This document shows, one piece after another, positions 1 to 64,000 of a stretch of 64,000 bases of DNA. The position numbers and the translations under genes were made by a program. Location: assembly GCF_008065155.1 (NCBI RefSeq), contig NZ_CP042819.1, positions 124,001-188,000 on the forward strand, given 5' to 3'. Origin of the DNA: Octadecabacter sp. SW4 (lineage in GTDB: Bacteria > Pseudomonadota > Alphaproteobacteria > Rhodobacterales > Rhodobacteraceae). Position 1 is the first letter of the stretch. The number at the start of each line of letters is the position of its first letter. The notes beneath the pieces were generated by a model. That model searched no databases. It saw only the letters and a program-made list of their open reading frames with translations, and was not told the origin of the DNA.

Positions 1-596
1 TCGTGCTGCGGCCCGACCACGCAGGGCACGCCGCGCTTGATGATCCCTGCCTTTTCGCCGGCGATTTCTTGCAGGGTGTCGCCCAGAAATTGCTGGTGAT
101 CCAAGTCAATCGGCGTGATCACCGTCAGCGCGGGCGTCTCAATCACATTGGTTGCGTCCAGCCGCCCGCCAAGACCCACCTCGAGCAGGGTGTAATTGGC
201 AGGCGTGCGGGCAAACGCCAGTAACGCGGCGGCGGTCGTGATCTCGAAGTAGGTGATATTACCGCCATCGTTCGCGGCGTAGCATTCATCAAGCACAGCC
301 GTCAGATGATCCTCAGAGATCAGATCCCCCGCCAGCCGGATGCGCTCGTGAAACCGTGCAAGATGGGGCGAGGTATAGGCATGAACGGTCTTGCCCGCCG
401 CTTCGAGCCCAGCGCGGATCATCGCCTGTGTGCTGCCCTTGCCGTTGGTGCCGGCAAGGTGGATCACAGGGGGCAGATCGTTCTGCGGATTGCCAAGTGC
501 CGCCAGCAACCGCCAGACCCGATCAAGCGTGAGGTCGATCACCTTGGGATGCAGCGCCATCATGCGCGCGAGGATCACATCAGAGGATTGTGTCAT
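1..596 (-). CDS. folC: Bifunctional folylpolyglutamate/dihydrofolate synthase, C-terminally cut by window edge
   Basis: This gene makes dihydrofolate from dihydropteroate and glutamate and adds further glutamates to folates in the cytoplasm. The visible 198 codons start at the ATG complementary to 594-596 and run off the left edge. The Mur-ligase-type P-loop GTNGKGST lies at residues 49-56, followed by the family pattern HAYTSPHL. It lies 124 bp downstream of accD on the same strand, the usual accD-folC order in alphaproteobacteria, so co-transcription is likely. Only the N-terminal ATPase half can be judged. Confidence 0.93.
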   Translation of the reverse strand, partial: MTQSSDVILARMMALHPKVIDLTLDRVWRLLAALGNPQNDLPPVIHLAGTNGKGSTQAMIRAGLEAAGKTVHAYTSPHLARFHERIRLAGDLISEDHLTAVLDECYAANDGGNITYFEITTAAALLAFARTPANYTLLEVGLGGRLDATNVIETPALTVITPIDLDHQQFLGDTLQEIAGEKAGIIKRGVPCVVGPQH

Positions 597-720
597 GATT
601 GATTGCTCTGGATGACGCTTGCGGCTGGTCGGCCCTCCGGGGGGAGTTGTAGCGGCCAAGATGAAAGGGTGTGCGGCGCAGGTTTGCCCCTGCGGGAAAG
701 TCGGGCGACCGGTATGGCGG

Positions 721-1641
721 TCATTCAGGTTTTGCATCCTCGGCGGCGGGTATTTCCACTTCGGGCGGGGGCAGTTCGCCCGAAATCGCCGGATCAAGGC
801 CCAGAAGCATCCGTGTGATCGTGATCAATTCCTCACGCATTTCGGTGCGGGCGGTCACGCGATCCAGCATGCCGTGGTCGAGCAGGTATTCGGCGCGCTG
901 GAACCCTTCGGGCAGTTTTTCGCGGATCGTTTGTTCAATGACGCGCGGGCCGGCAAAACAGATCAGCGCGTTGGGTTCGGCGATATGCACGTCACCCAGC
1001 ATCGCATAGGATGCGGTGACGCCGCCCGTGGTCGGGTGGGTCAGAACGACAATATAGGGCAGGCCCGCCTCGCGCAGCATCTCGACCGCAATCGTGGTGC
1101 GTGGCATTTGCATCAGGGCAAGAATACCCTCTTGCATGCGCGCGCCCCCGGCGGCTGAAAACAGGATCAGCGGGCATTTCCTTTGCACCGCACGTTCTGC
1201 GGCGGCAATGATCGCGTTGCCCACATACATCGACATGGAGCCGCCCATGAACGAAAAATCCTGCGCCGCAGAAACAATCGGCGTGCGCCCGATCTCGCCT
1301 TCGACGACCAGCATCGCATCCTTTTCGCCGGTCGACTTCTGCGACGCTTTCATCCGGTCGGGATAGCGTTTCTGATCACGGAAATGCAGTGGATCGGCGG
1401 TTGGTTCAGGCACCGCGACTTCGGTGAAAATACCACCGTCAAACAGCGCCGCAAAACGGTCCCGCGGCGAGATATACATATGGTGCCCGCAGTTGGTGCA
1501 GACGTTCTGATTATCCGACAGCTCGCGGTGAAACAGCATCGTGCCGCATTCATCACATTTCGTCCAAAGGTTTTCCGGCACCTCTCGGCGCGAAAATATC
1601 GAGTTGATCCGGGGACGGACGTAGTTGGAAATCCAGTTCAT
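721..1641 (-). CDS. accD: Acetyl-CoA carboxylase carboxyltransferase subunit beta
   Basis: With AccA this subunit forms the carboxyltransferase that moves CO2 from carboxybiotin to acetyl-CoA, giving malonyl-CoA for fatty acid synthesis. The protein is 306 residues. An N-terminal zinc ribbon has cysteines at 29, 32, 48 and 51, and the crotonase-type core carries the motif [11 protein letters not shown]. The open frame extends 50 codons further upstream, but family proteins begin at [10 protein letters not shown], so the ATG at 1641 is preferred. It is followed on the same strand by folC and is divergent from ilvD, with 121 bp between the two starts. Confidence 0.96.
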
Positions 1642-1762
1642 GGGGCCCTCGCGCGTTATCCTTCCGAAATAGGCCGCGTCGCGGGGAAATGCAATCAGCC
1701 GCTTGTGGTGGTCGCGGCGGTCTTTTAGACCTCTGCCAACAGTTTTTGTGAAGGAACACGCG

Positions 1763-3496
1763 ATGTCAGCCGGAAAAGTCGATAAATCCAAACTTCCCAG
1801 CCGTTATGTGACCGAGGGACCGGCCCGCGCGCCACATCGCAGCTACATGTATGCGATGGGTGTGACCGAAGAGGAAATCCACCAGCCGCTGGTCGGCGTG
1901 GCAACCTGCTGGAACGAGGCCGCGCCCTGTAACATCGCCCTCAACCGTCAGGCACAATCAGTGAAACTGGGCGTGAAACACGCCAACGGCACGCCGCGCG
2001 AGTTCACCACCATTACGGTCACCGACGGGATCGCGATGGGCCACGAGGGCATGCGTTCGTCATTGGCATCGCGCGAGGCGATTGCCGACACGGTTGAACT
2101 GACGATGCGTGGCCATTGTTATGACGCGCTGGTTGGTCTCGCGGGCTGTGACAAATCCTTGCCCGGCATGATGATGGCGATGGTGCGCCTGAATGTGCCG
2201 TCGGTGTTCATCTACGGCGGGTCGATCCTGCCGGGCCGCTTGAACGGCAAGGACGTGACCGTTCAGGATGTGTTCGAGGCCGTGGGCCAGCATCAGGCGG
2301 GTAATATGACTGACGCCGAGCTGGAAATCCTTGAACGGGTCGCCTGCCCTTCGGCGGGGGCCTGTGGCGGCCAGTTTACCGCCAACACGATGGCCTGCGT
2401 GAGCGAGGCAATCGGCCTTGCCCTGCTCAATTCCTCGGGCGCGCCCGCCCCATACGAAAGCCGTGACCAATATGGCGTGGCGTCGGGCGATGCGGTGATG
2501 AACCTGCTGGAAAAGAACATCCGCGCCCGCGATGTCGTCACCCGCAAGTCGCTGGAAAACGCCGCCCGCGTTGTCGCCTGCACCGGCGGGTCGACAAATG
2601 CGGGGTTACACCTGCCTGCCATCGCCCACGAGGCCGGCATTGATTTCGACCTGTTTGATGTCTGCGATATCTTCCGTGACACACCCTATTTCGTCGATCT
2701 GAAACCGGGCGGTCAGTATGTGGCCAAGGACCTGTATGAAGTCGGTGGCGTGCCGGTCGTGATGAAAGAACTGCGCAAGGCCGGGTTGATCCACGAGGAT
2801 TGCCTGACCGCCAATGGCGTCACGATGGGCGAGGCCCTTGACAAGATCGAGGGCGAGGCGGACGGCAAGGTCATCCACTCTGTGCAGAACCCGATCAGCA
2901 AGACCGGTGGTGTCGTGGGCCTGAGCGGCAACCTTGCCCCCGATGGTGCGATCGTCAAAGTCGCCGGGATGACCGCAGAACAACAGGTCTTTAGCGGCCC
3001 TGCGCGCGTGTTTGAATGCGAAGAAGACGCGTTCGAGGCCGTGAAAAAGCGTGCATACGAAGAAGGTGAAGTGCTGGTGATCCGCAATGAGGGCCCCGCG
3101 GGCGGCCCGGGAATGCGCGAAATGCTGGCGACCACTGCGGCCCTGTCCGGTCAGGGCATGGGCAAAAAGGTCGCGCTGATCACCGATGGCCGGTTCAGCG
3201 GCGCGACCCGTGGGTTCTGCGTGGGCCATGTGGGCCCCGAGGCAGCCCATGGCGGCCCGATCGCGATGCTGCAAAACGGCGATATCATTACGATTGACGC
3301 GATCAAGGGCGACCTGAGCGTCGATCTGACGGACGCCGAACTTGAGGCCCGCAAAGCCGGTTGGAAGGGTCCGCGCGAAACGATCTATGCCAGTGGCGCC
3401 GTCTGGAAATTCGCGAAACTCGTCGGCTCTACGCGGCTCGGTGCGGTAACCCATCCGGGTGCCAAAGAAGAACGCCACGTCTATATGGACCTGTGA
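1763..3496 (+). CDS. ilvD: Dihydroxy-acid dehydratase
   Basis: The enzyme dehydrates 2,3-dihydroxy acids to 2-oxo acids in valine, isoleucine and leucine synthesis and needs an Fe-S cluster. The 577-residue product is of usual family length. Candidate cluster cysteines occur in [10 protein letters not shown] (C49), GLAGCDKS and [11 protein letters not shown], all typical of IlvD/Edd proteins, and the C-terminal region has [14 protein letters not shown]. The start is chosen at the ATG at 1763 behind an AAGGAA ribosome site; the open frame extends 20 codons further upstream without support. It stands alone, divergent from accD. Confidence 0.96.
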
Positions 3497-3506
3497 TTTG
3501 CGCTGG

Positions 3507-4169
3507 ATGCGCATATTGACGCTTGGCGGGGCCTTATTGGCCCTGTCCGCCTGCGAAGAAGCGTTGCAAATGCCCGATTTCGGAACGATGTCGCTTGCGG
3601 GCGGGCGCGAAGATGCCACAACGACAGGTATTCGCACGCTGTCATTGCTGGGAGGCAGCGTGCGCGTGCGCGGCCCGGATGGTTACTGCATCGATCAACG
3701 GGCCAGCCGGTCGGGTGATGGGTTCGCGGTGATGGTTGGCTGTGCGCTGCTGGCGCCAAGGGCAGCTGTGATGCCTGCAAAGGACGGCTTTATCACCGTG
3801 CAATTAGGCGATTCGGGCACGGCCACCGTTGCGGGCTCCGAAGAAACCCTGCGTCGTTATCTCGAAACGGACGCGGGCAGACGTCTGCTGGCCAGCTCGG
3901 GCGAGGGCGATGAAGTCACCCTGCACAGCGTGGAAATGGTGACAGGTGCCGTAACAGTTCATTTCACTGACCTGTCGGCTGACAATGACTCAGGGCTAGA
4001 GCCGCGTTTGTGGCAGGGATTCTTCGACGTGAATGGCCGCCTGACCACCGTCACGGTGCGTAGTTTTACGCGCAAACCGCTGGCTGCACGCCAGGGTGCC
4101 GCTTTGCTCAACGCGGCAATCCGCGAAATTCGGGCCGTGAACCCGCCAATCCAGCCCTCGGAAGGCTAA
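3507..4169 (+). CDS. Putative lipoprotein of unknown function
   Basis: The 220-residue product begins with a short hydrophobic segment ending in a lipobox-like LSAC near residue 16, so export and lipid anchoring are likely. I do not recognise a domain. Two cysteines occur close together further on (GYCID and VGCALL). The gene follows ilvD by 10 bp and could be read from the same transcript. The ATG at 3507 is preferred because it puts the signal peptide at the very N terminus; a TTG three codons upstream and an ATG inside ilvD are alternatives. Confidence 0.7.
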   Translation: MRILTLGGALLALSACEEALQMPDFGTMSLAGGREDATTTGIRTLSLLGGSVRVRGPDGYCIDQRASRSGDGFAVMVGCALLAPRAAVMPAKDGFITVQLGDSGTATVAGSEETLRRYLETDAGRRLLASSGEGDEVTLHSVEMVTGAVTVHFTDLSADNDSGLEPRLWQGFFDVNGRLTTVTVRSFTRKPLAARQGAALLNAAIREIRAVNPPIQPSEG

Positions 4170-4247
4170 GCACTGTTTCCTTTTGGGAAACAGTTTGGCA
4201 GGTATGGTGCATCACATGCCTACGTGCCCCTAGAAACGAGATTCTGA

Positions 4248-5021
4248 ATGCCCCGCCGCCGTCTTGGCCTGATTGACAAGCTGTTTCAACGTCGCGCCCT
4301 TGCCGGATGGGCGCAGGCCGCACGTTCCGCCGCCGCGACCGAACTGTCGGTCTTGCGCGGCCAACGGCAGCGGGCACGCCAGCTGCGTCAAAAGCTGGAC
4401 GAACTGACCTATGTCGCTGACAGCCGCCTTGCTTTGCCGCACATCGGATCAAATGCCTTTGCCAAACCGGGTGGCACGGATTGGTCATGGCGTCCGCAGC
4501 TGTGGCGTGGTCCGCTGGCGTCCAAGGGCATGGCAAGTGTGCCAAGCAAAACCATGTTGGGGAGCGAAGTCACCATATTCCACGACTGCCGCATTTCCGA
4601 ACTGACCCTGCGCCAATTGCGCAACACCCGCGAAGAAGACCTTGCCCCCTTTGGGTTGCGCATGGATGTGTTCCGCTTTGACGGATCGTTCCTGAGCCTT
4701 GTTCTGGACCTGCCCAACGATGCCTGTATCGATCTCAAGAAACGCCACCTTGTGCGACTTGATGCGGTCATCGAGATGGAAAAGCCGTTGGAAATCTTTG
4801 CGCGGCTCAATATCAAACACGGCCCCAATACCGAACAGATCGTGCGCGAACTCCCCCTGCACGAAAGTGAAGTGATGGTCGAATTCGATCTTGCCTATAC
4901 CAAGCTGAATGAGAAACGGGTGGAACGCATGTGGGTCGATCTGATCTTTGAAGGTCCGGAAATGAATCAAGTCACGATCCGCGATATTACCTTCTGCCGC
5001 CACCCGCGCGCCGAACTGTAA
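4248..5021 (+). CDS. Conserved hypothetical protein, possibly DUF6478
   Basis: This 257-residue protein has a basic, helical N terminus rich in Arg, Ala and Gln (about residues 1-60) followed by a soluble, mostly beta-rich part with no membrane segment. I recall similar Rhodobacteraceae proteins annotated as DUF6478, but this cannot be confirmed here. It lies 78 bp after the lipoprotein gene and 10 bp before the next gene, which has a strong GGAGG site, so the pair is probably an operon. The function is unknown. Confidence 0.72.
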   Translation: MPRRRLGLIDKLFQRRALAGWAQAARSAAATELSVLRGQRQRARQLRQKLDELTYVADSRLALPHIGSNAFAKPGGTDWSWRPQLWRGPLASKGMASVPSKTMLGSEVTIFHDCRISELTLRQLRNTREEDLAPFGLRMDVFRFDGSFLSLVLDLPNDACIDLKKRHLVRLDAVIEMEKPLEIFARLNIKHGPNTEQIVRELPLHESEVMVEFDLAYTKLNEKRVERMWVDLIFEGPEMNQVTIRDITFCRHPRAEL

Positions 5022-5031
5022 GGAGGCTGCC

Positions 5032-5412
5032 ATGAGCGAGATAACCCTCACAAAGACCCGCCTGATCGCAGGCGTCTGGGAAGGCGTGTTGACCCATAAC
5101 GGTAGCGGAAATTTCCAGCCTTCGCTGCGTGTCACCCATCTGGACCAGCCCGTCGAAGGCGTCACGGCACAAGAAGATCAGGCGGCCGGTCACTGGCTCG
5201 TGCGTGTGCCAGTGCCTGCCAATCTGATTTCCGACGGGTTGCAGACCTTTGTGATCCGCGAGGCATCAAACGACGAAGTCCTGGCCAGCTTTGCCCTGCT
5301 CGCAGGTGATGCCCTGGCCGAGGATATCCGTGCCGAGATGAGCCTGCTGCGCGCCGAACTTGATATGCTGAAGAAGGCATTCCGCCGCCACTGCGTGGAA
5401 ACTGTCGGCTAG
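5032..5412 (+). CDS. Small conserved hypothetical protein with C-terminal helix
   Basis: The 126-residue product starts at an ATG directly behind a strong AAGGAGG ribosome site. Residues 1-90 look like a small beta-rich domain, and residues 95-120 (rich in Glu, Leu and Arg) look like a coiled coil or helical oligomerisation segment. No family is recognised. Tight spacing to the preceding 257-residue protein suggests that the two act together. Confidence 0.7.
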   Translation: MSEITLTKTRLIAGVWEGVLTHNGSGNFQPSLRVTHLDQPVEGVTAQEDQAAGHWLVRVPVPANLISDGLQTFVIREASNDEVLASFALLAGDALAEDIRAEMSLLRAELDMLKKAFRRHCVETVG

Positions 5413-5476
5413 ATCATCCTGTGCCGGGCTTCGCCATGTTCTGGTCCCGCCAGACCTGACGCCGCGTTGCGCGTGA

Positions 5477-7549
<2,073 letters not shown>

Positions 7550-7869
7550 AAATCCCCGGCCCGGAATCAAGCGCGTAGCGCGCCGGGCCAGCGCCTGCCC
7601 GCCGAGACGGGTTGGCGCTTGGCCGATGTCACGCGAACTGGCGAGGGACAGCTGACACCGCACCCTAAAGTGCCAGCCCTTTCGCTTCATGCGCCACCCC
7701 ACGGGTAGGCGCTGGCCCTTCTTCCACCCCGGAAATCCCCCCATTTCCCTGTTTCTCGCCCCGCAACAGTCCTGCGAATACCCCGCAATTGTCAGGCCTG
7801 CGCCCCAGTCCCGCCCGATTTCGATCTCATACCTTCTCCTCGAACAAAGACGCAAACCGAGGAACGAGA
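7550..7869. other. Non-coding spacer between fadH and lysR with inverted repeats
   Basis: This 320-bp spacer has no convincing gene. Its first half carries strong GC-rich inverted repeats, described separately, and the second half is the presumed leader and promoter region of the LysR gene. Confidence 0.6.
7585..7718. repeat. Three mutually complementary repeat arms (alternative hairpins)
   Basis: Arm A (7585-7601) can pair with arm B (7608-7624) as a local hairpin with CCCG/CGGG, GCGCC/GGCGC and GGCC/GGCC segments. It can instead pair with arm C (7702-7718) over 16 of 17 positions. A-B and A-C pairing exclude each other. No U-run follows, so it is not a standard intrinsic terminator. Confidence 0.55.
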
Positions 7870-8775
7870 ATGGATCGCCTGACCGAAATGGAAGCCTTTG
7901 CCACAGTGGTGGATCAGGGCGGATTTACCGACGCGGCCAAGAAGATGGGGATTTCAAAATCCGCCGTTTCCAAGCACGTTTCCTCGCTTGAGGCCCGCCT
8001 CGGTGCGCGCCTTTTGAACCGGACAACGCGCCGTGTCAGCCCCACGGAAATCGGGCTTGCCTATTATGACCGCGCGCGCCGCGTTCTCAATGACGCGGGC
8101 GAAGCGGACGCACTGGTAACATCCATGCAAAGCGCACCTTCGGGCCTGTTGCGGATCAGTGTGGCAACAGATTTCGGCGTAAACCACCTGTCCCCTGTGC
8201 TGGGTGATTTCCTTACGGAGTTTCCTGACATCACGGTGAATATGGTCCTCAACAACCGTTTCGTTGAACTGATCAGCGAAGGGTTCGACATGGCGATCCG
8301 AATTGGCGAACTTGAGGACAGCACCCTGCGCGCCCGCAAGCTGACCGAAACCAGCCGCCGGATGATCGCCAGCCCGGCCTATTTCGAAAAACACGGACGT
8401 CCTGAAAAGATCGACGATCTGAACGAACACAAGCTGCTGCACTATTCCAACCAGGCCAATAGCGCGGTCTGGAAACTGACGGCCCCCTCGGGTGAAAAAC
8501 GTCAGGTGCGCACCGCTGGCGGACTGACCGTGAACGACGGGCAATCCCTGCTGAACGCCGCGATCAGCGGGCTTGGTATCGCCTACCTCCCCAGCTTCCT
8601 TTATGCTGATGCAATGGCGCAGGGGCTGGTTGTCGATGCGATCCCCGAACTGCCGATGGATACGCAGGGTATCTACGCCGTTTATCCGCCGGGCCGCTTC
8701 ACGCAGCCCAAAGTGCGCGCATTCATTGATTTCCTCGTCCATTCCTTTGCCGAAAAAGGGCCGGACGCCTGGTAA
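7870..8775 (+). CDS. LysR-family transcriptional regulator
   Basis: The 301-residue protein has the LysR layout: an N-terminal winged helix (about residues 1-60, with FTDAAKKMGISKSAVSKHV as recognition region and RLLNRTTRR as wing) and a C-terminal effector-binding domain. Sequence style fits the DNA-binding group that includes DsdC- or AaeR-like regulators, but no ligand can be assigned. It is not divergent from an obvious target: fadH lies upstream on the same strand and the CDF exporter converges from the other side. The start follows CGAGGAACGAGA, a usable ribosome site. Confidence 0.9.
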   Translation: MDRLTEMEAFATVVDQGGFTDAAKKMGISKSAVSKHVSSLEARLGARLLNRTTRRVSPTEIGLAYYDRARRVLNDAGEADALVTSMQSAPSGLLRISVATDFGVNHLSPVLGDFLTEFPDITVNMVLNNRFVELISEGFDMAIRIGELEDSTLRARKLTETSRRMIASPAYFEKHGRPEKIDDLNEHKLLHYSNQANSAVWKLTAPSGEKRQVRTAGGLTVNDGQSLLNAAISGLGIAYLPSFLYADAMAQGLVVDAIPELPMDTQGIYAVYPPGRFTQPKVRAFIDFLVHSFAEKGPDAW

Positions 8776-8813
8776 CGACACCACCACATCCCATAGGGCG
8801 CAACGCCCCACTT

Positions 8814-8840
8814 AACGCAGTCCTCGGGCTGCGTTTTTTT
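8814..8840 (+). terminator. Rho-independent terminator after the LysR gene
   Basis: A perfect 7-bp stem, AACGCAG paired with CTGCGTT around an 8-nt loop, runs into a tract of seven T residues. It stands 38 bp after the LysR stop codon and just before the convergent CDF gene. Confidence 0.85.
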
Positions 8841-8874
8841 CGTCGCGGATCGTGGCGCAGGTGTGACGCAGGTT

Positions 8875-9783
8875 TCAACCCATGCCCCCGATGCGGTGCG
8901 CGTCGACACACGCGCGCTGGGCGCATTCCAATTCGATTGTCGTGTGCCTGATCCCGAACTTGTCAGCCAGTCGCGCCTTGATCGCCTGTTTCAACGCATC
9001 TGCAGCCACCCATTCGCCGCCCCTCAGCACCACGTGCGCCTGAAAGGCTGGCGCGTGTTCCTGCATTTGCCACAGATATGCCTGGTGAACATCGGTTACC
9101 CCGTCCAGATCCTTGATCGCCGCGATCACGTCATCAAGCGCCAGATCATCGGGCGCGCCCAGCATCAGGATACGGATTACCCCGCCGATTTCCTTGAACG
9201 ACATCCATATAATGTAACCTGCGATCAGCAGGGTCACCGCAGGATCAACCAGTCGCCAGTCGTATAGCAGGATCAGCGTGCCAGCGATGATAACAGCGAC
9301 TGACGCTGCCGCATCGGCCAGATTATGAAGAAACGCCGCGCGGATATTGACGCTGTTCTTGGACATCGAGAACGTCAACATGGCCGTCGCTATGTCGATG
9401 ATCAAGGCGACCCCAGCGAGTATGACCACCAGCCAACCGTCAACGGGCTGCGGATCAAACAGCCGCCAAACGGCCTCGTAAGTCAGATAAATCCCGATGA
9501 TAATCAATGTGGTATAGTTGATCAGTGCCGCGACGACTTCTATCCGGCCATAGCCAAATGGCATTTCCGCATTGGCAGGACGGCGCGCGATCTTGCGGGC
9601 GGCAAAGGCAATCACCAGCGCCATCGCGTCTGACAGATTGTGAATCGCGTCCGCGATCAGCGCCATGCTGCCCGCAAGGATTCCCCCGACGATCTGTGCA
9701 ACGGTCAGCAGTAGATTCACCGCAATCGCGGCCCCGACACGGCGGTCCCCCGCATCTGCGTCAATGTGGTGATGTCCGGCCAT
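8875..9783 (-). CDS. Cation diffusion facilitator (CDF) heavy-metal/H+ antiporter
   Basis: CDF proteins export Zn2+, Cd2+, Co2+ or similar ions from the cytoplasm in exchange for protons. The 302-residue product shows six hydrophobic segments and two HxxxD-type transport sites, HNLSD at 48-52 and HNLAD in the fifth membrane segment, plus a C-terminal cytoplasmic domain with HVVLRGG. A His-rich start (MAGHHHID) may bind metal. The start is preceded by AAGGAA. Its promoter has the 19-bp spacer and dyad typical of MerR-family control, supporting metal induction. The metal specificity is not evident. Confidence 0.92.
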   Translation of the reverse strand: MAGHHHIDADAGDRRVGAAIAVNLLLTVAQIVGGILAGSMALIADAIHNLSDAMALVIAFAARKIARRPANAEMPFGYGRIEVVAALINYTTLIIIGIYLTYEAVWRLFDPQPVDGWLVVILAGVALIIDIATAMLTFSMSKNSVNIRAAFLHNLADAAASVAVIIAGTLILLYDWRLVDPAVTLLIAGYIIWMSFKEIGGVIRILMLGAPDDLALDDVIAAIKDLDGVTDVHQAYLWQMQEHAPAFQAHVVLRGGEWVAADALKQAIKARLADKFGIRHTTIELECAQRACVDAHRIGGMG

Positions 9784-9812
9784 GCTGCGTTCCTTGAATT
9801 TCGCTCGAGATC

Positions 9813-9843
9813 TACCTAGTGTCTCTAGTTGCTAGAGGTTCAA
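9813..9843 (-). promoter_or_regulatory. MerR-type metal-responsive promoter of the CDF gene
   Basis: Reading the minus strand, a -35 TTGAAC (9838-9843) and a -10 TAGGTA (9813-9818) are separated by 19 bp. The spacer contains a perfect dyad CTCTAG-n3-CTAGAG (9823-9837). Over-long spacers with a dyad are the hallmark of promoters activated by MerR-family regulators such as ZntR, CadR or CueR. The predicted RNA start lies about 23 nt before the CDF ATG. Confidence 0.8.
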
Positions 9844-9857
9844 GAGGCTTCTTGAGT

Positions 9858-9947
9858 ATGTTGTCAATCGGTCGTCTATCGCAATTCACCGGCTTAAAAG
9901 TTCAAACGATCCGATACGATGAAGACACCCGGTTGATCATCAACGCG
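9858..9947 (+). pseudogene. Truncated MerR-family regulator (N-terminal DNA-binding part only)
   Basis: Translation from the ATG at 9858 gives MLSIGRLSQFTGLKVQTIRY, matching the start of MerR helix-turn-helix domains. After DEDTRLI the similarity stops: the second half of the DNA-binding domain, the dimerisation helix and the metal-binding C terminus are absent, and a convergent OmpA-like gene begins at 9991. The tyrosine pair usual after IR is reduced to YD. It lies divergent from the CDF exporter, where a ZntR/CadR-type regulator is expected, so this is most likely the remnant of the original regulator. Confidence 0.65.
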
Positions 9948-9990
9948 GCCCACGGTGCGTGCGGATCACCACAATCGCAAAAACCATCGC

Positions 9991-10944
9991 CTATTCGGTC
10001 GAAATCAGGATCACCTCGACCCGCCGGTTCGCCTCGCGCCCTTCGGCCGTCAGGTTCGCGCGCACGGGCGACAGAAATCCCATGCCTTCGGCCTGTAGCT
10101 GGGCGCGGGTCACGCCGTAATCGCTGACCAACCGTTCAAGCACCGATCCCGCGCGGCGCTTTGACAGTGCGATATTGCCCTCAAGCGACCCTTCGGAATC
10201 CGTATGCCCCACCAGAGCGACCAGCCGCGCAGGGTGCGCGGCCAGATAATCGGCCAGCGTTTGCAGCGACTCATACGGCCCATCGTCAAGCTGGGCCGAG
10301 CCGGTCTCAAACGTCAGATCTGGCAAAATCACATGGCCATCCCGTTCCAAGGCCTCTGCGAAATCGCCCGCCGGTGCAGCCACGGTCGCGCGCAAATCCG
10401 GAGCGCTTGTTTCGGCGATGGCCGCGCCGCTGGGCGGGCCGACACGGGTGACCTGCACAAATCCAGCGCTGCTGCTGCGGCTGACCAAAAGGCTAACGAG
10501 TTCGCTGCCCGCATCGCTGTCACGGCGCGCCGCAAGATACTGAAAATCACCCAGATCCACATGCATGTCGGGTGCCGGAATCACATCAAGCGCAAAGCGG
10601 AAATCGAACCCGCCGCAGCCTTCGGTTTCGCAACTGAACACAACCTCGAAACCGCCGTCGCGCAATTGGTCCCGCAGCGGCAAAAGGATCTGCAACGCCG
10701 TCAACCGGCCGGCGTCTATGCGCCAGGCTTGTCGCGTCACCTCGCCCTCGCCGGTCAGGATTGGCATGGTGCCCTGTTCCCAGGCGCCCACTGGCATGGC
10801 GTAGCTGCCGATCGGTTCAACGATCTCGGCGCGCAGGTCCGCATTGCCCGGAAATTCAAGCGTGACGGCCCGCACGATTGTGGGCAGGCACATCAGCACG
10901 ATTGCCACTACCCGACCACAGAATGTGACTGATCTGGACTTCAT
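9991..10944 (-). CDS. OmpA-family peptidoglycan-binding protein
   Basis: The 317-residue product has a signal peptide (residues 1 to about 26, ending IVRA) and a C-terminal OmpA domain (about 215-317) with LVGHTDSEGS, NIALSKRRA and NRRVEV, the residues that hold peptidoglycan diaminopimelate. The N-terminal 180 residues are unassigned. Its ATG overlaps the stop of the upstream GNAT gene by one base (TGATG), so it is probably translated as the last gene of the cinA-type/GNAT/ompA operon. Longer upstream starts lie inside the GNAT gene and are not supported. Confidence 0.88.
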   Translation of the reverse strand: MKSRSVTFCGRVVAIVLMCLPTIVRAVTLEFPGNADLRAEIVEPIGSYAMPVGAWEQGTMPILTGEGEVTRQAWRIDAGRLTALQILLPLRDQLRDGGFEVVFSCETEGCGGFDFRFALDVIPAPDMHVDLGDFQYLAARRDSDAGSELVSLLVSRSSSAGFVQVTRVGPPSGAAIAETSAPDLRATVAAPAGDFAEALERDGHVILPDLTFETGSAQLDDGPYESLQTLADYLAAHPARLVALVGHTDSEGSLEGNIALSKRRAGSVLERLVSDYGVTRAQLQAEGMGFLSPVRANLTAEGREANRRVEVILISTE

Positions 10945-11666
10945 CACGCCTCGTTCAAAATGCGGTAGTGGTAGTGTCCCACAACCGACATACCAAGGGA
11001 AGCATAGAGCGTGCGAGAAGCCGCATTGGCCATTGTCGTCACCAACGCAAGCGAGGTCGCGCCCTGCTTTTGCGCCCAAAGGGCGGCGGCCACCGTCATT
11101 TGCCGCGCCAGCCCCTTGCGGCGGAAATCGCGCTGCACCTCAAGCGCATGGATCATGGCGCAGCCGTCGCTGATGCCGACGTATCCGGTGCCTGCGGGAT
11201 GGTCGGCGACTCGCCCAAGAATCGTTGTCTTGGGACAGTCGGCGCGTTGCATCACGGCCAGCCGTCCGGCGCCAATCCCGCCCTCGGCCCAGATTTCACG
11301 CTGGGTCGCAAGGGGTGGCCAGACCTCGAAGGTGCGCAGCTCTGGCGGGCGTTGCAGGGTCATTTCCGCCAGCGGTGCGGCGAACATCACGACAGGGTCT
11401 TTGATGACATAGCCGCGCGCTTCAAGGGATTGATCCAACCCCGCATCGCCATCGCGGATCATGAACAGCGGCGTCTGGCCAAGGGCGCACATCGCCGCTT
11501 CGGCCACGCCAATCTCGGCCCCCTCGTCAACCAGCGTCGCTGCGGACACGCGGCTGCCACCGCCCTGACCCTCGCGGATGATCCAACCGGACTGGTGGCG
11601 CGCGTGGGCGGCGGGCCAGGTGCCGTCGATCACTGGGTAAAGCATGGCCGCATCAGGGCATATCAT
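10944..11666 (-). CDS. GNAT-family N-acetyltransferase
   Basis: The 240-residue protein ends in a GNAT fold with an acetyl-CoA loop of the form QRDFRRKGLARQM (about residues 172-184) and the C-terminal pattern ASRTLYASLGM. The acceptor is unknown. The ATG at 11666 overlaps the stop of the preceding MoCF-domain gene in an ATGA, which supports this start; an internal ATG at 11645 is an alternative. It is also coupled to the OmpA-like gene downstream. Confidence 0.87.
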   Translation of the reverse strand: MICPDAAMLYPVIDGTWPAAHARHQSGWIIREGQGGGSRVSAATLVDEGAEIGVAEAAMCALGQTPLFMIRDGDAGLDQSLEARGYVIKDPVVMFAAPLAEMTLQRPPELRTFEVWPPLATQREIWAEGGIGAGRLAVMQRADCPKTTILGRVADHPAGTGYVGISDGCAMIHALEVQRDFRRKGLARQMTVAAALWAQKQGATSLALVTTMANAASRTLYASLGMSVVGHYHYRILNEA

Positions 11667-12385
11667 GCAGGAAACATACCGGCCAACCGCACCATCGCCG
11701 CATCAAGTGCAGCGCCGTCACTGCCGCGAATGACGATGTTGGCCCCATAGGCCCCGTCCTTTTGAAATGGATACGACCCGATAGAAAGCATCGGAAAATC
11801 GGCGGCCAGCCGTGCCAGCGGCCCGGCAATGTCGCCCTCGCCGCGATTGATCCGCAGGGTTTGTGACAACAGCGGTGCACCACCCGTCATCTGCGGCAAA
11901 ACGCTTGCCAGCATTGCCTGAAACACGGCAGGCACCCCTGCCATCACATTCACGTTGCCAAGGGTGAAACCGGGGGCCACCGAGACCGGATTGTCAATCA
12001 GCACCGCATCATCGGGAATGCGTGCCATGCGCTTGCGCGCGTCGTTGAATTCAGACCCTTGCCGATCATAATGCGCCTGCAACAGCGCCGCCGCATCGGC
12101 CCGCACGTCGATATGTTTGCCAAAGGCGCGCGCGATACAATCGGCGGTGATGTCATCGTGGGTTGGGCCGATCCCGCCACTGGTGATCACATGATCAAAC
12201 GCCTCCGACAGCGCCTGCACCGCCGCTATGATTGCATCGGCGTCATCGCTCACCACGCGGACCTCTTTCAGGTCAACCCCGATCTTGGCCAACTCACCGG
12301 CAAGGAAGTACATATTTGCATCGCGCGTGCGCCCCGACAGGATTTCATCCCCGATCACAAGCATGGCGGCAGTTGGGTTTGGCAT
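11663..12385 (-). CDS. CinA-like molybdopterin-binding (MoCF) domain protein
   Basis: The 240-residue product consists of a MoaB/MogA-type MoCF domain with GDEILSGRTRD near the N terminus and ITSGGIGPTHDDIT around residue 70. These are the first-domain motifs of competence/damage-inducible protein CinA. The C-terminal amidase (PncC) domain of full CinA is absent. Such stand-alone proteins are common in alphaproteobacteria; a COG1058-type nucleotide pyrophosphatase role is possible but not shown here. The start is the ATG at 12385, since the 48-codon upstream extension runs into the divergent sfsA gene. Confidence 0.87.
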   Translation of the reverse strand: MPNPTAAMLVIGDEILSGRTRDANMYFLAGELAKIGVDLKEVRVVSDDADAIIAAVQALSEAFDHVITSGGIGPTHDDITADCIARAFGKHIDVRADAAALLQAHYDRQGSEFNDARKRMARIPDDAVLIDNPVSVAPGFTLGNVNVMAGVPAVFQAMLASVLPQMTGGAPLLSQTLRINRGEGDIAGPLARLAADFPMLSIGSYPFQKDGAYGANIVIRGSDGAALDAAMVRLAGMFPA

Positions 12386-12427
12386 GGTGGCTTCTCCTGT
12401 GTGGTGCTTTCGGTATAGGTCTGGGCC

Positions 12428-13129
12428 ATGCAGTTTTCCACTCCTCTTGTGCCGGGCCGCCTGATCCGGCGTTACATGCGGTTTCTGGCCGATGTCGAAT
12501 TGGACAACGGCAAGGTGGTCAAGGCCCACTGCCCCAATCCCGGTTCAATGATGGGGTTGAAGGACGCGGGCCTGCGCGTCTGGCTGGAACGCAACGACGA
12601 CCCTCGGAAAAAGCTGGATTACGGCTGGCGTCTGATCGAAATGGGCGACACTTGGGTCGGGATTGACACCGGTGCAGCCAACAGGGTCGTCGGTGAAGGG
12701 TTGGCCGCAGGGCGGGTGCCGCAGCTTGCCGGTTTCGACACCATCCGTGCTGAGGTGAAATACGGCACCAACAGCCGGATCGATTTCCTGCTGGCGGGGG
12801 TGGGCGGCGAAACCTATGTCGAGGTCAAAAGCGTCACCCTGTCCCGCCAGGCGGGCCTTGCGGAGTTTCCCGACAGCGTCACCGCACGTGGGACCAAACA
12901 CCTGAAAGAACTTGCAAGAATCGCGCAGAACGGCCAGCGCGCAGTCATGCTGTTCCTTGTCCAGCGCACCGATTGCACCCGTGTGACGCTCGCCGCTGAT
13001 ATTGATCCAACCTATGCCGCCGCGTTTGATGTGGCCATGCGGGCTGGCGTGCAGGTCATATGCCACACTGCCGATATCACCGCGCAAGGCGTGACCCTTG
13101 GCGGGGCGCTGCCCTTTACGCGGCCCTAG
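12428..13129 (+). CDS. sfsA: SfsA family DNA-binding/sugar-fermentation-stimulation protein
   Basis: The 233-residue protein matches SfsA over its length, with AHCPNPGSM near the N terminus, the KYGTNSRIDFLL region, and YVEVKSVTL, which resembles a restriction-nuclease-like E-x-K core. SfsA was first described from E. coli maltose metabolism; its biochemical role is still unsettled. It is divergent from the CinA-like gene with 42 bp between starts and lies 54 bp before map. Confidence 0.93.
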   Translation: MQFSTPLVPGRLIRRYMRFLADVELDNGKVVKAHCPNPGSMMGLKDAGLRVWLERNDDPRKKLDYGWRLIEMGDTWVGIDTGAANRVVGEGLAAGRVPQLAGFDTIRAEVKYGTNSRIDFLLAGVGGETYVEVKSVTLSRQAGLAEFPDSVTARGTKHLKELARIAQNGQRAVMLFLVQRTDCTRVTLAADIDPTYAAAFDVAMRAGVQVICHTADITAQGVTLGGALPFTRP

Positions 13130-13183
13130 AACTTTGTCCGCACATGGCCTAAATAGCCCCCAAACGACACAAGGAACGGCGAC

Positions 13184-13993
13184 GTGGACGAACCCAAAGG
13201 ACGGCTGACCAAAGACGGTATTCGCATCTATGGCGAGGCTGATTTTGCAGGGATGCACGTGGCGGGAAAGCTCGCCGCACAAATCCTTGATGATATTGCG
13301 CAGCACGTCTTTGTCGGCCAGACCACGGGCGAACTGGACCGCCTGATCACGCAGATGGTCGATGACGCGGGCGCAAAAAGCGCGACCATCGGTTATCGCG
13401 GCTACCAACATGCCAGTTGCATCAGTGTGAACCACGTCGTGTGCCACGGCATTCCCGGCGACAAGAAACTGAAGGATGGCGATATCCTGAACATTGACGT
13501 GACCGTGATCGTTGATGGCTGGTTCGGCGACACCAGCCGGATGTATGTGGCCGGAACCCTGTCGCGCAAATCCGAACGCCTGATCCAGGTGACCCACGAT
13601 GCGCTGATGTATGGGATCGAGGCCGCGCGCCCCGGCAATACCTTTGGCGATATCGGCCACGCGATCCAGACCTACGTCGAAAGCCAGCGCATGTCGGTTG
13701 TGCGTGATTTCTGCGGGCATGGGCTGGGCCGCGTATTCCACGCCCCGCCCAACGTGCTGCACTATGGCCGCGCCGGCACTGGTGCTGTGCTCGAAGAAGG
13801 CATGTTCTTTACGATCGAACCGATGGTGAACCTTGGCCGCCCCGAAACCAAGGTGCTGGCCGATGACTGGACAGCCGTGACCCGTGACAAATCCCTGTCG
13901 GCACAGTTTGAACATTCGATCGGTGTGACAGCCGGTGCGCCCGAGATTTTCACACTGTCACCCGCTGGAAAATTCCACCCGACCTACGGTTAG
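13184..13993 (+). CDS. map: Methionine aminopeptidase, type I
   Basis: This metalloenzyme removes the initiator methionine from new proteins. The 269-residue product carries the five metal ligands in usual order: the Asp pair in NIDVTV and FGDTSRM, the His in CGHGLGRVFH, and the Glu residues in TIEPMV and FEHSIGV. The start is a GTG at 13184 behind AAGGAA. The gene converges with rsmD and their stop codons share four bases (13990-13993). Confidence 0.95.
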   Translation: MDEPKGRLTKDGIRIYGEADFAGMHVAGKLAAQILDDIAQHVFVGQTTGELDRLITQMVDDAGAKSATIGYRGYQHASCISVNHVVCHGIPGDKKLKDGDILNIDVTVIVDGWFGDTSRMYVAGTLSRKSERLIQVTHDALMYGIEAARPGNTFGDIGHAIQTYVESQRMSVVRDFCGHGLGRVFHAPPNVLHYGRAGTGAVLEEGMFFTIEPMVNLGRPETKVLADDWTAVTRDKSLSAQFEHSIGVTAGAPEIFTLSPAGKFHPTYG

Positions 13994-14541
13994 GGTGCCC
14001 CCAGCAAGGTGATATGCGTGTCGCCATAGCGGCGTTGGTCGTGCAGGGCGAACCCTTTGGGCGCAGGTTGCGACGCGCTTTCTTCCCAGACGATCAGGGC
14101 ATCTGCGGCGATCCAGCCACCTGCCTGCGCGGCCTGCAGCGCGGCCAGCCCCAGCCCCTTGCCATAGGGCGGATCAAGGAACACGAGATCGCAGGGCGCG
14201 CTGGAATTGGGCGGCAGTCGTGTGGCGTCACGGGCGATAAGCGTGCAATCATCACCGCGCCGGACCTTGGCGATATTCTCGCGGATCAGCGTTTGCGCGA
14301 CCCGCCCGTCATCGACAAATGTGGCATGGACCGCACCACGCGACAGCGCCTCGAGCCCCAGCGCACCAGTGCCGGCAAACAGGTCCAGCACCCGTGCCCC
14401 CGCCGGAAACCCATACCCCAGCAGCACCGAGAACAGGCTTTCACGCACGCGATCCGACGTGGGACGCAAATGTGCGCCCGCGTCCCCCTTGCCGACCGAA
14501 GCAAGCGTCAAGCCGCGGTGCTGTCCGGCAATGATCCTCAC
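13990..14541 (-). CDS. rsmD: 16S rRNA (guanine(966)-N(2))-methyltransferase
   Basis: RsmD methylates G966 of 16S rRNA during 30S assembly. The 183-residue protein starts VRIIAGQHRG, has the SAM-binding motif DLFAGTGALG at 53-62 and the catalytic DPPY at 123-126. The start is a GTG at 14541 that overlaps the stop of the upstream FAD reductase gene in a GTGA, so the long upstream extension of the frame is rejected. Confidence 0.94.
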   Translation of the reverse strand: MRIIAGQHRGLTLASVGKGDAGAHLRPTSDRVRESLFSVLLGYGFPAGARVLDLFAGTGALGLEALSRGAVHATFVDDGRVAQTLIRENIAKVRRGDDCTLIARDATRLPPNSSAPCDLVFLDPPYGKGLGLAALQAAQAGGWIAADALIVWEESASQPAPKGFALHDQRRYGDTHITLLGAP

Positions 14542-15749
14542 GCGCGCAACAGCGCTTTCATATCGGTCGCCGGGTCGATGATCAGCGTCGGATCGGGCGA
14601 TTTTCCCGCCTCGATCAGCCGCTTGCCTACCATGTAATCGCGTGGATCGTTCATTGCGTCCACGGCAACCAACTGCCCGGCGCGATAATACCAATGGGAT
14701 TGCCCGCCATGTTCGCCGCGGCGCACATGCACCGCGTCATAGCCCGCATTCAGCCCGGCGATCTGCAATTTGCAGTCAAATTGATCCGACCAGAACCACG
14801 GTTTCGCGTGATAGGGCACATCGCCACCCATCATGTTTTGCGCCACGACTTCGGCTTGATCAATTGCGTTGCCAACGCTTTCCAGCCGAATGCGTGTGCC
14901 GTTGAATTCGAACGACGCACAATCACCCGCTGCCCATATATGCGGATCGGATGTGCGGCCATGCAGGTCGGTGGCGATGCCGTTGTCGATCATCAGCCCG
15001 GCACTTTCGGCCAAAATGCTTGCAGGCGTGATACCGACACCGACAATCGCGAAATCCACCTCCAGCGTGCTACCATCCGCGAGCCGCGCGCCGGTCACAT
15101 GGTCATCGCCCAGCAACCGATCAAGGCCGATACCTTCGCGGATATCAACACCGTGTTCGCGGTGCAGTGCGCGGAAATAGTCGGACGTTTCGGGGCAGGC
15201 GACCCGTTGCAAAATGCGGTCGGCCATTTCCACCAACGTCACATGCAGCCCTTTTTTCGCAGCAACCGCCGCTGCCTCGAGGCCAATGTAGCCACCACCG
15301 ATGATCAGCACGCGCCGCCCTTGGACAAATTCGGGGGCCATCGCATCGGCGTCCTGCAAATCACGCACCGTATAAACACCCTCCAGATCGCCACCAATCG
15401 CTGCAGGGAGCATGCGAGGGTGCGATCCCGTGGTCAGGGCAAGGGCGTCATATGTCATTTCCTCGCCCCCCTCCAGCGTCAGGGTTTGCGCTGCAGGATC
15501 AATCGCCACGACCCGCGTGCCGGTGCGCAAGGTGATCGCGTTGTCGGCGTAATACTCGGCCGGGCGCAAATACAGCCGGGGTTCGTCCATCTCGCCCAGC
15601 AGATAGGCCTTGGATAGGGGCGGACGCTGGTAGGGTGGCACGGCCTCGGCCCCGATCAGGGTGATATCGCCATCAAATCCACAACTGCGCAGCTTCGCAA
15701 CCAGCGACGATCCTGCCTGCCCGCCACCTACGATTACAAAATGGGCCAT
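14538..15749 (-). CDS. FAD-dependent ferredoxin/rubredoxin-reductase-like oxidoreductase
   Basis: The 403-residue flavoprotein has two Rossmann motifs, GGGQAG at 8-13 (FAD) and GGGYIG near 150 (NAD(P)H), the signature PPYQRPPLSK, and the FAD-binding WAAGDCA. This is the family of putidaredoxin and rhodocoxin reductases, which pass electrons from NADH to a ferredoxin. No ferredoxin or P450 gene lies nearby, so the partner is unknown. It is translationally coupled to rsmD downstream and divergent from the peroxiredoxin. Confidence 0.9.
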   Translation of the reverse strand: MAHFVIVGGGQAGSSLVAKLRSCGFDGDITLIGAEAVPPYQRPPLSKAYLLGEMDEPRLYLRPAEYYADNAITLRTGTRVVAIDPAAQTLTLEGGEEMTYDALALTTGSHPRMLPAAIGGDLEGVYTVRDLQDADAMAPEFVQGRRVLIIGGGYIGLEAAAVAAKKGLHVTLVEMADRILQRVACPETSDYFRALHREHGVDIREGIGLDRLLGDDHVTGARLADGSTLEVDFAIVGVGITPASILAESAGLMIDNGIATDLHGRTSDPHIWAAGDCASFEFNGTRIRLESVGNAIDQAEVVAQNMMGGDVPYHAKPWFWSDQFDCKLQIAGLNAGYDAVHVRRGEHGGQSHWYYRAGQLVAVDAMNDPRDYMVGKRLIEAGKSPDPTLIIDPATDMKALLRA

Positions 15750-15831
15750 TCCACGTCTCCCGACTGGTTGTCTGAACGCCAAACGCTATATTGGACGGTA
15801 AGATAAACGCAATTCCCCAATGAGGTGAAAC

Positions 15832-16320
15832 ATGACAATTTCCCAAGGCGACACCCTTCCCGATGCCACCCTTTATCAAATGGGCGCCGAGGGGCCCGAG
15901 GCGGTTGCGCTGTCCAGCCTGACCAAAGGCCGCAAGGTTGTGATCTTTGCATTGCCCGGCGCCTATACGGGCACCTGCACGACGGCCCATGTGCCCAGTT
16001 TCATCCGCACCCGAGACCAGTTCGCGGCAAAGGGTGTGGATGATGTGATCTGCATCAGTGTCAATGATCCGTTTGTGATGGGGGCTTGGGGCGAGAGCAC
16101 CGGCGCGACACACGCAGGGATCAAGATGCTGGGCGATAGCGCGGCCGAATTTACCAAGGCGATCGGCATGGATTTCACGGCTCCGCCCGCAGGTCTGATT
16201 GACCGGTCCAAGCGGTTCTCGATGTTGGTGGATGACGGCGTGGTTACGATCCTGAACGAGGAAGGCAGCCCAGGCGAATGCGAGATTTCCGCCGGCGAAA
16301 CGCTGCTGGACCAGATGTAA
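15832..16320 (+). CDS. Peroxiredoxin, Prx5 type
   Basis: The 162-residue protein reduces hydroperoxides. It has the Prx5/PMP20 signature LPGAYTGTCTTAHVPSF with the peroxidatic Cys at 49; further Cys at 74 and near 147 are candidate resolving residues. A good GAGGTG ribosome site precedes the ATG. It stands alone, divergent from the ferredoxin-reductase-like gene and followed by a GC-rich hairpin. Confidence 0.95.
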   Translation: MTISQGDTLPDATLYQMGAEGPEAVALSSLTKGRKVVIFALPGAYTGTCTTAHVPSFIRTRDQFAAKGVDDVICISVNDPFVMGAWGESTGATHAGIKMLGDSAAEFTKAIGMDFTAPPAGLIDRSKRFSMLVDDGVVTILNEEGSPGECEISAGETLLDQM

Positions 16321-16323
16321 GAC

Positions 16324-16350
16324 AAAGGGGCGCCGATTGCGGCGCCCTTT
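16324..16350. terminator. Intrinsic terminator hairpin after the peroxiredoxin gene
   Basis: A perfect 7-bp stem, GGGCGCC paired with GGCGCCC around a 6-nt loop, is flanked by AAA on the left and TTT on the right. It starts 4 bp after the peroxiredoxin stop. Confidence 0.75.
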
Positions 16351-16734
16351 GCCGTAAATGGTGCAGCACGGAACCCAGAGCCGTTCAGAGCAACTTGATG
16401 CGATGAACGGCCACTTTGCGGACGAAGCAGCCGTCGCCAAAGGTCAATAAGTCGGGCGGTCGGCGGCCCGTAGGTTGGCGATAAGACACTGCCGCATTGG
16501 CGCTTTATGGCGGCCAAGCACATCTTTCGGATCGGCATGATGTGCGGTTGGCAAAATCGCCGACCCGTGGGGACGGGCCGACGATCGCCCGGCGGCTTCG
16601 CCTTGATTCCGGGCGGTCCAGCATCTCTTGGCAGGCGTCACTTCGGGCTCAAAGCGGTCATTGCGCTCCGAGTCCACTGCGGGTTATCAGGTGCATCGTT
16701 CACTGCAAAGGGCCGTCGCCGCGGCGTCCTTTCG
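16351..16734. other. Gene-poor spacer, probable decayed sequence
   Basis: About 380 bp lie between the peroxiredoxin terminator and the end of the PCD gene. Several overlapping open frames of 60-90 codons exist on both strands, but none has a ribosome site, a recognisable domain or family-like composition. The style (short Cys-, Arg- and Ser-rich frames) resembles degenerate intergenic sequence I associate with Rhodobacteraceae; this is a recollection, not a match. Confidence 0.45.
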
Positions 16735-17013
16735 TTATCCGGCGATCGCGTCCATCTTGCGGGCCAGTTTGACGTCCAGTTCGCTTAGCCCGCCGGTGTC
16801 ATGGGTTGTCAGCCCCACGTTGACGGTCTTGTAGACATTGGACCATTCTGGGTGGTGGTTCAGCTTTTCTGCCCAGATTGCCGCTTGGGTCATGAACCCG
16901 AAGGCGGCGACGAAATTGGCAAAGACAAATTCCTTTTCCAACCGCGTGCTGTCGGCATTCAGTTCCCAGCCATTCGCGACCAGTTCCTGCACATCGTCCT
17001 TCAAATCACTCAT
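16735..17013 (-). CDS. 4a-hydroxytetrahydrobiopterin (pterin-4a-carbinolamine) dehydratase
   Basis: PCD/DCoH proteins dehydrate 4a-hydroxytetrahydrobiopterin after aromatic hydroxylase turnover. The 92-residue product is of usual length and has the catalytic HHPEW at 53-57 together with LTTHD. The start overlaps the stop of the COG3146 gene (ATGA). No phenylalanine hydroxylase lies in the window, so its physiological substrate is open. Confidence 0.93.
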
Positions 17014-18191
17014 TGATGATCCTCCTCGTCTGTGTTGCGAAACGGGCCGTAGGATGTGAGAATCTCGATATCCTCGTCCACCGCATTGCGTTCGGCCTCA
17101 AGGTAATTCGCCACGGCCCCGCGGAAACCCGCATCACCAAACCAGTGTAACGAATGGGTCGTTACCGGCATGTATCCGCGCGCCAGCTTGTGTTCGCCCT
17201 GCGCGCCCGCTTCGACCAGTCGCAAGCCATGCTGGATCGCGTAATCTATCGCCTGATAGTAGCACACTTCGAAATGCAGGCAGGCGTGATGTTCACTGCA
17301 CCCCCAGTAGCGGCCATAAAGCGTGTCGCGCCCGATCATGTTCAGCGCCCCTGCCACCGGCACACCATCGCGCTGGGCCAGCACCAGCAAAATGTCGTCG
17401 CGCAGGCTGTCATGGGCAATTTCGAAAAACCGCCGCGTCAGATAGGGCGTGCCCCATTTGCGCCCGCCCGTGTCCTGATAGAACTGCCAGATATAGTCCC
17501 AGTGGTGTGGTGCGATCTGATCACTGGTGAGTGTCACGATGTCGCCACCGAACCCTTGAGCCGTGGCGCGCTCCTTGCGGATATTCTTGCGCTTGCGGGC
17601 CGAAAGCTGTGCCAGAAAGGCGTCGAAATCCGCATAGTCTGCGTTGCGCCAATGAAATTGCTGGCTGGTGCGGTGCAGCAGGCCCATTTCTGCCCCCGCC
17701 AGCGCTTCGGCTTGGGTGCAGAACGTCACATGGAGCGAGGATAATTCGTTATCAGCCGCGATTTGCACAGCACCCTGCACCAGCGCGGACATACCCGCCA
17801 CCTCGAACCCCGGACGGGTCAGAAACCGTCGCCCCGTGGCAGGGGTAAACGGCACAGCCATCTGAAGTTTCGGATAATACCGCCCGCCCGCCTGTTCATA
17901 GGCATGGGCAAAGTTGTGATCGAAAATGTATTCGCCCTGACTGTGGCTTTTGGCATAAAGTGGTGCAACGGCAATGACTTGCCCATCTTGGCGCGCCGAA
18001 AGATAGCGCGGCTGCCAGCCCGTTCCCGTGCCAATACTCCCGCTGTCTTCAATCGCTTTCAGAAATCGGTAGGTGGTGAAGGGATCAACCGGGCGGCCGC
18101 CATCTGTGACCTCGGGGCAGGCGCAGGCATCCCAATCGGCGGGATCGATCCCCGCAAGACTGGGGTGGGCGGTTATTTCGATGTCACTCAT
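17010..18191 (-). CDS. COG3146 (DUF482) predicted N-acyltransferase
   Basis: The 393-residue protein belongs to the GNAT-like group related to FemAB peptidyltransferases. Landmarks are the N-terminal [13 protein letters not shown], the KRKNIRKER segment, [10 protein letters not shown], and the C-terminal [14 protein letters not shown]. The substrate is unknown. The ATG at 18191 is chosen; the open frame continues to a TTG at 18242, which would overlap the upstream GDPD gene by 20 bp. Its stop overlaps the PCD start, so the two are coupled. Confidence 0.88.
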
Positions 18192-18222
18192 AAGGCTGAG
18201 ATTGGCCCGCGCGGCGTTGAGG

Positions 18223-18975
18223 TCAAGCGGCGTAACCTTCAAATGTCACGTTATCGGCGATGCGGCGTGCGCGTATTTCGTCCTTGCGTGACCGGATCGT
18301 CCAGCAAAACACCGCCGCGCCCTGTTCTTTCAACGCTTTGACGCGTGGATTGTCCAGATCACTGGCCTGATGGCTGATAAAGCACGATCCGGTATCATCA
18401 TAATCAGGAATGCCGCGCAACCGTTCACGGGTTTTCGCGGGGATTGTTGGCCAGTCTTCGGCGGGGAAATGGCAGGTCGTCAGACCGCGCGCGATATGCG
18501 GTGCGATTTGCGCCATCAGCGCGACCGTATGCGGATTGAACGACATCACCGCCACATCACCGTCGTATCCGGCCAGCGCGCGCGCGGTTGCCTGTTCCAA
18601 TGGGCCAATACCCTGACCCAAAGCGCCGTCCTGATCCTTAAGCTCAATCAGCAGCGGCACGGCCCCGACGACCTGCCGTAATATCTGGGAGAGTGTCGGG
18701 ATCGTATCCCTCCCGCCCTTCAGCTTGATTTGCCCCAGTTCGGCGGCGCTGCGGTGTGCGATGGGCCCAACCTCGTCTGTCAAGCGATCCAAGGCGTAGT
18801 CGTGAAAAACCATCGCCCGCCCATCGCTGGAAAGCTGCACATCCAGTTCAATCCCATAGCCCCCGGCGATCGCAGCGGCAAAGGCAGCGGGCGAATTTTC
18901 AGGGCAGGCGCGGTCAATGTCGTGGAAGGCACGATGCGCAATCGGGCGGGTAAAAAACGATTGAGGCAGGGTCAT
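18223..18975 (-). CDS. Glycerophosphodiester phosphodiesterase
   Basis: The enzyme hydrolyses glycerophosphodiesters to an alcohol and glycerol-3-phosphate. The 250-residue TIM-barrel protein has no signal peptide, so it is cytoplasmic and UgpQ-like. Catalytic and metal residues are visible at H14-R15, E26-N27, E43/D45 and H58-D59. Its start overlaps the RidA stop by four bases, placing it in the RidA-GDPD-COG3146-PCD run. Confidence 0.92.
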   Translation of the reverse strand: MTLPQSFFTRPIAHRAFHDIDRACPENSPAAFAAAIAGGYGIELDVQLSSDGRAMVFHDYALDRLTDEVGPIAHRSAAELGQIKLKGGRDTIPTLSQILRQVVGAVPLLIELKDQDGALGQGIGPLEQATARALAGYDGDVAVMSFNPHTVALMAQIAPHIARGLTTCHFPAEDWPTIPAKTRERLRGIPDYDDTGSCFISHQASDLDNPRVKALKEQGAAVFCWTIRSRKDEIRARRIADNVTFEGYAA

Positions 18976-19436
18976 TTGATCCGGAATATCCCCTCGATTT
19001 CCACGGCGACACCTAGGGGCAGCGCGGCGGCACTGACGGCGGACCGGGTGTGGCGACCGACATCGCCCAAGGCTTCGACCAGGAAATCGGAGCAGCCATT
19101 GATGACCTTGGGTTGATCGGTGAAATCGGCTGTGGAATTGACGAAACCCGTCAGTTTGATGACCTTGACCAACCGGTCGAGATCACCGTCACAGGCTGCG
19201 CGCACCTGCGCCAAAAGACTGATCGCACAGGCGCGTGCGGCCACCGCGCCATCCGCAACAGACATCCCATCGCCAAGGCGCCCCTTGATCAACCCGTCAG
19301 GCCCGTTGGAAATCTGGCCCGACACATAAACGATATCGCCCACCGTCACGAAAGGTACGTAATTGGCCAAAGGTGCAGGCACATCGGGCAGGGTCACACC
19401 CAGTGCGGCAAGGCGGGATTCGATGGCAGAAGTCAT
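18972..19436 (-). CDS. RidA/YjgF family protein
   Basis: RidA proteins hydrolyse reactive enamine/imine intermediates made by PLP enzymes. The 154-residue product belongs to the longer subgroup with YVSGQISNGPDG and VKLTGFVNST-like motifs (here VIKLTGFVNST). The arginine usually found near the C terminus of active deaminases is not obvious, so catalytic activity is uncertain. The start at 19436 is preferred over one ten codons upstream. It lies 59 bp after the type I secretion genes on the same strand. Confidence 0.88.
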   Translation of the reverse strand: MTSAIESRLAALGVTLPDVPAPLANYVPFVTVGDIVYVSGQISNGPDGLIKGRLGDGMSVADGAVAARACAISLLAQVRAACDGDLDRLVKVIKLTGFVNSTADFTDQPKVINGCSDFLVEALGDVGRHTRSAVSAAALPLGVAVEIEGIFRIK

Positions 19437-19495
19437 GGTGCGTCCTTTGTGCAGCGGCTGATCCAAAGGCTAGCGGGGACGCGCGGCAGGGGCAA

Positions 19496-20794
19496 TCAAC
19501 TCTCGCGGAAGGCCCGGGCGAAATAATCCGCCAGCGGCTTGACGAGATATGCCAGCGGCGTGCGTTCGGCGGTGCGAATAAAGGCATCGACGGGCATCCC
19601 CGGGATCAAGACAAACCCGTCTGGCAGGCGCGAGATTTCGCCTTCGCCCAACACGATTTCCGCGCGATAATACGACTGCCCGGTGTTTTCATCCTGAAAC
19701 GCATCCGGCGAAATCAGGCTGACGCGGCCGAAAAGTTCGGGCGTTTCGCGTTGATCAAAGGCGGAAAACCGCAGGGCGACCTCTTGTTGCAGGCTGATCT
19801 GGTCAATGTCGGTGAGCGCGATCTGTGCGGCAATCACAAGCGGGCGGTCCTGCGGCACCAGATAAAGCAGGGGATCAGCGGCGCGCACGACTGACCGTTC
19901 TGCAAACACGCGCATCCCGTAAACCACGCCGGACACGGGCGCGCGGATATCCAGACGGTCCAACTGGTTGCGCAGGGTGCGGCGGCGTTCACGCAGTTCC
20001 AGTTCGTTATATTGCAGGTCGCGCAGGCGCGTTATCGCCTCCTCGCGGCGCTGCGCGTCAAGTTTCAGCAGTTCGATTTCAATTTCGGTGATGCGGCCTT
20101 CGGCCTGCGCAATTCCGGCGACCAACTCGCCCGCGCGCCCGCGCAGCGATGCCTCCTCGCGCTGGAGGGCCAGGACACGGCTGGCCTGGGCAAGGCCGCG
20201 GTCCAGCAGGCTTTGCTGGCTGGCAAGCTCTTGTTCGATCAGGGCAAGCTGCGCTGTCAGTGCTTCTTCCTGCGCGCGAATCCCGTCGATCTGACTGGCG
20301 ATCTGGCCGCTCCGGCGGGCAAGTTGTTCTTTTTCCTGCGCGACAGATTCGCGGCGCGCCTCAAAAAGGCGGGTCTGACCGTCACGCAGGGCCAGGGTTT
20401 CATCACCGGCCTCGATCAAAAGCGGGTCAAAAACCAATTCATCGGCCAGATCGCGCTCGGCCTCAAAGCGCGCGCGGCGCGCGACGATCTCGAACAATTG
20501 CCCTTCGACAACGGCCAGTTCCGAACGCAGGTCAACCGCATCAAGCTGGATCAACAGATCGCCCACGGCGACCAAATCGCCCTCGCCGACCAGAATTGAG
20601 GCAACGATCCCGCCGTCCGGGTGCTGGATGACCTGACGGTTCTGATCAACCTCGATCTGGCCACTAGCGATCACCGCTCCGGTGATCTGCGCCATTACGG
20701 CCCAAGTGCCAAAGCCGCCGATCAGCACCACCAGCGCCAGCAATCCCAGAAACAAAGGCCGTTTGACCGACCAGGAATTTACCGGCGCGCTCAT
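19496..20794 (-). CDS. HlyD-family type I secretion periplasmic adaptor
   Basis: The 432-residue membrane fusion protein links the inner-membrane ABC exporter to a TolC-type channel. It has one N-terminal membrane segment (about residues 13-35), a lipoyl half-motif ([18 protein letters not shown]), a long coiled coil (about 90-280, rich in Glu, Gln and Arg), the second lipoyl half ([12 protein letters not shown]) and a C-terminal beta-barrel with PGMPVDAFI. Its ATG overlaps the stop of the ABC gene (ATGA). This is the PrsE/AprE type. Confidence 0.93.
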
Positions 20795-22530
20795 GTCACG
20801 CCCCCGCCCTTGCCGATAGATTTCTTGATGTCCTGATGGTTGCTGACCATGTCTGCCAAAACCTTGTCCTTGGGGCCAAAGGCCCGCATCGCCCCGCCTT
20901 CGATCACCAAAAGCATATCGCATTGTTCGATCGCCGCCGGACGGTGCGCCATGATGAACACAACGCGGCCTTCGTCCTTCATCACGCGGATCGCCTGGTT
21001 CAAGGCGACGCTGCCGTCATTATCAAGGTTCGAGTTAGGTTCGTCCAATACCAGCACCACCGGGTCGCCGTACATCGCCCGGGCCAGCCCGATCCGCTGG
21101 ATTTGTCCGCCCGATAGCCGGCCGCCGTTGGCGCTGACATGGGTGTCATAGCCATCGGGCAGTCTCAGGATCATCTCGTGGGCGGCGGCACGTTTCGCGG
21201 CCTTGATCACCTCACCGTCGTCAGGAGCCTGCGACATCCGTGCGATGTTGTCCTTGATGGTGCCATCAAACAGCTGCACGCGCTGGGGCAGATAGCCGAT
21301 GTGCTTGCCCAAAGTATCGGGATCGTATTGATCAAGGGCCGCCCCATCTAGGCGGATCTTGCCGCCTGCGGGGCGCCAGACACCGGTCAGCGCGCGCGCC
21401 AGTGTCGACTTGCCGGACCCGGAGGTGCCGATCACGCCGACCGCCTGTCCGGGCTGCACCTTGAAACTGATCATCCGCAGGGCGGCCTGTTGTTCGCCGG
21501 GCGGAACAACAGTGACTTGCTGCGCGTCGATCACCGCTTTGGGCGTGGGCAGGGCGGTGCGCGCAACGTCTTCGGGAATATCGCCCAGCAAGACAGCCAG
21601 ATTGCGCCAGCCTTCGCGACCACGCTGCAACACGGGCCACTGGCCGATCAGCAGTTCAATCGGCGCCAGCGCTCGCCCAAGCAGGATCGACCCGGCGATC
21701 ATCGCGCCCGGTGTCAATTCACCCTGCAACACAAGATAGGCGCCAAGGCCCAGCATTGCCGATTGCAGGAACAGGCGAAATGCCTTGGTCAGCGCGGTAT
21801 AACTGCCCGCCAGATCGGACGCGGAAATCGCCGCACCCAAGGATTGATCCCGCGCATCCTGCCAGCGCGAAAACGCCGCATCGCGCATCCCCAATGAATG
21901 CACCAACTCGCTTTCGGCGCGGATTTGCTGGCCCGTGAATTCGGCCTGATGGGTCATCTGGTTGGCGCGCTCAAGCGGGCGGCGGGTGGACAGCTGGTTG
22001 GCCAGCGCCACCGCGATCAAAATGGCCCCGCCTGCGAGCGCCAGATAACCCATGAACGGGTGAAAGATGAAAATGCCGACGACAAACAGCGGTGCCCACG
22101 GCAGATCAAACAGTGCCATCAACACCGGCGACGTGATCATCCGTTGCACCGATTCCAGATCGCGCAAACCGGTGGCCGCTTCGGTCGGGGCGCGGTTCAT
22201 CGTTGTGGCCTTCATCACGGCGGCAAAGACGCGGCGATCTAGGCGCGCCTGAAATTTCGCGCCGACACGAGCCATGATCCGCCCGCGCGTGTAATCCAGA
22301 ATGCCCATCATCGCATAAAGAAAGCCAACCAGCACCGACAGCGCGATCAATGTCTCAAGCGAACGCGACCCCAGCACGCGATCATAGACGTTCAGCATAT
22401 ACAGCGGACCGGTGAGCATCAGCAGGTTCACAACCAGACTGAAAATCGCAACGATCCAATACAGCGTCCGGCTTTCGCGACGAACGGCGCGCAATTGGGC
22501 GTGTCCCTGACTTGCTGTATCCCTGTTCAT
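20791..22530 (-). CDS. Type I secretion system permease/ATPase (PrsD/AprD type)
   Basis: The 579-residue protein fuses a six-helix membrane domain (about residues 20-310) to an ABC ATPase. Walker A is GTSGSGKST, the signature is LSGGQIQR, and Walker B is [13 protein letters not shown]. No N-terminal C39-like or peptidase domain is present, as expected for protease/adhesin exporters of this type. The ATG at 22530 is preferred; upstream extension adds 43 unlikely residues. No RTX repeat protein or TolC-like gene is seen in the window, so the cargo is encoded elsewhere. Confidence 0.94.
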
Positions 22531-22661
22531 GCGCGTGTTTCCGCCCTGCCGAATTGTTTTCGCCGCATCCTTGTGACAGAAGCGGGTGAATAATTGTTTC
22601 CCATCAGACACGTCTTGGGCCAGAGTTTGGAAATACCCTGTTCTTTCCGTGTCCTGCAACT

Positions 22662-23468
22662 ATGTGTGACACGTTAGCAATCAAAGCGCCGAGAATTCCA
22701 TTGTCCGTTTCATTAAATAAGCATTTCTTGCGTGGTTGCGTCCTTTGTGCCGGTGTGGTGCTGGCGGCCTGCACGCCTGCGCAACCCGGTGCGCAATTCA
22801 ATGATCCATACGAAAGCACGAACCGCGGTATCCACGAATTCAACAAGGGTCTGGATCAGGCGCTGTTGCGTCCCGCGGGGCAAGTTACCGCCGCGACCCC
22901 TGAAGTTGTCACGACGCCCGTTGCGAATTTCGCCGATAATGTGGGTCTGCCGGGAATGATCGTGAACGGCATCCTGCAAGGCGACATCGGCGGGGCTGCC
23001 ACGAATACCATGCGGTTTGTTCTGAACACGACAGTCGGGTTTGGCGGGTTGTTTGACCCTGCCGGTGGCATCGGGCTGAACGAAGAAACGACCGATTTTG
23101 GCGAAACGCTTGCCGTATGGGGCGCCCCCGAGGGGGCCTACCTTGAATTGCCGGTGCTTGGCCCGTCGACGGAACGTGACGCCGTTGGCCAGCTGGTTGA
23201 TCTCGTGATTGATCCGCTGGCACGCTACGGCACCGCCGAGCAGGCCAGGGCGGCAACCGCCGCACGTGTGGCGGATGTGGCGATTTCGCGCGGCCGGTTC
23301 GGCGATACGGTGGACTCGGTTCTGTATGATAGTGCGGACAGTTATGCCCAAGCACGGCTTCTTTACTTGCAAAATCGCCGGTTTGAGCTTGGAGTAACCG
23401 ATGAAAGCACGGGGATCGACCCCTTTGCAGACCCGTTTATTGACCCTTTCGCGGAGCCTTTTGAATGA
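22662..23468 (+). CDS. mlaA: MlaA/VacJ family outer-membrane lipoprotein
   Basis: MlaA removes mislocalised phospholipids from the outer leaflet of the outer membrane and hands them to MlaC. The 268-residue product has a lipobox VLAAC (Cys37 from the ATG at 22662) and the family motifs DPYESTNRGIHEFN, VTTPVANFADNVGLP and DFGETLAVWG. A TTG at 22701 would give a more usual signal-peptide length; neither start has a strong ribosome site. It is followed by an MlaC gene through an ATGA overlap. MlaD, MlaE and MlaF are not in the window. Confidence 0.93.
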   Translation: MCDTLAIKAPRIPLSVSLNKHFLRGCVLCAGVVLAACTPAQPGAQFNDPYESTNRGIHEFNKGLDQALLRPAGQVTAATPEVVTTPVANFADNVGLPGMIVNGILQGDIGGAATNTMRFVLNTTVGFGGLFDPAGGIGLNEETTDFGETLAVWGAPEGAYLELPVLGPSTERDAVGQLVDLVIDPLARYGTAEQARAATAARVADVAISRGRFGDTVDSVLYDSADSYAQARLLYLQNRRFELGVTDESTGIDPFADPFIDPFAEPFE

Positions 23469-24070
23469 TGCGTCCATTGAATACACGCCGCCAGTTTTTG
23501 ATCACCGCAGGTGTCGCAGCCACGGCCACGGCCCTGCCGCTGCCTGCTTTCGCGCTAAGTAGCGAACAGGCGCAGGGGCTTGTCACAAGTGCGGTGAACG
23601 ACATCAACACGATCATCGCATCCGGTGGGTCCGAAGCCGCGATGATCCGTCAGTTTGAAGGTATTTTCGACCGTTACGCCGATACCGTCTACATCGCGTC
23701 CTTCGCGCTGGGCAATGATCGCCGCAGCGCATCACAGTCGCAAATTCAGGCCTTTGTCGAGGCGTTTCGCACCTATGTCGCTGCCAAATATGGCCGCCGT
23801 TTCCGCGAGTTCATCGGCGGACAGATCACGGTCGTCAACGCCAAGGCGGTCAATAGCTGGATCGAGGTTGAAACCACCGTTGCGCTGCGCAACCAGTCGC
23901 CGTTTCGGGTGGATTTCCATGTCTCCGACCGCCCGGGCAAACCGGTCTTTTTCAACCTGATCATCGAAGGCGTGAACATGCTTTTGTCCGAACGCACCGA
24001 AATCGGCGCGATGCTGGACCGTCGCGGCGGCAACATTGATGCGCTGATCAACGATCTGCGCAATTCGTGA
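23465..24070 (+). CDS. mlaC: MlaC/Tgt2-family periplasmic phospholipid carrier
   Basis: The 201-residue protein is a soluble periplasmic carrier that ferries phospholipids between MlaA and the inner-membrane Mla complex. It shows the family core with GRRFREFIGGQ, FRVDFHVSDRPGKPVFFNLIIEG-like strand pattern and a C-terminal NIDALINDL helix. The N terminus, TRRQFLITAG followed by a hydrophobic stretch ending AFA, resembles a twin-arginine signal. It is translationally coupled to mlaA upstream and touches the next gene downstream. Confidence 0.9.
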   Translation: MMRPLNTRRQFLITAGVAATATALPLPAFALSSEQAQGLVTSAVNDINTIIASGGSEAAMIRQFEGIFDRYADTVYIASFALGNDRRSASQSQIQAFVEAFRTYVAAKYGRRFREFIGGQITVVNAKAVNSWIEVETTVALRNQSPFRVDFHVSDRPGKPVFFNLIIEGVNMLLSERTEIGAMLDRRGGNIDALINDLRNS

Positions 24071-24420
24071 TGCGTGTTCTGGCAGCAGTCCTTGCGTTTG
24101 TGGCGCTTCCGGCGCTGGCCGATACCTTTGACGGCGTCTACCGCCAAAGCGAAAACGCCGATTGTGCGCTGATCGGCGTCGATGGTGGATCGTTGAAAAT
24201 CGAGAATGGCATCTTTTACGGCGTCGAGATGGAGTGCCGGATGACCCGCCCCGTCAATGTGGTCGATATGGATGCGATGCTTTATACGCTTCAGTGTTCG
24301 GGCGAAGACCAGACCTGGTCGGAGCGCGCAATGGTCATGAAAGACGCGCAGTCCGACGGTGGGATCATCATGCTTTGGAACGGCTACGCCTTTCGGTATA
24401 GCCGCTGCCCCGACAGTTAA
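24070..24420 (+). CDS. Small exported protein of unknown function
   Basis: The roughly 116-residue product has a clear signal peptide (MRVLAAVLAFVALPALA) and four cysteines in the mature part (DCAL, ECRM, QCSG, RCPD), which could form two disulfides. I recognise no domain. It starts at the ATG overlapping the mlaC stop (TGATG; a GTG one codon earlier is also possible), so it is probably co-expressed with mlaA-mlaC. Its stop shares four bases with the convergent PBP gene. Confidence 0.75.
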   Translation: MRVLAAVLAFVALPALADTFDGVYRQSENADCALIGVDGGSLKIENGIFYGVEMECRMTRPVNVVDMDAMLYTLQCSGEDQTWSERAMVMKDAQSDGGIIMLWNGYAFRYSRCPDS

Positions 24421-26537
24421 TTCGCGCGATTTTGCAGATCAAGGATAAGCTGGTCGATCAGATCCTCGGTAACGACATTTTCCGAGGGGCGCTGCGCAAA
24501 CGTCCGCTGCATCGGCAGAGGTGTCGGTTGCAAATCCGACAACACCCGCGTCATGGTTTCGCGCCAGATTTCCGCAGGCAACGTTGACCCGGTGACGCCG
24601 GTCAGGGGCGTGTTGTCGTCATAGCCCATCCAGACACCGGTCACATAATCACCCGAAAAGCCGATGAACCACGCATCCCGCGCCGCCTGAGTCGTGCCCG
24701 TTTTGCCTGCGATTTCCCAGCCGTCAATCTGCGCGCGTCGACCCGTGCCGGTTTCAACGACCTGATACATCATCCACGTCAATTGCCGTGCGGCCTCTTC
24801 GCGGATCACCCGTTCGCGGATGCCGCCGGTGGCTGTCATCAACGGCTCGCTGTCGCCCATGATGCGAAGCGACACCAGCCCATAGGGCGTGACCGCCGAT
24901 CCACCGTTAAGAATGCCCGCGTAGGCGCCGGTCATTTCGACCAGCGTGCTTTCGGATGCGCCCAGCGCCAAGGCGGGACCGGCTGCCAGATCGCTGGAAA
25001 TCCCGAACCCCTGCGCGACAGCGCGCACGTTTTCGCGACCCATTTCCTCGGACAGGCGCACCGCAGGAATATTCAGCGATGCGGACAAGGCTTCGGTCAA
25101 GGTCACGGGTCCGCGGAAATTGCGCGAATAGTTCTTGGGTGACCAAGGGCCAGAGCCGGGCACGTTAATCGTCAGCGGCTCGTCCAGCACGATATCATTC
25201 GGTGTCATGCCCAGTTCCAGCGCCGTCGCATAAACGAAGGGTTTGAATGCAGACCCGGTTTGACGCAACGCCTGCGTGGCGCGGTTGAATGCGCCCGTTC
25301 CATCGGTGTTGCGCCCGCCGACCATCGCGCGCACCGCGCCATCGGCTGACATCACGACAATCGCCGCCTGCGCCTCAGAGCCTTCGCTTACCCTGCTTTC
25401 GAAAACCCAGGCCAGGGCCTCTTCGGCGGCGGTCTGCATCCGTTGGTCGATCGTTGTCTGAATCACCACATCCTCGGTGGTTGTGCTGGTAAAGAACTCT
25501 GGCCCCTGATCCATGACCCAATCGGCAAAATACCCACCTGCACGGCGTTCAGCAGCGGCTGACAGCCCGGCAGGGTTCGTGCGCGCTTCCTCGGCGGCAC
25601 TGCTCGAAAGATAGCCTTGTTCCTCCATCAAATTGATCACCAGATTGGCGCGGTCGCGCGACCGCTGCAGATTGCTTGTGGGCGCAAGTGTCGAAGGCGC
25701 CTTGAGCAAACCCGCCAGCATCGCCGCTTCGGCGGGGGTCACTTCGGCCGCGCTGCGACCAAAATAGCGGTTCGCCGCCGCCTCGAACCCGCGACTGCCC
25801 GCCCCTAGATAAGCGCGGTTGAGATAGATCGTCAGGATTTCATCCTTGGAATAGCGCACTTCCATCGCCAGCGCATAAACCGCCTCTTGAACCTTGCGCC
25901 ACAGGGTCGTGCGGCGGCAATCGCGTTCATAGTCGGTTTCGCTTTCCCAGACGTCCGCATCAAACGGGCGACCAAGACACAAAAGCTTCGCGGTCTGCTG
26001 CGTGATCGTCGACCCGCCGTTGCCCGACAAAGGGCCGCGTCCTTCGTTCAGGTTGATGCGTATCGCACTGGCAACCCCGCGCGGCGAAATTCCGAGATGG
26101 TTATAGAATCGCTTGTCCTCGGTCGCGACAACGGCGTTGCGCAAATGCACCGATACGGTCGTCGCCGTGACCATCCCGCCATACTGGTCGCCGCGCCAGG
26201 CAAAGACCGTGCCCTCACGATCTGACAGCGTGACCGAGCCGCGCATGCGTGCGTCCACAAGGTCTGTGATCGGTGGAAGGGTCGATGCGTAATATATCAC
26301 CCCAAGCGCCACAAATGCGCCAACGGCCAACCCGGCACGCCAGCCAATACGCCACAGCAGGCCGGTCATCCACCAGATGAAACGGCCGAAAAACCCCAGG
26401 ATACGGCGCAAAAGCCCGCGCGGCTTTTTCTTGCGGACCGCGGGTTTGCGCGCACGCGTCTTCGGCGCTACCTTTGACGGTTTCGCGTATCGGCGATCTG
26501 CGACCAAAGGCTTGCGGCCACCACTTTTGTTACTCAT
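24417..26537 (-). CDS. PBP1A-family bifunctional penicillin-binding protein
   Basis: Class A PBPs polymerise lipid II and cross-link peptidoglycan. The 706-residue protein has a basic cytoplasmic start, one membrane anchor (about 65-90), a GT51 transglycosylase domain (EDKRFYNHLGIS, GGSTITQQTAK) and a transpeptidase domain with SxxK as TGSAFKPF, SxN as SASLN and KTG as AGKTGTTQ. The ATG at 26537 gives MSNKSGG; another ATG 16 codons upstream is possible. It is divergent from glnK across a 277-bp regulatory region. Confidence 0.94.
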   Translation of the reverse strand: MSNKSGGRKPLVADRRYAKPSKVAPKTRARKPAVRKKKPRGLLRRILGFFGRFIWWMTGLLWRIGWRAGLAVGAFVALGVIYYASTLPPITDLVDARMRGSVTLSDREGTVFAWRGDQYGGMVTATTVSVHLRNAVVATEDKRFYNHLGISPRGVASAIRINLNEGRGPLSGNGGSTITQQTAKLLCLGRPFDADVWESETDYERDCRRTTLWRKVQEAVYALAMEVRYSKDEILTIYLNRAYLGAGSRGFEAAANRYFGRSAAEVTPAEAAMLAGLLKAPSTLAPTSNLQRSRDRANLVINLMEEQGYLSSSAAEEARTNPAGLSAAAERRAGGYFADWVMDQGPEFFTSTTTEDVVIQTTIDQRMQTAAEEALAWVFESRVSEGSEAQAAIVVMSADGAVRAMVGGRNTDGTGAFNRATQALRQTGSAFKPFVYATALELGMTPNDIVLDEPLTINVPGSGPWSPKNYSRNFRGPVTLTEALSASLNIPAVRLSEEMGRENVRAVAQGFGISSDLAAGPALALGASESTLVEMTGAYAGILNGGSAVTPYGLVSLRIMGDSEPLMTATGGIRERVIREEAARQLTWMMYQVVETGTGRRAQIDGWEIAGKTGTTQAARDAWFIGFSGDYVTGVWMGYDDNTPLTGVTGSTLPAEIWRETMTRVLSDLQPTPLPMQRTFAQRPSENVVTEDLIDQLILDLQNRAN

Positions 26538-26814
26538 CTGCTCTGCCCGCTTTTTCCAAGGGATCAGTCCATTTTTCCCGAACATACCCCGCGCGAACGG
26601 GTTTGTAGAGGGGGGCGATTCTCATTGCGCGCCTTTTTGACATGCCTAATTTTTAGGCGCACTAGTTGATTTGTGCAAAAATTGTGCAATTCGGGTAAAT
26701 ATTGACCTTTGCAGGCGCAGCATTTCCTTGAGCATCCCCAGTCATTGCGCCCTTTTGCAGGGGTAAGCGGCCTGTCGCGCAGTGACAGTGCCGCGTCATC
26801 GCAAGGGGAACAAC
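26538..26814. promoter_or_regulatory. Divergent regulatory region between PBP1A and glnK
   Basis: The region contains a perfect hairpin GCCTAA-ttt-TTAGGC (26644-26658) and two direct copies of TTGTGCAA (26671-26678 and 26682-26689), 11 bp apart and therefore on the same helix face. No convincing -24/-12 sigma-54 element was found by eye. The repeats are candidate binding sites for a regulator of glnK-amt or the PBP gene. Confidence 0.45.
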
Positions 26815-27153
26815 GTGAAACTGATCATTGCAACAATCAAACCGTTCAAGCTCGAGGAGGTCCGCGAAGCGCTGACCACGATGGGCGTGCGCGGCATGAT
26901 GGTGACCGAGGTCAAGGGCTTTGGCTCGCAGTCCGGTCATACCGAAATCTACCGGGGCGCGGAATATGCCGTGAACTTCGTGCCCAAGGTCAAACTTGAA
27001 CTCGTCGTCTCAGCCGCGATGGCCGACGACGTCGTGCAGACCATCGCCAAGACGGCACGCACCGAGAAAATCGGCGACGGCAAAATCTTTGTTCTTGATG
27101 TCGAGAGCGCGCTGCGTGTGCGCACCGGCGAAACCAATGACGACGCGCTGTAA
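26815..27153 (+). CDS. glnK: Nitrogen regulatory protein P-II
   Basis: P-II proteins sense 2-oxoglutarate and ATP/ADP and bind the ammonium channel and other targets. The 112-residue product has the T-loop with uridylylation Tyr51 (RGAEYAVNF) and the C-terminal GDGKIFVLDVE signature with the conserved ATP-binding segment. The start is GTG at 26815. Direct linkage to amt, 27 bp downstream, identifies it as the GlnK-type paralogue. Expression is probably nitrogen-controlled. Confidence 0.95.
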   Translation: MKLIIATIKPFKLEEVREALTTMGVRGMMVTEVKGFGSQSGHTEIYRGAEYAVNFVPKVKLELVVSAAMADDVVQTIAKTARTEKIGDGKIFVLDVESALRVRTGETNDDAL

Positions 27154-27180
27154 GCGCTGACCACAAGGGACACCCTGACA

Positions 27181-28524
27181 ATGAAATTAATGAAAATCCT
27201 TCCTGTCGCAGCCGCCCTCATGGCACTGCCGACACTTGGCCTCGCGCAAGAGGTCGATATGACGCCGCCGAACGACGAAATCGGCTATATTTTGACCACA
27301 TTCATGTTTCTTGTGGCTGGCTTCCTCGTGTTTTGGATGGCGGCGGGCTTTACCATGCTCGAAGCTGGCCTTGTGCGCCAAAAGAACGTGGCGATGCAGC
27401 TTACCAAGAACATGGGTCTCTTTTCACTTGCCGCGATCGCCTATTATCTCATTGGCTACAACCTGATGTATCCGCTGGGTGACTGGACCATCGGCACCGA
27501 TGAAACCGGTGGTTACCTCGGTATCCTGTTCTCGCCCGCCGTGCTCGAGGCGGTCGGTCTTGCCGATACCACACCTGACCTGACATATGCCTCTGTCGGC
27601 TCGGACTTCTTCTTTCAGTTGATGTTCGCCGCTGCGACCGCCTCGATCGTATCGGGTGCGCTGGCCGAGCGGATCAAGCTGTGGCCATTTCTGTTGTTCA
27701 CCGTGATCCTGACCGGTCTGATCTACCCGATCCAGGCGTCGTGGAAGTGGGGCGGCGGGTTCCTTGATTCCCAGTTTGGCTTCCTTGACTTCGCCGGCTC
27801 CACAGTCGTCCACTCGGTTGGTGGTTGGGCTGCCCTTGCGGGCGCGCTGATCCTCGGGCCGCGTATCGGCAAATACAAGGATGGCCGCGTGGTTCCTTTC
27901 ATGGGGTCGAACCTGCCGCTCGCGACACTGGGCACATTCATCTTGTGGATGGGGTGGTTTGGCTTTAACGGCGGCTCGCAGCTTTATATGGATACAGCCG
28001 CCAACGTCACTGACATTAGCCGGATCTTCTCCAACACAAACGCCGCTGCCTCCGGTGGTGCCATCGCCGCGATGATCGTGACCCAGCTTCTCTATAAGAA
28101 AGTGGACCTGACGATGGTGCTGAACGGTGCGCTTGCAGGTCTGGTTTCGATTACCGCCGAGCCTCTGACACCTTCGCTTGGCGCGGCCACTCTGATCGGT
28201 GCCGTCGGTGGTATCATCGTGGTCTTTGCGGTGCCCTTCCTTGACAAGCTCAAGGTTGATGATGTGGTCGGTGCGATCCCGGTTCACCTGTTCGCAGGCA
28301 TCTGGGGCACGCTGGCTGTGGTTCTCACCAACCCGGACGCGACCCTTGGCGGTCAGCTGATCTCGATCATCATCGTCGGTGTGTTCGTCTTCGTGGTCAG
28401 CGCGATCGTCTGGTCCATCCTCAAGGCGACCATCGGCATCCGTGTCAGCGAAGAGGAAGAAATCATGGGCCTCGACATGGCGGAACTGGGCATGGAAGCC
28501 TATCCTGAATTCGCCAACCGCTAA
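27181..28524 (+). CDS. amtB: Ammonium transporter
   Basis: The 447-residue channel moves ammonium across the inner membrane and is blocked by GlnK under nitrogen excess. It has a cleavable signal peptide (ending LGLA), eleven hydrophobic segments, the family motif DFAGSTVVHSVGG with the first pore His, and HLFAGIWG with the second. It forms an operon with glnK and is followed by a strong terminator. Confidence 0.95.
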   Translation: MKLMKILPVAAALMALPTLGLAQEVDMTPPNDEIGYILTTFMFLVAGFLVFWMAAGFTMLEAGLVRQKNVAMQLTKNMGLFSLAAIAYYLIGYNLMYPLGDWTIGTDETGGYLGILFSPAVLEAVGLADTTPDLTYASVGSDFFFQLMFAAATASIVSGALAERIKLWPFLLFTVILTGLIYPIQASWKWGGGFLDSQFGFLDFAGSTVVHSVGGWAALAGALILGPRIGKYKDGRVVPFMGSNLPLATLGTFILWMGWFGFNGGSQLYMDTAANVTDISRIFSNTNAAASGGAIAAMIVTQLLYKKVDLTMVLNGALAGLVSITAEPLTPSLGAATLIGAVGGIIVVFAVPFLDKLKVDDVVGAIPVHLFAGIWGTLAVVLTNPDATLGGQLISIIIVGVFVFVVSAIVWSILKATIGIRVSEEEEIMGLDMAELGMEAYPEFANR

Positions 28525-28544
28525 GCGCGACCCGACAAAAAACC

Positions 28545-28574
28545 AAAGCCCCGCCAACTGGTGGGGCTTTTTTC
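28545..28574 (+). terminator. Rho-independent terminator after amtB
   Basis: A 9-bp stem, GCCCCGCCA with TGGTGGGGC including one G-U pair, around a 3-nt loop and flanked by AAA, is followed by six T residues. It begins 20 bp after the amtB stop codon. Confidence 0.9.
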
Positions 28575-28816
28575 GTTTTGAATGGTGCAGATCACAGGCC
28601 ATATTCTGTAGACTCGGCTTGCGCAGGGACATAGCTGGGAAAGATAACTACTCATTCATCGTTTCACGTAATCGGGCCAATTGCGTGTTTTTGCGCCCGC
28701 TGGTGTATTGTGTTGGAATGAAAATTGCGGTGGCGCACTGTTTCGCTAAAGTTTCTGATGATCGAATTTACGACTGATCCAACTCTGTCAACAAAACCCA
28801 ATGCAGGAGCCTTCCA

Positions 28817-29617
28817 ATGGCTGATCCGTTCGAAAACGTCGACGCCGCTTCGGCCCAGATGATCGAAATCATTGCGACCGGATTGGAAACCCGAGCAGAA
28901 GACCCGAGCATGCTTCCGGTGATCGACGCATATCTCGAAATGTTAGGCGTGCGGGATGGCGGCCTTATCGTCGATATCGGGTCTGGCACTGGCGGGGTCA
29001 CCCGTCGGATCGCTGATCGGTTTCCGGCAGCCTCTGTTGTCGGTTTGGAACCGTCAGACGCCCTGACCACCAAGGCAAAAGACCTCGCCGGAGATCGGCC
29101 GAACCTGTCCTTTGATGTCGGTGACGGCGCCGCCCTTGATCTCGAAATGGGCTGTGCCGATGTGGCCATCCTGCACACCGTCCTGTCTCACGTCAAAACA
29201 CCCGAGACCCTGATCGCCGAGGCTGTGCGTATCCTCCGTCGAGGTGGAACACTGGTGATATGCGACGCCGATTTTTCCAAGGCAACCATGGGGGTCGTTC
29301 CGGGTGACCCGCTTGGTAGCTGCGCGGATGCTTTCGTAAGCGGGGCAGTAACGGACGCATGGCTTACTGGAAAACTGAAACCGTTGATTAACGAAACCGG
29401 GCTGTCCGTGGAACATTTCAGCGTTATGAACCGGGTGGTTACCTCTGGCATGGGTGCGATGACTTGGGTGCGGATGTCCGGGGCGCGCCTGGTCGCAGAA
29501 GGCATCATCGGACAGCCGCTCGCTGACGCGCTCGAAGCGGAATACATACGCCGGGCAGACGCAGGGCTCCTCTTCAGCTTTCTTCCATTCGTGACGCTGA
29601 TTGCAAAGAAACCCTAA
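28817..29617 (+). CDS. Class I SAM-dependent methyltransferase
   Basis: The 266-residue protein has the Methyltransf_11/25-type core: motif I VDIGSGTGG (about residues 53-61), VVGLEPSD, an acidic VGDGAALDL and LRRGGTLVICD. The C-terminal 100 residues carry no recognised domain and do not reveal the substrate. The start has a good AGGAG site. It is monocistronic, with a 242-bp upstream region after the amtB terminator in which I see no other gene. Confidence 0.87.
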   Translation: MADPFENVDAASAQMIEIIATGLETRAEDPSMLPVIDAYLEMLGVRDGGLIVDIGSGTGGVTRRIADRFPAASVVGLEPSDALTTKAKDLAGDRPNLSFDVGDGAALDLEMGCADVAILHTVLSHVKTPETLIAEAVRILRRGGTLVICDADFSKATMGVVPGDPLGSCADAFVSGAVTDAWLTGKLKPLINETGLSVEHFSVMNRVVTSGMGAMTWVRMSGARLVAEGIIGQPLADALEAEYIRRADAGLLFSFLPFVTLIAKKP

Positions 29618-29656
29618 AGCCAAGGCTGCGCCGACTTTCCGCTAGGTTGCACCAGT

Positions 29657-29677
29657 TGGTGCCAGGGGCTGGCACCA
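29657..29677. terminator. Hairpin between convergent genes, possible bidirectional terminator
   Basis: An 8-bp perfect stem, TGGTGCCA with TGGCACCA around GGGGC, lies between the methyltransferase and the convergent aminotransferase. A second, overlapping hairpin (GCACCA-gt-TGGTGC) competes for the same bases. There is no T-tract, so the terminator role is tentative. Confidence 0.4.
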
Positions 29678-29707
29678 TCGGGCGGGTGTTTGCGCTGATG
29701 AGCTGCG

Positions 29708-30892
29708 CTAAATCCCGACCGCAACAATCGCGCGGGCCAGAATCGGCACGGTTTGCGCGTTTAGCCCTGCGATGTTCAACCGGCTGTCGCTGACCATGTA
29801 AATCCCGTGTTCCACGCGCAGTTGCTCTACCTTTTCAGGCGTGGTGCCAAGGCGGCTGAACATGCCACGATGTTGCGCAATAAAGGCAAACCGGTCGGAA
29901 TTGGTCAGGCGTTTCAATTCGTCCGCCAACTGTTGGCGCAACTCCAGCATGCCCAGACGGGTCGCTTCCAGTTCTGCCTCCCAATCGGCGCGCAGCTTGG
30001 GGTCATTCAGGATTGTCGTGACAACGCGCGCGCCATGATCGGGCGGGAAGGAATAGTTCTGTCGGTTCAGGAACGCCAGATTCCCCTGCGCCAGCTTGGC
30101 CTCCTGCGGGTTGCGGCCAATGGCCATCAGGATACCCGTGCGTTCACGATACACGCCAAAGTTCTTGGAACAGCTTGCGGCGATCAGCACTTCATCGAAA
30201 CTCTCGGCGACCATGCGTGTCGCGGCTGCGTCATCGGCCAGCCCGTCACCAAAGCCCTGATAGGCGATGTCGATCATCGGCACGGCGCCACGGTCTTTCA
30301 CCAGCGCGATGACCTTGCCCCATTGATCCAGCGTCAGGTTTGCACCGGTCGGATTGTGACAACAGCCATGCAGCAAGACCACATCACCCGTCGCAATGGG
30401 GGCCAGATCAGCCATCATCCCGTCAAAGTCCACGCCGCGTGTATCCTCGTCGAAATAACGGTATTCAAACATCTTCATGCCAAGGTATTTGATAATCGAC
30501 GGATGGTTCGGCCAGGTTGGGTTGGAAATCCATACGGTCGCATCGGGGCTGGCGCGGTTAATGAACTCAAGCGCCTGCCGGATCGCGCCCGTGCCACCGG
30601 GCGTGGCAACAGCGGCGATGCGGTCGCGCGCCACGATACCCCCCAGCACTAAATCAATCATCGCGTCCGCAAAGGCCGGATCGCCGGCAAGGCCGGTATA
30701 GGCCTTGGTCATCTGCTCATCGACAAGCTGCTGTTCGGCCGCCTTGACCGCGCGCATCACGGGGGTGTTGCCCGTGGCATCCTTGTAGACGCCAACACCA
30801 AGGTCGATCTTGGTGTCGCGCGGATCATCGCGGAACATCTGCATCAGGGCAAGGATTTTGTCAGCGGCGGGGGCTTGCAGGTTTTCAAACAT
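29708..30892 (-). CDS. Aromatic/aspartate amino acid aminotransferase (class I, TyrB/AspC type)
   Basis: The 394-residue PLP enzyme interconverts aromatic amino acids or aspartate and their 2-oxo acids. Family marks are DLGVGVYKD, HGCCHNPTGAN, the Schiff-base Lys in SCSKNFGVYRER, and DSRLNIAG with the substrate-binding Arg. The start at 30892 overlaps the upstream sulfurtransferase stop by one base (TGATG), so a longer frame is rejected. TyrB-like and AspC-like enzymes cannot be separated by eye. Confidence 0.93.
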   Translation of the reverse strand: MFENLQAPAADKILALMQMFRDDPRDTKIDLGVGVYKDATGNTPVMRAVKAAEQQLVDEQMTKAYTGLAGDPAFADAMIDLVLGGIVARDRIAAVATPGGTGAIRQALEFINRASPDATVWISNPTWPNHPSIIKYLGMKMFEYRYFDEDTRGVDFDGMMADLAPIATGDVVLLHGCCHNPTGANLTLDQWGKVIALVKDRGAVPMIDIAYQGFGDGLADDAAATRMVAESFDEVLIAASCSKNFGVYRERTGILMAIGRNPQEAKLAQGNLAFLNRQNYSFPPDHGARVVTTILNDPKLRADWEAELEATRLGMLELRQQLADELKRLTNSDRFAFIAQHRGMFSRLGTTPEKVEQLRVEHGIYMVSDSRLNIAGLNAQTVPILARAIVAVGI

Positions 30893-31746
30893 CACGCATC
30901 TCCGGTAGCGATGGGAAGGTCGGGGAACATGCCCCATTCGGACCACGATCCGTCATAGATCGCGTGGTCGTTTTTGCCGATCCTTTCGAGTGCCAGCGAC
31001 AACACTGCCGCCGTCACGCCGGACCCGCAGGTTGTGATCGCCGGTTTGGACAGGTCGACACCGGCGTTCTGGAACAGGGCGCGCAGGGTATCGCGGTCTT
31101 TCAGCGTCCCATCCGTATTCAGAAGATCGCCAAAGAACACATTGCGCGAACCGGGAATATGGCCGGCGCGCAACCCCTCGCGCGGTTCGGGATCGTCGCC
31201 ACGAAAGCGGCCAGCCGCACGGGCGTCGATGATCTCGTAATCGCCCAGCTTGGCGGCGCGGGCCACTTGGGTCACGTCCTTGACCATCTGGTTCTGGCGC
31301 TGCACGGTCATATGCCGGTCGCGTACAATCGGGGGCAAATCGCTGATCTCGCACCCTTCGGCCTGCCATTTCGGCAGCCCGCCATCCAGCACGGCCACGT
31401 CCTTTTTGCCCATCAGGCGGAACAGCCACCAGACGCGGGCCGCAGAAAACAGGCCCAACCCGTCATAGACAACAACCTGATGGCCATCACCCACACCCAT
31501 CGCGCGCATCCGGCTCATGAATTTTTCGACCGGTGGCACCATGTGGGGCAGGTCGCTGCGGTGATCGCTGATCTCGTCGATATCAAAGAACCGTGCGCCG
31601 GGGATATGCGCAGCCATATACTCGGCCATGGCGTCGCGGCCCATGTCCGGCATATACCACGAGGCATCGAGAATCCGCAGGTCAGGGTCTTTCAGGTGCT
31701 GGGCAAGCCAATCCGTGCTGACCAGTGTGTGTGGATCGTCGGGCAT
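30892..31746 (-). CDS. sseA: 3-mercaptopyruvate/thiosulfate sulfurtransferase
   Basis: The 284-residue protein contains two rhodanese domains; the C-terminal one bears the active-site loop CGSGVTA, typical of mercaptopyruvate sulfurtransferases (thiosulfate enzymes usually have CRKGVT). It moves sulfur from 3-mercaptopyruvate to acceptors in the cytoplasm. Coupling to an aminotransferase is sensible because transamination of cysteine makes 3-mercaptopyruvate; that functional link is inference. Confidence 0.93.
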   Translation of the reverse strand: MPDDPHTLVSTDWLAQHLKDPDLRILDASWYMPDMGRDAMAEYMAAHIPGARFFDIDEISDHRSDLPHMVPPVEKFMSRMRAMGVGDGHQVVVYDGLGLFSAARVWWLFRLMGKKDVAVLDGGLPKWQAEGCEISDLPPIVRDRHMTVQRQNQMVKDVTQVARAAKLGDYEIIDARAAGRFRGDDPEPREGLRAGHIPGSRNVFFGDLLNTDGTLKDRDTLRALFQNAGVDLSKPAITTCGSGVTAAVLSLALERIGKNDHAIYDGSWSEWGMFPDLPIATGDA

Positions 31747-31827
31747 GACACCCCCCGTCTTGCGCAGTTGCGGTTGCGACTTTGACTAGCCCCGCAAGCC
31801 CGCCAAGACAAGGGGCGCAAACGCAAA

Positions 31828-31850
31828 CGGGCGCCCCGATGGGACGCCCG
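31828..31850. terminator. GC-rich hairpin between sseA start and the 94-residue protein gene
   Basis: CGGGCG pairs with CGCCCG and CCC with GGG around GAT, with one unpaired base on each side. It lies 20 bp beyond the stop of the 94-residue protein gene on the minus strand and is the likely terminator for it, although a U-run is missing. Confidence 0.5.
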
Positions 31851-31869
31851 CACAGTGGATTTTTCGCGT

Positions 31870-32154
31870 TTACGACTTGTTCATCATGTTCTTGATCACG
31901 CCGACCACGGCAAGGGCAACACCGCCGCCGACACCGCCGCCTGCGACTTGGGTCACGATCGCGCCGATATCCATGCCCGCAGCCGGATCGGCCGCGCCGC
32001 CCGTGACCATGCTCAGGATCTGGCCGCCAAGCCCGCCGCCGACGATCCCGGCGATCGAGTTACCAAGCGTCCCAAGCGAGAGATTCTTCAGCAAACCGCC
32101 CGCGACATTGCCGCCAACAGCGCCCGAGACAAGTTGAATGATAAGTTGTTCCAT
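31870..32154 (-). CDS. Small glycine-zipper hydrophobic protein of unknown function
   Basis: The 94-residue product is almost entirely Gly, Ala, Val, Ile and Leu, with repeated GxxG/GGG segments (for example GIVGGGLGGQ and GGGVGGGVAL) and a short basic end. This glycine-zipper pattern predicts two or three tightly packed membrane or amphiphilic helices. A GAAGGAACTGGG segment upstream supports the start. No family is recognised. Similar hypothetical proteins occur in this group as far as I recall. Confidence 0.75.
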   Translation of the reverse strand: MEQLIIQLVSGAVGGNVAGGLLKNLSLGTLGNSIAGIVGGGLGGQILSMVTGGAADPAAGMDIGAIVTQVAGGGVGGGVALAVVGVIKNMMNKS

Positions 32155-32269
32155 AGTCCCCAGTTCCTTCCTGTGGGCCGTGTTATTTTGATATTTTGTG
32201 CCATGGCGTGGCCCGCGCCATATGGCGGAGAGGTTAACCTATTCCGCAAACGGATCAATAGGGGGTATT

Positions 32270-32289
32270 TTGGGGCGTTTTCCCCCCAA
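32270..32289 (-). terminator. Short hairpin downstream of smpB
   Basis: On the minus strand TTGGGG pairs with CCCCAA around a purine-rich loop, just after the smpB stop. It may end the smpB transcript. The structure is short and the call is weak. Confidence 0.35.
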
Positions 32290-32298
32290 GATGTAGTG

Positions 32299-32772
32299 TC
32301 AGTCGCCGTGGCGCAGCAGGCGCTGCTTTTGGCGGCCCCAGTCACGCTTTGCTTCAGTCGCGCGCTTGTCGTGGTTCTTCTTGCCCTTCGCGATGGCAAT
32401 CTTGAGCTTCACCAAACCGCGGTCGTTGAAATACATCACCAATGGCACAAGGGTCATTCCCTCGCGCTTGGTCGCGTTCCACATCCGTGCGAGTTCTTTC
32501 TTTGAAACCAGCAACTTGCGGCGGCGGCGTTCTTCGTGGCCAAACATGGCGCGGTCATAGGGCGCGATGTAGGAATTCACCAGCCACAGTTCGCCGTCTT
32601 CAACCGACGCATAGCTTTCGGCAATGTTGGACTGGCCACCGCGCAGGGATTTCACCTCTGACCCGGTCAGGACAATTCCGACTTCAAGATCGCTCTCGAT
32701 CGCGTAGTCATACCGCGCGCGGCGATTCTCCGAGAGGACCTTGTAGTTCGTTTTTTCAGGTTTCTTTGCCAT
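32299..32772 (-). CDS. smpB: SsrA (tmRNA)-binding protein
   Basis: SmpB brings tmRNA to stalled ribosomes for trans-translation. The 157-residue protein matches the family throughout: [22 protein letters not shown], the central [13 protein letters not shown] and the basic C-terminal tail with [13 protein letters not shown] that enters the mRNA channel. The ATG at 32772 gives the usual MAKKP-type start. No tmRNA gene is in the window. In many alphaproteobacteria smpB lies near dapA, as here (about 3 kb away). Confidence 0.96.
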
Positions 32773-32878
32773 ATCATTGCCGAGATATGTGATGCGCGAC
32801 CCTTGCACAAGGTGCGCGCACGGCTGGCCTTTGCGCCGCTGCGCAGTATGGTGGCGCTGACAGTTCTGCGGAGGGGCC

Positions 32879-33325
32879 ATGTTCATTCAAATCGTATTGG
32901 GGTCGGCCCTCATGTTTGTGTCGATCATGATCGCAGGGTTCAGCTTTTGGTTTCTTGAAGTCGCCCTGTCGCGCTGGCAGCTTTGGTTGCGCCGCCGCCC
33001 GCACCGCCCGAAACTGGTGTTTATGCTATGCCTCTCGGCGCTGTGGATCCTTGTGCAGGTGACGGCAGGCGTCTGGATTTGGGCCGCCGCGCTGTTTTGG
33101 TTGGACGTATTCACCACATTCGAAGAATCGGTCTATTTCGGCTTTGTCGCCTTCACGACGTTGGGGTTTGGCGACATCCTGCTGCCGCTTCAATGGCGGT
33201 TGTTGGGGGGGATGGCGGCGGCGAACGGGCTGTTGAATTTCGGCCTGTTGACGGCCGTGATTGTTGAAACCCTGCGCCAGGTGCGGCGGATGCAGCGCGA
33301 TGCAACGCAGGACGATATCGAATGA
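32879..33325 (+). CDS. Small two-transmembrane potassium-channel-like protein
   Basis: The 148-residue membrane protein has three hydrophobic segments and a pore loop with [11 protein letters not shown], matching the TVGYGD-type K+ selectivity filter with Leu and Phe substitutions, followed by the inner helix. There is no RCK or cyclic-nucleotide domain. It fits the Ion_trans_2 family. The stop overlaps the start of the AlkZ-like gene (ATGA). Ion selectivity is inferred. Confidence 0.82.
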
Positions 33326-34515
33326 TTGCGACCCTGACCAACACCGCGGCACGCCACCTGTTTTTGCACCGACACGGGCTGATCACCCCGGCCAGCGGCA
33401 CAGGCAAAGGCGCGGACCTGCACAGTGTGATCGCCGATCTGGGCTTTGTGCAGTTGGACAGCGTCAACACGCTGGCCCGCGCCCACGATCTGATCCTCTG
33501 GTCGCGCCGCCAGCAGTATCGCGTGTCGCATCTGCCACCCTTGTTGCAGCGTGACCGCGCCGTGTTTGAACACTGGACCCATGATGCATCGGCGATCGAC
33601 ATGGCGCATTTCCCCCATTGGCGCTTGAAAATGGCCCGGGACGGGGCGCGTTTGGCGGGTCATTGGCAGGGCATACGGCGGGATGATTTCACGCAAAAGG
33701 TGGATGCGGTGCTGCGCCGCGTCGCCGATCACGGTGATTGCACCAGCAGCGATGTGGGCGAGGGCGAGGAGCGCGGTAAAGGCGGCTGGTGGGATTGGCA
33801 CCCCAGCAAAACCGCGCTGGAATATCTGTGGCGGTCAGGGCAGTTGTCGGTCACGCGACGTGACGGGTTTCGCAAGGTTTATGACCTGACGGAACGGGTT
33901 ATCCCGCAACAATACCTGAATGCGCGTTATTCCAAGGCCGAAACGATTGACTGGGCCTGCAACGCAGCGCTTGATCGGCTTGGTTTTGCGACCTCGGGGG
34001 AAATCGCCGCGTTCTGGGATATCGTGACCGTGGCCGAGGCCCGCGACTGGTGTGCCGCCGCAATGGCGCACGGTGAGATAATGCAGATCAACGTCGAAGG
34101 TGCGGATGGATCGCTGCGCAAATGCTTTGCCCGCCCCGACATCATGGACGTCACACCGCCCGCCCCCAGCCAGCGCATCCGCCTGCTGTCACCCTTTGAT
34201 CCCGCCTTGCGGGATCGCAAACGCGCGGAACGCCTGTTTGGTTTTCACTACCGCATCGAGATTTTCGTGCCCGCGCCAAAACGGCGCTACGGTTATTACG
34301 TTTTTCCTGTGTTGGAGGGCACGCAACTGATCGGGCGGATCGACACCAAACGGGACGGCGATACCTTGCGCGTCACAGCATTCTGGCCCGAGGACGGCGT
34401 GCGGATGGGGGCAGGGCGCAGCGCGCGGCTGGTGGCTGAAATTGAACGTGCGGCACGGTTTGTCGGGTCGGCACAGATTGACTACGCGCGAGGGTGGGCC
34501 AAAGAAAGTTCTTGA
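33322..34515 (+). CDS. AlkZ/YcaQ-type winged-helix DNA glycosylase
   Basis: This HTH_42-family protein of 397 residues has the catalytic-type QxD motif at Q44-L-D46 (FVQLDSVNTLARAHDL), which in E. coli YcaQ unhooks DNA interstrand crosslinks and alkylated bases. Other family marks are WTHDASAI, ALEYLWRSGQL and LSPFDPALRDRKR. The start overlaps the K+-channel stop in an ATGA, so the two are translated together. Confidence 0.9.
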   Translation: MIATLTNTAARHLFLHRHGLITPASGTGKGADLHSVIADLGFVQLDSVNTLARAHDLILWSRRQQYRVSHLPPLLQRDRAVFEHWTHDASAIDMAHFPHWRLKMARDGARLAGHWQGIRRDDFTQKVDAVLRRVADHGDCTSSDVGEGEERGKGGWWDWHPSKTALEYLWRSGQLSVTRRDGFRKVYDLTERVIPQQYLNARYSKAETIDWACNAALDRLGFATSGEIAAFWDIVTVAEARDWCAAAMAHGEIMQINVEGADGSLRKCFARPDIMDVTPPAPSQRIRLLSPFDPALRDRKRAERLFGFHYRIEIFVPAPKRRYGYYVFPVLEGTQLIGRIDTKRDGDTLRVTAFWPEDGVRMGAGRSARLVAEIERAARFVGSAQIDYARGWAKESS

Positions 34516-34559
34516 ACAGCGTTCAAATATCGTGCTAAAGATTGAATGAACACTGTTCA
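34513..34559. promoter_or_regulatory. Twin palindromes TGAAC-n3-GTTCA before the DUF2157 gene
   Basis: Two perfect 13-bp palindromes, 34513-34525 and 34547-34559, share the arms TGAAC/GTTCA and have centres 34 bp apart, about three helical turns. The first overlaps a possible -35 (TTGAAC) with a weak -10 (TAAAGA, 34536-34541); the second ends one base before the AGGAG ribosome site. The layout suits repression by a dimeric TetR-like regulator, which is not encoded nearby. Confidence 0.6.
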
Positions 34560-34571
34560 CAGGAGCAAGTT

Positions 34572-35771
34572 ATGCATTATCTCGCCGACACAGACGCCTT
34601 GGTCGCAGACGGAACTTTAACAACCGACCAGGCCCGCATCATCCGACGCCACTCGCGCCAGGCGATGGTCAGCCTGTCCATCAACACGCTGCTATGCGCC
34701 GGTATCATTGCTGCCGCATTCGGGTTCATCTTCTGGCTGGCCAACGCCCTTGCGGTGGCGATCACCGGCGCGCTGTTCCTTGGCATTGGCGTGCTGATCC
34801 TACGCAGCGGCAATGACCTTTATCGCATGTTCGGCAATGCGGCAGCGCTGATCGGCGGCGGCATGTTGGCCGGCGGCGCGACAATCGAGCTGATCGACAA
34901 ATACCCAAGCGGATTTGCCGCGCCCGCCTTGATTGTTGCGGGTGCCCTTGCGGCGCTGATCGCGGGCTACGCCTTTCGACGCGGCACGAAAACGCGGTTT
35001 GTCACCGGGTCCGTCCTGTTGATGGGGGGTGCGATGCACCTTGTCGGCGTCTATTACGGCATGAGCGAGGCTGATCTGAACGGCTGGCCCGTGCCACTGT
35101 CCCACCTTTACGCGACCATTCTGATTGTCGCGGCAGGCGTATTCATCGACGTGCGCGCCGTCACAGCGCTGGCGATCATGCCTTTCGCACAGATGCTGGA
35201 TACCGCGACCTACTATTCTCAAGCCGCCTATGTGTTCTATTCACCTGAATCGACGCTCAGCATTCTGCAACTTGGCCTACTGATTTTCGCCAGCATCTGG
35301 GTCATGCGCACGCAGCCCGAACGGATCGGTCGCCACGCGGGTATCCTTGCAATCATGGCCTTTATCGTCGCCAATCTATGCGCCCTTGTGGGTAGTCTCT
35401 GGGGTGATGTGGTGGGCAGTTCCTATTGGGAGCCGACCTATGTTTACGGCGAACAAAGCTGGGAAGAGTATCAAGCCGCTCGCGCCGCATTCGAGGCCAC
35501 GACACTTGTGATCAGCGAACAAGTCTATGCGATCCTCTGGGCGATTGCGCTGGCGGCCTCGGCCTTTTGGGCTGCGCACAAGAACCGCCGCGGGCTGTTC
35601 AACGCCGCAATGACATTCGGCGGCATCCATGCCTACACCCAGATGTTCGAAACCTTCTATGACGAACCGCTGGCCTATGTGATTGGTGGCTTGGCGGCGA
35701 TCCCGCTGGCGTGGGGGTTGTGGCGGTTGAATGATATCTTCCGCGACGCTGACGAACGGGTCGCGGCATAA
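34572..35771 (+). CDS. DUF2157-like multi-pass membrane protein
   Basis: The 399-residue protein has a short soluble N terminus (about residues 1-45, with the DUF2157-like LVADGTLTTDQARIIRRH) followed by about ten hydrophobic segments. The function of this family is unknown. The ATG at 34572 behind AGGAG is preferred over one ten codons upstream, which would lie inside the upstream palindrome. A strong hairpin terminator follows. The twin palindromes upstream suggest regulated rather than constitutive expression. Confidence 0.8.
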   Translation: MHYLADTDALVADGTLTTDQARIIRRHSRQAMVSLSINTLLCAGIIAAAFGFIFWLANALAVAITGALFLGIGVLILRSGNDLYRMFGNAAALIGGGMLAGGATIELIDKYPSGFAAPALIVAGALAALIAGYAFRRGTKTRFVTGSVLLMGGAMHLVGVYYGMSEADLNGWPVPLSHLYATILIVAAGVFIDVRAVTALAIMPFAQMLDTATYYSQAAYVFYSPESTLSILQLGLLIFASIWVMRTQPERIGRHAGILAIMAFIVANLCALVGSLWGDVVGSSYWEPTYVYGEQSWEEYQAARAAFEATTLVISEQVYAILWAIALAASAFWAAHKNRRGLFNAAMTFGGIHAYTQMFETFYDEPLAYVIGGLAAIPLAWGLWRLNDIFRDADERVAA

Positions 35772-35775
35772 ACGA

Positions 35776-35801
35776 AAAGGCGGGGTTCATCCCCCGCCTT
35801 T
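35776..35801. terminator. Bidirectional terminator between DUF2157 gene and dapA
   Basis: A perfect 10-bp stem, AAAGGCGGGG with CCCCGCCTTT around a 6-nt loop, lies between two convergent genes. A-rich and T-rich ends suit termination on both strands. Confidence 0.88.
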
Positions 35802-35806
35802 GCCCC

Positions 35807-36679
35807 TTAATTCAACAACCCTGCATGCACCATCGCCGCACGGATCTTTTCCTTGGTGGGGTCCGTCACCCCGACCAGCGGCAGGCGCACCTCGTCGCGG
35901 CACATGCCCAGCAGGGACAGACCGTATTTCGCACCGCACAGGCCGGGTTCAGTGAAAATCGCCTGATGCAAGGGCATCAACCGGTCTTGATAGGTCAGGG
36001 CGGTGGCATAGTCGCCGGCAAGGGTGGCTTCCTGCATCTGCGCGCATAGCTTGGGGGCGACATTGGCCGTCACGCTGATGCAGCCGACCCCGCCCTGGGC
36101 GTTAAAGCCAATCGCGGTTGGGTCTTCGCCCGACACCTGAATGAAATCTGCACCACAGGTCAGCCGCTGGGCGGGCACGCGCGCCAGATCGGCGGTCGCG
36201 TCTTTCACGCCAACGATGAACTCGTGCTTGGCCAACTCGCCCATCGTCGCGGGGGTCATATCGACCACGGACCGACCGGGAATGTTGTAGATGATGATCG
36301 GCAGGCCACAGTCGGCCGCCGCCGTGAAGTGGGCAATCAGACCCGCCTGCGTGGGCTTGTTGTAATAGGGCGTGACGACCAGCGCCGCTGCTGCCCCGGC
36401 AGCCTTGGCCGCTTTGACCAGACGCACGGTTTCGGCGGTGTTGTTCGATCCGGCCCCCGCAACGACAGGCAGACGCCCCGCCGCAGCTTCGATCACGGTC
36501 GCCACGACGGTGTCGTGTTCACTATGGGACAGGGTTGGGCTTTCACCCGTCGTCCCCACAGGCACCAACCCGTGCGTGCCCTGATCCACATGCCAGTCGA
36601 CAAGTTTTTTCAGCGTATCAAGGTCCAGCTTGCCGTTCTCAAACGGCGTAACAAGAGCAGGGAGAGACCCTTTGATCAT
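35807..36679 (-). CDS. dapA: 4-hydroxy-tetrahydrodipicolinate synthase
   Basis: DapA condenses pyruvate with aspartate semialdehyde in lysine and diaminopimelate synthesis. The 290-residue product has GTTGESPTL near the N terminus, the Tyr in [20 protein letters not shown], and the Schiff-base Lys in VGVKDATAD. The ATG at 36679 is preceded by AAGGA; the long upstream frame is antisense to slt and is rejected. Confidence 0.95.
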
Positions 36680-36829
36680 GACACGCTTCCTTTTCGTGAT
36701 GTGGGCCGTGACTCGGCGCCAATGAAATCGGGCGGACACTAGTGCGGATTGCTGCCTTTGCCAAGTTTGTGAGTTGCACTTATGCACAGGCAAGCTACCC
36801 TGAGGGAAATGGTGTTGAAGGCTCCCTCC

Positions 36830-38935
36830 ATGTTTCGCAATTTGTCGGCTGTTTTGCTGTCCTTCGTCATGTCTGGCGCGGCCCAGGCCCAAGACGGTGC
36901 CGGTGGTCCACCCCTCGCTGCGGCATTCGAGGCAATGGCGCAGGAAGACTGGGACACGGCCAACGCAGTTGTGGCCGGCGCCAGCCCCGTGGCGCGTGAT
37001 CTGGTAACCTGGGCGCGTCTGCGCGAAGGCGAAGGCACATTCGATGATTACCTGCTGTTTCTGGCCGCACGTGGCGACTGGCCCGGCACCGAGCGGATCG
37101 TCAGGAATGCCGAAGAAGCCCTGCCGATCGATGAAAGTGCCGATATGGTTCTGGCCTTTTTCGATGGACGCGCGCCTGAAACAGGCGAAGGCGCGGTCGG
37201 TTTGGCCCAAGCACTGATTGCCAAAGGGCAGGTCGAGGAAGCAAACGACGTGATCACATCCGCCTGGACCACCTTGACGCTTAGCGAAACCGGCTATGCG
37301 GCAATACTGGCAGCCTTTCCCGAAATCATCGCCCCATATCATGTGACCCGCACTGACATGCTGCTTTGGCGCTGGCGTACGGCTGAAGCGGAAATGATGC
37401 TGCCTTTGCTGGATGAAGATCAGCGCGCGCTTGCCGCTGCGCGTATCGGTTATATCAGTAATGCCGACGATATTGCAGAACGTGTCACGGCTGTCCCCAA
37501 CGCGCTGATCAACGACCCCGCCCTTGCCTATGACCGCTTTAACTGGCTGGCAAGGCGGGGCGAACGCACCGATGCCATCGAAGTCTTGCGCAAGCAATCG
37601 GCAAGCGCTGAGACACTTGTATACCCGTGGCGCTGGGCAAGCTGGCGGCGGGTTCTTGCCCGATGGGAAATGCGCGAAGGCCGGATCGAGAGCGCCTATG
37701 ACCTTGCGACAACGCATTTTCTGACCGAGGGCGATAGCTTTGCCGATCTGGAGTGGTTGGCTGGCTATATCGCTCTGACATACATGGATGACCCTGCCAA
37801 AGCGCTGGCGCATTTTCAGACCTTCGACAGTGCTGTGTCATCGCCGATTTCGATGGGTCGCGCGGGCTACTGGCTGGCGCGCGCCCATGAAGCCATGGGC
37901 AATGCCGCTGACGCCGAAGCCGCCTATCGCCGCGCGGCGCAATACCAGACGGGGTTTTACGGGCTGTTGGCGGCTGAACAGCTTGGCCTGCCCCTGGACC
38001 CCGCCCTTGTGGGCGACGAGGTATTCGACGACTGGCAAGAGGCACCGTTCCTGACAGATGAGCTGACGCAGGCCGCCCTGTTGCTGCTGGCCGCCGATCA
38101 GCGTGGCCTTGCGGTGCTGTTTATCGTTGACCTGACCCGCACACTTGACCGCGAAGGGCTGGCCCAGCTTGGCAATCTCATGCTCGAGCTGAACGAGCCG
38201 TTCTTTGCCATTCTCATCGCCAAAGCGGCCGCCGAGCGCGATATCGTCCTGCCGCAGATCTACTTTCCACTGCACGATCTGGCGCAGATGGACCTTCCGG
38301 TCGACCCGGCGCTGGCCCTGTCCATCGCGCGTCGTGAAAGCGAATTTCGCGCCGACGCAGGCAGTGCCGTTGGCGCGCTGGGCCTGATGCAGCTGATGCC
38401 CGCAACCGCCCAGGAAGTTGCAGACGAACTTGGCCTGCCATTCCAGCGCGCGCGGCTGACGTCCGATTGGGAGTATAACGCAACGCTCGGGGCGCAATAT
38501 CTGGCTAACCTTCAGGCAGAATTTGGCGATTCCCCCGTGATGATCGCTGCGGGATACAATGCCGGTCCCAGCCGCCCCAAAACCTGGATTGACGATCGCG
38601 GCGACCCGCGCATTGGCACCGCGGACGTGGTCGACTGGATCGAACACATCCCGTTTCGCGAAACCCGCAACTACGTGATGCGCGTCACCGAAGGCATCCC
38701 CATCTATCGCGCGCGCCTGAGTGGCGAAGCAGGGGCCCTGAATTTCCGCGACCTCCTGAATGGGGTAAAGCCGGTGATCCGCCCGCGCGCGCGCCCCGAG
38801 ATTGACGCGACACTAGTGCCAGCTGTGCCCGATCCGACGCCGACGCTGCCACCGGTGCGCCGCGCCGGCACCCTTGAACCTTCGACCCCCGGTGCGCCGC
38901 AAGGGATCCGCCCGATTTCCCGGCCCGGTGGCTAG
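36830..38935 (+). CDS. Soluble lytic murein transglycosylase
   Basis: The 701-residue periplasmic enzyme cleaves peptidoglycan to 1,6-anhydromuropeptides. It has a signal peptide ending GAAQA, a long alpha-helical superhelix (about 30-460), and a C-terminal SLT/lysozyme-like domain with the catalytic Glu503 in [16 protein letters not shown] and [12 protein letters not shown] proline-rich tail ends the protein. ATGs at 36809 and 36782 are alternatives; 36830 is chosen for the AAGG site and compact signal peptide. It converges with the EamA gene with a four-base stop overlap. Confidence 0.92.
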
Positions 38936-39798
38936 GGTGCCGATCGGGCGCGCCACAACGTGAACAGACCCGCCGCAACGACCAATCCCCCACCGATCAC
39001 CACATTTGTGCGCAGGGTTTCGGAGAAGACAAACAACCCGACCATCGACGCAAAGACCAGTTGGAAATAGGCAAAGGGCTGGACCGCACTTGCCTCGGCC
39101 ACCTCGTAGGTTTTGATCAGCATGAAATGCCCTGTCGCGCCGGTGACGCACAACAGGGCCATCCAGCCCCAATCTGACGCGATCATCGGCTCCCAATACC
39201 AGACCCCGACAAATGTGATGGCAAAGGCCCCCGCCACACCTGTCCAAAAGAAACTGGTCGCAGCCGAGTCACGGCGCGCGGCATAACGCGTCAGCAAACT
39301 GTAGAGCGCGAACATGCCCGCCGAGGTCAGCGCGATCAAGGCAGATGGCGTGAACACACCCGATCCGGGCTGCAAGATCACGATCACCCCGACGAACCCG
39401 ATCGCGATCGCGGCCCACCGCCGCCAGCCAACCGTTTCCCCCAGGATCGGGCCGGACAGCGCCGCGACGATCAGCGGGTAACTGGCGAAAATCGCGTGGG
39501 CCTCGACCAGCCCCAGCATGACAAAAGCCAGCACCATCACGCAGATTTCCGCCACCAGCAAAAGCCCGCGAAAAATTTGCAGGACCGGCTGCGTGGTCGC
39601 CGCCGCCGCGCGCACCGATCCGGCGCGCCGCTTGGCAATGGCGATCACGAAAGCCGCAAAGAACCAATAGCGGATCATCACGATCATCAGCACGTTGTAT
39701 TCCCCCGCCAAATGGCGCGAGATGCCGTCCTGCATCGCAAAGATGAATGTGGTGGCGATCATCAACACAACGCCCTGGCGGGTATTGGTCTGCATCAT
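38932..39798 (-). CDS. DMT-superfamily (EamA) transporter
   Basis: The 288-residue protein has ten hydrophobic helices in two EamA repeats and no soluble domain. Such carriers export or import small metabolites; the substrate is unknown. Its ATG (39798, or the immediately following ATG) overlaps the mnmD stop, so it is translated from the mnmD transcript. Confidence 0.88.
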   Translation of the reverse strand: MMQTNTRQGVVLMIATTFIFAMQDGISRHLAGEYNVLMIVMIRYWFFAAFVIAIAKRRAGSVRAAAATTQPVLQIFRGLLLVAEICVMVLAFVMLGLVEAHAIFASYPLIVAALSGPILGETVGWRRWAAIAIGFVGVIVILQPGSGVFTPSALIALTSAGMFALYSLLTRYAARRDSAATSFFWTGVAGAFAITFVGVWYWEPMIASDWGWMALLCVTGATGHFMLIKTYEVAEASAVQPFAYFQLVFASMVGLFVFSETLRTNVVIGGGLVVAAGLFTLWRARSAP

Positions 39799-40442
39799 CC
39801 CAGCCTAGCGCGGGTCATGTGGCGCTTGCGCCCGAAACCGGTCACCCGCTCCACGGCAAATCCGGCCAATTCCAGCGACCGGCGGACATGCCCGGCGGCC
39901 GTATAGGTCGCCGCCGTGCCGCCCTTGGCGGTATGATCTGCCACTGCGCGCATCAGGGCCGGATTCCAAAGCTCTGGATTCTTGGCGGGCGAAAACCCGT
40001 CCAGGTACCAGGCATCCGCGCGGCCCTGCCACATCGGTAAAGTGTCGCGCGCATCGCCCTTTATGACTGTAAGCGTGACATCATCCGCCGCCACGCCATT
40101 GGTCAGAATGTCCACCGGCAGCACATCGGCAAAGGGCGCAAGCGCCTGCGAAAGATCGTCAGTCGCCATTGGATAAGCCTCGAAACTGGTGAAATGCAGC
40201 CGCCCGGTAATCCCCGCCGCGCGCCATGCCTGCAACGTCGCCAGAAAGTTCAGCCCCGTCCCAAAGCCCAGTTCCGCCACATGAAATCCATCTGCAAATC
40301 GCGCGGGCAGGTCATTGCCCGCCAAAAACACATGGCGGGTTTCGTCCAGTCCACCTTGCAGCGAAAAATACGGATCATCAAACCGTCGCGACACCGGGAT
40401 CACTCCGTCACGCCATTCCAATTCTGCTTGCTGGTCACTCAT
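39795..40442 (-). CDS. mnmD: tRNA 5-methylaminomethyl-2-thiouridine methyltransferase
   Basis: The 215-residue enzyme methylates nm5s2U to mnm5s2U at tRNA position 34. It matches the methyltransferase half of MnmC: DDPYFSLQGGLDETRHVFL, ELGFGTGLNFLAT (SAM motif), DAWYLDGFSPAKNPELW and a C-terminal FGRKRHM. The oxidase half of MnmC is missing from this protein but a FAD oxidoreductase gene starts 48 bp away on the opposite strand. The ATG at 40442 is the conserved start (MSDQQAELEW). Confidence 0.92.
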   Translation of the reverse strand: MSDQQAELEWRDGVIPVSRRFDDPYFSLQGGLDETRHVFLAGNDLPARFADGFHVAELGFGTGLNFLATLQAWRAAGITGRLHFTSFEAYPMATDDLSQALAPFADVLPVDILTNGVAADDVTLTVIKGDARDTLPMWQGRADAWYLDGFSPAKNPELWNPALMRAVADHTAKGGTAATYTAAGHVRRSLELAGFAVERVTGFGRKRHMTRARLG

Positions 40443-40490
40443 CCGCGCGGGCCCTATGTTGCGCGCAATCTTTGGCGGCAAGGGAAGGCG

Positions 40491-41528
40491 ATGGCAACGG
40501 TTGATGTGACAGTGCGCGGGGCGGGCGCGTTCGGGCTGGCGGTCGGGTTTGCCTGCGCGCGGCGCGGCGCGGCTGTGCGCGTGATCGACCCGCATGGCGC
40601 CGCGGCGGGCGCCAGCGGCGGGATCGTCGGCGCGCTTGCCCCGCATGTGCCCGAGAACTGGAACGACAAGAAGGCGTTTCAGTTTGACAGCCTGATGATG
40701 GCGGATGCGTTCTGGCAGGAGGTCAGCGACATCGCCGGCAAAGATGTCGGCTATGCGCGCCTTGGCCGCCTGCAACCCTTGGCAGATGACAGCGCCGTGG
40801 CGCTTGCCCGTCAACGCAGCGAAACCGCCCGCGATCTGTGGCAGGGGCGCGCAATCTGGGAGGTGATCGACGCACCCGACACCCCGTGGACCCCGCAATC
40901 GGCTACCGGCCTGCTGATCCACGACACACTGACGGCCCGCATCCACCCACGCCGTGCGACCCACGCATTGGCGGCGGCAATCACCGCACTGGGTGGCGAG
41001 GTCACGACCAGTGGCACTGACGAGGGCGCTGTTGTCTGGGCGACCGGCTGGCAGGGCCTGGCCGCGCTGACAGCGCAGCGTTCCCGCCTTGTTGGTAACG
41101 GGATCAAGGGGCAGGCGGCGCTGATGCAATTTGACGCGCGCGACCGGCCACAACTCTTCGCTGATGCCTTGCACATCGTGCCGCACAACGACGGAACCGT
41201 CGCGATCGGATCAACCTCGGAGCGGGAATTTGACGACCCGACCAGCACCGACAGCCAGCTTGACGATATCATTGCCCGCGCGATCAAGGCGTTTCCCGTT
41301 CTGGACAACGCCCCCGTGATCGAACGCTGGGCCGGTGTGCGCCCGCGCGCGCGCAGCCGTGCGCCGATGATTGGCGGACACCCGTTTCGGGCAGGGGAAT
41401 TCATCGCCAATGGCGGGTTCAAAATCGGCTTTGGGATGGCACCCAAGGTTGGCGCAGTCATGGCCGACCTGATCCTTGACGGGCATGACACAATACCCAA
41501 AGGATTCCGCGCGCAGGCCTCGCTCTAA
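40491..41528 (+). CDS. FAD-dependent oxidoreductase, likely MnmC oxidase counterpart
   Basis: The 345-residue DAO-fold flavoprotein starts behind AAGGGAAGG and has the dinucleotide motif GAGAFGLAVG near residue 10, GASGGIVGALAPH, and a C-terminal VRPRARSRAPMIGG plus ANGGFKIGFGMAPK. The last pattern and the divergent mnmD suggest the cmnm5s2U-to-nm5s2U oxidase that is fused to MnmD in E. coli MnmC. A general amino acid oxidase (ThiO/DadA type) cannot be excluded. It shares stop bases with the MaoC-like gene. Confidence 0.82.
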   Translation: MATVDVTVRGAGAFGLAVGFACARRGAAVRVIDPHGAAAGASGGIVGALAPHVPENWNDKKAFQFDSLMMADAFWQEVSDIAGKDVGYARLGRLQPLADDSAVALARQRSETARDLWQGRAIWEVIDAPDTPWTPQSATGLLIHDTLTARIHPRRATHALAAAITALGGEVTTSGTDEGAVVWATGWQGLAALTAQRSRLVGNGIKGQAALMQFDARDRPQLFADALHIVPHNDGTVAIGSTSEREFDDPTSTDSQLDDIIARAIKAFPVLDNAPVIERWAGVRPRARSRAPMIGGHPFRAGEFIANGGFKIGFGMAPKVGAVMADLILDGHDTIPKGFRAQASL

Positions 41529-42313
41529 CCCGCCTTGGCGGTCATGCAGACGCGCCCGTCTTCGCCACGCACCCAGGCATCATCGCCCTTCCAGCAGAAC
41601 GTCGCCGCCTCGCCGCCGATCAAGGGCGCCGTTGCGCGATAATCAAATGTTGCCAAAGGCTTGTCCAATTGATCCTGCGCCATCAGCATCAAGACCTGCG
41701 CCAGTAACGGTCCATGCACAACCACCCCGTGATAGCCTTCGACGCGGCGCGCATAGGGGCGATCATAATGGATACGGTGACCATTGAACGTGAGCGCCGA
41801 ATAGCGAAATAGCAGGGTTGTATCAAAGGTGAAAACTTTGCTGTGGTCCTCGTCCATGCGCGCGCTGACGGGGGCAGGCGGCGCGTCATTGCGCTGCGCC
41901 TCGCCGCGATACACAAGGTCCTGCCATTCGGTCAGCACTGTCGCATGGCGCTGGCGAATATCGTGACGCAATCGCACGAATGTCAGTGGTCCCTGCGCGC
42001 CATCCTTTTGCGTGACGGAGTCAAGCGTCGTGGTCTTGTCCGCCTTGATCCCCGCCACAAGTGGCTGCAAAAACGTCAGCCGCCCGCCCGCCCACATACG
42101 CCGAGACAGGCCCAGATCGGGGATCAACCCACCCAGCTTCGGATGCCCGTCACGGCCCAGCTTTGCGGGTGGTTCCGGCTCCCAGAAATAGAGGTGGTGA
42201 AAGAATGGCGGCAGCGCGCTGCCATAGGCGATGTCGGGCGTCATCCCCAGCGCAGCCTGCATGGCGCAGGCGCGCGCTGGATCCATCACGTCGGTGATTG
42301 TCTGTTCAGTCAT
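41525..42313 (-). CDS. MaoC/FAS1-like acyl-CoA dehydratase or hydratase family protein
   Basis: The 262-residue protein resembles COG3777 proteins (HTD2-like, related to mesaconyl-C4-CoA hydratase), with PPFFHHLYFWEP, GLSRRMWAGGRL and the hotdog-type signature FNGHRIHYDRPYA followed by GYHGVVVHGPLLA. It probably hydrates or dehydrates an acyl-CoA or acyl-ACP. The substrate is not clear from context, since its neighbours are an FMN reductase and the FAD oxidase. Confidence 0.82.
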   Translation of the reverse strand: MTEQTITDVMDPARACAMQAALGMTPDIAYGSALPPFFHHLYFWEPEPPAKLGRDGHPKLGGLIPDLGLSRRMWAGGRLTFLQPLVAGIKADKTTTLDSVTQKDGAQGPLTFVRLRHDIRQRHATVLTEWQDLVYRGEAQRNDAPPAPVSARMDEDHSKVFTFDTTLLFRYSALTFNGHRIHYDRPYARRVEGYHGVVVHGPLLAQVLMLMAQDQLDKPLATFDYRATAPLIGGEAATFCWKGDDAWVRGEDGRVCMTAKAG

Positions 42314-42356
42314 ACCGCGATCCTAGACCGGATCAGACCGCGACGGAATCTCAATT

Positions 42357-42878
42357 TTAGCCTACGGCGGCCCGCAGTGCGGCCATCGCCGTAGCCAACT
42401 GCTTGGCATGGAACTCATTGACCAGATTGCCGTCCGCGTCGAACTGCTCGCTTGATTTGGCGACCAGAATTTCCGGCGTGTTGATGATAACAGGCCGGAA
42501 CGGCACAAGGCACAGGCGCAGGGAAAACTGCGTGCGCTCGCCGCCCGCGCGCCCCGCCGCCGCCGACATGATCGCGACAGGTTTGTCGAGCCAGGGGCTG
42601 CCCTCGGTGCGGCTCACCCAATCCAGCGCATTTTTCAACACACCCGGTATCGCCTTGTTATACTCAGGCGTGGAAATGACCACGGCTTCGGCCTGCGCGA
42701 TCTGGTCCGCAAGGGTCTGCACCGCGGCAGGGATCCCTTTGGCCTCCAGATCACCGTTATACAGCGGCAGGTTCAAATCCGCCTCGACGGTGTCACCGCC
42801 ATAAGCCCTGGCCGCCGCCCGCATCAGGTAAGTGTTGGTTGACGCCGCGCGCAGCGACCCTGAAATTCCCAGTAACAT
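42357..42878 (-). CDS. NADPH-dependent FMN reductase/quinone reductase family protein
   Basis: The 173-residue flavodoxin-fold protein begins MLLGISGSLRAASTN, binding the FMN phosphate, and has VISTPEYNKAIPGVLKNALDWVSR. This is the YieF/ChrR/ArsH-like group that reduces quinones, azo dyes or chromate by two-electron transfer. It lies upstream of the MaoC-like gene on the same strand with 43 bp between, and is divergent from the ThDP enzyme. Confidence 0.88.
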   Translation of the reverse strand: MLLGISGSLRAASTNTYLMRAAARAYGGDTVEADLNLPLYNGDLEAKGIPAAVQTLADQIAQAEAVVISTPEYNKAIPGVLKNALDWVSRTEGSPWLDKPVAIMSAAAGRAGGERTQFSLRLCLVPFRPVIINTPEILVAKSSEQFDADGNLVNEFHAKQLATAMAALRAAVG

Positions 42879-42997
42879 GTGTGGTCCTCTTGTTTACCTC
42901 TCTTTATCTAGCCGCAAATCGGGACGCGGCAATTGACGGTTCTTGCACAGCGCCTGTGCGTGGCACATGGTGGGCGCAAACTTGATACAGGTGCATC

Positions 42998-44644
42998 ATG
43001 CGACACGGCGGTAAAATCCTCAGCGACCAACTGGAAATCCTTGGCGTGCGCCGTGTGTTTTCGGTGCCGGGCGAAAGTTTCCTTGCCGCGCTTGACGGGC
43101 TTTATGACAGTGGCATCGACAATATCGTCTGTCGTCAGGAAGGTGGCGCCGCGATGATGGCCGAGGCCTATGGCAAGATGACAGGCCAACCCGGTGTGGC
43201 TTTGGTCACCCGTGGTCCGGGCGCGACAAATGCCAGCGCGGGCATCCATATCGCGATGCAGGACAGCACGCCGATGGTGATGTTCGTTGGCCAGATCGCG
43301 CGCGACCAGCGCGACCGCGAGGCATTTCAAGAGGTGGACTACCGCGCGATGTTCGGCGGTTTGGCGAAATGGGTGGCCGAGGTCGATCAGACAGACCGCC
43401 TGCCCGAATATATCGCCCGCGCCTTTGCGCTTGCCACGTCAGGCCGCCCCGGTCCCGTGGTGCTGGCACTGCCCGAAGACATGCTCAGCGCGCGGTCCGA
43501 CGTCCCTGACACCGCCGGCCCCCTGGTCGAACGCGCACCAACCTTTGTCGATGCCGCCGAGGACGCGCTGGGCTGGATCGCGCAGGCCAGCCGCCCGCTG
43601 GTGATCATCGGCGGGCCGCATTGGTCGCAGGCGGCAGCGGCCGATCTGGCCCACTTTGCCAAGGTGCAAAACCTGCCTGTGGCGCTGGGGTTCCGGCGGC
43701 AGGATTACCTTGATAACCGCCACCCGAACTATGTGGGCGATCTGAATGTCGGGGTGAACCCAAAATTGGCACAGCGGGTCCGTGACGCCGACCGGTTGCT
43801 TGTGATCGGCTCGCGACTGGGGGATATCGAAACCCAGGGCTATACGCTGGTCGATCCCGCTGCCCCGACCCAGAAAATCCTGCATGTGCACGCGGATGCC
43901 AATGAATTGGGGCGCGTCTATCACCCCGATCTTTGCGTTACCGCCAATGCGGTCTCATTCGTCCGCGCCCTGTCGCACCTGCCTGCCTGTGGCCGCGATT
44001 GGGGCGCCTGGACCAAAGCGGCCCGCGCCGATCACGAGGACTGGCGCGCGCCACTGGAAACCCCGGGTGCTGTGAAACAGGAACAGGTCATCGCATGGCT
44101 GTCCGACAACTTGCCCGATGATGCGATCCTGACAAATGGCGCGGGCAACTACGCCGCATGGCTGCACCGCTATTTCACCTTCAAGGGGTTTCGCACGCAG
44201 CTTGCTCCCACATCCGGATCAATGGGATATGGCTTTCCAGCCGCGATTTCCGCCAGCCTTGAACATCCCGATCGCACGGTTGTCTGCCTTGCCGGTGACG
44301 GCTGCTTCCAGATGACGCTGAACGAGATGTCCACAGCGATCCAGCACGGCGCCAAACCGATCACGCTGGTGATGAACAACGGGCGCTACGGCACGATCCG
44401 CATGCATCAGGAAAAGCACTACCCCGGGCGCGTGTCCGGCACGATGCTGGCCAACCCCGATTTTGCAGCCCTTGCGCGGGCCTATGGCGGCCACGGCGAA
44501 ACCGTCACCGAAGGCGCACAGTTCGCGGATGCTTTCGCGCGCGCGCAGGCCTCAAACCTGCCCGCCGTGATCGAACTGACAATCGACCCCGACGCGCTGA
44601 CGACTGGCACGACGCTGAGCGGGATTTCCACGATGCAGCCTTAA
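42998..44644 (+). CDS. Thiamine-diphosphate-dependent enzyme, acetolactate synthase-like
   Basis: The 548-residue protein has the three ThDP domains of the POX/AHAS superfamily. Glu48 (VCRQEGGAAMMAEAYGK) activates ThDP, and the Mg/ThDP motif begins GDGCFQMTLNEM and ends in VMNNGRYG. Roseobacters often carry such ilvB-like genes apart from ilvBN; no small regulatory subunit lies next to it, so true acetolactate synthase is uncertain. Possible substrates include pyruvate or other 2-oxo acids. It is monocistronic. Confidence 0.85.
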   Translation: MRHGGKILSDQLEILGVRRVFSVPGESFLAALDGLYDSGIDNIVCRQEGGAAMMAEAYGKMTGQPGVALVTRGPGATNASAGIHIAMQDSTPMVMFVGQIARDQRDREAFQEVDYRAMFGGLAKWVAEVDQTDRLPEYIARAFALATSGRPGPVVLALPEDMLSARSDVPDTAGPLVERAPTFVDAAEDALGWIAQASRPLVIIGGPHWSQAAAADLAHFAKVQNLPVALGFRRQDYLDNRHPNYVGDLNVGVNPKLAQRVRDADRLLVIGSRLGDIETQGYTLVDPAAPTQKILHVHADANELGRVYHPDLCVTANAVSFVRALSHLPACGRDWGAWTKAARADHEDWRAPLETPGAVKQEQVIAWLSDNLPDDAILTNGAGNYAAWLHRYFTFKGFRTQLAPTSGSMGYGFPAAISASLEHPDRTVVCLAGDGCFQMTLNEMSTAIQHGAKPITLVMNNGRYGTIRMHQEKHYPGRVSGTMLANPDFAALARAYGGHGETVTEGAQFADAFARAQASNLPAVIELTIDPDALTTGTTLSGISTMQP

Positions 44645-44964
44645 ATGACATAGGCCTGATCTAGGCACCCCGGTTGCCCCACAGCCCACATTGACCATCA
44701 TGTGACCGACTGATCCAAATGCGCAAACCGCAGTTTGGCGTAGGATGCGGCGCAGGTGACAATTCAGCCCGACGCGATCGTCGCAATTTCGTGCTGCGCG
44801 CACAAGCCGCATGAAAAATGCGGCAGGAGCAAAAAACACCGTGCCCCCGCGCAGCGAGGGAAACGGTCATTGAAGCGGGGCGCGGCACAGGTCGCACGCA
44901 AACTCTACTGGCCATTCAGCGCGTGCCAGCTTGAAATGCATTTTTTCGCAAGTCCGCCCGTGGT
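44645..44964. other. Spacer between convergent genes, no feature recognised
   Basis: These 320 bp separate the ThDP enzyme from the convergent flavoprotein. I see no conserved frame, tRNA or strong terminator. It marks the change from ordinary core genes to the accessory part of the window. Confidence 0.5.
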
Positions 44965-46371
44965 CTATGCCTCGCCTGCGTCTGCCATGCTGTTCAGCTT
45001 TTTCAGGTTGATCATCGCCGGGAACAGGCTGTCTTTGAAACGTGCCGACAACTGCGCAAGTTCGGGTGTCTCTGTCGGCGCACGGTCGCCAGCGGTCAGG
45101 GCGTCCAAACGGCACGATTTCAGCCAATCGCGAATACTCTTATTCTGTAACCACATGAATTGGTTTTGCAGGGAGATCATTTTTTGGCCGATCCAATCAA
45201 TGTCGTCCGCCGGATATGGCACTGGAACGCTAAGCGCGTTTTTCTGCGCATCGTCGGCAATTGTCGCCTCCAGATGTGCAATGAAGGCGGCGCTGAATGT
45301 TGGCTGGCAAGTTCTGACAGATTGGACGAAGATATGCCCCGGCTGGAAAACGGGAACGCTTGCGACTTTCCGAATCCCGGTGGCGGTGCAATCAATAAAG
45401 ACAGTGTCATCCGCAACCACAATTTCCCCATGCTTCAGCGTCATTTTGCCGCGAGACAGGCGGGTTACATGACCAAGGCGGATTACTGTTTCGATCTTGC
45501 GCAAGCTGTCCAGTTCGGCAGGTGTGACCGTCCCACACTTATATGCGGTAGGGGTGTGATCAGGGTCCAATTGTAGTAGATTGCCGGCATGTCCAAGCCG
45601 GGCAAACAGATCGGGCAATGTTTTAGCGGCGATGACAGCCTCGTTTTCCTCAAGAGCGTATTTCAGCTTAAACTCATGGAACTCAGATCCGGGCTGAAAC
45701 ATGCGACGGTCGATCCACCAGGCATCGCGCGGCATCACCCAGACGATTTTTGACGGGTGAACGCCTTGGTCCAGAAGCCATAAGCACACGTCCGCGCCAG
45801 TTTTGCCCGAGCCGAGTACGGCATACTGTTCGAAAGGTTGCTGTTTCTCTGCTATTTCGGTTGGGGTCAGGCAATCGACGTCACCATCCACTTCGAATTT
45901 GCGGCGGTGCAAGGCGGGCACTTCTCCGGCACCATAAGAAGAATGCACGATGCTCTTGCGCACGTTTATCTGATGGGTTTCCTGCGTGATGTTTGCGCGG
46001 ATTGAGCCATTTTCCAACAGCTCGCAATTCGGCAGGTAGCGCACCCGTCCCGAGGGCAGGAGTTTGCGATCCATCACCGTCTGAAAATAAGCCAAAACCT
46101 CTCGGCCACTGGCCAACTCATGCAGGCCCTTGTTGCCGCCGGTGGTATCTATTCGATTTGATCCAAGCGCTTGCGAGGCAACGCCATAGAATGCAGAAGG
46201 TTGGTGCAGCCGCACAAAAGGATACGCGCTGTTCCAGTGGCCTCCGGGGCTGTGCTGCCGATCAACAATGGTGATGTGGGACTGTGTTTCAGATACCAAC
46301 GTGTCGGCAAAAGAAATGCCAGAGGCGCCACTGCCAACAATCAGATAGTCAGTTTCATAACCCAACTTCAC
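44965..46371 (-). CDS. FAD-dependent oxidoreductase/monooxygenase-like protein
   Basis: The 468-residue protein has an N-terminal FAD motif GSGASGISFADTLV, a second dinucleotide motif VLGSGKTGADV near the middle and GHWNSAYPFVRLHQPS, which resembles flavin monooxygenases that bind NAD(P)H. The exact class and substrate are unknown. Codon use looks less GC-biased than in the core genes by eye, suggesting acquisition; this needs a composition calculation. It is monocistronic. Confidence 0.78.
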   Translation of the reverse strand: MKLGYETDYLIVGSGASGISFADTLVSETQSHITIVDRQHSPGGHWNSAYPFVRLHQPSAFYGVASQALGSNRIDTTGGNKGLHELASGREVLAYFQTVMDRKLLPSGRVRYLPNCELLENGSIRANITQETHQINVRKSIVHSSYGAGEVPALHRRKFEVDGDVDCLTPTEIAEKQQPFEQYAVLGSGKTGADVCLWLLDQGVHPSKIVWVMPRDAWWIDRRMFQPGSEFHEFKLKYALEENEAVIAAKTLPDLFARLGHAGNLLQLDPDHTPTAYKCGTVTPAELDSLRKIETVIRLGHVTRLSRGKMTLKHGEIVVADDTVFIDCTATGIRKVASVPVFQPGHIFVQSVRTCQPTFSAAFIAHLEATIADDAQKNALSVPVPYPADDIDWIGQKMISLQNQFMWLQNKSIRDWLKSCRLDALTAGDRAPTETPELAQLSARFKDSLFPAMINLKKLNSMADAGEA

Positions 46372-46639
46372 ACCCCATCAATCACCTCAACCCTAGCACT
46401 CTTTCCCTCGAAAGACTACGCAGTCAAAGTTGTGGTTCTGTCCCGTACTTCAGGCGCCTATTTGGGATGAAAGGGAATACATCAGGTTAGATGTGAAGGA
46501 CCGCTTTGGACTCCAATCCAGCCCAATGCACCTGCAGAAATAATGCGTTCCAATCGGTTAACGTGTCCTCTTCAAGGATCAATACTTGAAACACCCCATA
46601 GGCGCGGGGGGCTGATCAAAAGCGTAGCTGGCCTGTGAG
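46372..46639. other. Spacer upstream of flavoprotein and interrupted CMD gene
   Basis: The 268-bp stretch holds the divergent promoters of its neighbours. No gene or structured element was recognised. Confidence 0.4.
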
Positions 46640-47263
46640 ATGATCCAGAAATTCATGAAACGCCTTTATGACGTCGAGACCTGCCAGCGGTTCATCGTGG
46701 ATGCGGTGGCCAGTTCTGCGGGCATGCGAAAATCGAGGAAGAACCCCGAAATCAGCGCTGCCTTTTCAAACCCCATTTTGTTGGCTGTTCCCCATGCGAA
46801 CGGATGCTGCCATTGCACTTTCGTGCACACAAAAAACGCCCTTGAAGAAGGCATGAGCGAAGACGAGGTGCAGGGGCTGCATGACGGTGAATTCGGCGCA
46901 GCGCCATCCAATTAGTCTGTGGCCCAGCTTTATTCAGAGCATCGTGCAGACAGCGCGGGACACCCGTCGCCTGAGGCAACCCAGAAGCTGATTGAAACGT
47001 ATGGCATGGACACCGCCGCACAGATCCTGGGGATCACACGCGGCATCATGGTGGGTAATCTGCATAGCAATATGATTGACGCCCTGCGCCACCGCATAAA
47101 GCGAAAGCCCACCCCCGAAAGCAGTCTGGGGCGCGAGTTGGGTATCGTTTTGGGCGTTGTTGTGTTTGCGCCGTATCTGGCGATCAAACAGCTGATCACG
47201 TCCAAGACGGGCCCATCCATTCAGGACCTCGCACATCATGGTGCCGACCCCTCAGCCGCGTAA
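46640..47263 (+). pseudogene. Carboxymuconolactone-decarboxylase (AhpD-like) gene with in-frame amber codon
   Basis: One continuous frame of 207 codons is broken only by a TAG at codon 92 (46913-46915). The first part has the AhpD-like redox motif GCCHC with His63 (CTFVHTKNAL); the part after TAG (AQLYSEHRADSAGHP, LIETYG) continues the family pattern without shift. Related proteins have a Gln or Glu at this place as I recall them, so a single CAG-to-TAG or GAG-to-TAG change is likely. A GTG two codons after TAG could restart translation. Options are a young pseudogene, a sequence error or readthrough. Confidence 0.72.
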
Positions 47264-47535
47264 GGGCGCGCGCATCTTCGCGCCGGACTACACCATGCTG
47301 AAAGTGGTCACATTTCAACCCTTGGGCGTTGACGGCTTCAGCGCTTGGGAGCCTGGCGGCGATGAAGGCGGCGCGGAGAATGCGCAGACCGCACCGAACC
47401 CGCTGAGCGACCTGACCGCGGGCATCGCCGCTAACCTCTATACGAGCCTGCAACAGGCCGTCGAGGCGTTGGATTTGTCGATTGATGACATGAAGGTCGA
47501 GGTGAAAGTTGACGTCAGCTGGCAGGCGCCCTTTG
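47238..47535 (+). pseudogene. Fragment resembling an OsmC-like protein
   Basis: The frame from 47238 (perhaps from the internal ATG at 47295) gives TAPNPLSDLTAGIAANL and IDDMKVEVKVDVSW, an arrangement like the central part of OsmC/Ohr proteins, but with Asn where the peroxidatic Cys is expected. Similarity ends near VSWQ and the frame then runs through unrelated sequence to 47654. The OsmC assignment is weak; that it is a broken gene is more secure because a different family begins in another frame right after it. Confidence 0.35.
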
Positions 47536-47559
47536 CCCGCGATTGGGCCGGTTTCAGAC

Positions 47560-47946
47560 CGGGTCATTGGCCGCAACGGAATCCATATCGAGCCGGATCT
47601 GGACGACATCGACACCTACCGGAAGGCAGGCGAGATCGCCAATTGCGCGGGTGACGGCCGCTGCGGTTACAAATCCCGCCCGGAACTGGCTTTCGCCTGT
47701 GCCCGTATGTTGACCGAAACCGCATACGACGGGTCCACGTACAACTTGCACGCTGCGCTCGACAGTCTCAGCGCTTATGAAGCCGCCGCAGGTCGTCCAC
47801 ACCAAGGCTGGGGGGACTATTTTGGGTCGCTGAATGTCTTGGGGACATCTGAGCGCAGCACGTGTCGCAGCGCCCCGAGCAGAAAACCGTGCTTTATCGT
47901 CCGTCAAATCGACGGAAACCCATCGAGAACACGTAGCACACTATAA
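47560..47946 (+). pseudogene. NmrA/SDR-type NAD(P)-binding oxidoreductase, C-terminal fragment
   Basis: The first 64 codons (47560-47751) match the middle and end of NmrA-like quinone-reductase-type SDR proteins: RNGIHIEPDLDDIDTY, GDGRCGYKSRPELA and ARMLTE followed by DGSTYNLH. The N-terminal Rossmann half is absent. After YNLH the frame loses similarity and ends at 47946. It begins in a different frame directly after the OsmC-like fragment, so a deletion probably fused two former genes. Confidence 0.6.
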
Positions 47947-48008
47947 CGACGCCTTTTGACGTCCGTCCCTTTTCCTCATCACACCAATTCGCACTGAAAG
48001 ACCCAACC

Positions 48009-49349
48009 ATGAAGAACATCAAAATCGCACTTTGGGGCATTCCGGCATCGCTGACTGTGCTATGGCTGGCGGCCAGCCTGCCACTTCCCGACACGCTCAG
48101 CCCGATCGCGGTCCGCAACCTTCTGGTGCAGTATTCCGGCGTGCTGAGCTTGGGGGCCATGAGCATCGTAATGCTGCTTGCCACGCGTGCAAAATGGATC
48201 GAGCCTTGGCTTAATGGCCTCGATAAATCCTATCGGCTGCATAAATGGCTCGGTATTTTGGTGCTGGTAACGGCGGTGGTTCACTGGCTTGCATCCAATG
48301 CACCAAAATGGGCGGTCTCCTTGGGTCTGATGGAGGCCCCTGAACGCGGTGAACCATCTGGTGCAATCCCGGATGTCGGGGCCATTCAGGCGTTTTTCAA
48401 TAGCCAGCGCGGCTTAGCCGAAACGCTGGGCGACCTGCCGTTCAAGATCATGGTTATTCTGATCATTATCGCGCTCGTCAAACGGATCCCGTACAAATTC
48501 TTCGCCAATACCCACACGCTTTTGGCCGTCGCGTATCTGGCGTTTGTGTTCCATGGCGTTGTGCTGATGGACTTCGCAGCGTGGACGCAGCCCTTGGGCA
48601 TCGTCGTCGTGCTTTTGATGGTCGGCGGTGTGATTTCTGCGGTGATGACGCTGACGCGACAGATCGGGCGGCGCAACACGGTTTCGGGCAAAGTCGAATC
48701 CATCCGAACCTTTGCGGAACTGGATGCGACAGCGGTCACCATCGCGATGGAGGACGGCTGGAAAGGCCATGATGCAGGGCAGTTCGCATTTGTCTCGTTT
48801 GATCGCAAGGAAGGCAAACATCCGTTTACGATCGCCTCGGCCTGGGATCCGGCCGCGGGTCGCATTTCCGTCATTTCCAAGGCGCTTGGCGATTACACAA
48901 AATTTCTGCCCGATAGGCTGAAAACCGGCGGCGAAGTCATTGTCGAAGGTCCATATGGGCGCTTCACGTTCGATGATGCGAAGACACGCCAAGTCTGGAT
49001 CGGCGGCGGTGTCGGCATCACGCCCTTTATTGCGAAGATGAAGGAACTGGCGGCCACGCCTGACACCAAAACCGTCGATCTGATCCACAGCACCAAGGAT
49101 TTCTCCGCCGAGGCCGTGGAGATGCTGAAAGCAGACGCAAAGGCGGCGGGCATCACAATACATATCCTGGTGGACGACAGGGATGGATTCCTGGACGGCG
49201 CACGGCTTCGCGATCTTGTTCCTGACTGGAAATCGGCATCGGTTTGGTTCTGCGGTCCTGCCGGTTTCGGGCAGGCGCTGCGTAGCGACCTGTTGGCCAA
49301 TGGCCTCGTCGTCGAAGACTTCCATCAAGAGCTGTTCGAGATGCGCTGA
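48009..49349 (+). CDS. Ferric-reductase-like transmembrane flavoprotein
   Basis: The 446-residue protein has about six membrane helices (residues 5-215) with His residues in HKWLGILVLVTAVVHWLA and NTHTLLAVAY suited to bind haems, then FAD-binding (HPFTIAS) and NAD(P)H-binding (GGGVGITPF, WFCGPAGFG) domains of the ferredoxin-reductase type. It likely carries electrons from NAD(P)H through FAD and haem across the inner membrane to metal or quinone acceptors. It is followed by a GST gene 44 bp on, probably co-transcribed. Confidence 0.88.
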   Translation: MKNIKIALWGIPASLTVLWLAASLPLPDTLSPIAVRNLLVQYSGVLSLGAMSIVMLLATRAKWIEPWLNGLDKSYRLHKWLGILVLVTAVVHWLASNAPKWAVSLGLMEAPERGEPSGAIPDVGAIQAFFNSQRGLAETLGDLPFKIMVILIIIALVKRIPYKFFANTHTLLAVAYLAFVFHGVVLMDFAAWTQPLGIVVVLLMVGGVISAVMTLTRQIGRRNTVSGKVESIRTFAELDATAVTIAMEDGWKGHDAGQFAFVSFDRKEGKHPFTIASAWDPAAGRISVISKALGDYTKFLPDRLKTGGEVIVEGPYGRFTFDDAKTRQVWIGGGVGITPFIAKMKELAATPDTKTVDLIHSTKDFSAEAVEMLKADAKAAGITIHILVDDRDGFLDGARLRDLVPDWKSASVWFCGPAGFGQALRSDLLANGLVVEDFHQELFEMR

Positions 49350-49393
49350 ACAGTCACCGGACCATAGTCTGCGCTCGCATCCTAAAAAGGACA

Positions 49394-50212
49394 ATGAACA
49401 TGCCTATTCTAGAAACCGAAGATTCCACCATCACGTCGCTCAAAGGCATTCACCTTTATCATGCGGGCATGTCCAACTGCTCCATGCGGGTCCGCCTTGC
49501 TCTGGAGGAGAAGGGATTGACGTGGATTTCCCATGAGGTAGATCTTGGCCATCAGGAAAACCTTGAGCCGTGGTACTTGGCAATCCACCCTAAAGGCTTG
49601 GTTCCCGCGCTTGTGCACGACGGCGTTCCGGTGACCGAGTCCAACGACATCTTGCACTATCTCGAAGAAACATTCCCCAATCCTGCCCTGCTTTCCTCAA
49701 ATCCCGCTCTCGCGACAGAGGAAAACGAATGGGTCGATCTGGCCGCCTCACTGCACATGAAGGCCATCAAGACCTGGGTCTATGGCAGCACCGGTGGCGC
49801 ATCAAAGAAGCGCTCCGATATGATGCATTACGCTGAAATCCAACCCGACAAGTCACTGGTGGCCTTCCACACGCATTCCCTTGACGGTTTCAGCGCCGAG
49901 GAAATCGAGACCGCGCGCAAGATGCTCGCGGATGTATTCGACCGGATGGAAGCGCGGCTCAAGGATAACGACTACCTTACCGGCGACGCACAATCCCTTG
50001 CCGATATCGCGTGGCTGCCACAATATGTTCTGCTGAATATGCTCGGTTTTGACTTCCGCCCCTATCCGGGCATCCTTGCGTGGGCGAAGCGGCAGGAACA
50101 GCGCCCATCCTATCATAGGGCCGTTGCCGATTGGATGCCCAAGGTCCCGAACTGGGTGGTGCGGACAGGTGCGAAGCTGATGCGGTTCTATCGCAAACTG
50201 AAGCCCGCTTAG
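49394..50212 (+). CDS. Glutathione S-transferase family protein
   Basis: The 272-residue protein has an N-terminal thioredoxin-like domain with SNCSMRVRLALEEKGL and GLVPALVHDGVPVTESNDILHYLEE, and an all-helical C-terminal domain with SLADIAWLPQYVLLNMLGFDFRPYP. The catalytic residue may be the Ser or Cys of SNCSMR. The start has an AAAGGA site; an ATG two codons on is possible. The C terminus is longer than in standard 200-220-residue GSTs. Confidence 0.9.
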   Translation: MNMPILETEDSTITSLKGIHLYHAGMSNCSMRVRLALEEKGLTWISHEVDLGHQENLEPWYLAIHPKGLVPALVHDGVPVTESNDILHYLEETFPNPALLSSNPALATEENEWVDLAASLHMKAIKTWVYGSTGGASKKRSDMMHYAEIQPDKSLVAFHTHSLDGFSAEEIETARKMLADVFDRMEARLKDNDYLTGDAQSLADIAWLPQYVLLNMLGFDFRPYPGILAWAKRQEQRPSYHRAVADWMPKVPNWVVRTGAKLMRFYRKLKPA

Positions 50213-50326
50213 GCCTTGATGGAGGCTGATGGCAAAACCTCGTTCTCTCGACTGCCACGTTTGAGTCTCGCGTCCTTCAGGTCTACGGTCTTTGGCGAAT
50301 TCGTTGATTGATCGTCAAAGCGGGGA

Positions 50327-51031
50327 ATGGCTGCGATGAAGAGCCTGTTTCAGCCGACATGGGCAAGTCTTGCAGTTGTTGTCGCCCTGATCACGACAAC
50401 CTGGACCCTGTCCAGCATCGGGTACTATCAGCTCGCCGATTTTCTCGGAAAGCCGGGCGGGTATAATGAAGGCCCTCGTATTTTCAGCATTTACTATGGG
50501 ATCTGGTGCCTGATCGTTTTTTTGATCTTTCACCCCGCCTTATCCGCTTGGGCAAAACGATCCTCTCCCCCCGAAGACCGCTTCGCACCTCTTTTTATGC
50601 TGACCGCCTGCGCCCTTTTCGCATTTATCGTTCTGCCATTTCTTCCTGAGGCGGATATTCCGACAGAAGATGAGGTCAATGAAATCATCATCGCCCAACC
50701 TTGGTACTTTCTTCCCAAATCCGTTGAAATCCTCTTTCAGCAGAGTCTGATGACAGCGCTGGTCGTAGCACTCGCGGCACAAAACCTGCGTCTGGGGCAG
50801 ATCGCCTTGCTCACTGCAATCCTGTTTGGCGGGTTCCACCTGACGTTGGCATTGGACGGTGCCAATCCATTCTATGTTTTACGATACACAGTCGCCGCGA
50901 CGCTTTTCGGTGCGATCACGCCTTATCAAATGCTGAAAATGCGAAACGGGTTTGTATATTCGTTTTCGCTTCATTGGGGGTGGTATGCGCTCGACACCAC
51001 GATCTGGCGGTTTCTGTTTCCTGCACTCTGA
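50327..51031 (+). CDS. Multi-pass membrane protein, possibly degenerate CPBP (Abi) family
   Basis: The 234-residue product has about six hydrophobic segments. Its last third follows the order of CPBP intramembrane proteases: VEILFQQS where EExxxR is expected, then LFGGFHL matching FxxxH, then SLHWGWYALD for the final His motif. The paired Glu and the Arg of the active site are not conserved, so it is either an inactive relative or a false resemblance. The start at 50327 sits just after a GGGG; 50336 is also possible. Confidence 0.6.
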   Translation: MAAMKSLFQPTWASLAVVVALITTTWTLSSIGYYQLADFLGKPGGYNEGPRIFSIYYGIWCLIVFLIFHPALSAWAKRSSPPEDRFAPLFMLTACALFAFIVLPFLPEADIPTEDEVNEIIIAQPWYFLPKSVEILFQQSLMTALVVALAAQNLRLGQIALLTAILFGGFHLTLALDGANPFYVLRYTVAATLFGAITPYQMLKMRNGFVYSFSLHWGWYALDTTIWRFLFPAL

Positions 51032-51626
51032 GCCGGGGAGAACGACCGCAAGCCCACAAACCAAGCTCGATCAAGGCTGTTGCCGAAGTAGCGCTTGGCA
51101 CGATATGCGGCGTGGTCGTCGAATGTTCCAGTCGGAGATGCTCCATCGCGATGCCATGTTGCGTGGAGGGCCGGCAGTCATGGGGCGGGCCTGGCTGCGC
51201 AAGAATCCTGGCGGAGCAAAGCTCCAAGCTTCCGTTTGCCGAAAGTCTTGTCGGCCCCTTTCGACGTCACCAAAGACGGCCCGAATTAAGCTGTCACGGT
51301 CGAGCGACGCGGCACGCCGCATATGAAGCACCGAACAGATCTTTTCGGCTTATCAAGCGGCTGTCTCCTCAGAAGGGGCAATTTCTGATTGATATAGACT
51401 TTTTGTCCGCAAAGCGTCTGAAAGCAGCCATGCGCACAAACGGAGCAAGTTGAAACTTCGTCCGCTTGCCAGCCATCCAGCATAGACGGCGCCCAACGGT
51501 CATTATCGGAGCCCTTATGCGCCGTTGTTTCAAGGAGCCCTTATGCGCCGTTGTTTCAAAACGTCAGCAGGTTTCGCAAGCGGGTGCGACAGCGGTTGCG
51601 CGGCTCGGCCCGGTCGGGGCCGCACC
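51032..51626. other. Gene-poor spacer with a tandem duplication
   Basis: The 595-bp spacer lies between the membrane protein gene and the convergent aminotransferase. Overlapping short frames exist on both strands but none has family-like features or a ribosome site. The only structured element is the 26-bp tandem duplication listed separately. Confidence 0.5.
51508..51559. repeat. Perfect 26-bp tandem duplication
   Basis: The unit at 51508-51533, beginning GGAGCCCTTATGCG and ending TTGTTTCAA, is repeated exactly at 51534-51559. Two copies with no mismatch indicate a recent slippage or duplication. Confidence 0.9.
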
Positions 51627-52937
51627 CTATCCCGCAAGCTGGGCGCGCAGTTTTGCGCCAACCTCGTCGATGTGGTCTTGGGTAATCGTCAGCGGTGGTG
51701 ACATGCACAGCGCGTCGCCCACCGGCCGCACGATCAGGCCCTTGTCCCACAACCCGTTATAGGCCGCGCGCCCCGCGTCACCGATGGCACCTTTCTGTTC
51801 CAGATGCACCGCGCCGATGATTCCACAGTTGCGAATATCCATCACGCCGGGCAGGTCGCGCAAACCGTGCAACATGTCTTCCCACGGGCCGGCCATACGT
51901 GCGGCATTGCCGAAAATATCCTCGTCGCGGTAGGCATCGAGCGTGGCGATACAGGCCGCGCTGGCCAGCGGATGACCGGAATAGGTATAGCCGTGGAACA
52001 GGTCAGGCATCGTCGCGGGACCGTTGCGGAAAGCGTCACGCACGGCCGCCGTGGCCAGCACGCCCCCCATTGGCACGGTCGCGTTTGTCATCCCCTTGGC
52101 GCAGGTCACCAGATCAGGCGTGACGCCAAAGGCCTCGTGGGCAAAGGGTGTGCCCATGCGGCCAAATCCGGTGATCACCTCGTCAAAGATCAGCAAAATC
52201 CCGTTGCCATCGCAAATCTCGCGCAGGCGCTCAAGGTAGCCCTTGGGCGGCGGGAATACCCCGCCCGCGCCGCTGACTGGCTCGACGATCACCGCCGCAA
52301 TCGTGTGACCGCCATGCAAGTCGCACAGCCGCTGCAGATCGTCGGCCAGGTCCGCGCCGTGCTCGGGCAGGCCACGACTAAAGGTATTTTCCGGCAGCCA
52401 GGTGTGGCGCATGTGAACTGCCGACGGATATAGCGTGCCGAATTGCCCCTTGTTCAGACCCAGCCCACCAACGGACAGCCCACCAAAGTTGATCCCGTGA
52501 TAGGCTTTTTCACGCCCCACCAGAATCCGGCGCTGCCCTTCACCACGATGGTGATGATAGGCCAGCGCAATTTTCAGCGCCGTATCCACTGCCTCGGATC
52601 CCGAGTTGGTAAAGAACACATGGTCAAACGCGGGGGCCAGTTCGGTGACGCGCGCTGCCGCCTCAAAGGCCAGCGGATGGCCCTGATTGAAATTATGCAC
52701 GAAATCATAAGCCGCCGCCTGATCCTGAATGGCCTTGGTGATTTTCGGGTGGTTATGCCCCGCATTCGAACACCACAGCCCGCCGGTGCCGTCGAACAAT
52801 TCGTGCCCGTCCACGGTTGTATAGCGCACACCCTCGGCCTTGGAGATCAGGCGCGGATTGTCCTTGAACGCCTTGGTCGCCGTGAACGGCATCCAGAAAC
52901 TATCAAGATCATTGGGAACGCGATGGGTATCGGGCAT
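51627..52937 (-). CDS. Class III omega-amino acid:pyruvate aminotransferase
   Basis: The 436-residue PLP enzyme transfers the terminal amino group of beta-alanine or other omega-amino acids to pyruvate. Marks are the start FWMPFTATKAFKDNPRLI, GTGGLWCSNAGHNHP, TNSGSEAVDTALK, VEPVSGAGGVFPPPKGY, DEVITGFGR and the PLP Lys in TCAKGMTNATVPMGG. This fits the beta-alanine-pyruvate transaminase (OapT) group. The ATG at 52937 has AAGGAGA; the 119-codon upstream extension is rejected. Confidence 0.92.
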   Translation of the reverse strand: MPDTHRVPNDLDSFWMPFTATKAFKDNPRLISKAEGVRYTTVDGHELFDGTGGLWCSNAGHNHPKITKAIQDQAAAYDFVHNFNQGHPLAFEAAARVTELAPAFDHVFFTNSGSEAVDTALKIALAYHHHRGEGQRRILVGREKAYHGINFGGLSVGGLGLNKGQFGTLYPSAVHMRHTWLPENTFSRGLPEHGADLADDLQRLCDLHGGHTIAAVIVEPVSGAGGVFPPPKGYLERLREICDGNGILLIFDEVITGFGRMGTPFAHEAFGVTPDLVTCAKGMTNATVPMGGVLATAAVRDAFRNGPATMPDLFHGYTYSGHPLASAACIATLDAYRDEDIFGNAARMAGPWEDMLHGLRDLPGVMDIRNCGIIGAVHLEQKGAIGDAGRAAYNGLWDKGLIVRPVGDALCMSPPLTITQDHIDEVGAKLRAQLAG

Positions 52938-53162
52938 GGGTTTCTCCTTGGTTTGGATCAGTCGTGACACGGGCCAAGCGGAATTCCAAGGGGGTAATTC
53001 CCGCGGCAAGAACGCCGCACTCGCGGCGCTGGCACTGGCGAGGGAGCTGCGTGAATAGGAGTTCACCAAATTCAGTCCACCACTAAGTTCGGTCGCAAGG
53101 GCCAAGTGACTCAGACCCGAACCAGACATCCAAAGTGACATGACCAATCGGCTGCTTCGCGG

Positions 53163-53243
53163 ACTTTGCCGCCGTTGCCCTTCTGGGTGATTGCTGACGC
53201 AGCATCTGCTCGCGCCTGCGGCACACTCATTGCTGCGTTGCAG
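53163..53243 (+). repeat. Dispersed repeat, copy A
   Basis: This copy contains ACTTTGCCG at 53163, GCTGACGCAGCATC at 53193-53206 and CTGCGTTGCAG at 53233-53243. The same three blocks recur at 57427-57506 in the same orientation, with exactly 26 bp between the last two blocks in both copies. Sequence between blocks has diverged. Confidence 0.6.
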
Positions 53244-53398
53244 CCGATGTCGCCAGACCGGACATTCGAAGCCAGTCTGAGACATGAAATTCACACCGCC
53301 ATTTACGCTGCAACCGGGATTGACGTAACGAGGGCGGACTTTCCCGACCTTCGCAGTTAGTGCGCGAACGTCTGCTACTGTAAAGCGACATGCTTTTC

Positions 53399-53529
53399 AT
53401 GCCGATAGTCGATCGTCGCGTGCCATTGGGCGGTTGATGATCACTGCCCCGCCAAGGATCGCAGCCACCGGCAGAAGCTCACTCAGGATGATCGATGCAA
53501 GTTGCGGAGCGCAAGGTATCGCAACCATT
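53399..53529 (-). pseudogene. Possible C-terminal remnant of an EamA/DMT transporter
   Basis: On the minus strand a short frame reads LASIILSELLPVAAILGGA and continues VIINRP before a stop. This resembles the last two helices of EamA transporters, where a leading Leu- and Val-rich helix is followed by LLGGALI. It is flanked by stops and has no start, so it can only be a relic. The evidence is a short pattern and may be chance. Confidence 0.3.
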
Positions 53530-53963
53530 CCCAAAAGTGCCTATTGTGCTGAGGGAGTGAGGCGTGCCCCTTCCGGCACGCATTGCCAGTCATGGGCCAC
53601 TGCGCATGATGCTTGGAAGCATCGCTCTATCGCGACACGTCAACGTATTGGCGGACTGCTTTTTGATCCTGCCACCGCCCCGGCCTCAAAACGGCTACAG
53701 ACCAGAGCCAGCCGAGAACCCCGCTTTGCCAACCGGCAAAGTGTCCGCATGCCTATATCCGGGCTCGGCATCTTCCGGCCTGGCAGAAAGCCGCCCAAGA
53801 TGAGACGGATTTTATTCCGTGAGAAGCGACTATCGGCACCGCAAAGATCAACTCTTCGGGCCGATCTCGAAAGGGTCCAAGCTGTAGTTCTGGCATTTTC
53901 CAAGCTATGAGCGTTTCCCCAAACGTTCGACAAGACGATCTGGACTGCTAGACCCAATCACAG

Positions 53964-55073
53964 TCAGGACCCAGTCTTGCGCCGGAACAACCAAGCGCCT
54001 GCCGAAAGTGTGACTACGGCGATCAACGCCATTGGCCAAGTGTGGCGGAAGATTACCTCGGGCGGAATATCTTTTAGGAACAATCCTTTGGAGAGGATGA
54101 TGAAATGCGTGATCGGGTTAGTCTCGGTCAGCCACTGCAACCAGTCCGGCATATTTTCGACAGGCGTTGCATAGCCAGACAACAGCACCGCTGGCGTCAT
54201 GTAGATGAACAGGCCGATGACGGCCTGTTGCTGGGTTGAGGCGAGAGACGAGATGAACAGGCCGATTCCGATATTGGCCGCAAGATAGACCACCATGGCC
54301 AGATAAAGCGCCGGCAGCGAGCCTCGAAACGGAACATCAAGGACAAGCCGGGCCAGTACCAACATCGCAGTGGCGCTGAGCAGCGCCACGAACAGCGCCG
54401 GCAGGGTCTTGCCCGCAAGAATTTCGGCTGGACGCAGCGGTGAAACCAGCAATTGTTCGAACGTGCCAAGCTCGCGTTCGCGCGCAATCGCCAGCGCCGA
54501 TACCATAAAACCGACGATGGCGACCATCACCGCGAACAAAGCTGGAACCGCGAACCACAGCGGGTCGGCATTGGGGTTGAACCATGTGCGCGAGGTTACG
54601 GTGGCGGGCGGTCGCGGACCGCTTTCGCCGACCAGTTCAGCGTCATAGGCCAGAACGATGCGGCTGGCGTAGCCCAGAAGGATCTGCGCGGTATTCGAGC
54701 GGCGACCATCCAACAGAATCTGAACTTGTGCCGGTTCGCCCGCCAGCACGCGGCGTGAAAAATCCGGCGCAAACTGGAGCACCATCGACACGTCCTTGTC
54801 ATCGATTGCTTTCGAGGCGTCTTTGATGGTTGTGAAGTAGATGATCCGGTCAAAGGTTGGCGCGCCCTCGAAACGATTGATCAGCGCGCGCGCCTCGATG
54901 CCGGTGTCGTAGTTAACGATGCCAATTGATGCGTTATTGACATCTTGGGTGATAGCAAATGCGTAAATCAACAAAAGAAACGGTGGTGCGAACAGAACCA
55001 CGACCCTTGTCTGGCGGTCGCGTGCGCTGGCTAACAACTCCTTTAGGATCAGCGAAAGAATGCGCCGCCACAT
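53964..55073 (-). CDS. ABC-2 type transporter permease (YbhR-like)
   Basis: The 369-residue protein has one N-terminal membrane helix (about 23-42), a large extracytoplasmic domain (about 45-175, with FAPDFSRRVLAGEPAQVQIL) and five further helices. The pattern ERELGTFEQLLVSPLRPAEILAGK is typical of ABC2_membrane_3 permeases. It is the last gene of an ATPase-permease-permease operon, 3 bp after the other permease. Such complexes export drugs, dyes or lipophilic compounds; the substrate here is unknown. Confidence 0.9.
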   Translation of the reverse strand: MWRRILSLILKELLASARDRQTRVVVLFAPPFLLLIYAFAITQDVNNASIGIVNYDTGIEARALINRFEGAPTFDRIIYFTTIKDASKAIDDKDVSMVLQFAPDFSRRVLAGEPAQVQILLDGRRSNTAQILLGYASRIVLAYDAELVGESGPRPPATVTSRTWFNPNADPLWFAVPALFAVMVAIVGFMVSALAIARERELGTFEQLLVSPLRPAEILAGKTLPALFVALLSATAMLVLARLVLDVPFRGSLPALYLAMVVYLAANIGIGLFISSLASTQQQAVIGLFIYMTPAVLLSGYATPVENMPDWLQWLTETNPITHFIILSKGLFLKDIPPEVIFRHTWPMALIAVVTLSAGAWLFRRKTGS

Positions 55074-55076
55074 CGC

Positions 55077-56216
55077 CTAATCCAGCCTTGTGCGGGTGGA
55101 CAACACCGTCAGAACGAAAAAGCCGACGGAAATTGCCAGCAGAGCGGCCATATCAGGCAGTAGAACCGGCCAGATATCGCCAGTCAGAAACAGCGTTTGC
55201 AGGCTGGATACGTAATAATTTGCCGGAACCGCCCATGCAATCACCTGGAGCGGCCAGGGCATGCTGTCGACTTCGAACACGAAATTCGAGAAATAAAACG
55301 CCGGCAGGAAGGCCGACAGGATTGACGCCTGCGCCGCGACAAGCTGGTTGCGCGTCGCCGTTGATATCAGCAGTCCCTGACCGAGCGCCGACAGCATGAA
55401 CACCGCCGATACCACTGCCAACATCAGGAACGAGCCGCGAAACGGCACGCCAAAAACTGCGACGGCGACAGCAGTGGATAGGATCGTCGAGCCCATGCCG
55501 AGCAGGAAATACGGCACGATCTTGCCCAGTAGAAGCTCGAACCGGCCGATCGGTGTGGCAAGCAGCGCTTCCATGGTGCCGCGTTCCCACTCGCGGGCGA
55601 CAACCAACGCGGTCAGAAGTGCGCCGATCAGCGTCAGGATGATCGCCATCGACCCGGGGATCAGCGAGTAGCGGCTGGCCAACTCCGGGTTGTACCAGAA
55701 TTGCGGTTCTACGGTGATCGGCAAAGGCAAGAGCGCGCGTGACCGGCTGAGAGATTCGGTCGCCAGCCAATTGGCCCACAGTAGCTCAAGATAGCCCTCA
55801 ACCAGACGGGCGGTGTTGGGATCGCCACCATCGACGATCACTTGAATGGGTGCCGTTTCGCCACGATATATCTGGTCCGAGAAGTCGGCTGCCAGCACGA
55901 CAATGCCACGAATATCACCTGCGATCAGTGCCGGCTCGAAGGCGCGGCGGTCGCGCGCAGTTTCGATCTCAAATATCTGCGAGTTGTGCAGGGCTGCCGT
56001 AAAACTGCCGGTCTCGGGCGTCGGTTGCTCGACCACCAGCCCGATACTGTAGGATCGCGGATCGAGGCTGATGCCATAGCCAAACAGGAACAGCAGCAAC
56101 AGCGGCAGTAAGACGGCGACAAGCAGGTTCGAGGGATCGCGCATCACCTGCCTGGTTTCCTTGACGATCAGCCCGCGCATACGGCGGGCGCGTTCGCCTG
56201 TCGGAGCCGCGCTCAT
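55077..56216 (-). CDS. ABC-2 type transporter permease (YbhS-like)
   Basis: The 379-residue paralogue of the next permease has the same layout: an N-terminal helix with the preceding KETRQVMRDPSNLL, an extracytoplasmic domain with VLAADFSDQIYRGE, and a C-terminal five-helix bundle with EWERGTMEALLATPIGRFELLLGK. Its start overlaps the ATPase gene stop (ATGA). The two permeases probably pair as a heterodimer as in YbhFSR. Confidence 0.9.
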   Translation of the reverse strand: MSAAPTGERARRMRGLIVKETRQVMRDPSNLLVAVLLPLLLLFLFGYGISLDPRSYSIGLVVEQPTPETGSFTAALHNSQIFEIETARDRRAFEPALIAGDIRGIVVLAADFSDQIYRGETAPIQVIVDGGDPNTARLVEGYLELLWANWLATESLSRSRALLPLPITVEPQFWYNPELASRYSLIPGSMAIILTLIGALLTALVVAREWERGTMEALLATPIGRFELLLGKIVPYFLLGMGSTILSTAVAVAVFGVPFRGSFLMLAVVSAVFMLSALGQGLLISTATRNQLVAAQASILSAFLPAFYFSNFVFEVDSMPWPLQVIAWAVPANYYVSSLQTLFLTGDIWPVLLPDMAALLAISVGFFVLTVLSTRTRLD

Positions 56217-57199
56217 GCTGCCACCTGTGCCGCGTCGTCGGCCTCGACCAGTGCCACGAAGGCGTCTTCAAGCGTCGGTTCGGGCAGGCCCTGCGACACC
56301 ACCCCCGCCTTCAGCGCGTCCGGTGTATCCAGCGCGATCATCCGGCTGCGATAGATTAGCGCAATGCGGTCGCAGTATTCGGCTTCATCGAGGAAATGCG
56401 TCGTGACCATGATGGTCACGCCGGTTCCGACCATTGCATTGATATGGGACCAGAATTCGCGACGCGTGCGCGGATCGACACCCGACGTTGGCTCGTCCAA
56501 GAACAACACATCTGGTTCGTGCATCACCGCGCAGGCCAGCGCGAGGCGCTGGCGAAACCCAAGCGGCAGTGCGTGCGCGTCGCTGCCAAGATAAGGGCCA
56601 AGCGCGAATGTTTCGGTCATCCGGTCGATCACGTCGCGCCGCCGAGCGCCGCCAAGCCCGTAGACACCCGCAAAGAAGTTCAGGTTCTGGCGGACGCTGA
56701 GATCGCCATAAAGCGAGAATTTCTGCGCCATATAGCCCAGACGTGCACGCGCCTTGCCCGGCGCGCGCGCCAGATCAAGCCCGGCCACACGCGCATTGCC
56801 TGATGAGGGCTTCAACAACCCGTTCAGCATCTTGAACGTGGTCGATTTTCCGGCACCATTGGGGCCGATCAGCCCGAAGATATCGCCGCGCCGGACCCTG
56901 AAACTGATGTTGTCGGCCGCCGTGAAACTGCCGAAATGCCGGGTCAGGTTTTCGGCGACGACGACATCCTCGCGCCGGTCCGGATCCTTTGTGGACATGT
57001 TGGCAAAAGGCGAGCGTAGTTTTGGGCCGCCACCCAGCAGATCCATGAACGCATCCTCGAAGCGCGGTGCGGCGGCGTTGATCTTTGCGGTGATGCCCGC
57101 CTTGATCTGGTCCGGTGTGGGCGCGGCGGCGCCCGCGCGGGTCACCAGACGGAGGCTCTGGCCCTGAATAGTACCGTCGATGATATCGAGCATGGCCAT
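56213..57199 (-). pseudogene. YbhF-type ABC ATPase lacking its first nucleotide-binding domain
   Basis: YbhF-like ATPases carry two ABC domains joined by a linker. Here the frame starts inside the linker (LDIIDGTIQG, then APRFEDAFMDLLGGGP) and contains only the second domain: Walker A GPNGAGKST, the degenerate signature LPLGFRQRLALA normal for that domain, and Walker B VLFLDEPTSGVD. The roughly 230-residue first domain is missing, and serine-recombinase sequence begins at the break. A 328-residue protein could still be made from the ATG at 57199 and might work as a homodimer, so truncated but possibly functional. Confidence 0.78.
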
Positions 57200-57395
57200 C
57201 GCCCGCGCCAATGGCAAACTGAAGGGCAAGACACCGAAGTTGTCGGATCGCCGCCAAACAGAGCTGCGCCGCATGTATCACACGGGCGACTATTCGGTCA
57301 GCGATCTGGCAGAGCTGTTCGACGTCTCCCGGCCAACTGTCTACCGTGTCCTGCAGCGAACACCGAGCGCAGATGCACCTTCAGCTGCGGTGTAG
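57193..57395 (+). pseudogene. C-terminal fragment of a serine recombinase (resolvase/invertase)
   Basis: The frame MAIARANGKLKGKTPKLSD and the helix-turn-helix YSVSDLAELFDVSRPTVYRV match the end of Tn3-type resolvases and DNA invertases, where GMAIARANGKLRGK-like sequence links the catalytic domain to the HTH_7 domain. The catalytic domain with its Ser is absent. The fragment starts at the base where the YbhF linker stops on the other strand, so the element probably caused the truncation. It ends in TAG at 57395 after about 67 residues. Confidence 0.75.
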
Positions 57396-57426
57396 CGACT
57401 ATTCGCTGCACGGCGCATGAACTGAC

Positions 57427-57506
57427 ACTTTGCCGTCATTCGTTTTTCGGACTTCGCTGACGTAGCATCGCTTCGAGTTTCCAGCCTGTTTATCTCTGCG
57501 TTGCAG
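57427..57506 (+). repeat. Dispersed repeat, copy B
   Basis: This copy has ACTTTGCCG at 57427, GCTGACGTAGCATC at 57456-57469 and CTGCGTTGCAG at 57496-57506, spaced as in copy A at 53163-53243. It lies 32 bp after the recombinase fragment, so the two copies bracket the whole ABC-2 operon. Confidence 0.6.
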
Positions 57507-57603
57507 ATCACACTGCCGATGCGGTCAGTTAACCTGTATCCTCTTCTGTCTGAAGCCAGACGAGTCTTGGCCAAAAAACGAAATGGCAAACCAGGATGCA
57601 AAC

Positions 57604-58569
57604 CTACGCCAATTCGTCGAGAAGACGTAGAATATGCGCCGGACCGACTGGGCGGATCCCAGTGGGGTTTAGGGCTTTGATCGAGTAGTAGCCGCGGGTG
57701 ATGTGGTCCATGTTCACCGTCTGCGCAACACCCGGCAGCGACAGGATGCGCGCCATGTAAGCGGAAAGGCGCGGGTAGTCGGAAATTTGGCGGCGGTTGG
57801 TTTTGAAAAGCCCATGATAGGCCGCGTCAAAGCGGATTAGCGTCACGAAAATGCGGATATCCGTCTCGGTCAATTGGTCGCCAAAGACGTAGGGGCCGGT
57901 CAGGCGGTCTTCCAGCATGTCCAACGTGGCGAAAACACCGTCAGTTGCTTCGTCATAGGCCTCTTGCGAGCCTGCAAACCCAGCTTTGTAGACCCCGTTG
58001 TTGAGGCGATCGTAAACCTCGGCGTTCAGCGTGTCGATGTCAGAGGCAAGATGCGCGGGGTAAAGCCGCAGGTCTGACGGCACCAGCTCCTCGAAAGCGG
58101 TGTCGAACATGCGCAGGATGTCGGCGCTTTCATTGTTCACCATCACGTTTTGCTTCATGTCCCAGAGCACCGGAACGGTGGCGCGGCCTGTGAAATGCGC
58201 ATCGGCATGGGTGTAAATTTGGTGCATATAATCGGTCCTCAAAAGCGGGTCCTCGTCGGCACCGGGATAGCCGCCGAATTGCCAACCCTGATCCGTGAGC
58301 ATTGGGCTGACCACGGTCACGGGTATCAGCGCATCCAGCCCCTTGAGCCTGCGCGCGATCAGCGTGCGCGACGCCCAAGGGCAGATCAGCGCCACATAAA
58401 GCCGATACCGTCCGGCCTCGGCTGCAAAGCCGCCGTCTCCGGTGGGGCCGGCGCTGCCATCAGGTGTGATCCAATTGCGAAAGCTCGACACCTGACGCAC
58501 GAAACGCCCCTTTTCATCGACCTTCTGCACGGGTTGCCAATTTTCCATCCACTTACCGTCAACAAGCAC
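57604..58569 (-). CDS. Glutathionyl-hydroquinone reductase (xi-class GST, YqjG-like)
   Basis: GS-HQRs use glutathione to reduce glutathionyl-hydroquinones back to hydroquinones. The 321-residue length and architecture fit: the catalytic Cys63 in CPWA, long N terminus with FVRQVSSFRNWIT, NNESADILRMFD, and the C-terminal GPYVFGDQLTETDIRIFVTLIRFD. The protein is cytoplasmic. It is the last gene of an operon with YgiD-like, DoxX and reductase genes. Confidence 0.93.
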   Translation of the reverse strand: MLVDGKWMENWQPVQKVDEKGRFVRQVSSFRNWITPDGSAGPTGDGGFAAEAGRYRLYVALICPWASRTLIARRLKGLDALIPVTVVSPMLTDQGWQFGGYPGADEDPLLRTDYMHQIYTHADAHFTGRATVPVLWDMKQNVMVNNESADILRMFDTAFEELVPSDLRLYPAHLASDIDTLNAEVYDRLNNGVYKAGFAGSQEAYDEATDGVFATLDMLEDRLTGPYVFGDQLTETDIRIFVTLIRFDAAYHGLFKTNRRQISDYPRLSAYMARILSLPGVAQTVNMDHITRGYYSIKALNPTGIRPVGPAHILRLLDELA

Positions 58570-58580
58570 CGGGCTTCTCC

Positions 58581-59411
58581 TTAAGCAGCGTGAAAGACAA
58601 AGGACCGCATCGAGATCGATCCCAGATCGATGCTGTCGGTCATGTAAGTAAGGTCATCGCGGGCGTCCGACGCCCCAGCAATTGTGAGCGCCGGCAGGTA
58701 GTGATCCACCGTCGGATGGGCCGCCGTCAGAAGGTGCCCCAACCCTGCTCGATCGGCCAAGGCGGCGAAGTCGCGCTCGGCCAGCTTTTCCGTAAAGAGC
58801 GCATCGAATGCCAACGCGAAATCATGCGGCTTGCTATTGGGTCGCCAGTTCACAGCGCCCAGATTGTGGACGATATTGCCCGAGCCCAGAATAAGAACGC
58901 CTCGGTCGCGCAACTCGGTCAGGGTCTGGCCGATCTCCAGCTGGTACGCGAGGCCCTTGGTCATATCGATCGAGACCTGGAACACGGGCACATCCGCATC
59001 GGGGTAGAGGAACTTGAGCACCGTCCAAGCGCCGTGATCCAGCCCCCAAGTTTCGTCGCCTTCTGCGTGGTGGCTGGCCAGCAGCGACACGACCTCACGC
59101 GCCAGTTCGGGATCGCCGGGGGCGTCGTATTGCTGGGCGAAAAGCTTGTCAGGAAAGCCGTAAAAATCGTGAATTGTGCGCGGCATGGCCGAGACATCCA
59201 CCAAAGTGGTGCCTCGGGTCATCCAGTGGGCCGACACGACCAAGATGGCTTTGGGGCGTGGCAGGGTGCGGCCAAGCGTGCTCCAGGTACGGCTGAAACT
59301 TGTGTCTTCGATGGCGTTCATCGGGCTGCCATGGCCCAGAAAAACAAGCGGCATCCGCTCAGACAGGGATAGGCTGTCGCGCAGGGCCGACAGGGCTTTT
59401 ACGGGGCTCAT
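58581..59411 (-). CDS. ygiD: 4,5-DOPA dioxygenase extradiol family protein (YgiD-like)
   Basis: LigB-fold dioxygenases of this group open catechol rings at the extradiol position. The 276-residue protein has metal-binding His residues in FLGHGSPMNAIE, VVSAHWMTRG and PTVDHYLPALT, and GSGNIVHNLG. The ATG at 59411 gives the longer N terminus seen in related proteins; an internal ATG at 59354 (MPLVFLGHGS) is the alternative. It lies 11 bp before the hydroquinone reductase gene. Confidence 0.9.
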   Translation of the reverse strand: MSPVKALSALRDSLSLSERMPLVFLGHGSPMNAIEDTSFSRTWSTLGRTLPRPKAILVVSAHWMTRGTTLVDVSAMPRTIHDFYGFPDKLFAQQYDAPGDPELAREVVSLLASHHAEGDETWGLDHGAWTVLKFLYPDADVPVFQVSIDMTKGLAYQLEIGQTLTELRDRGVLILGSGNIVHNLGAVNWRPNSKPHDFALAFDALFTEKLAERDFAALADRAGLGHLLTAAHPTVDHYLPALTIAGASDARDDLTYMTDSIDLGSISMRSFVFHAA

Positions 59412-59462
59412 AACGCGATCCTTTTATGGGTAGTAGGGCCACCCAAAGGCGGCCCCTTTTGC

Positions 59463-59885
59463 TCAGGCAAACTTGCCAAGTGTCTTTTGCAGGACGGGAA
59501 TGCGCATAGCGTAAGCACCCGCGCCCAAAAGCGCGATCGCGACCTGCAGAATGGCCCACAGCAATGGGAACTCCCAGCCGCCGCCCTCGCTCGAGAACAG
59601 CCAGCCGTTGCCAGCGTGGACCCATGTGGCGCCGAGCAAAACAGGGATCAAGGCCAGCGCGACAGGTCTGGTTGCAATCCCAAGGATGAGTGCCACACCC
59701 CCCGCCAATTCGGCGGCGATGGTGAGATAGGCAAGGATCCCCGGCAGGCCAAGGCTTTCGAAATAGCCAACCGTGCCCGCGATGGTGAATACATTCACCT
59801 TCAAGAGCCCGTGGGCCAGAAAAGCTATGCCAGAGGACACACGCAGCAAAGTGGCGGCGTAGTCGGAATTGGACGTGTTAGACAT
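59463..59885 (-). CDS. DoxX family membrane protein
   Basis: The 140-residue protein has four hydrophobic helices and the DoxX pattern LLRVSSGIAFLAHGLLKV, ELAGGVALILG and a His in ATWVHAGNGW. DoxX proteins are linked to quinone or thiol redox at the membrane, but the exact role is unclear. An AAAGGAAC site precedes the ATG at 59885. It sits between the reductase and YgiD genes in the operon. Confidence 0.9.
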   Translation of the reverse strand: MSNTSNSDYAATLLRVSSGIAFLAHGLLKVNVFTIAGTVGYFESLGLPGILAYLTIAAELAGGVALILGIATRPVALALIPVLLGATWVHAGNGWLFSSEGGGWEFPLLWAILQVAIALLGAGAYAMRIPVLQKTLGKFA

Positions 59886-59908
59886 CTTTTTGTTCCTTTC
59901 AGTGTGGA

Positions 59909-60484
59909 TCAGGCCACCAGCCATTGAGGCGCGATTTCAACGCCTTGACCAAGCACATAGCCGAATTGAATGTTCATGAAGCCCATAGGCTCGAGGTAAC
60001 GCGCATTTGCCAGCGGGCCTGCATCAATCGCAACAAGGCCCATGTCACCGGCAAGCTTTTTGACGCGCGCCCGTGCGACCTCGTCGTCGGCGGCCACGTA
60101 GGTTTGAAGCGGCGTTCCATCGATCGAGAGACCCGATGCATAGTGCTGGGCAAAGATCGTGTTGAAGGCCTTCACCACAGAGGCACCAGGCATGAGGTCC
60201 GCGATTTGCTCGGCCGCTGAGGTGTCCAGCCCGACCTGAAGGCCAGAGAAGTCTTCCTTCACAGGGTTTGAGACGTCGATGACCAGCTTTCCGTTGAAAT
60301 CTGCTTTGCCAGCAACATCTTCTGCGGCGTTGTAAGGTGTCGCGAGGATCACAATCTCCGCATTCGACACCGCGCGTGCCAAGTCGTCATCGCGACCAAA
60401 GGCCGCTGCATCGTGACCAGCAGCGCTGAGCACGGCTGCAAGGCCAGTGCCAACATTTCCTTTTCCGATAACTGCGATATTCAT
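59909..60484 (-). CDS. NAD(P)-binding F420-reductase-like oxidoreductase
   Basis: The 191-residue protein is a single Rossmann domain with GKGNVGTGLA at 7-16, ILATPYNAAED and VVKAFNTIFAQHYASG, the layout of NADPH:F420 oxidoreductase relatives found in organisms without F420. It probably uses NADPH with a small flavin or quinone substrate. It is the first gene of the operon divergent from the LysR gene. Confidence 0.88.
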   Translation of the reverse strand: MNIAVIGKGNVGTGLAAVLSAAGHDAAAFGRDDDLARAVSNAEIVILATPYNAAEDVAGKADFNGKLVIDVSNPVKEDFSGLQVGLDTSAAEQIADLMPGASVVKAFNTIFAQHYASGLSIDGTPLQTYVAADDEVARARVKKLAGDMGLVAIDAGPLANARYLEPMGFMNIQFGYVLGQGVEIAPQWLVA

Positions 60485-60611
60485 GTCTTTATCCTTTCAA
60501 ATGCCCATTCGATCCGGGCTGTGTTCTAACCTCAATTTACGGGTTGCTCATCATCAACAAAATGACGATGTTATTGAATGACTTTGAACAAATTGTTCCG
60601 AATGGGCGCCG
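60485..60611. promoter_or_regulatory. Divergent promoter region with 13-bp dyad
   Basis: A perfect dyad GAACAA-a-TTGTTC lies at 60586-60598, 13 bp before the LysR start. An imperfect inverted pattern (CAACA with TGTTATTG) is found at 60555-60576. Either could be the LysR operator that controls both the regulator and the divergent redox operon. Confidence 0.5.
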
Positions 60612-61508
60612 ATGGATATCACCGACGAACTCAAGGCCTTTGTGGCCACCGCGCAGACCGGATCGTTTACGGCGGCCGCCGACCAGCTTGGCGTGTCGAA
60701 CCGATTGACCTCAAAGTATGTCGCCGAGTTGGAACAGCGGCTCGGCGTTCGGTTGTTCCAACGCACAACCAGACGGGTCGGGCTGACCCCAGCAGGTGAG
60801 GACCTTCTGGCCCGCGCCCCATCGCTTTTGGATGAATTGGATGATTTGCTGGCTGAGGTAGCAGAAGGATCACGTGGATTTTCCGGCGTGATCCGCATGT
60901 CGGCCCCGGTGACATTCGGCGAGCGCTATGTCGTCGGTATGATCCGTCGCTTTGCGCAAGCCAATCAAGGACTGACATTTGACCTGCGTCTCGACGACGG
61001 ATATGTCGACCTTGCGCGCGACGGCATCGATGTCGCCTTTCGGATCGGGCGGTCAGAAGTCTTGTCGCTCAAAGAGCGTAGGCTGGGAGAGCTGCACTCA
61101 AGACTGGTCGCAAGTCGTGACTATCTCGATGCGCATGGTGAACCCGCGCGCCCCGGTGATCTTGAGCATCATGCTTGTATCGTCGACACCAACCGCCGCA
61201 GGCCGCGTCATTGGACATTCAGTAAAGACGGAACCGAACAGGTCGCAAATATTCGGGGGCGGTTCCATGTAAATTCGGCGCGCGCTGCTGCAGAACTGGC
61301 AACGTCGGGCCTAGGCATCGCCTACGTACCCCATTTCGCGGTGTGTGATGACCTCACAAGCGGAGCTCTCGTAGAGCTTTTGGAAAGCTACGAGACAGAA
61401 ACGAGCAGCGTGAGCGCTGTTTATCTGGAGGGGCGGGTCTTGCCACGCAAAATCCGCGCCCTGATTGATTTCTCTGTCCAAGATATCCGTTCCAGCGGCG
61501 TAATCTGA
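60612..61508 (+). CDS. LysR-family regulator of the divergent redox operon
   Basis: The 298-residue protein has a winged-helix start (residues 1-60, SFTAAADQLGVSNRLTSKYV as recognition helix region) and an effector domain with GVIRMSAPVTFGERYV and SGLGIAYVPHF. Its position, divergent from the GS-HQR/YgiD/DoxX/reductase genes, is the classical arrangement for a LysR activator of that operon. In E. coli the LysR protein YhaJ is linked to yqjF-yqjG (DoxX and GS-HQR), so a quinone-like inducer is a reasonable inference. Confidence 0.91.
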   Translation: MDITDELKAFVATAQTGSFTAAADQLGVSNRLTSKYVAELEQRLGVRLFQRTTRRVGLTPAGEDLLARAPSLLDELDDLLAEVAEGSRGFSGVIRMSAPVTFGERYVVGMIRRFAQANQGLTFDLRLDDGYVDLARDGIDVAFRIGRSEVLSLKERRLGELHSRLVASRDYLDAHGEPARPGDLEHHACIVDTNRRRPRHWTFSKDGTEQVANIRGRFHVNSARAAAELATSGLGIAYVPHFAVCDDLTSGALVELLESYETETSSVSAVYLEGRVLPRKIRALIDFSVQDIRSSGVI

Positions 61509-62137
61509 CCCCTAGTTAAGAACATTTTGCTCGCAGTTACATTTCAATTTCCACATATCAAAGTAGAAATGATCCTCCAACGTTCCTGTGATCGCATCAC
61601 AAAGATGTAGACAACGAACCAAAGGAGTACCCGACATGAAACCTCTCGCTTTCGTCAGTGCCGTGGCCCTGACCACCACATTCGCCACCTCGGTCCCCGC
61701 ACAGGACAACGCCGCGATATGGCCCATTTTTACTCTGCGATTGACACCCGCCGTTTGCGGCAGACGGCCTAACTTGATCGCGCCTCCAACGCCAGGCTTT
61801 GAAGGGTGTCGCTTGTAAAAGCTCATTGCGGATTAGCAAATTGGCATCCTGCGTAAACACAGAGTTTTGGGCCTGTGTTAAGGAACAGACCTTGTCTCGA
61901 GGTCCTCATTGGGAAAGCCGCATCGCAGATTATGTTAACCCCGGATACGGCAGCTTTGGGCAAGACGCGTTCTGAACCGCACTGTTGCCACTACTTGTTC
62001 AGTGAATGCACCCAAGATACATCTCTCCAAACCGTTTGACTGCTGCAATGGCGACAATGCTTCCGGATTATCATCAATGAAAGCCCGTGCGACGACGTGT
62101 CCACGATTGCGGGATGCCCGACGAAGGCAGTGAAAAG
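61509..62137. other. Gene-poor spacer with one truncated exported-protein stub
   Basis: The 629-bp spacer separates the LysR gene from the convergent RpiR gene. Apart from the signal-peptide stub at 61636-61818 I find no supported gene, terminator or structured RNA. Confidence 0.5.
61636..61818 (+). pseudogene. Signal-peptide-bearing gene stub
   Basis: Behind a strong AAAGGAG site an ATG opens a frame with a clear signal peptide (MKPLAFVSAVALTTTFATS, ending VPA before QD), but after about 30 codons the sequence becomes Pro- and Arg-rich without any fold-like pattern and ends at 61818. This looks like an exported-protein gene whose body was replaced by other DNA. It could also be a real 60-residue exported peptide. 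Confidence 0.5.
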
Positions 62138-63010
62138 CTAAGTAAACTTCCGGAACAATTTTGTTTGATCGAACATATCTTCCAGTGTTTCCATCCGTTC
62201 CTTGGTTTCGGTCCAGTTCAGGTTCTGAACGGAGGAAATCATGGTTTCAACCAAAAGCATTGTCGTCGCGCTTGAGTCCCATGCCGAGGGGACAATGATC
62301 CGGCAGCTTAGGCTGATATCTGCGAGATGATGCACCGGCGAGCGCCACTGGTCGGTAAAGAGAATAATCTTGGCACCGCGGACATGTGCCATTTCGGCCA
62401 GTTTCAGCGTGTTGTTTTCGTATCGCCGCACATCGAAGATCACAAAAACGTCGCCCTCTTTTGCGTTCAAAAGGTAGTGCGGCCATGTGTTCGATGTGGA
62501 CTGAACATGCGTAAGGTCGGGACGGATGACCTGCATGTGGAGGTAGAAATACTCGGCTAAAGTATGTGTAATCCGCCCGCCGACAATGAAAAGGTGGCGT
62601 GACTGATCTGCGACCAGCCTGCAGGCTTCATCGAAGTCGTCAGGGTTGATCTGCCCAAGTGTCAGGCGAATGTTATCAATTACCGCATCCGTGAACCTGT
62701 TCAAGAGGTGCTCGGAGGGGGCGGCTTCGGCCCATGTGTCATGCTTAGCGATCGGGTTCTGTGCCTTGGCGCGCAGCTCTTCGCGCAATTCCGACTGAAA
62801 ATCTGGATAGCCCTTATAACCAAGCTTTTGCACCATGCGCGCGACAGTGGGCACAGATACATTTGCATCCTTGGCAAGGGCCGCCAGTGGACCAAGGCCG
62901 GAGGCTGGATAATTTTCGAGGATCGACAGGGCCAACTGCCGTTCCGCACGGGTAAGATCATCAAGCTTTTGTTGGATGCGGTCAGATATTGTCTGTGTTG
63001 CTTCGGTCAT
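62138..63010 (-). CDS. MurR/RpiR-family transcriptional regulator
   Basis: The 290-residue protein has an N-terminal HTH_6 domain (TRAERQLALSILENYP, then VSVPTVARMVQKLGYKGYPDFQ) and a C-terminal SIS sugar-phosphate-binding domain (FIVGGRITHTLAEYF, VFVIFDVRRYE). The ATG at 63010 is chosen for the GGAGG site 8 bases upstream. It is divergent from the N-formylglutamate amidohydrolase/TRAP genes and is their likely regulator. Confidence 0.9.
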   Translation of the reverse strand: MTEATQTISDRIQQKLDDLTRAERQLALSILENYPASGLGPLAALAKDANVSVPTVARMVQKLGYKGYPDFQSELREELRAKAQNPIAKHDTWAEAAPSEHLLNRFTDAVIDNIRLTLGQINPDDFDEACRLVADQSRHLFIVGGRITHTLAEYFYLHMQVIRPDLTHVQSTSNTWPHYLLNAKEGDVFVIFDVRRYENNTLKLAEMAHVRGAKIILFTDQWRSPVHHLADISLSCRIIVPSAWDSSATTMLLVETMISSVQNLNWTETKERMETLEDMFDQTKLFRKFT

Positions 63011-63124
63011 CCGCGCCTCCATTTTGTTCAATATATACCAAAGCGCGCGTCGCTGTGAAATTTTTTTCAAAATTTTATTGACTTTGGTCTGGTCGAGCAA
63101 GCACGCTGTCCGCGGGGACCGTAG

Positions 63125-63898
63125 ATGAATCACATGCAGCCTGCCTTACCAAATGACCCGGTTATGGTCCTCAATCCCGAGGGGCGGTCGTCTGTGGTTG
63201 TGGTGTGCGAACATGCGAGCCGGTTTATTCCGCCTGCGTTTGGTGAACTTGGTTTGGATGAGGCCGCACGACAAAGCCACGTGGCATGGGACCCCGGTGC
63301 GTTGGAAGTGGCACGCGGTTTGGCGCAGCGCTTTGACGCCAAACTGATCGCATCAAACGTGTCGCGCTTGGTTTATGATTGCAACCGGCCGCCATCCGCT
63401 GCCGATGCTATGCCGGCCCACAGCGAGGTAACTGATGTGCCGGGCAATGCGAACCTGACAGCGGCGCAACGCGCAGACCGCACGGCCCGCTTTTACGACC
63501 CGTTTCGCGCCAGCCTTGCGGCGGCAATTGCGGCCACGCCGGATCCTATCCTCGTCACCGTGCACAGTTTCACACCGATCTATCACGCAAAACCGCGCGC
63601 GGTTGAAATTGGCGTTTTGCACGACACGGATGCGCGCCTGTCCGATGCGATGATGCAGATTGTGCAGGCGTATACGGGTATGAATGTCATGATCAACGAA
63701 CCCTACGGCCCGGCGGATGGCGTGACCCACACGCTGAAAGAGCACGCGATCAAGGCGGGCCACCTGAATGTTATGCTCGAAATTCGCAACGATCTGATTG
63801 AAACCCCGCAGCAACAGGATGCCATGTCGGCATGCCTTGCCAACTGGCTGTCCGGTGCTCTTGCGGCTCTGAAGGTACCGGTAGGCGTGCAATGCTAG
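63125..63898 (+). CDS. N-formylglutamate amidohydrolase family protein
   Basis: The 257-residue protein has VVVCEHASRFIP near the N terminus, VYDCNRPPSA, VTVHSFTP and VMLEIRNDLI, typical of FGase (PF05013). The HutG2-type enzyme hydrolyses N-formyl-L-glutamate to glutamate and formate in histidine degradation, but no hut gene is nearby, and related proteins may act on other N-acyl substrates. It overlaps the TRAP small permease start, so uptake of the substrate by that transporter is likely. Confidence 0.88.
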   Translation: MNHMQPALPNDPVMVLNPEGRSSVVVVCEHASRFIPPAFGELGLDEAARQSHVAWDPGALEVARGLAQRFDAKLIASNVSRLVYDCNRPPSAADAMPAHSEVTDVPGNANLTAAQRADRTARFYDPFRASLAAAIAATPDPILVTVHSFTPIYHAKPRAVEIGVLHDTDARLSDAMMQIVQAYTGMNVMINEPYGPADGVTHTLKEHAIKAGHLNVMLEIRNDLIETPQQQDAMSACLANWLSGALAALKVPVGVQC

Positions 63899-64000
63899 GG
63901 ATCATGCAGGGATATATCCGCGCTGTTGACGCCGTGAACTACCGCGTCGGGCGCATCGCCATGTACGGTATCTTTGTCCTGATGGGGGTTTTGCTTTGGT
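63892..64000 (+). CDS. TRAP transporter small permease (DctQ), 5' part only
   Basis: The 36 visible codons from the ATG at 63892 give MLGIMQGYIRAVDAVNYRVG and a hydrophobic stretch, matching DctQ N termini (the VGRIAMYG and FVLMGVLLW pattern). It overlaps the amidohydrolase by 7 bp; an ATG at 63904 avoids the overlap. The large permease and binding protein presumably follow outside the window. Confidence 0.75.
   Translation, partial: MLGIMQGYIRAVDAVNYRVGRIAMYGIFVLMGVLLW

Follow-up and report, generated by a model that had tools for sequence, protein, structure and literature searches.

An Octadecabacter sp. SW4 locus built around a CDF family cation exporter gene has as good as certainly lost its own MerR regulator and has kept the long-spacer promoter that goes with one. 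On balance, the most likely state of this locus is that the retained promoter is now activated in trans by a CadR/PbrR-like protein. The window referred to below is the whole 64,000-nucleotide stretch of DNA that was analyzed, and the features discussed are collected in Table 1.

The exporter, its promoter and the regulator relic

The exporter matches the Pfam families Cation_efflux (E 3.7e-47) and ZT_dimer, both over the cut-off, and the NCBIfam CDF superfamily at 244 bits, and it reached no metal-specific equivalog in NCBIfam. The nearest genome is that of an uncultured Octadecabacter MAG (G001, here called the sister), whose CDF protein is 84% identical (pN 0.086, pS 0.66), and the gene overall is under purifying selection. 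Its ATG (9783, minus strand) lies about 30 bp downstream of a promoter whose boxes are 19 bp apart (spacer CTCTAGCAACTAGAGACAC) and enclose a perfect 6-3-6 dyad, which confirms on the minus strand the -35, spacer dyad and -10 given for the exporter in the preliminary description.

Table 1. Positions in the window of the exporter gene, its promoter elements and the remains of the regulator gene.
Feature	Position	Strand	Basis or remark
CDF family cation exporter, 302 aa, intact	8875..9783	-	Pfam, NCBIfam
-35 element TTGAAC	9843-9838	-	identical in the sister
Operator dyad CTCTAG-CAA-CTAGAG, perfect, MerR-type, within the 19-bp spacer	9837-9823	-	predicted from pattern and comparison
-10 element TAGGTA	9818-9813	-	19 bp from the -35; compare TAGGTT, TAGATA, TAAGTA in relatives
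merR relic, 5' part, ~34 HTH codons with Y21D and G25R	9858..9959	+	comparison with the sister MerR gene
merR relic, 3' scrap, from the final ~40 nt of merR, in a shifted frame	9953..9990	+	match to the sister MerR gene

The CTCTAG-n3-CTAGAG dyad occurs a single time in the window and in none of 100 dinucleotide shuffles, and the combined pattern of -35 and dyad, with zero mismatches, is found within the window only at the CDF promoter. On a 31-nt profile of MerR-CDF promoters built from 19 relatives, with the sister excluded, this promoter scores 36.8 bits (the leave-one-out range of the 19 is 28.6-45.5), and the second-best position in the window scores only 5.8 bits. The center of the dyad is 7 bp from the -35 box, which is the value given for CueR/CadR-PbrR sites (PMC5045206). 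Identical half-sites are also present in the sister and at L013, L087, L099, L114 and other loci. The final A of TAGGTA might be taken for a degraded -10 box, an idea that we rejected because TAGATA, TAAGTA and TACGTA occur in relatives with intact regulators.

At the same spot the sister has a complete divergent MerR of 137 aa, together with a dyad of identical half-sites, and 19 further relatives likewise have an intact divergent MerR and a dyad promoter. In the window, by contrast, the CDF gene still stands beside the dyad promoter but a complete divergent MerR gene is missing, so the earlier claim that the local regulator was lost is well supported. What stands in its place is a frame that begins at the ATG at 9858, divergent to the CDF gene, and reads MLSIGRLSQFTGLKVQTIRYDEDTRLIINAAHGACGS; Pfam MerR matches it over 25 of 38 positions, below the cut-off (E 7.8e-4). 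In an affine-gap alignment with the sister's intact gene, in-frame homology extends to approximately codon 34 (~9959), and a net loss of ~275 bp separates this part from the 3' scrap (the two overlap in Table 1 because their junction is placed only approximately). The score of the 3' match was reached by 2 of 5000 shuffles and by 12 of 5000 random pieces of the window. The preliminary description had a truncated MerR here, with about 28 HTH codons followed by unrelated sequence. The truncation stands, but the homology is longer, and since the scrap matches the 3' end of MerR, the supposedly unrelated sequence is in part the gene's own tail; wholly unrelated sequence after codon 28 is thereby rejected. 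Within the relic, Tyr21 and Gly25, both invariant in 22 relatives (20 local MerRs and two CadR-like proteins), are replaced by Asp and Arg, and the frame lacks the wings, the dimerization helix and the metal-binding cysteines of a MerR-family regulator. The relic's open frame (9819-10127) comprises 102 codons from a GTG at 9819, or ~90 from the ATG, and runs antisense into the 3' end of an OmpA-like neighbor (minus strand, ending at 9991).

Across 20 MerR-CDF loci (L013, L019, L041, L087, L090-L092, L098, L099, L114, L148, L151, L170, L172, L175, L193, L198, L212, L213 and L218), residue x of the recognition helix, [KR][VI]xT[IV]R, tracks the operator. Of the 14 loci with Pro as x, 12 have C in position 3 of each half-site (CTCTAG, CTCCAG), and all six loci with Thr have A there (CTATAG, CTACAG). 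In the relic, x is Gln, as in the CadR-like proteins.

Age of the loss and retention of the promoter

Nonsynonymous divergence over 25 HTH codons was compared with that of the CDF gene in 45 functional MerR-CDF locus pairs, for which the HTH/CDF ratio is 0.23-1.14 and the slope 0.73. Between relic and sister the HTH pN is 0.291, as against the CDF value given above, and the resulting ratio of 3.4, well outside that of the functional pairs, indicates that the loss is old. Roughly 13 replacements in the HTH are above expectation, and the excess divergence, counted as change after the end of constraint, comes to ~0.23 changes per site (5-95%: 0.13-0.34). None of the 18 bases of the core promoter (TTGAAC and the 12 dyad bases) differs from the sister; the predictive probability of this without selection is ~0.02, or 0.04 under the most cautious HTH ratio, these estimates of age and conservation being based on 25 codons and a single intact comparator from the same genus. 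An old relic beside 18 unchanged bases favors a promoter that is still in use, and by this statistical evidence selection apparently went on preserving it long after constraint on the regulator had ended.

Candidate regulators and related promoters

The preliminary description had proposed a genome search for other ZntR-, CadR- or CueR-like genes with matching operators, and the search was productive: the genome encodes eight MerR-family genes, among them one CueR-like and two CadR/PbrR-like genes, the latter at C1:2935225-2935653 (chromosome) and C3:36315-36740 (a plasmid-sized contig). Both CadR/PbrR-like proteins have the recognition helix KVQT[IV]RYYEQ, and the top PDB match of the C1 protein is CadR. 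Against NCBIfam they score 109 bits, short of the CadR-PbrR equivalog cut-off of 151, and they also miss the ZntR and CueR cut-offs, so their metal is uncertain.

Operators in the genome were located by pattern search only, which gave six further CTNNAG-type promoters of like architecture. Three precede Zn/Cd/Pb-type (ZntA-like) P1B ATPases (C1:2941786, C2:36989 and C3:23943), and among the others are promoters upstream of a DUF411-like gene and of an SCO/PCuAC-like cluster, both identified only by eye. CDF paralogues on C2 and C3, 61% identical to the window's CDF, are downstream of or adjoin ATPase genes with operators. Both of these plasmid-sized contigs carry a related module (G000:C2:32565-36943, L039; G000:C3:23943-28230, L040) that consists of a CTNNAG promoter, the Zn/Cd/Pb-type P-ATPase, the CDF paralogue and, by eye, an lspA-like gene. 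At G000:C1:410732-413923 (L004), which is probably a mercury locus, a MerR gene adjoins what by eye is a MerT-like membrane protein gene, with the site TTGAGCCTGTATCAGCTACAG between them.

Operators beside CadR-like genes in relatives have the half-sites CTACAG (8), CTCTAG (8), CTATAG (7) and CTCCAG (3), 26 in all, which places the half-site of the window promoter among the two commonest of the CadR clade. In G162 and G282, CadR-like genes whose products are 82-83% identical to the C1 protein stand beside fully palindromic CTCTAG-n3-CTAGAG sites (TTGAACCTCTAGCGGCTAGAG and TTGAACCTCTAGTGGCTAGAG), with half-sites as in the window promoter. On a profile of CadR sites, however, the window promoter scores 26.0 bits, below the 29.9-38.6 of the CadR sites themselves, which counts against capture by a CadR-like protein. 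On the same profile the sister promoter, with a MerR of its own beside it, scores 25.7 bits, so that no adaptation to a new regulator shows; the promoter is a possible CadR-like target by sequence, and not an optimized one.

Of the 136 regions examined upstream of related CDF genes (with a few overlapping loci), 20, the sister included, have the dyad with a divergent MerR. Six have a dyad near the CDF gene but no complete divergent MerR, namely the window, G032, G064, G232, G282 and G073. The last three are dyad-promoter exporters of the window's CDF subfamily with a CadR-like gene nearby. G032 has an orphan exporter promoter with no adjacent MerR and a CadR-like gene on a different contig, and G064 has the dyad CTCTAG-TGG-CTAGAG at its CDF gene, again with no adjacent MerR, and a different contig of that genome carries a solo divergon-type MerR (GVKVPTIRYYEQ). 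A search for MerR relics beside the G032 and G064 promoters gave only weak, scattered matches, none of them convincing. All three true orphans have another such regulator in the genome, compared with 6 of the 19 genomes that possess a local MerR (P 0.055), and for all six loci the association gives P 0.005; the link of the three true orphan promoters to another regulator is thus weak. The G064 solo MerR (C61:171670-172074, L287) lies amid genes that by eye are of the glycine betaine/proline transport type and mandelate racemase-like. No operator is near it, and the genome's only exact operator is the one before the CDF gene, which is unlinked.

Alternative explanations and relation to known systems

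In the state that we consider most likely, an internal deletion of the size found by comparison with the sister removed the regulator of a MerR-CDF divergon, and the exporter and its promoter would have been kept by selection. One of the two CadR/PbrR-like proteins, C1 or C3, would then occupy the CTCTAG half-sites and activate by untwisting the spacer of 19 bp, in the manner of MerR-family activators, the inducer presumably being a divalent metal (Zn, Cd or Pb). The main rival, which we consider a rather less probable but serious contender, is that the promoter is unregulated, with weak basal transcription from the long spacer and a dyad that is a remnant not yet decayed. Its fit is better to the lost regulator's profile than to the CadR-like one, with no adaptation visible, and the two CDF paralogues on C2 and C3 suggest that this copy may be redundant. 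Against a remnant stand the intact CDF reading frame and the improbability that 18 core bases would be unchanged beside so old a relic. The preliminary description had left the choice between an exporter that is silent and one captured by another MerR-family regulator. The CadR-like genes, the operators and the conserved dyad speak for the latter, although the lack of adaptation does not, and capture is a plausible reading.

The remaining explanations are much less probable. With eight MerR-family genes in the genome, control might lie with a different one, either the merT-linked MerR (C1:412 kb) or the CueR-like one (C1:2779 kb), but this is improbable, as the sites linked to them carry different half-sites (TTGAGCCTGTATCAGCTACAG and TTAACCTTCAAGCCCCTTAAG, respectively) and their recognition helices differ. 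An error of sequencing or assembly in place of a true, complete merR is more improbable still. The preliminary description had asked for a check for a frameshift or assembly error at 9930-9990, and we rejected this as the main cause because ~275 bp are absent and the remaining HTH is strongly diverged, with two invariant residues altered. The assembly, moreover, consists of 3 contigs and is 100% complete. A similarly slight chance attaches to the idea that the relic still yields a short DNA-binding protein acting on the operator. Its frame is open to 10127, but MerR-family activators function as dimers, and the relic has lost the dimerization helix along with the wings and cysteines and carries both substitutions.

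MerR-CDF divergons are already known (PMC1526738), and the window locus is a decayed example of one, not a new type of system; a literature search for MerR pseudogenes with retained promoters found nothing on point. The CadR-type divergon of P. putida pWW0 and A. lwoffii pKLH202 (PMC1526738) likewise pairs a CDF transporter with a divergently oriented MerR-family gene for metal sensing, and has a palindrome within a 19-20 bp spacer, but there the regulator is present, whereas here it is a relic and only exporter and promoter are left. Brucella melitensis BMEI0053/BMEI0054 (PMC1526738) resembles the window in having a CadR-type palindrome within a divergon for which decay or rewiring is suspected, but in the reverse sense, as it has the regulator and lacks the long-spacer promoter. 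PbrR/PpbrA of Cupriavidus metallidurans (PMC3431237) resembles the window in its 19-bp spacer with a dyad and in the several MerR paralogues per genome, but its regulator is intact and cognate and its target is a P-type ATPase operon, not a CDF gene. The paralogues PbrR2 and PbrR3 are reported to cross-regulate PpbrA only to a very low degree (PMC3431237), which counts against capture by a CadR-like protein.

We tentatively suggest, somewhat short of considering it probable, that the exporter moved from its own MerR into the regulon of the paralogous CadR-like regulators on the chromosome and the plasmid-sized contig by way of a shared CTNNAG half-site code, with the operator maintained by selection as the former regulator fell into decay. 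Takeover of promoters among MerR paralogues is usually considered to be limited by operator specificity. The sister, with an intact regulator (a search of its genome found a single exact operator and, apart from the local MerR, no CadR-like gene), and the window species, with two CadR-like genes and no local regulator, form a ready pair for asking whether one MerR paralogue can take charge of another's promoters. The locus is a small, testable natural experiment on how a gene persists once its dedicated regulator is gone. If the proposed reading is true, it would be a natural replacement of a regulator without a change of operator, paralleled by comparable trans arrangements in two or more other Rhodobacteraceae-type genomes.
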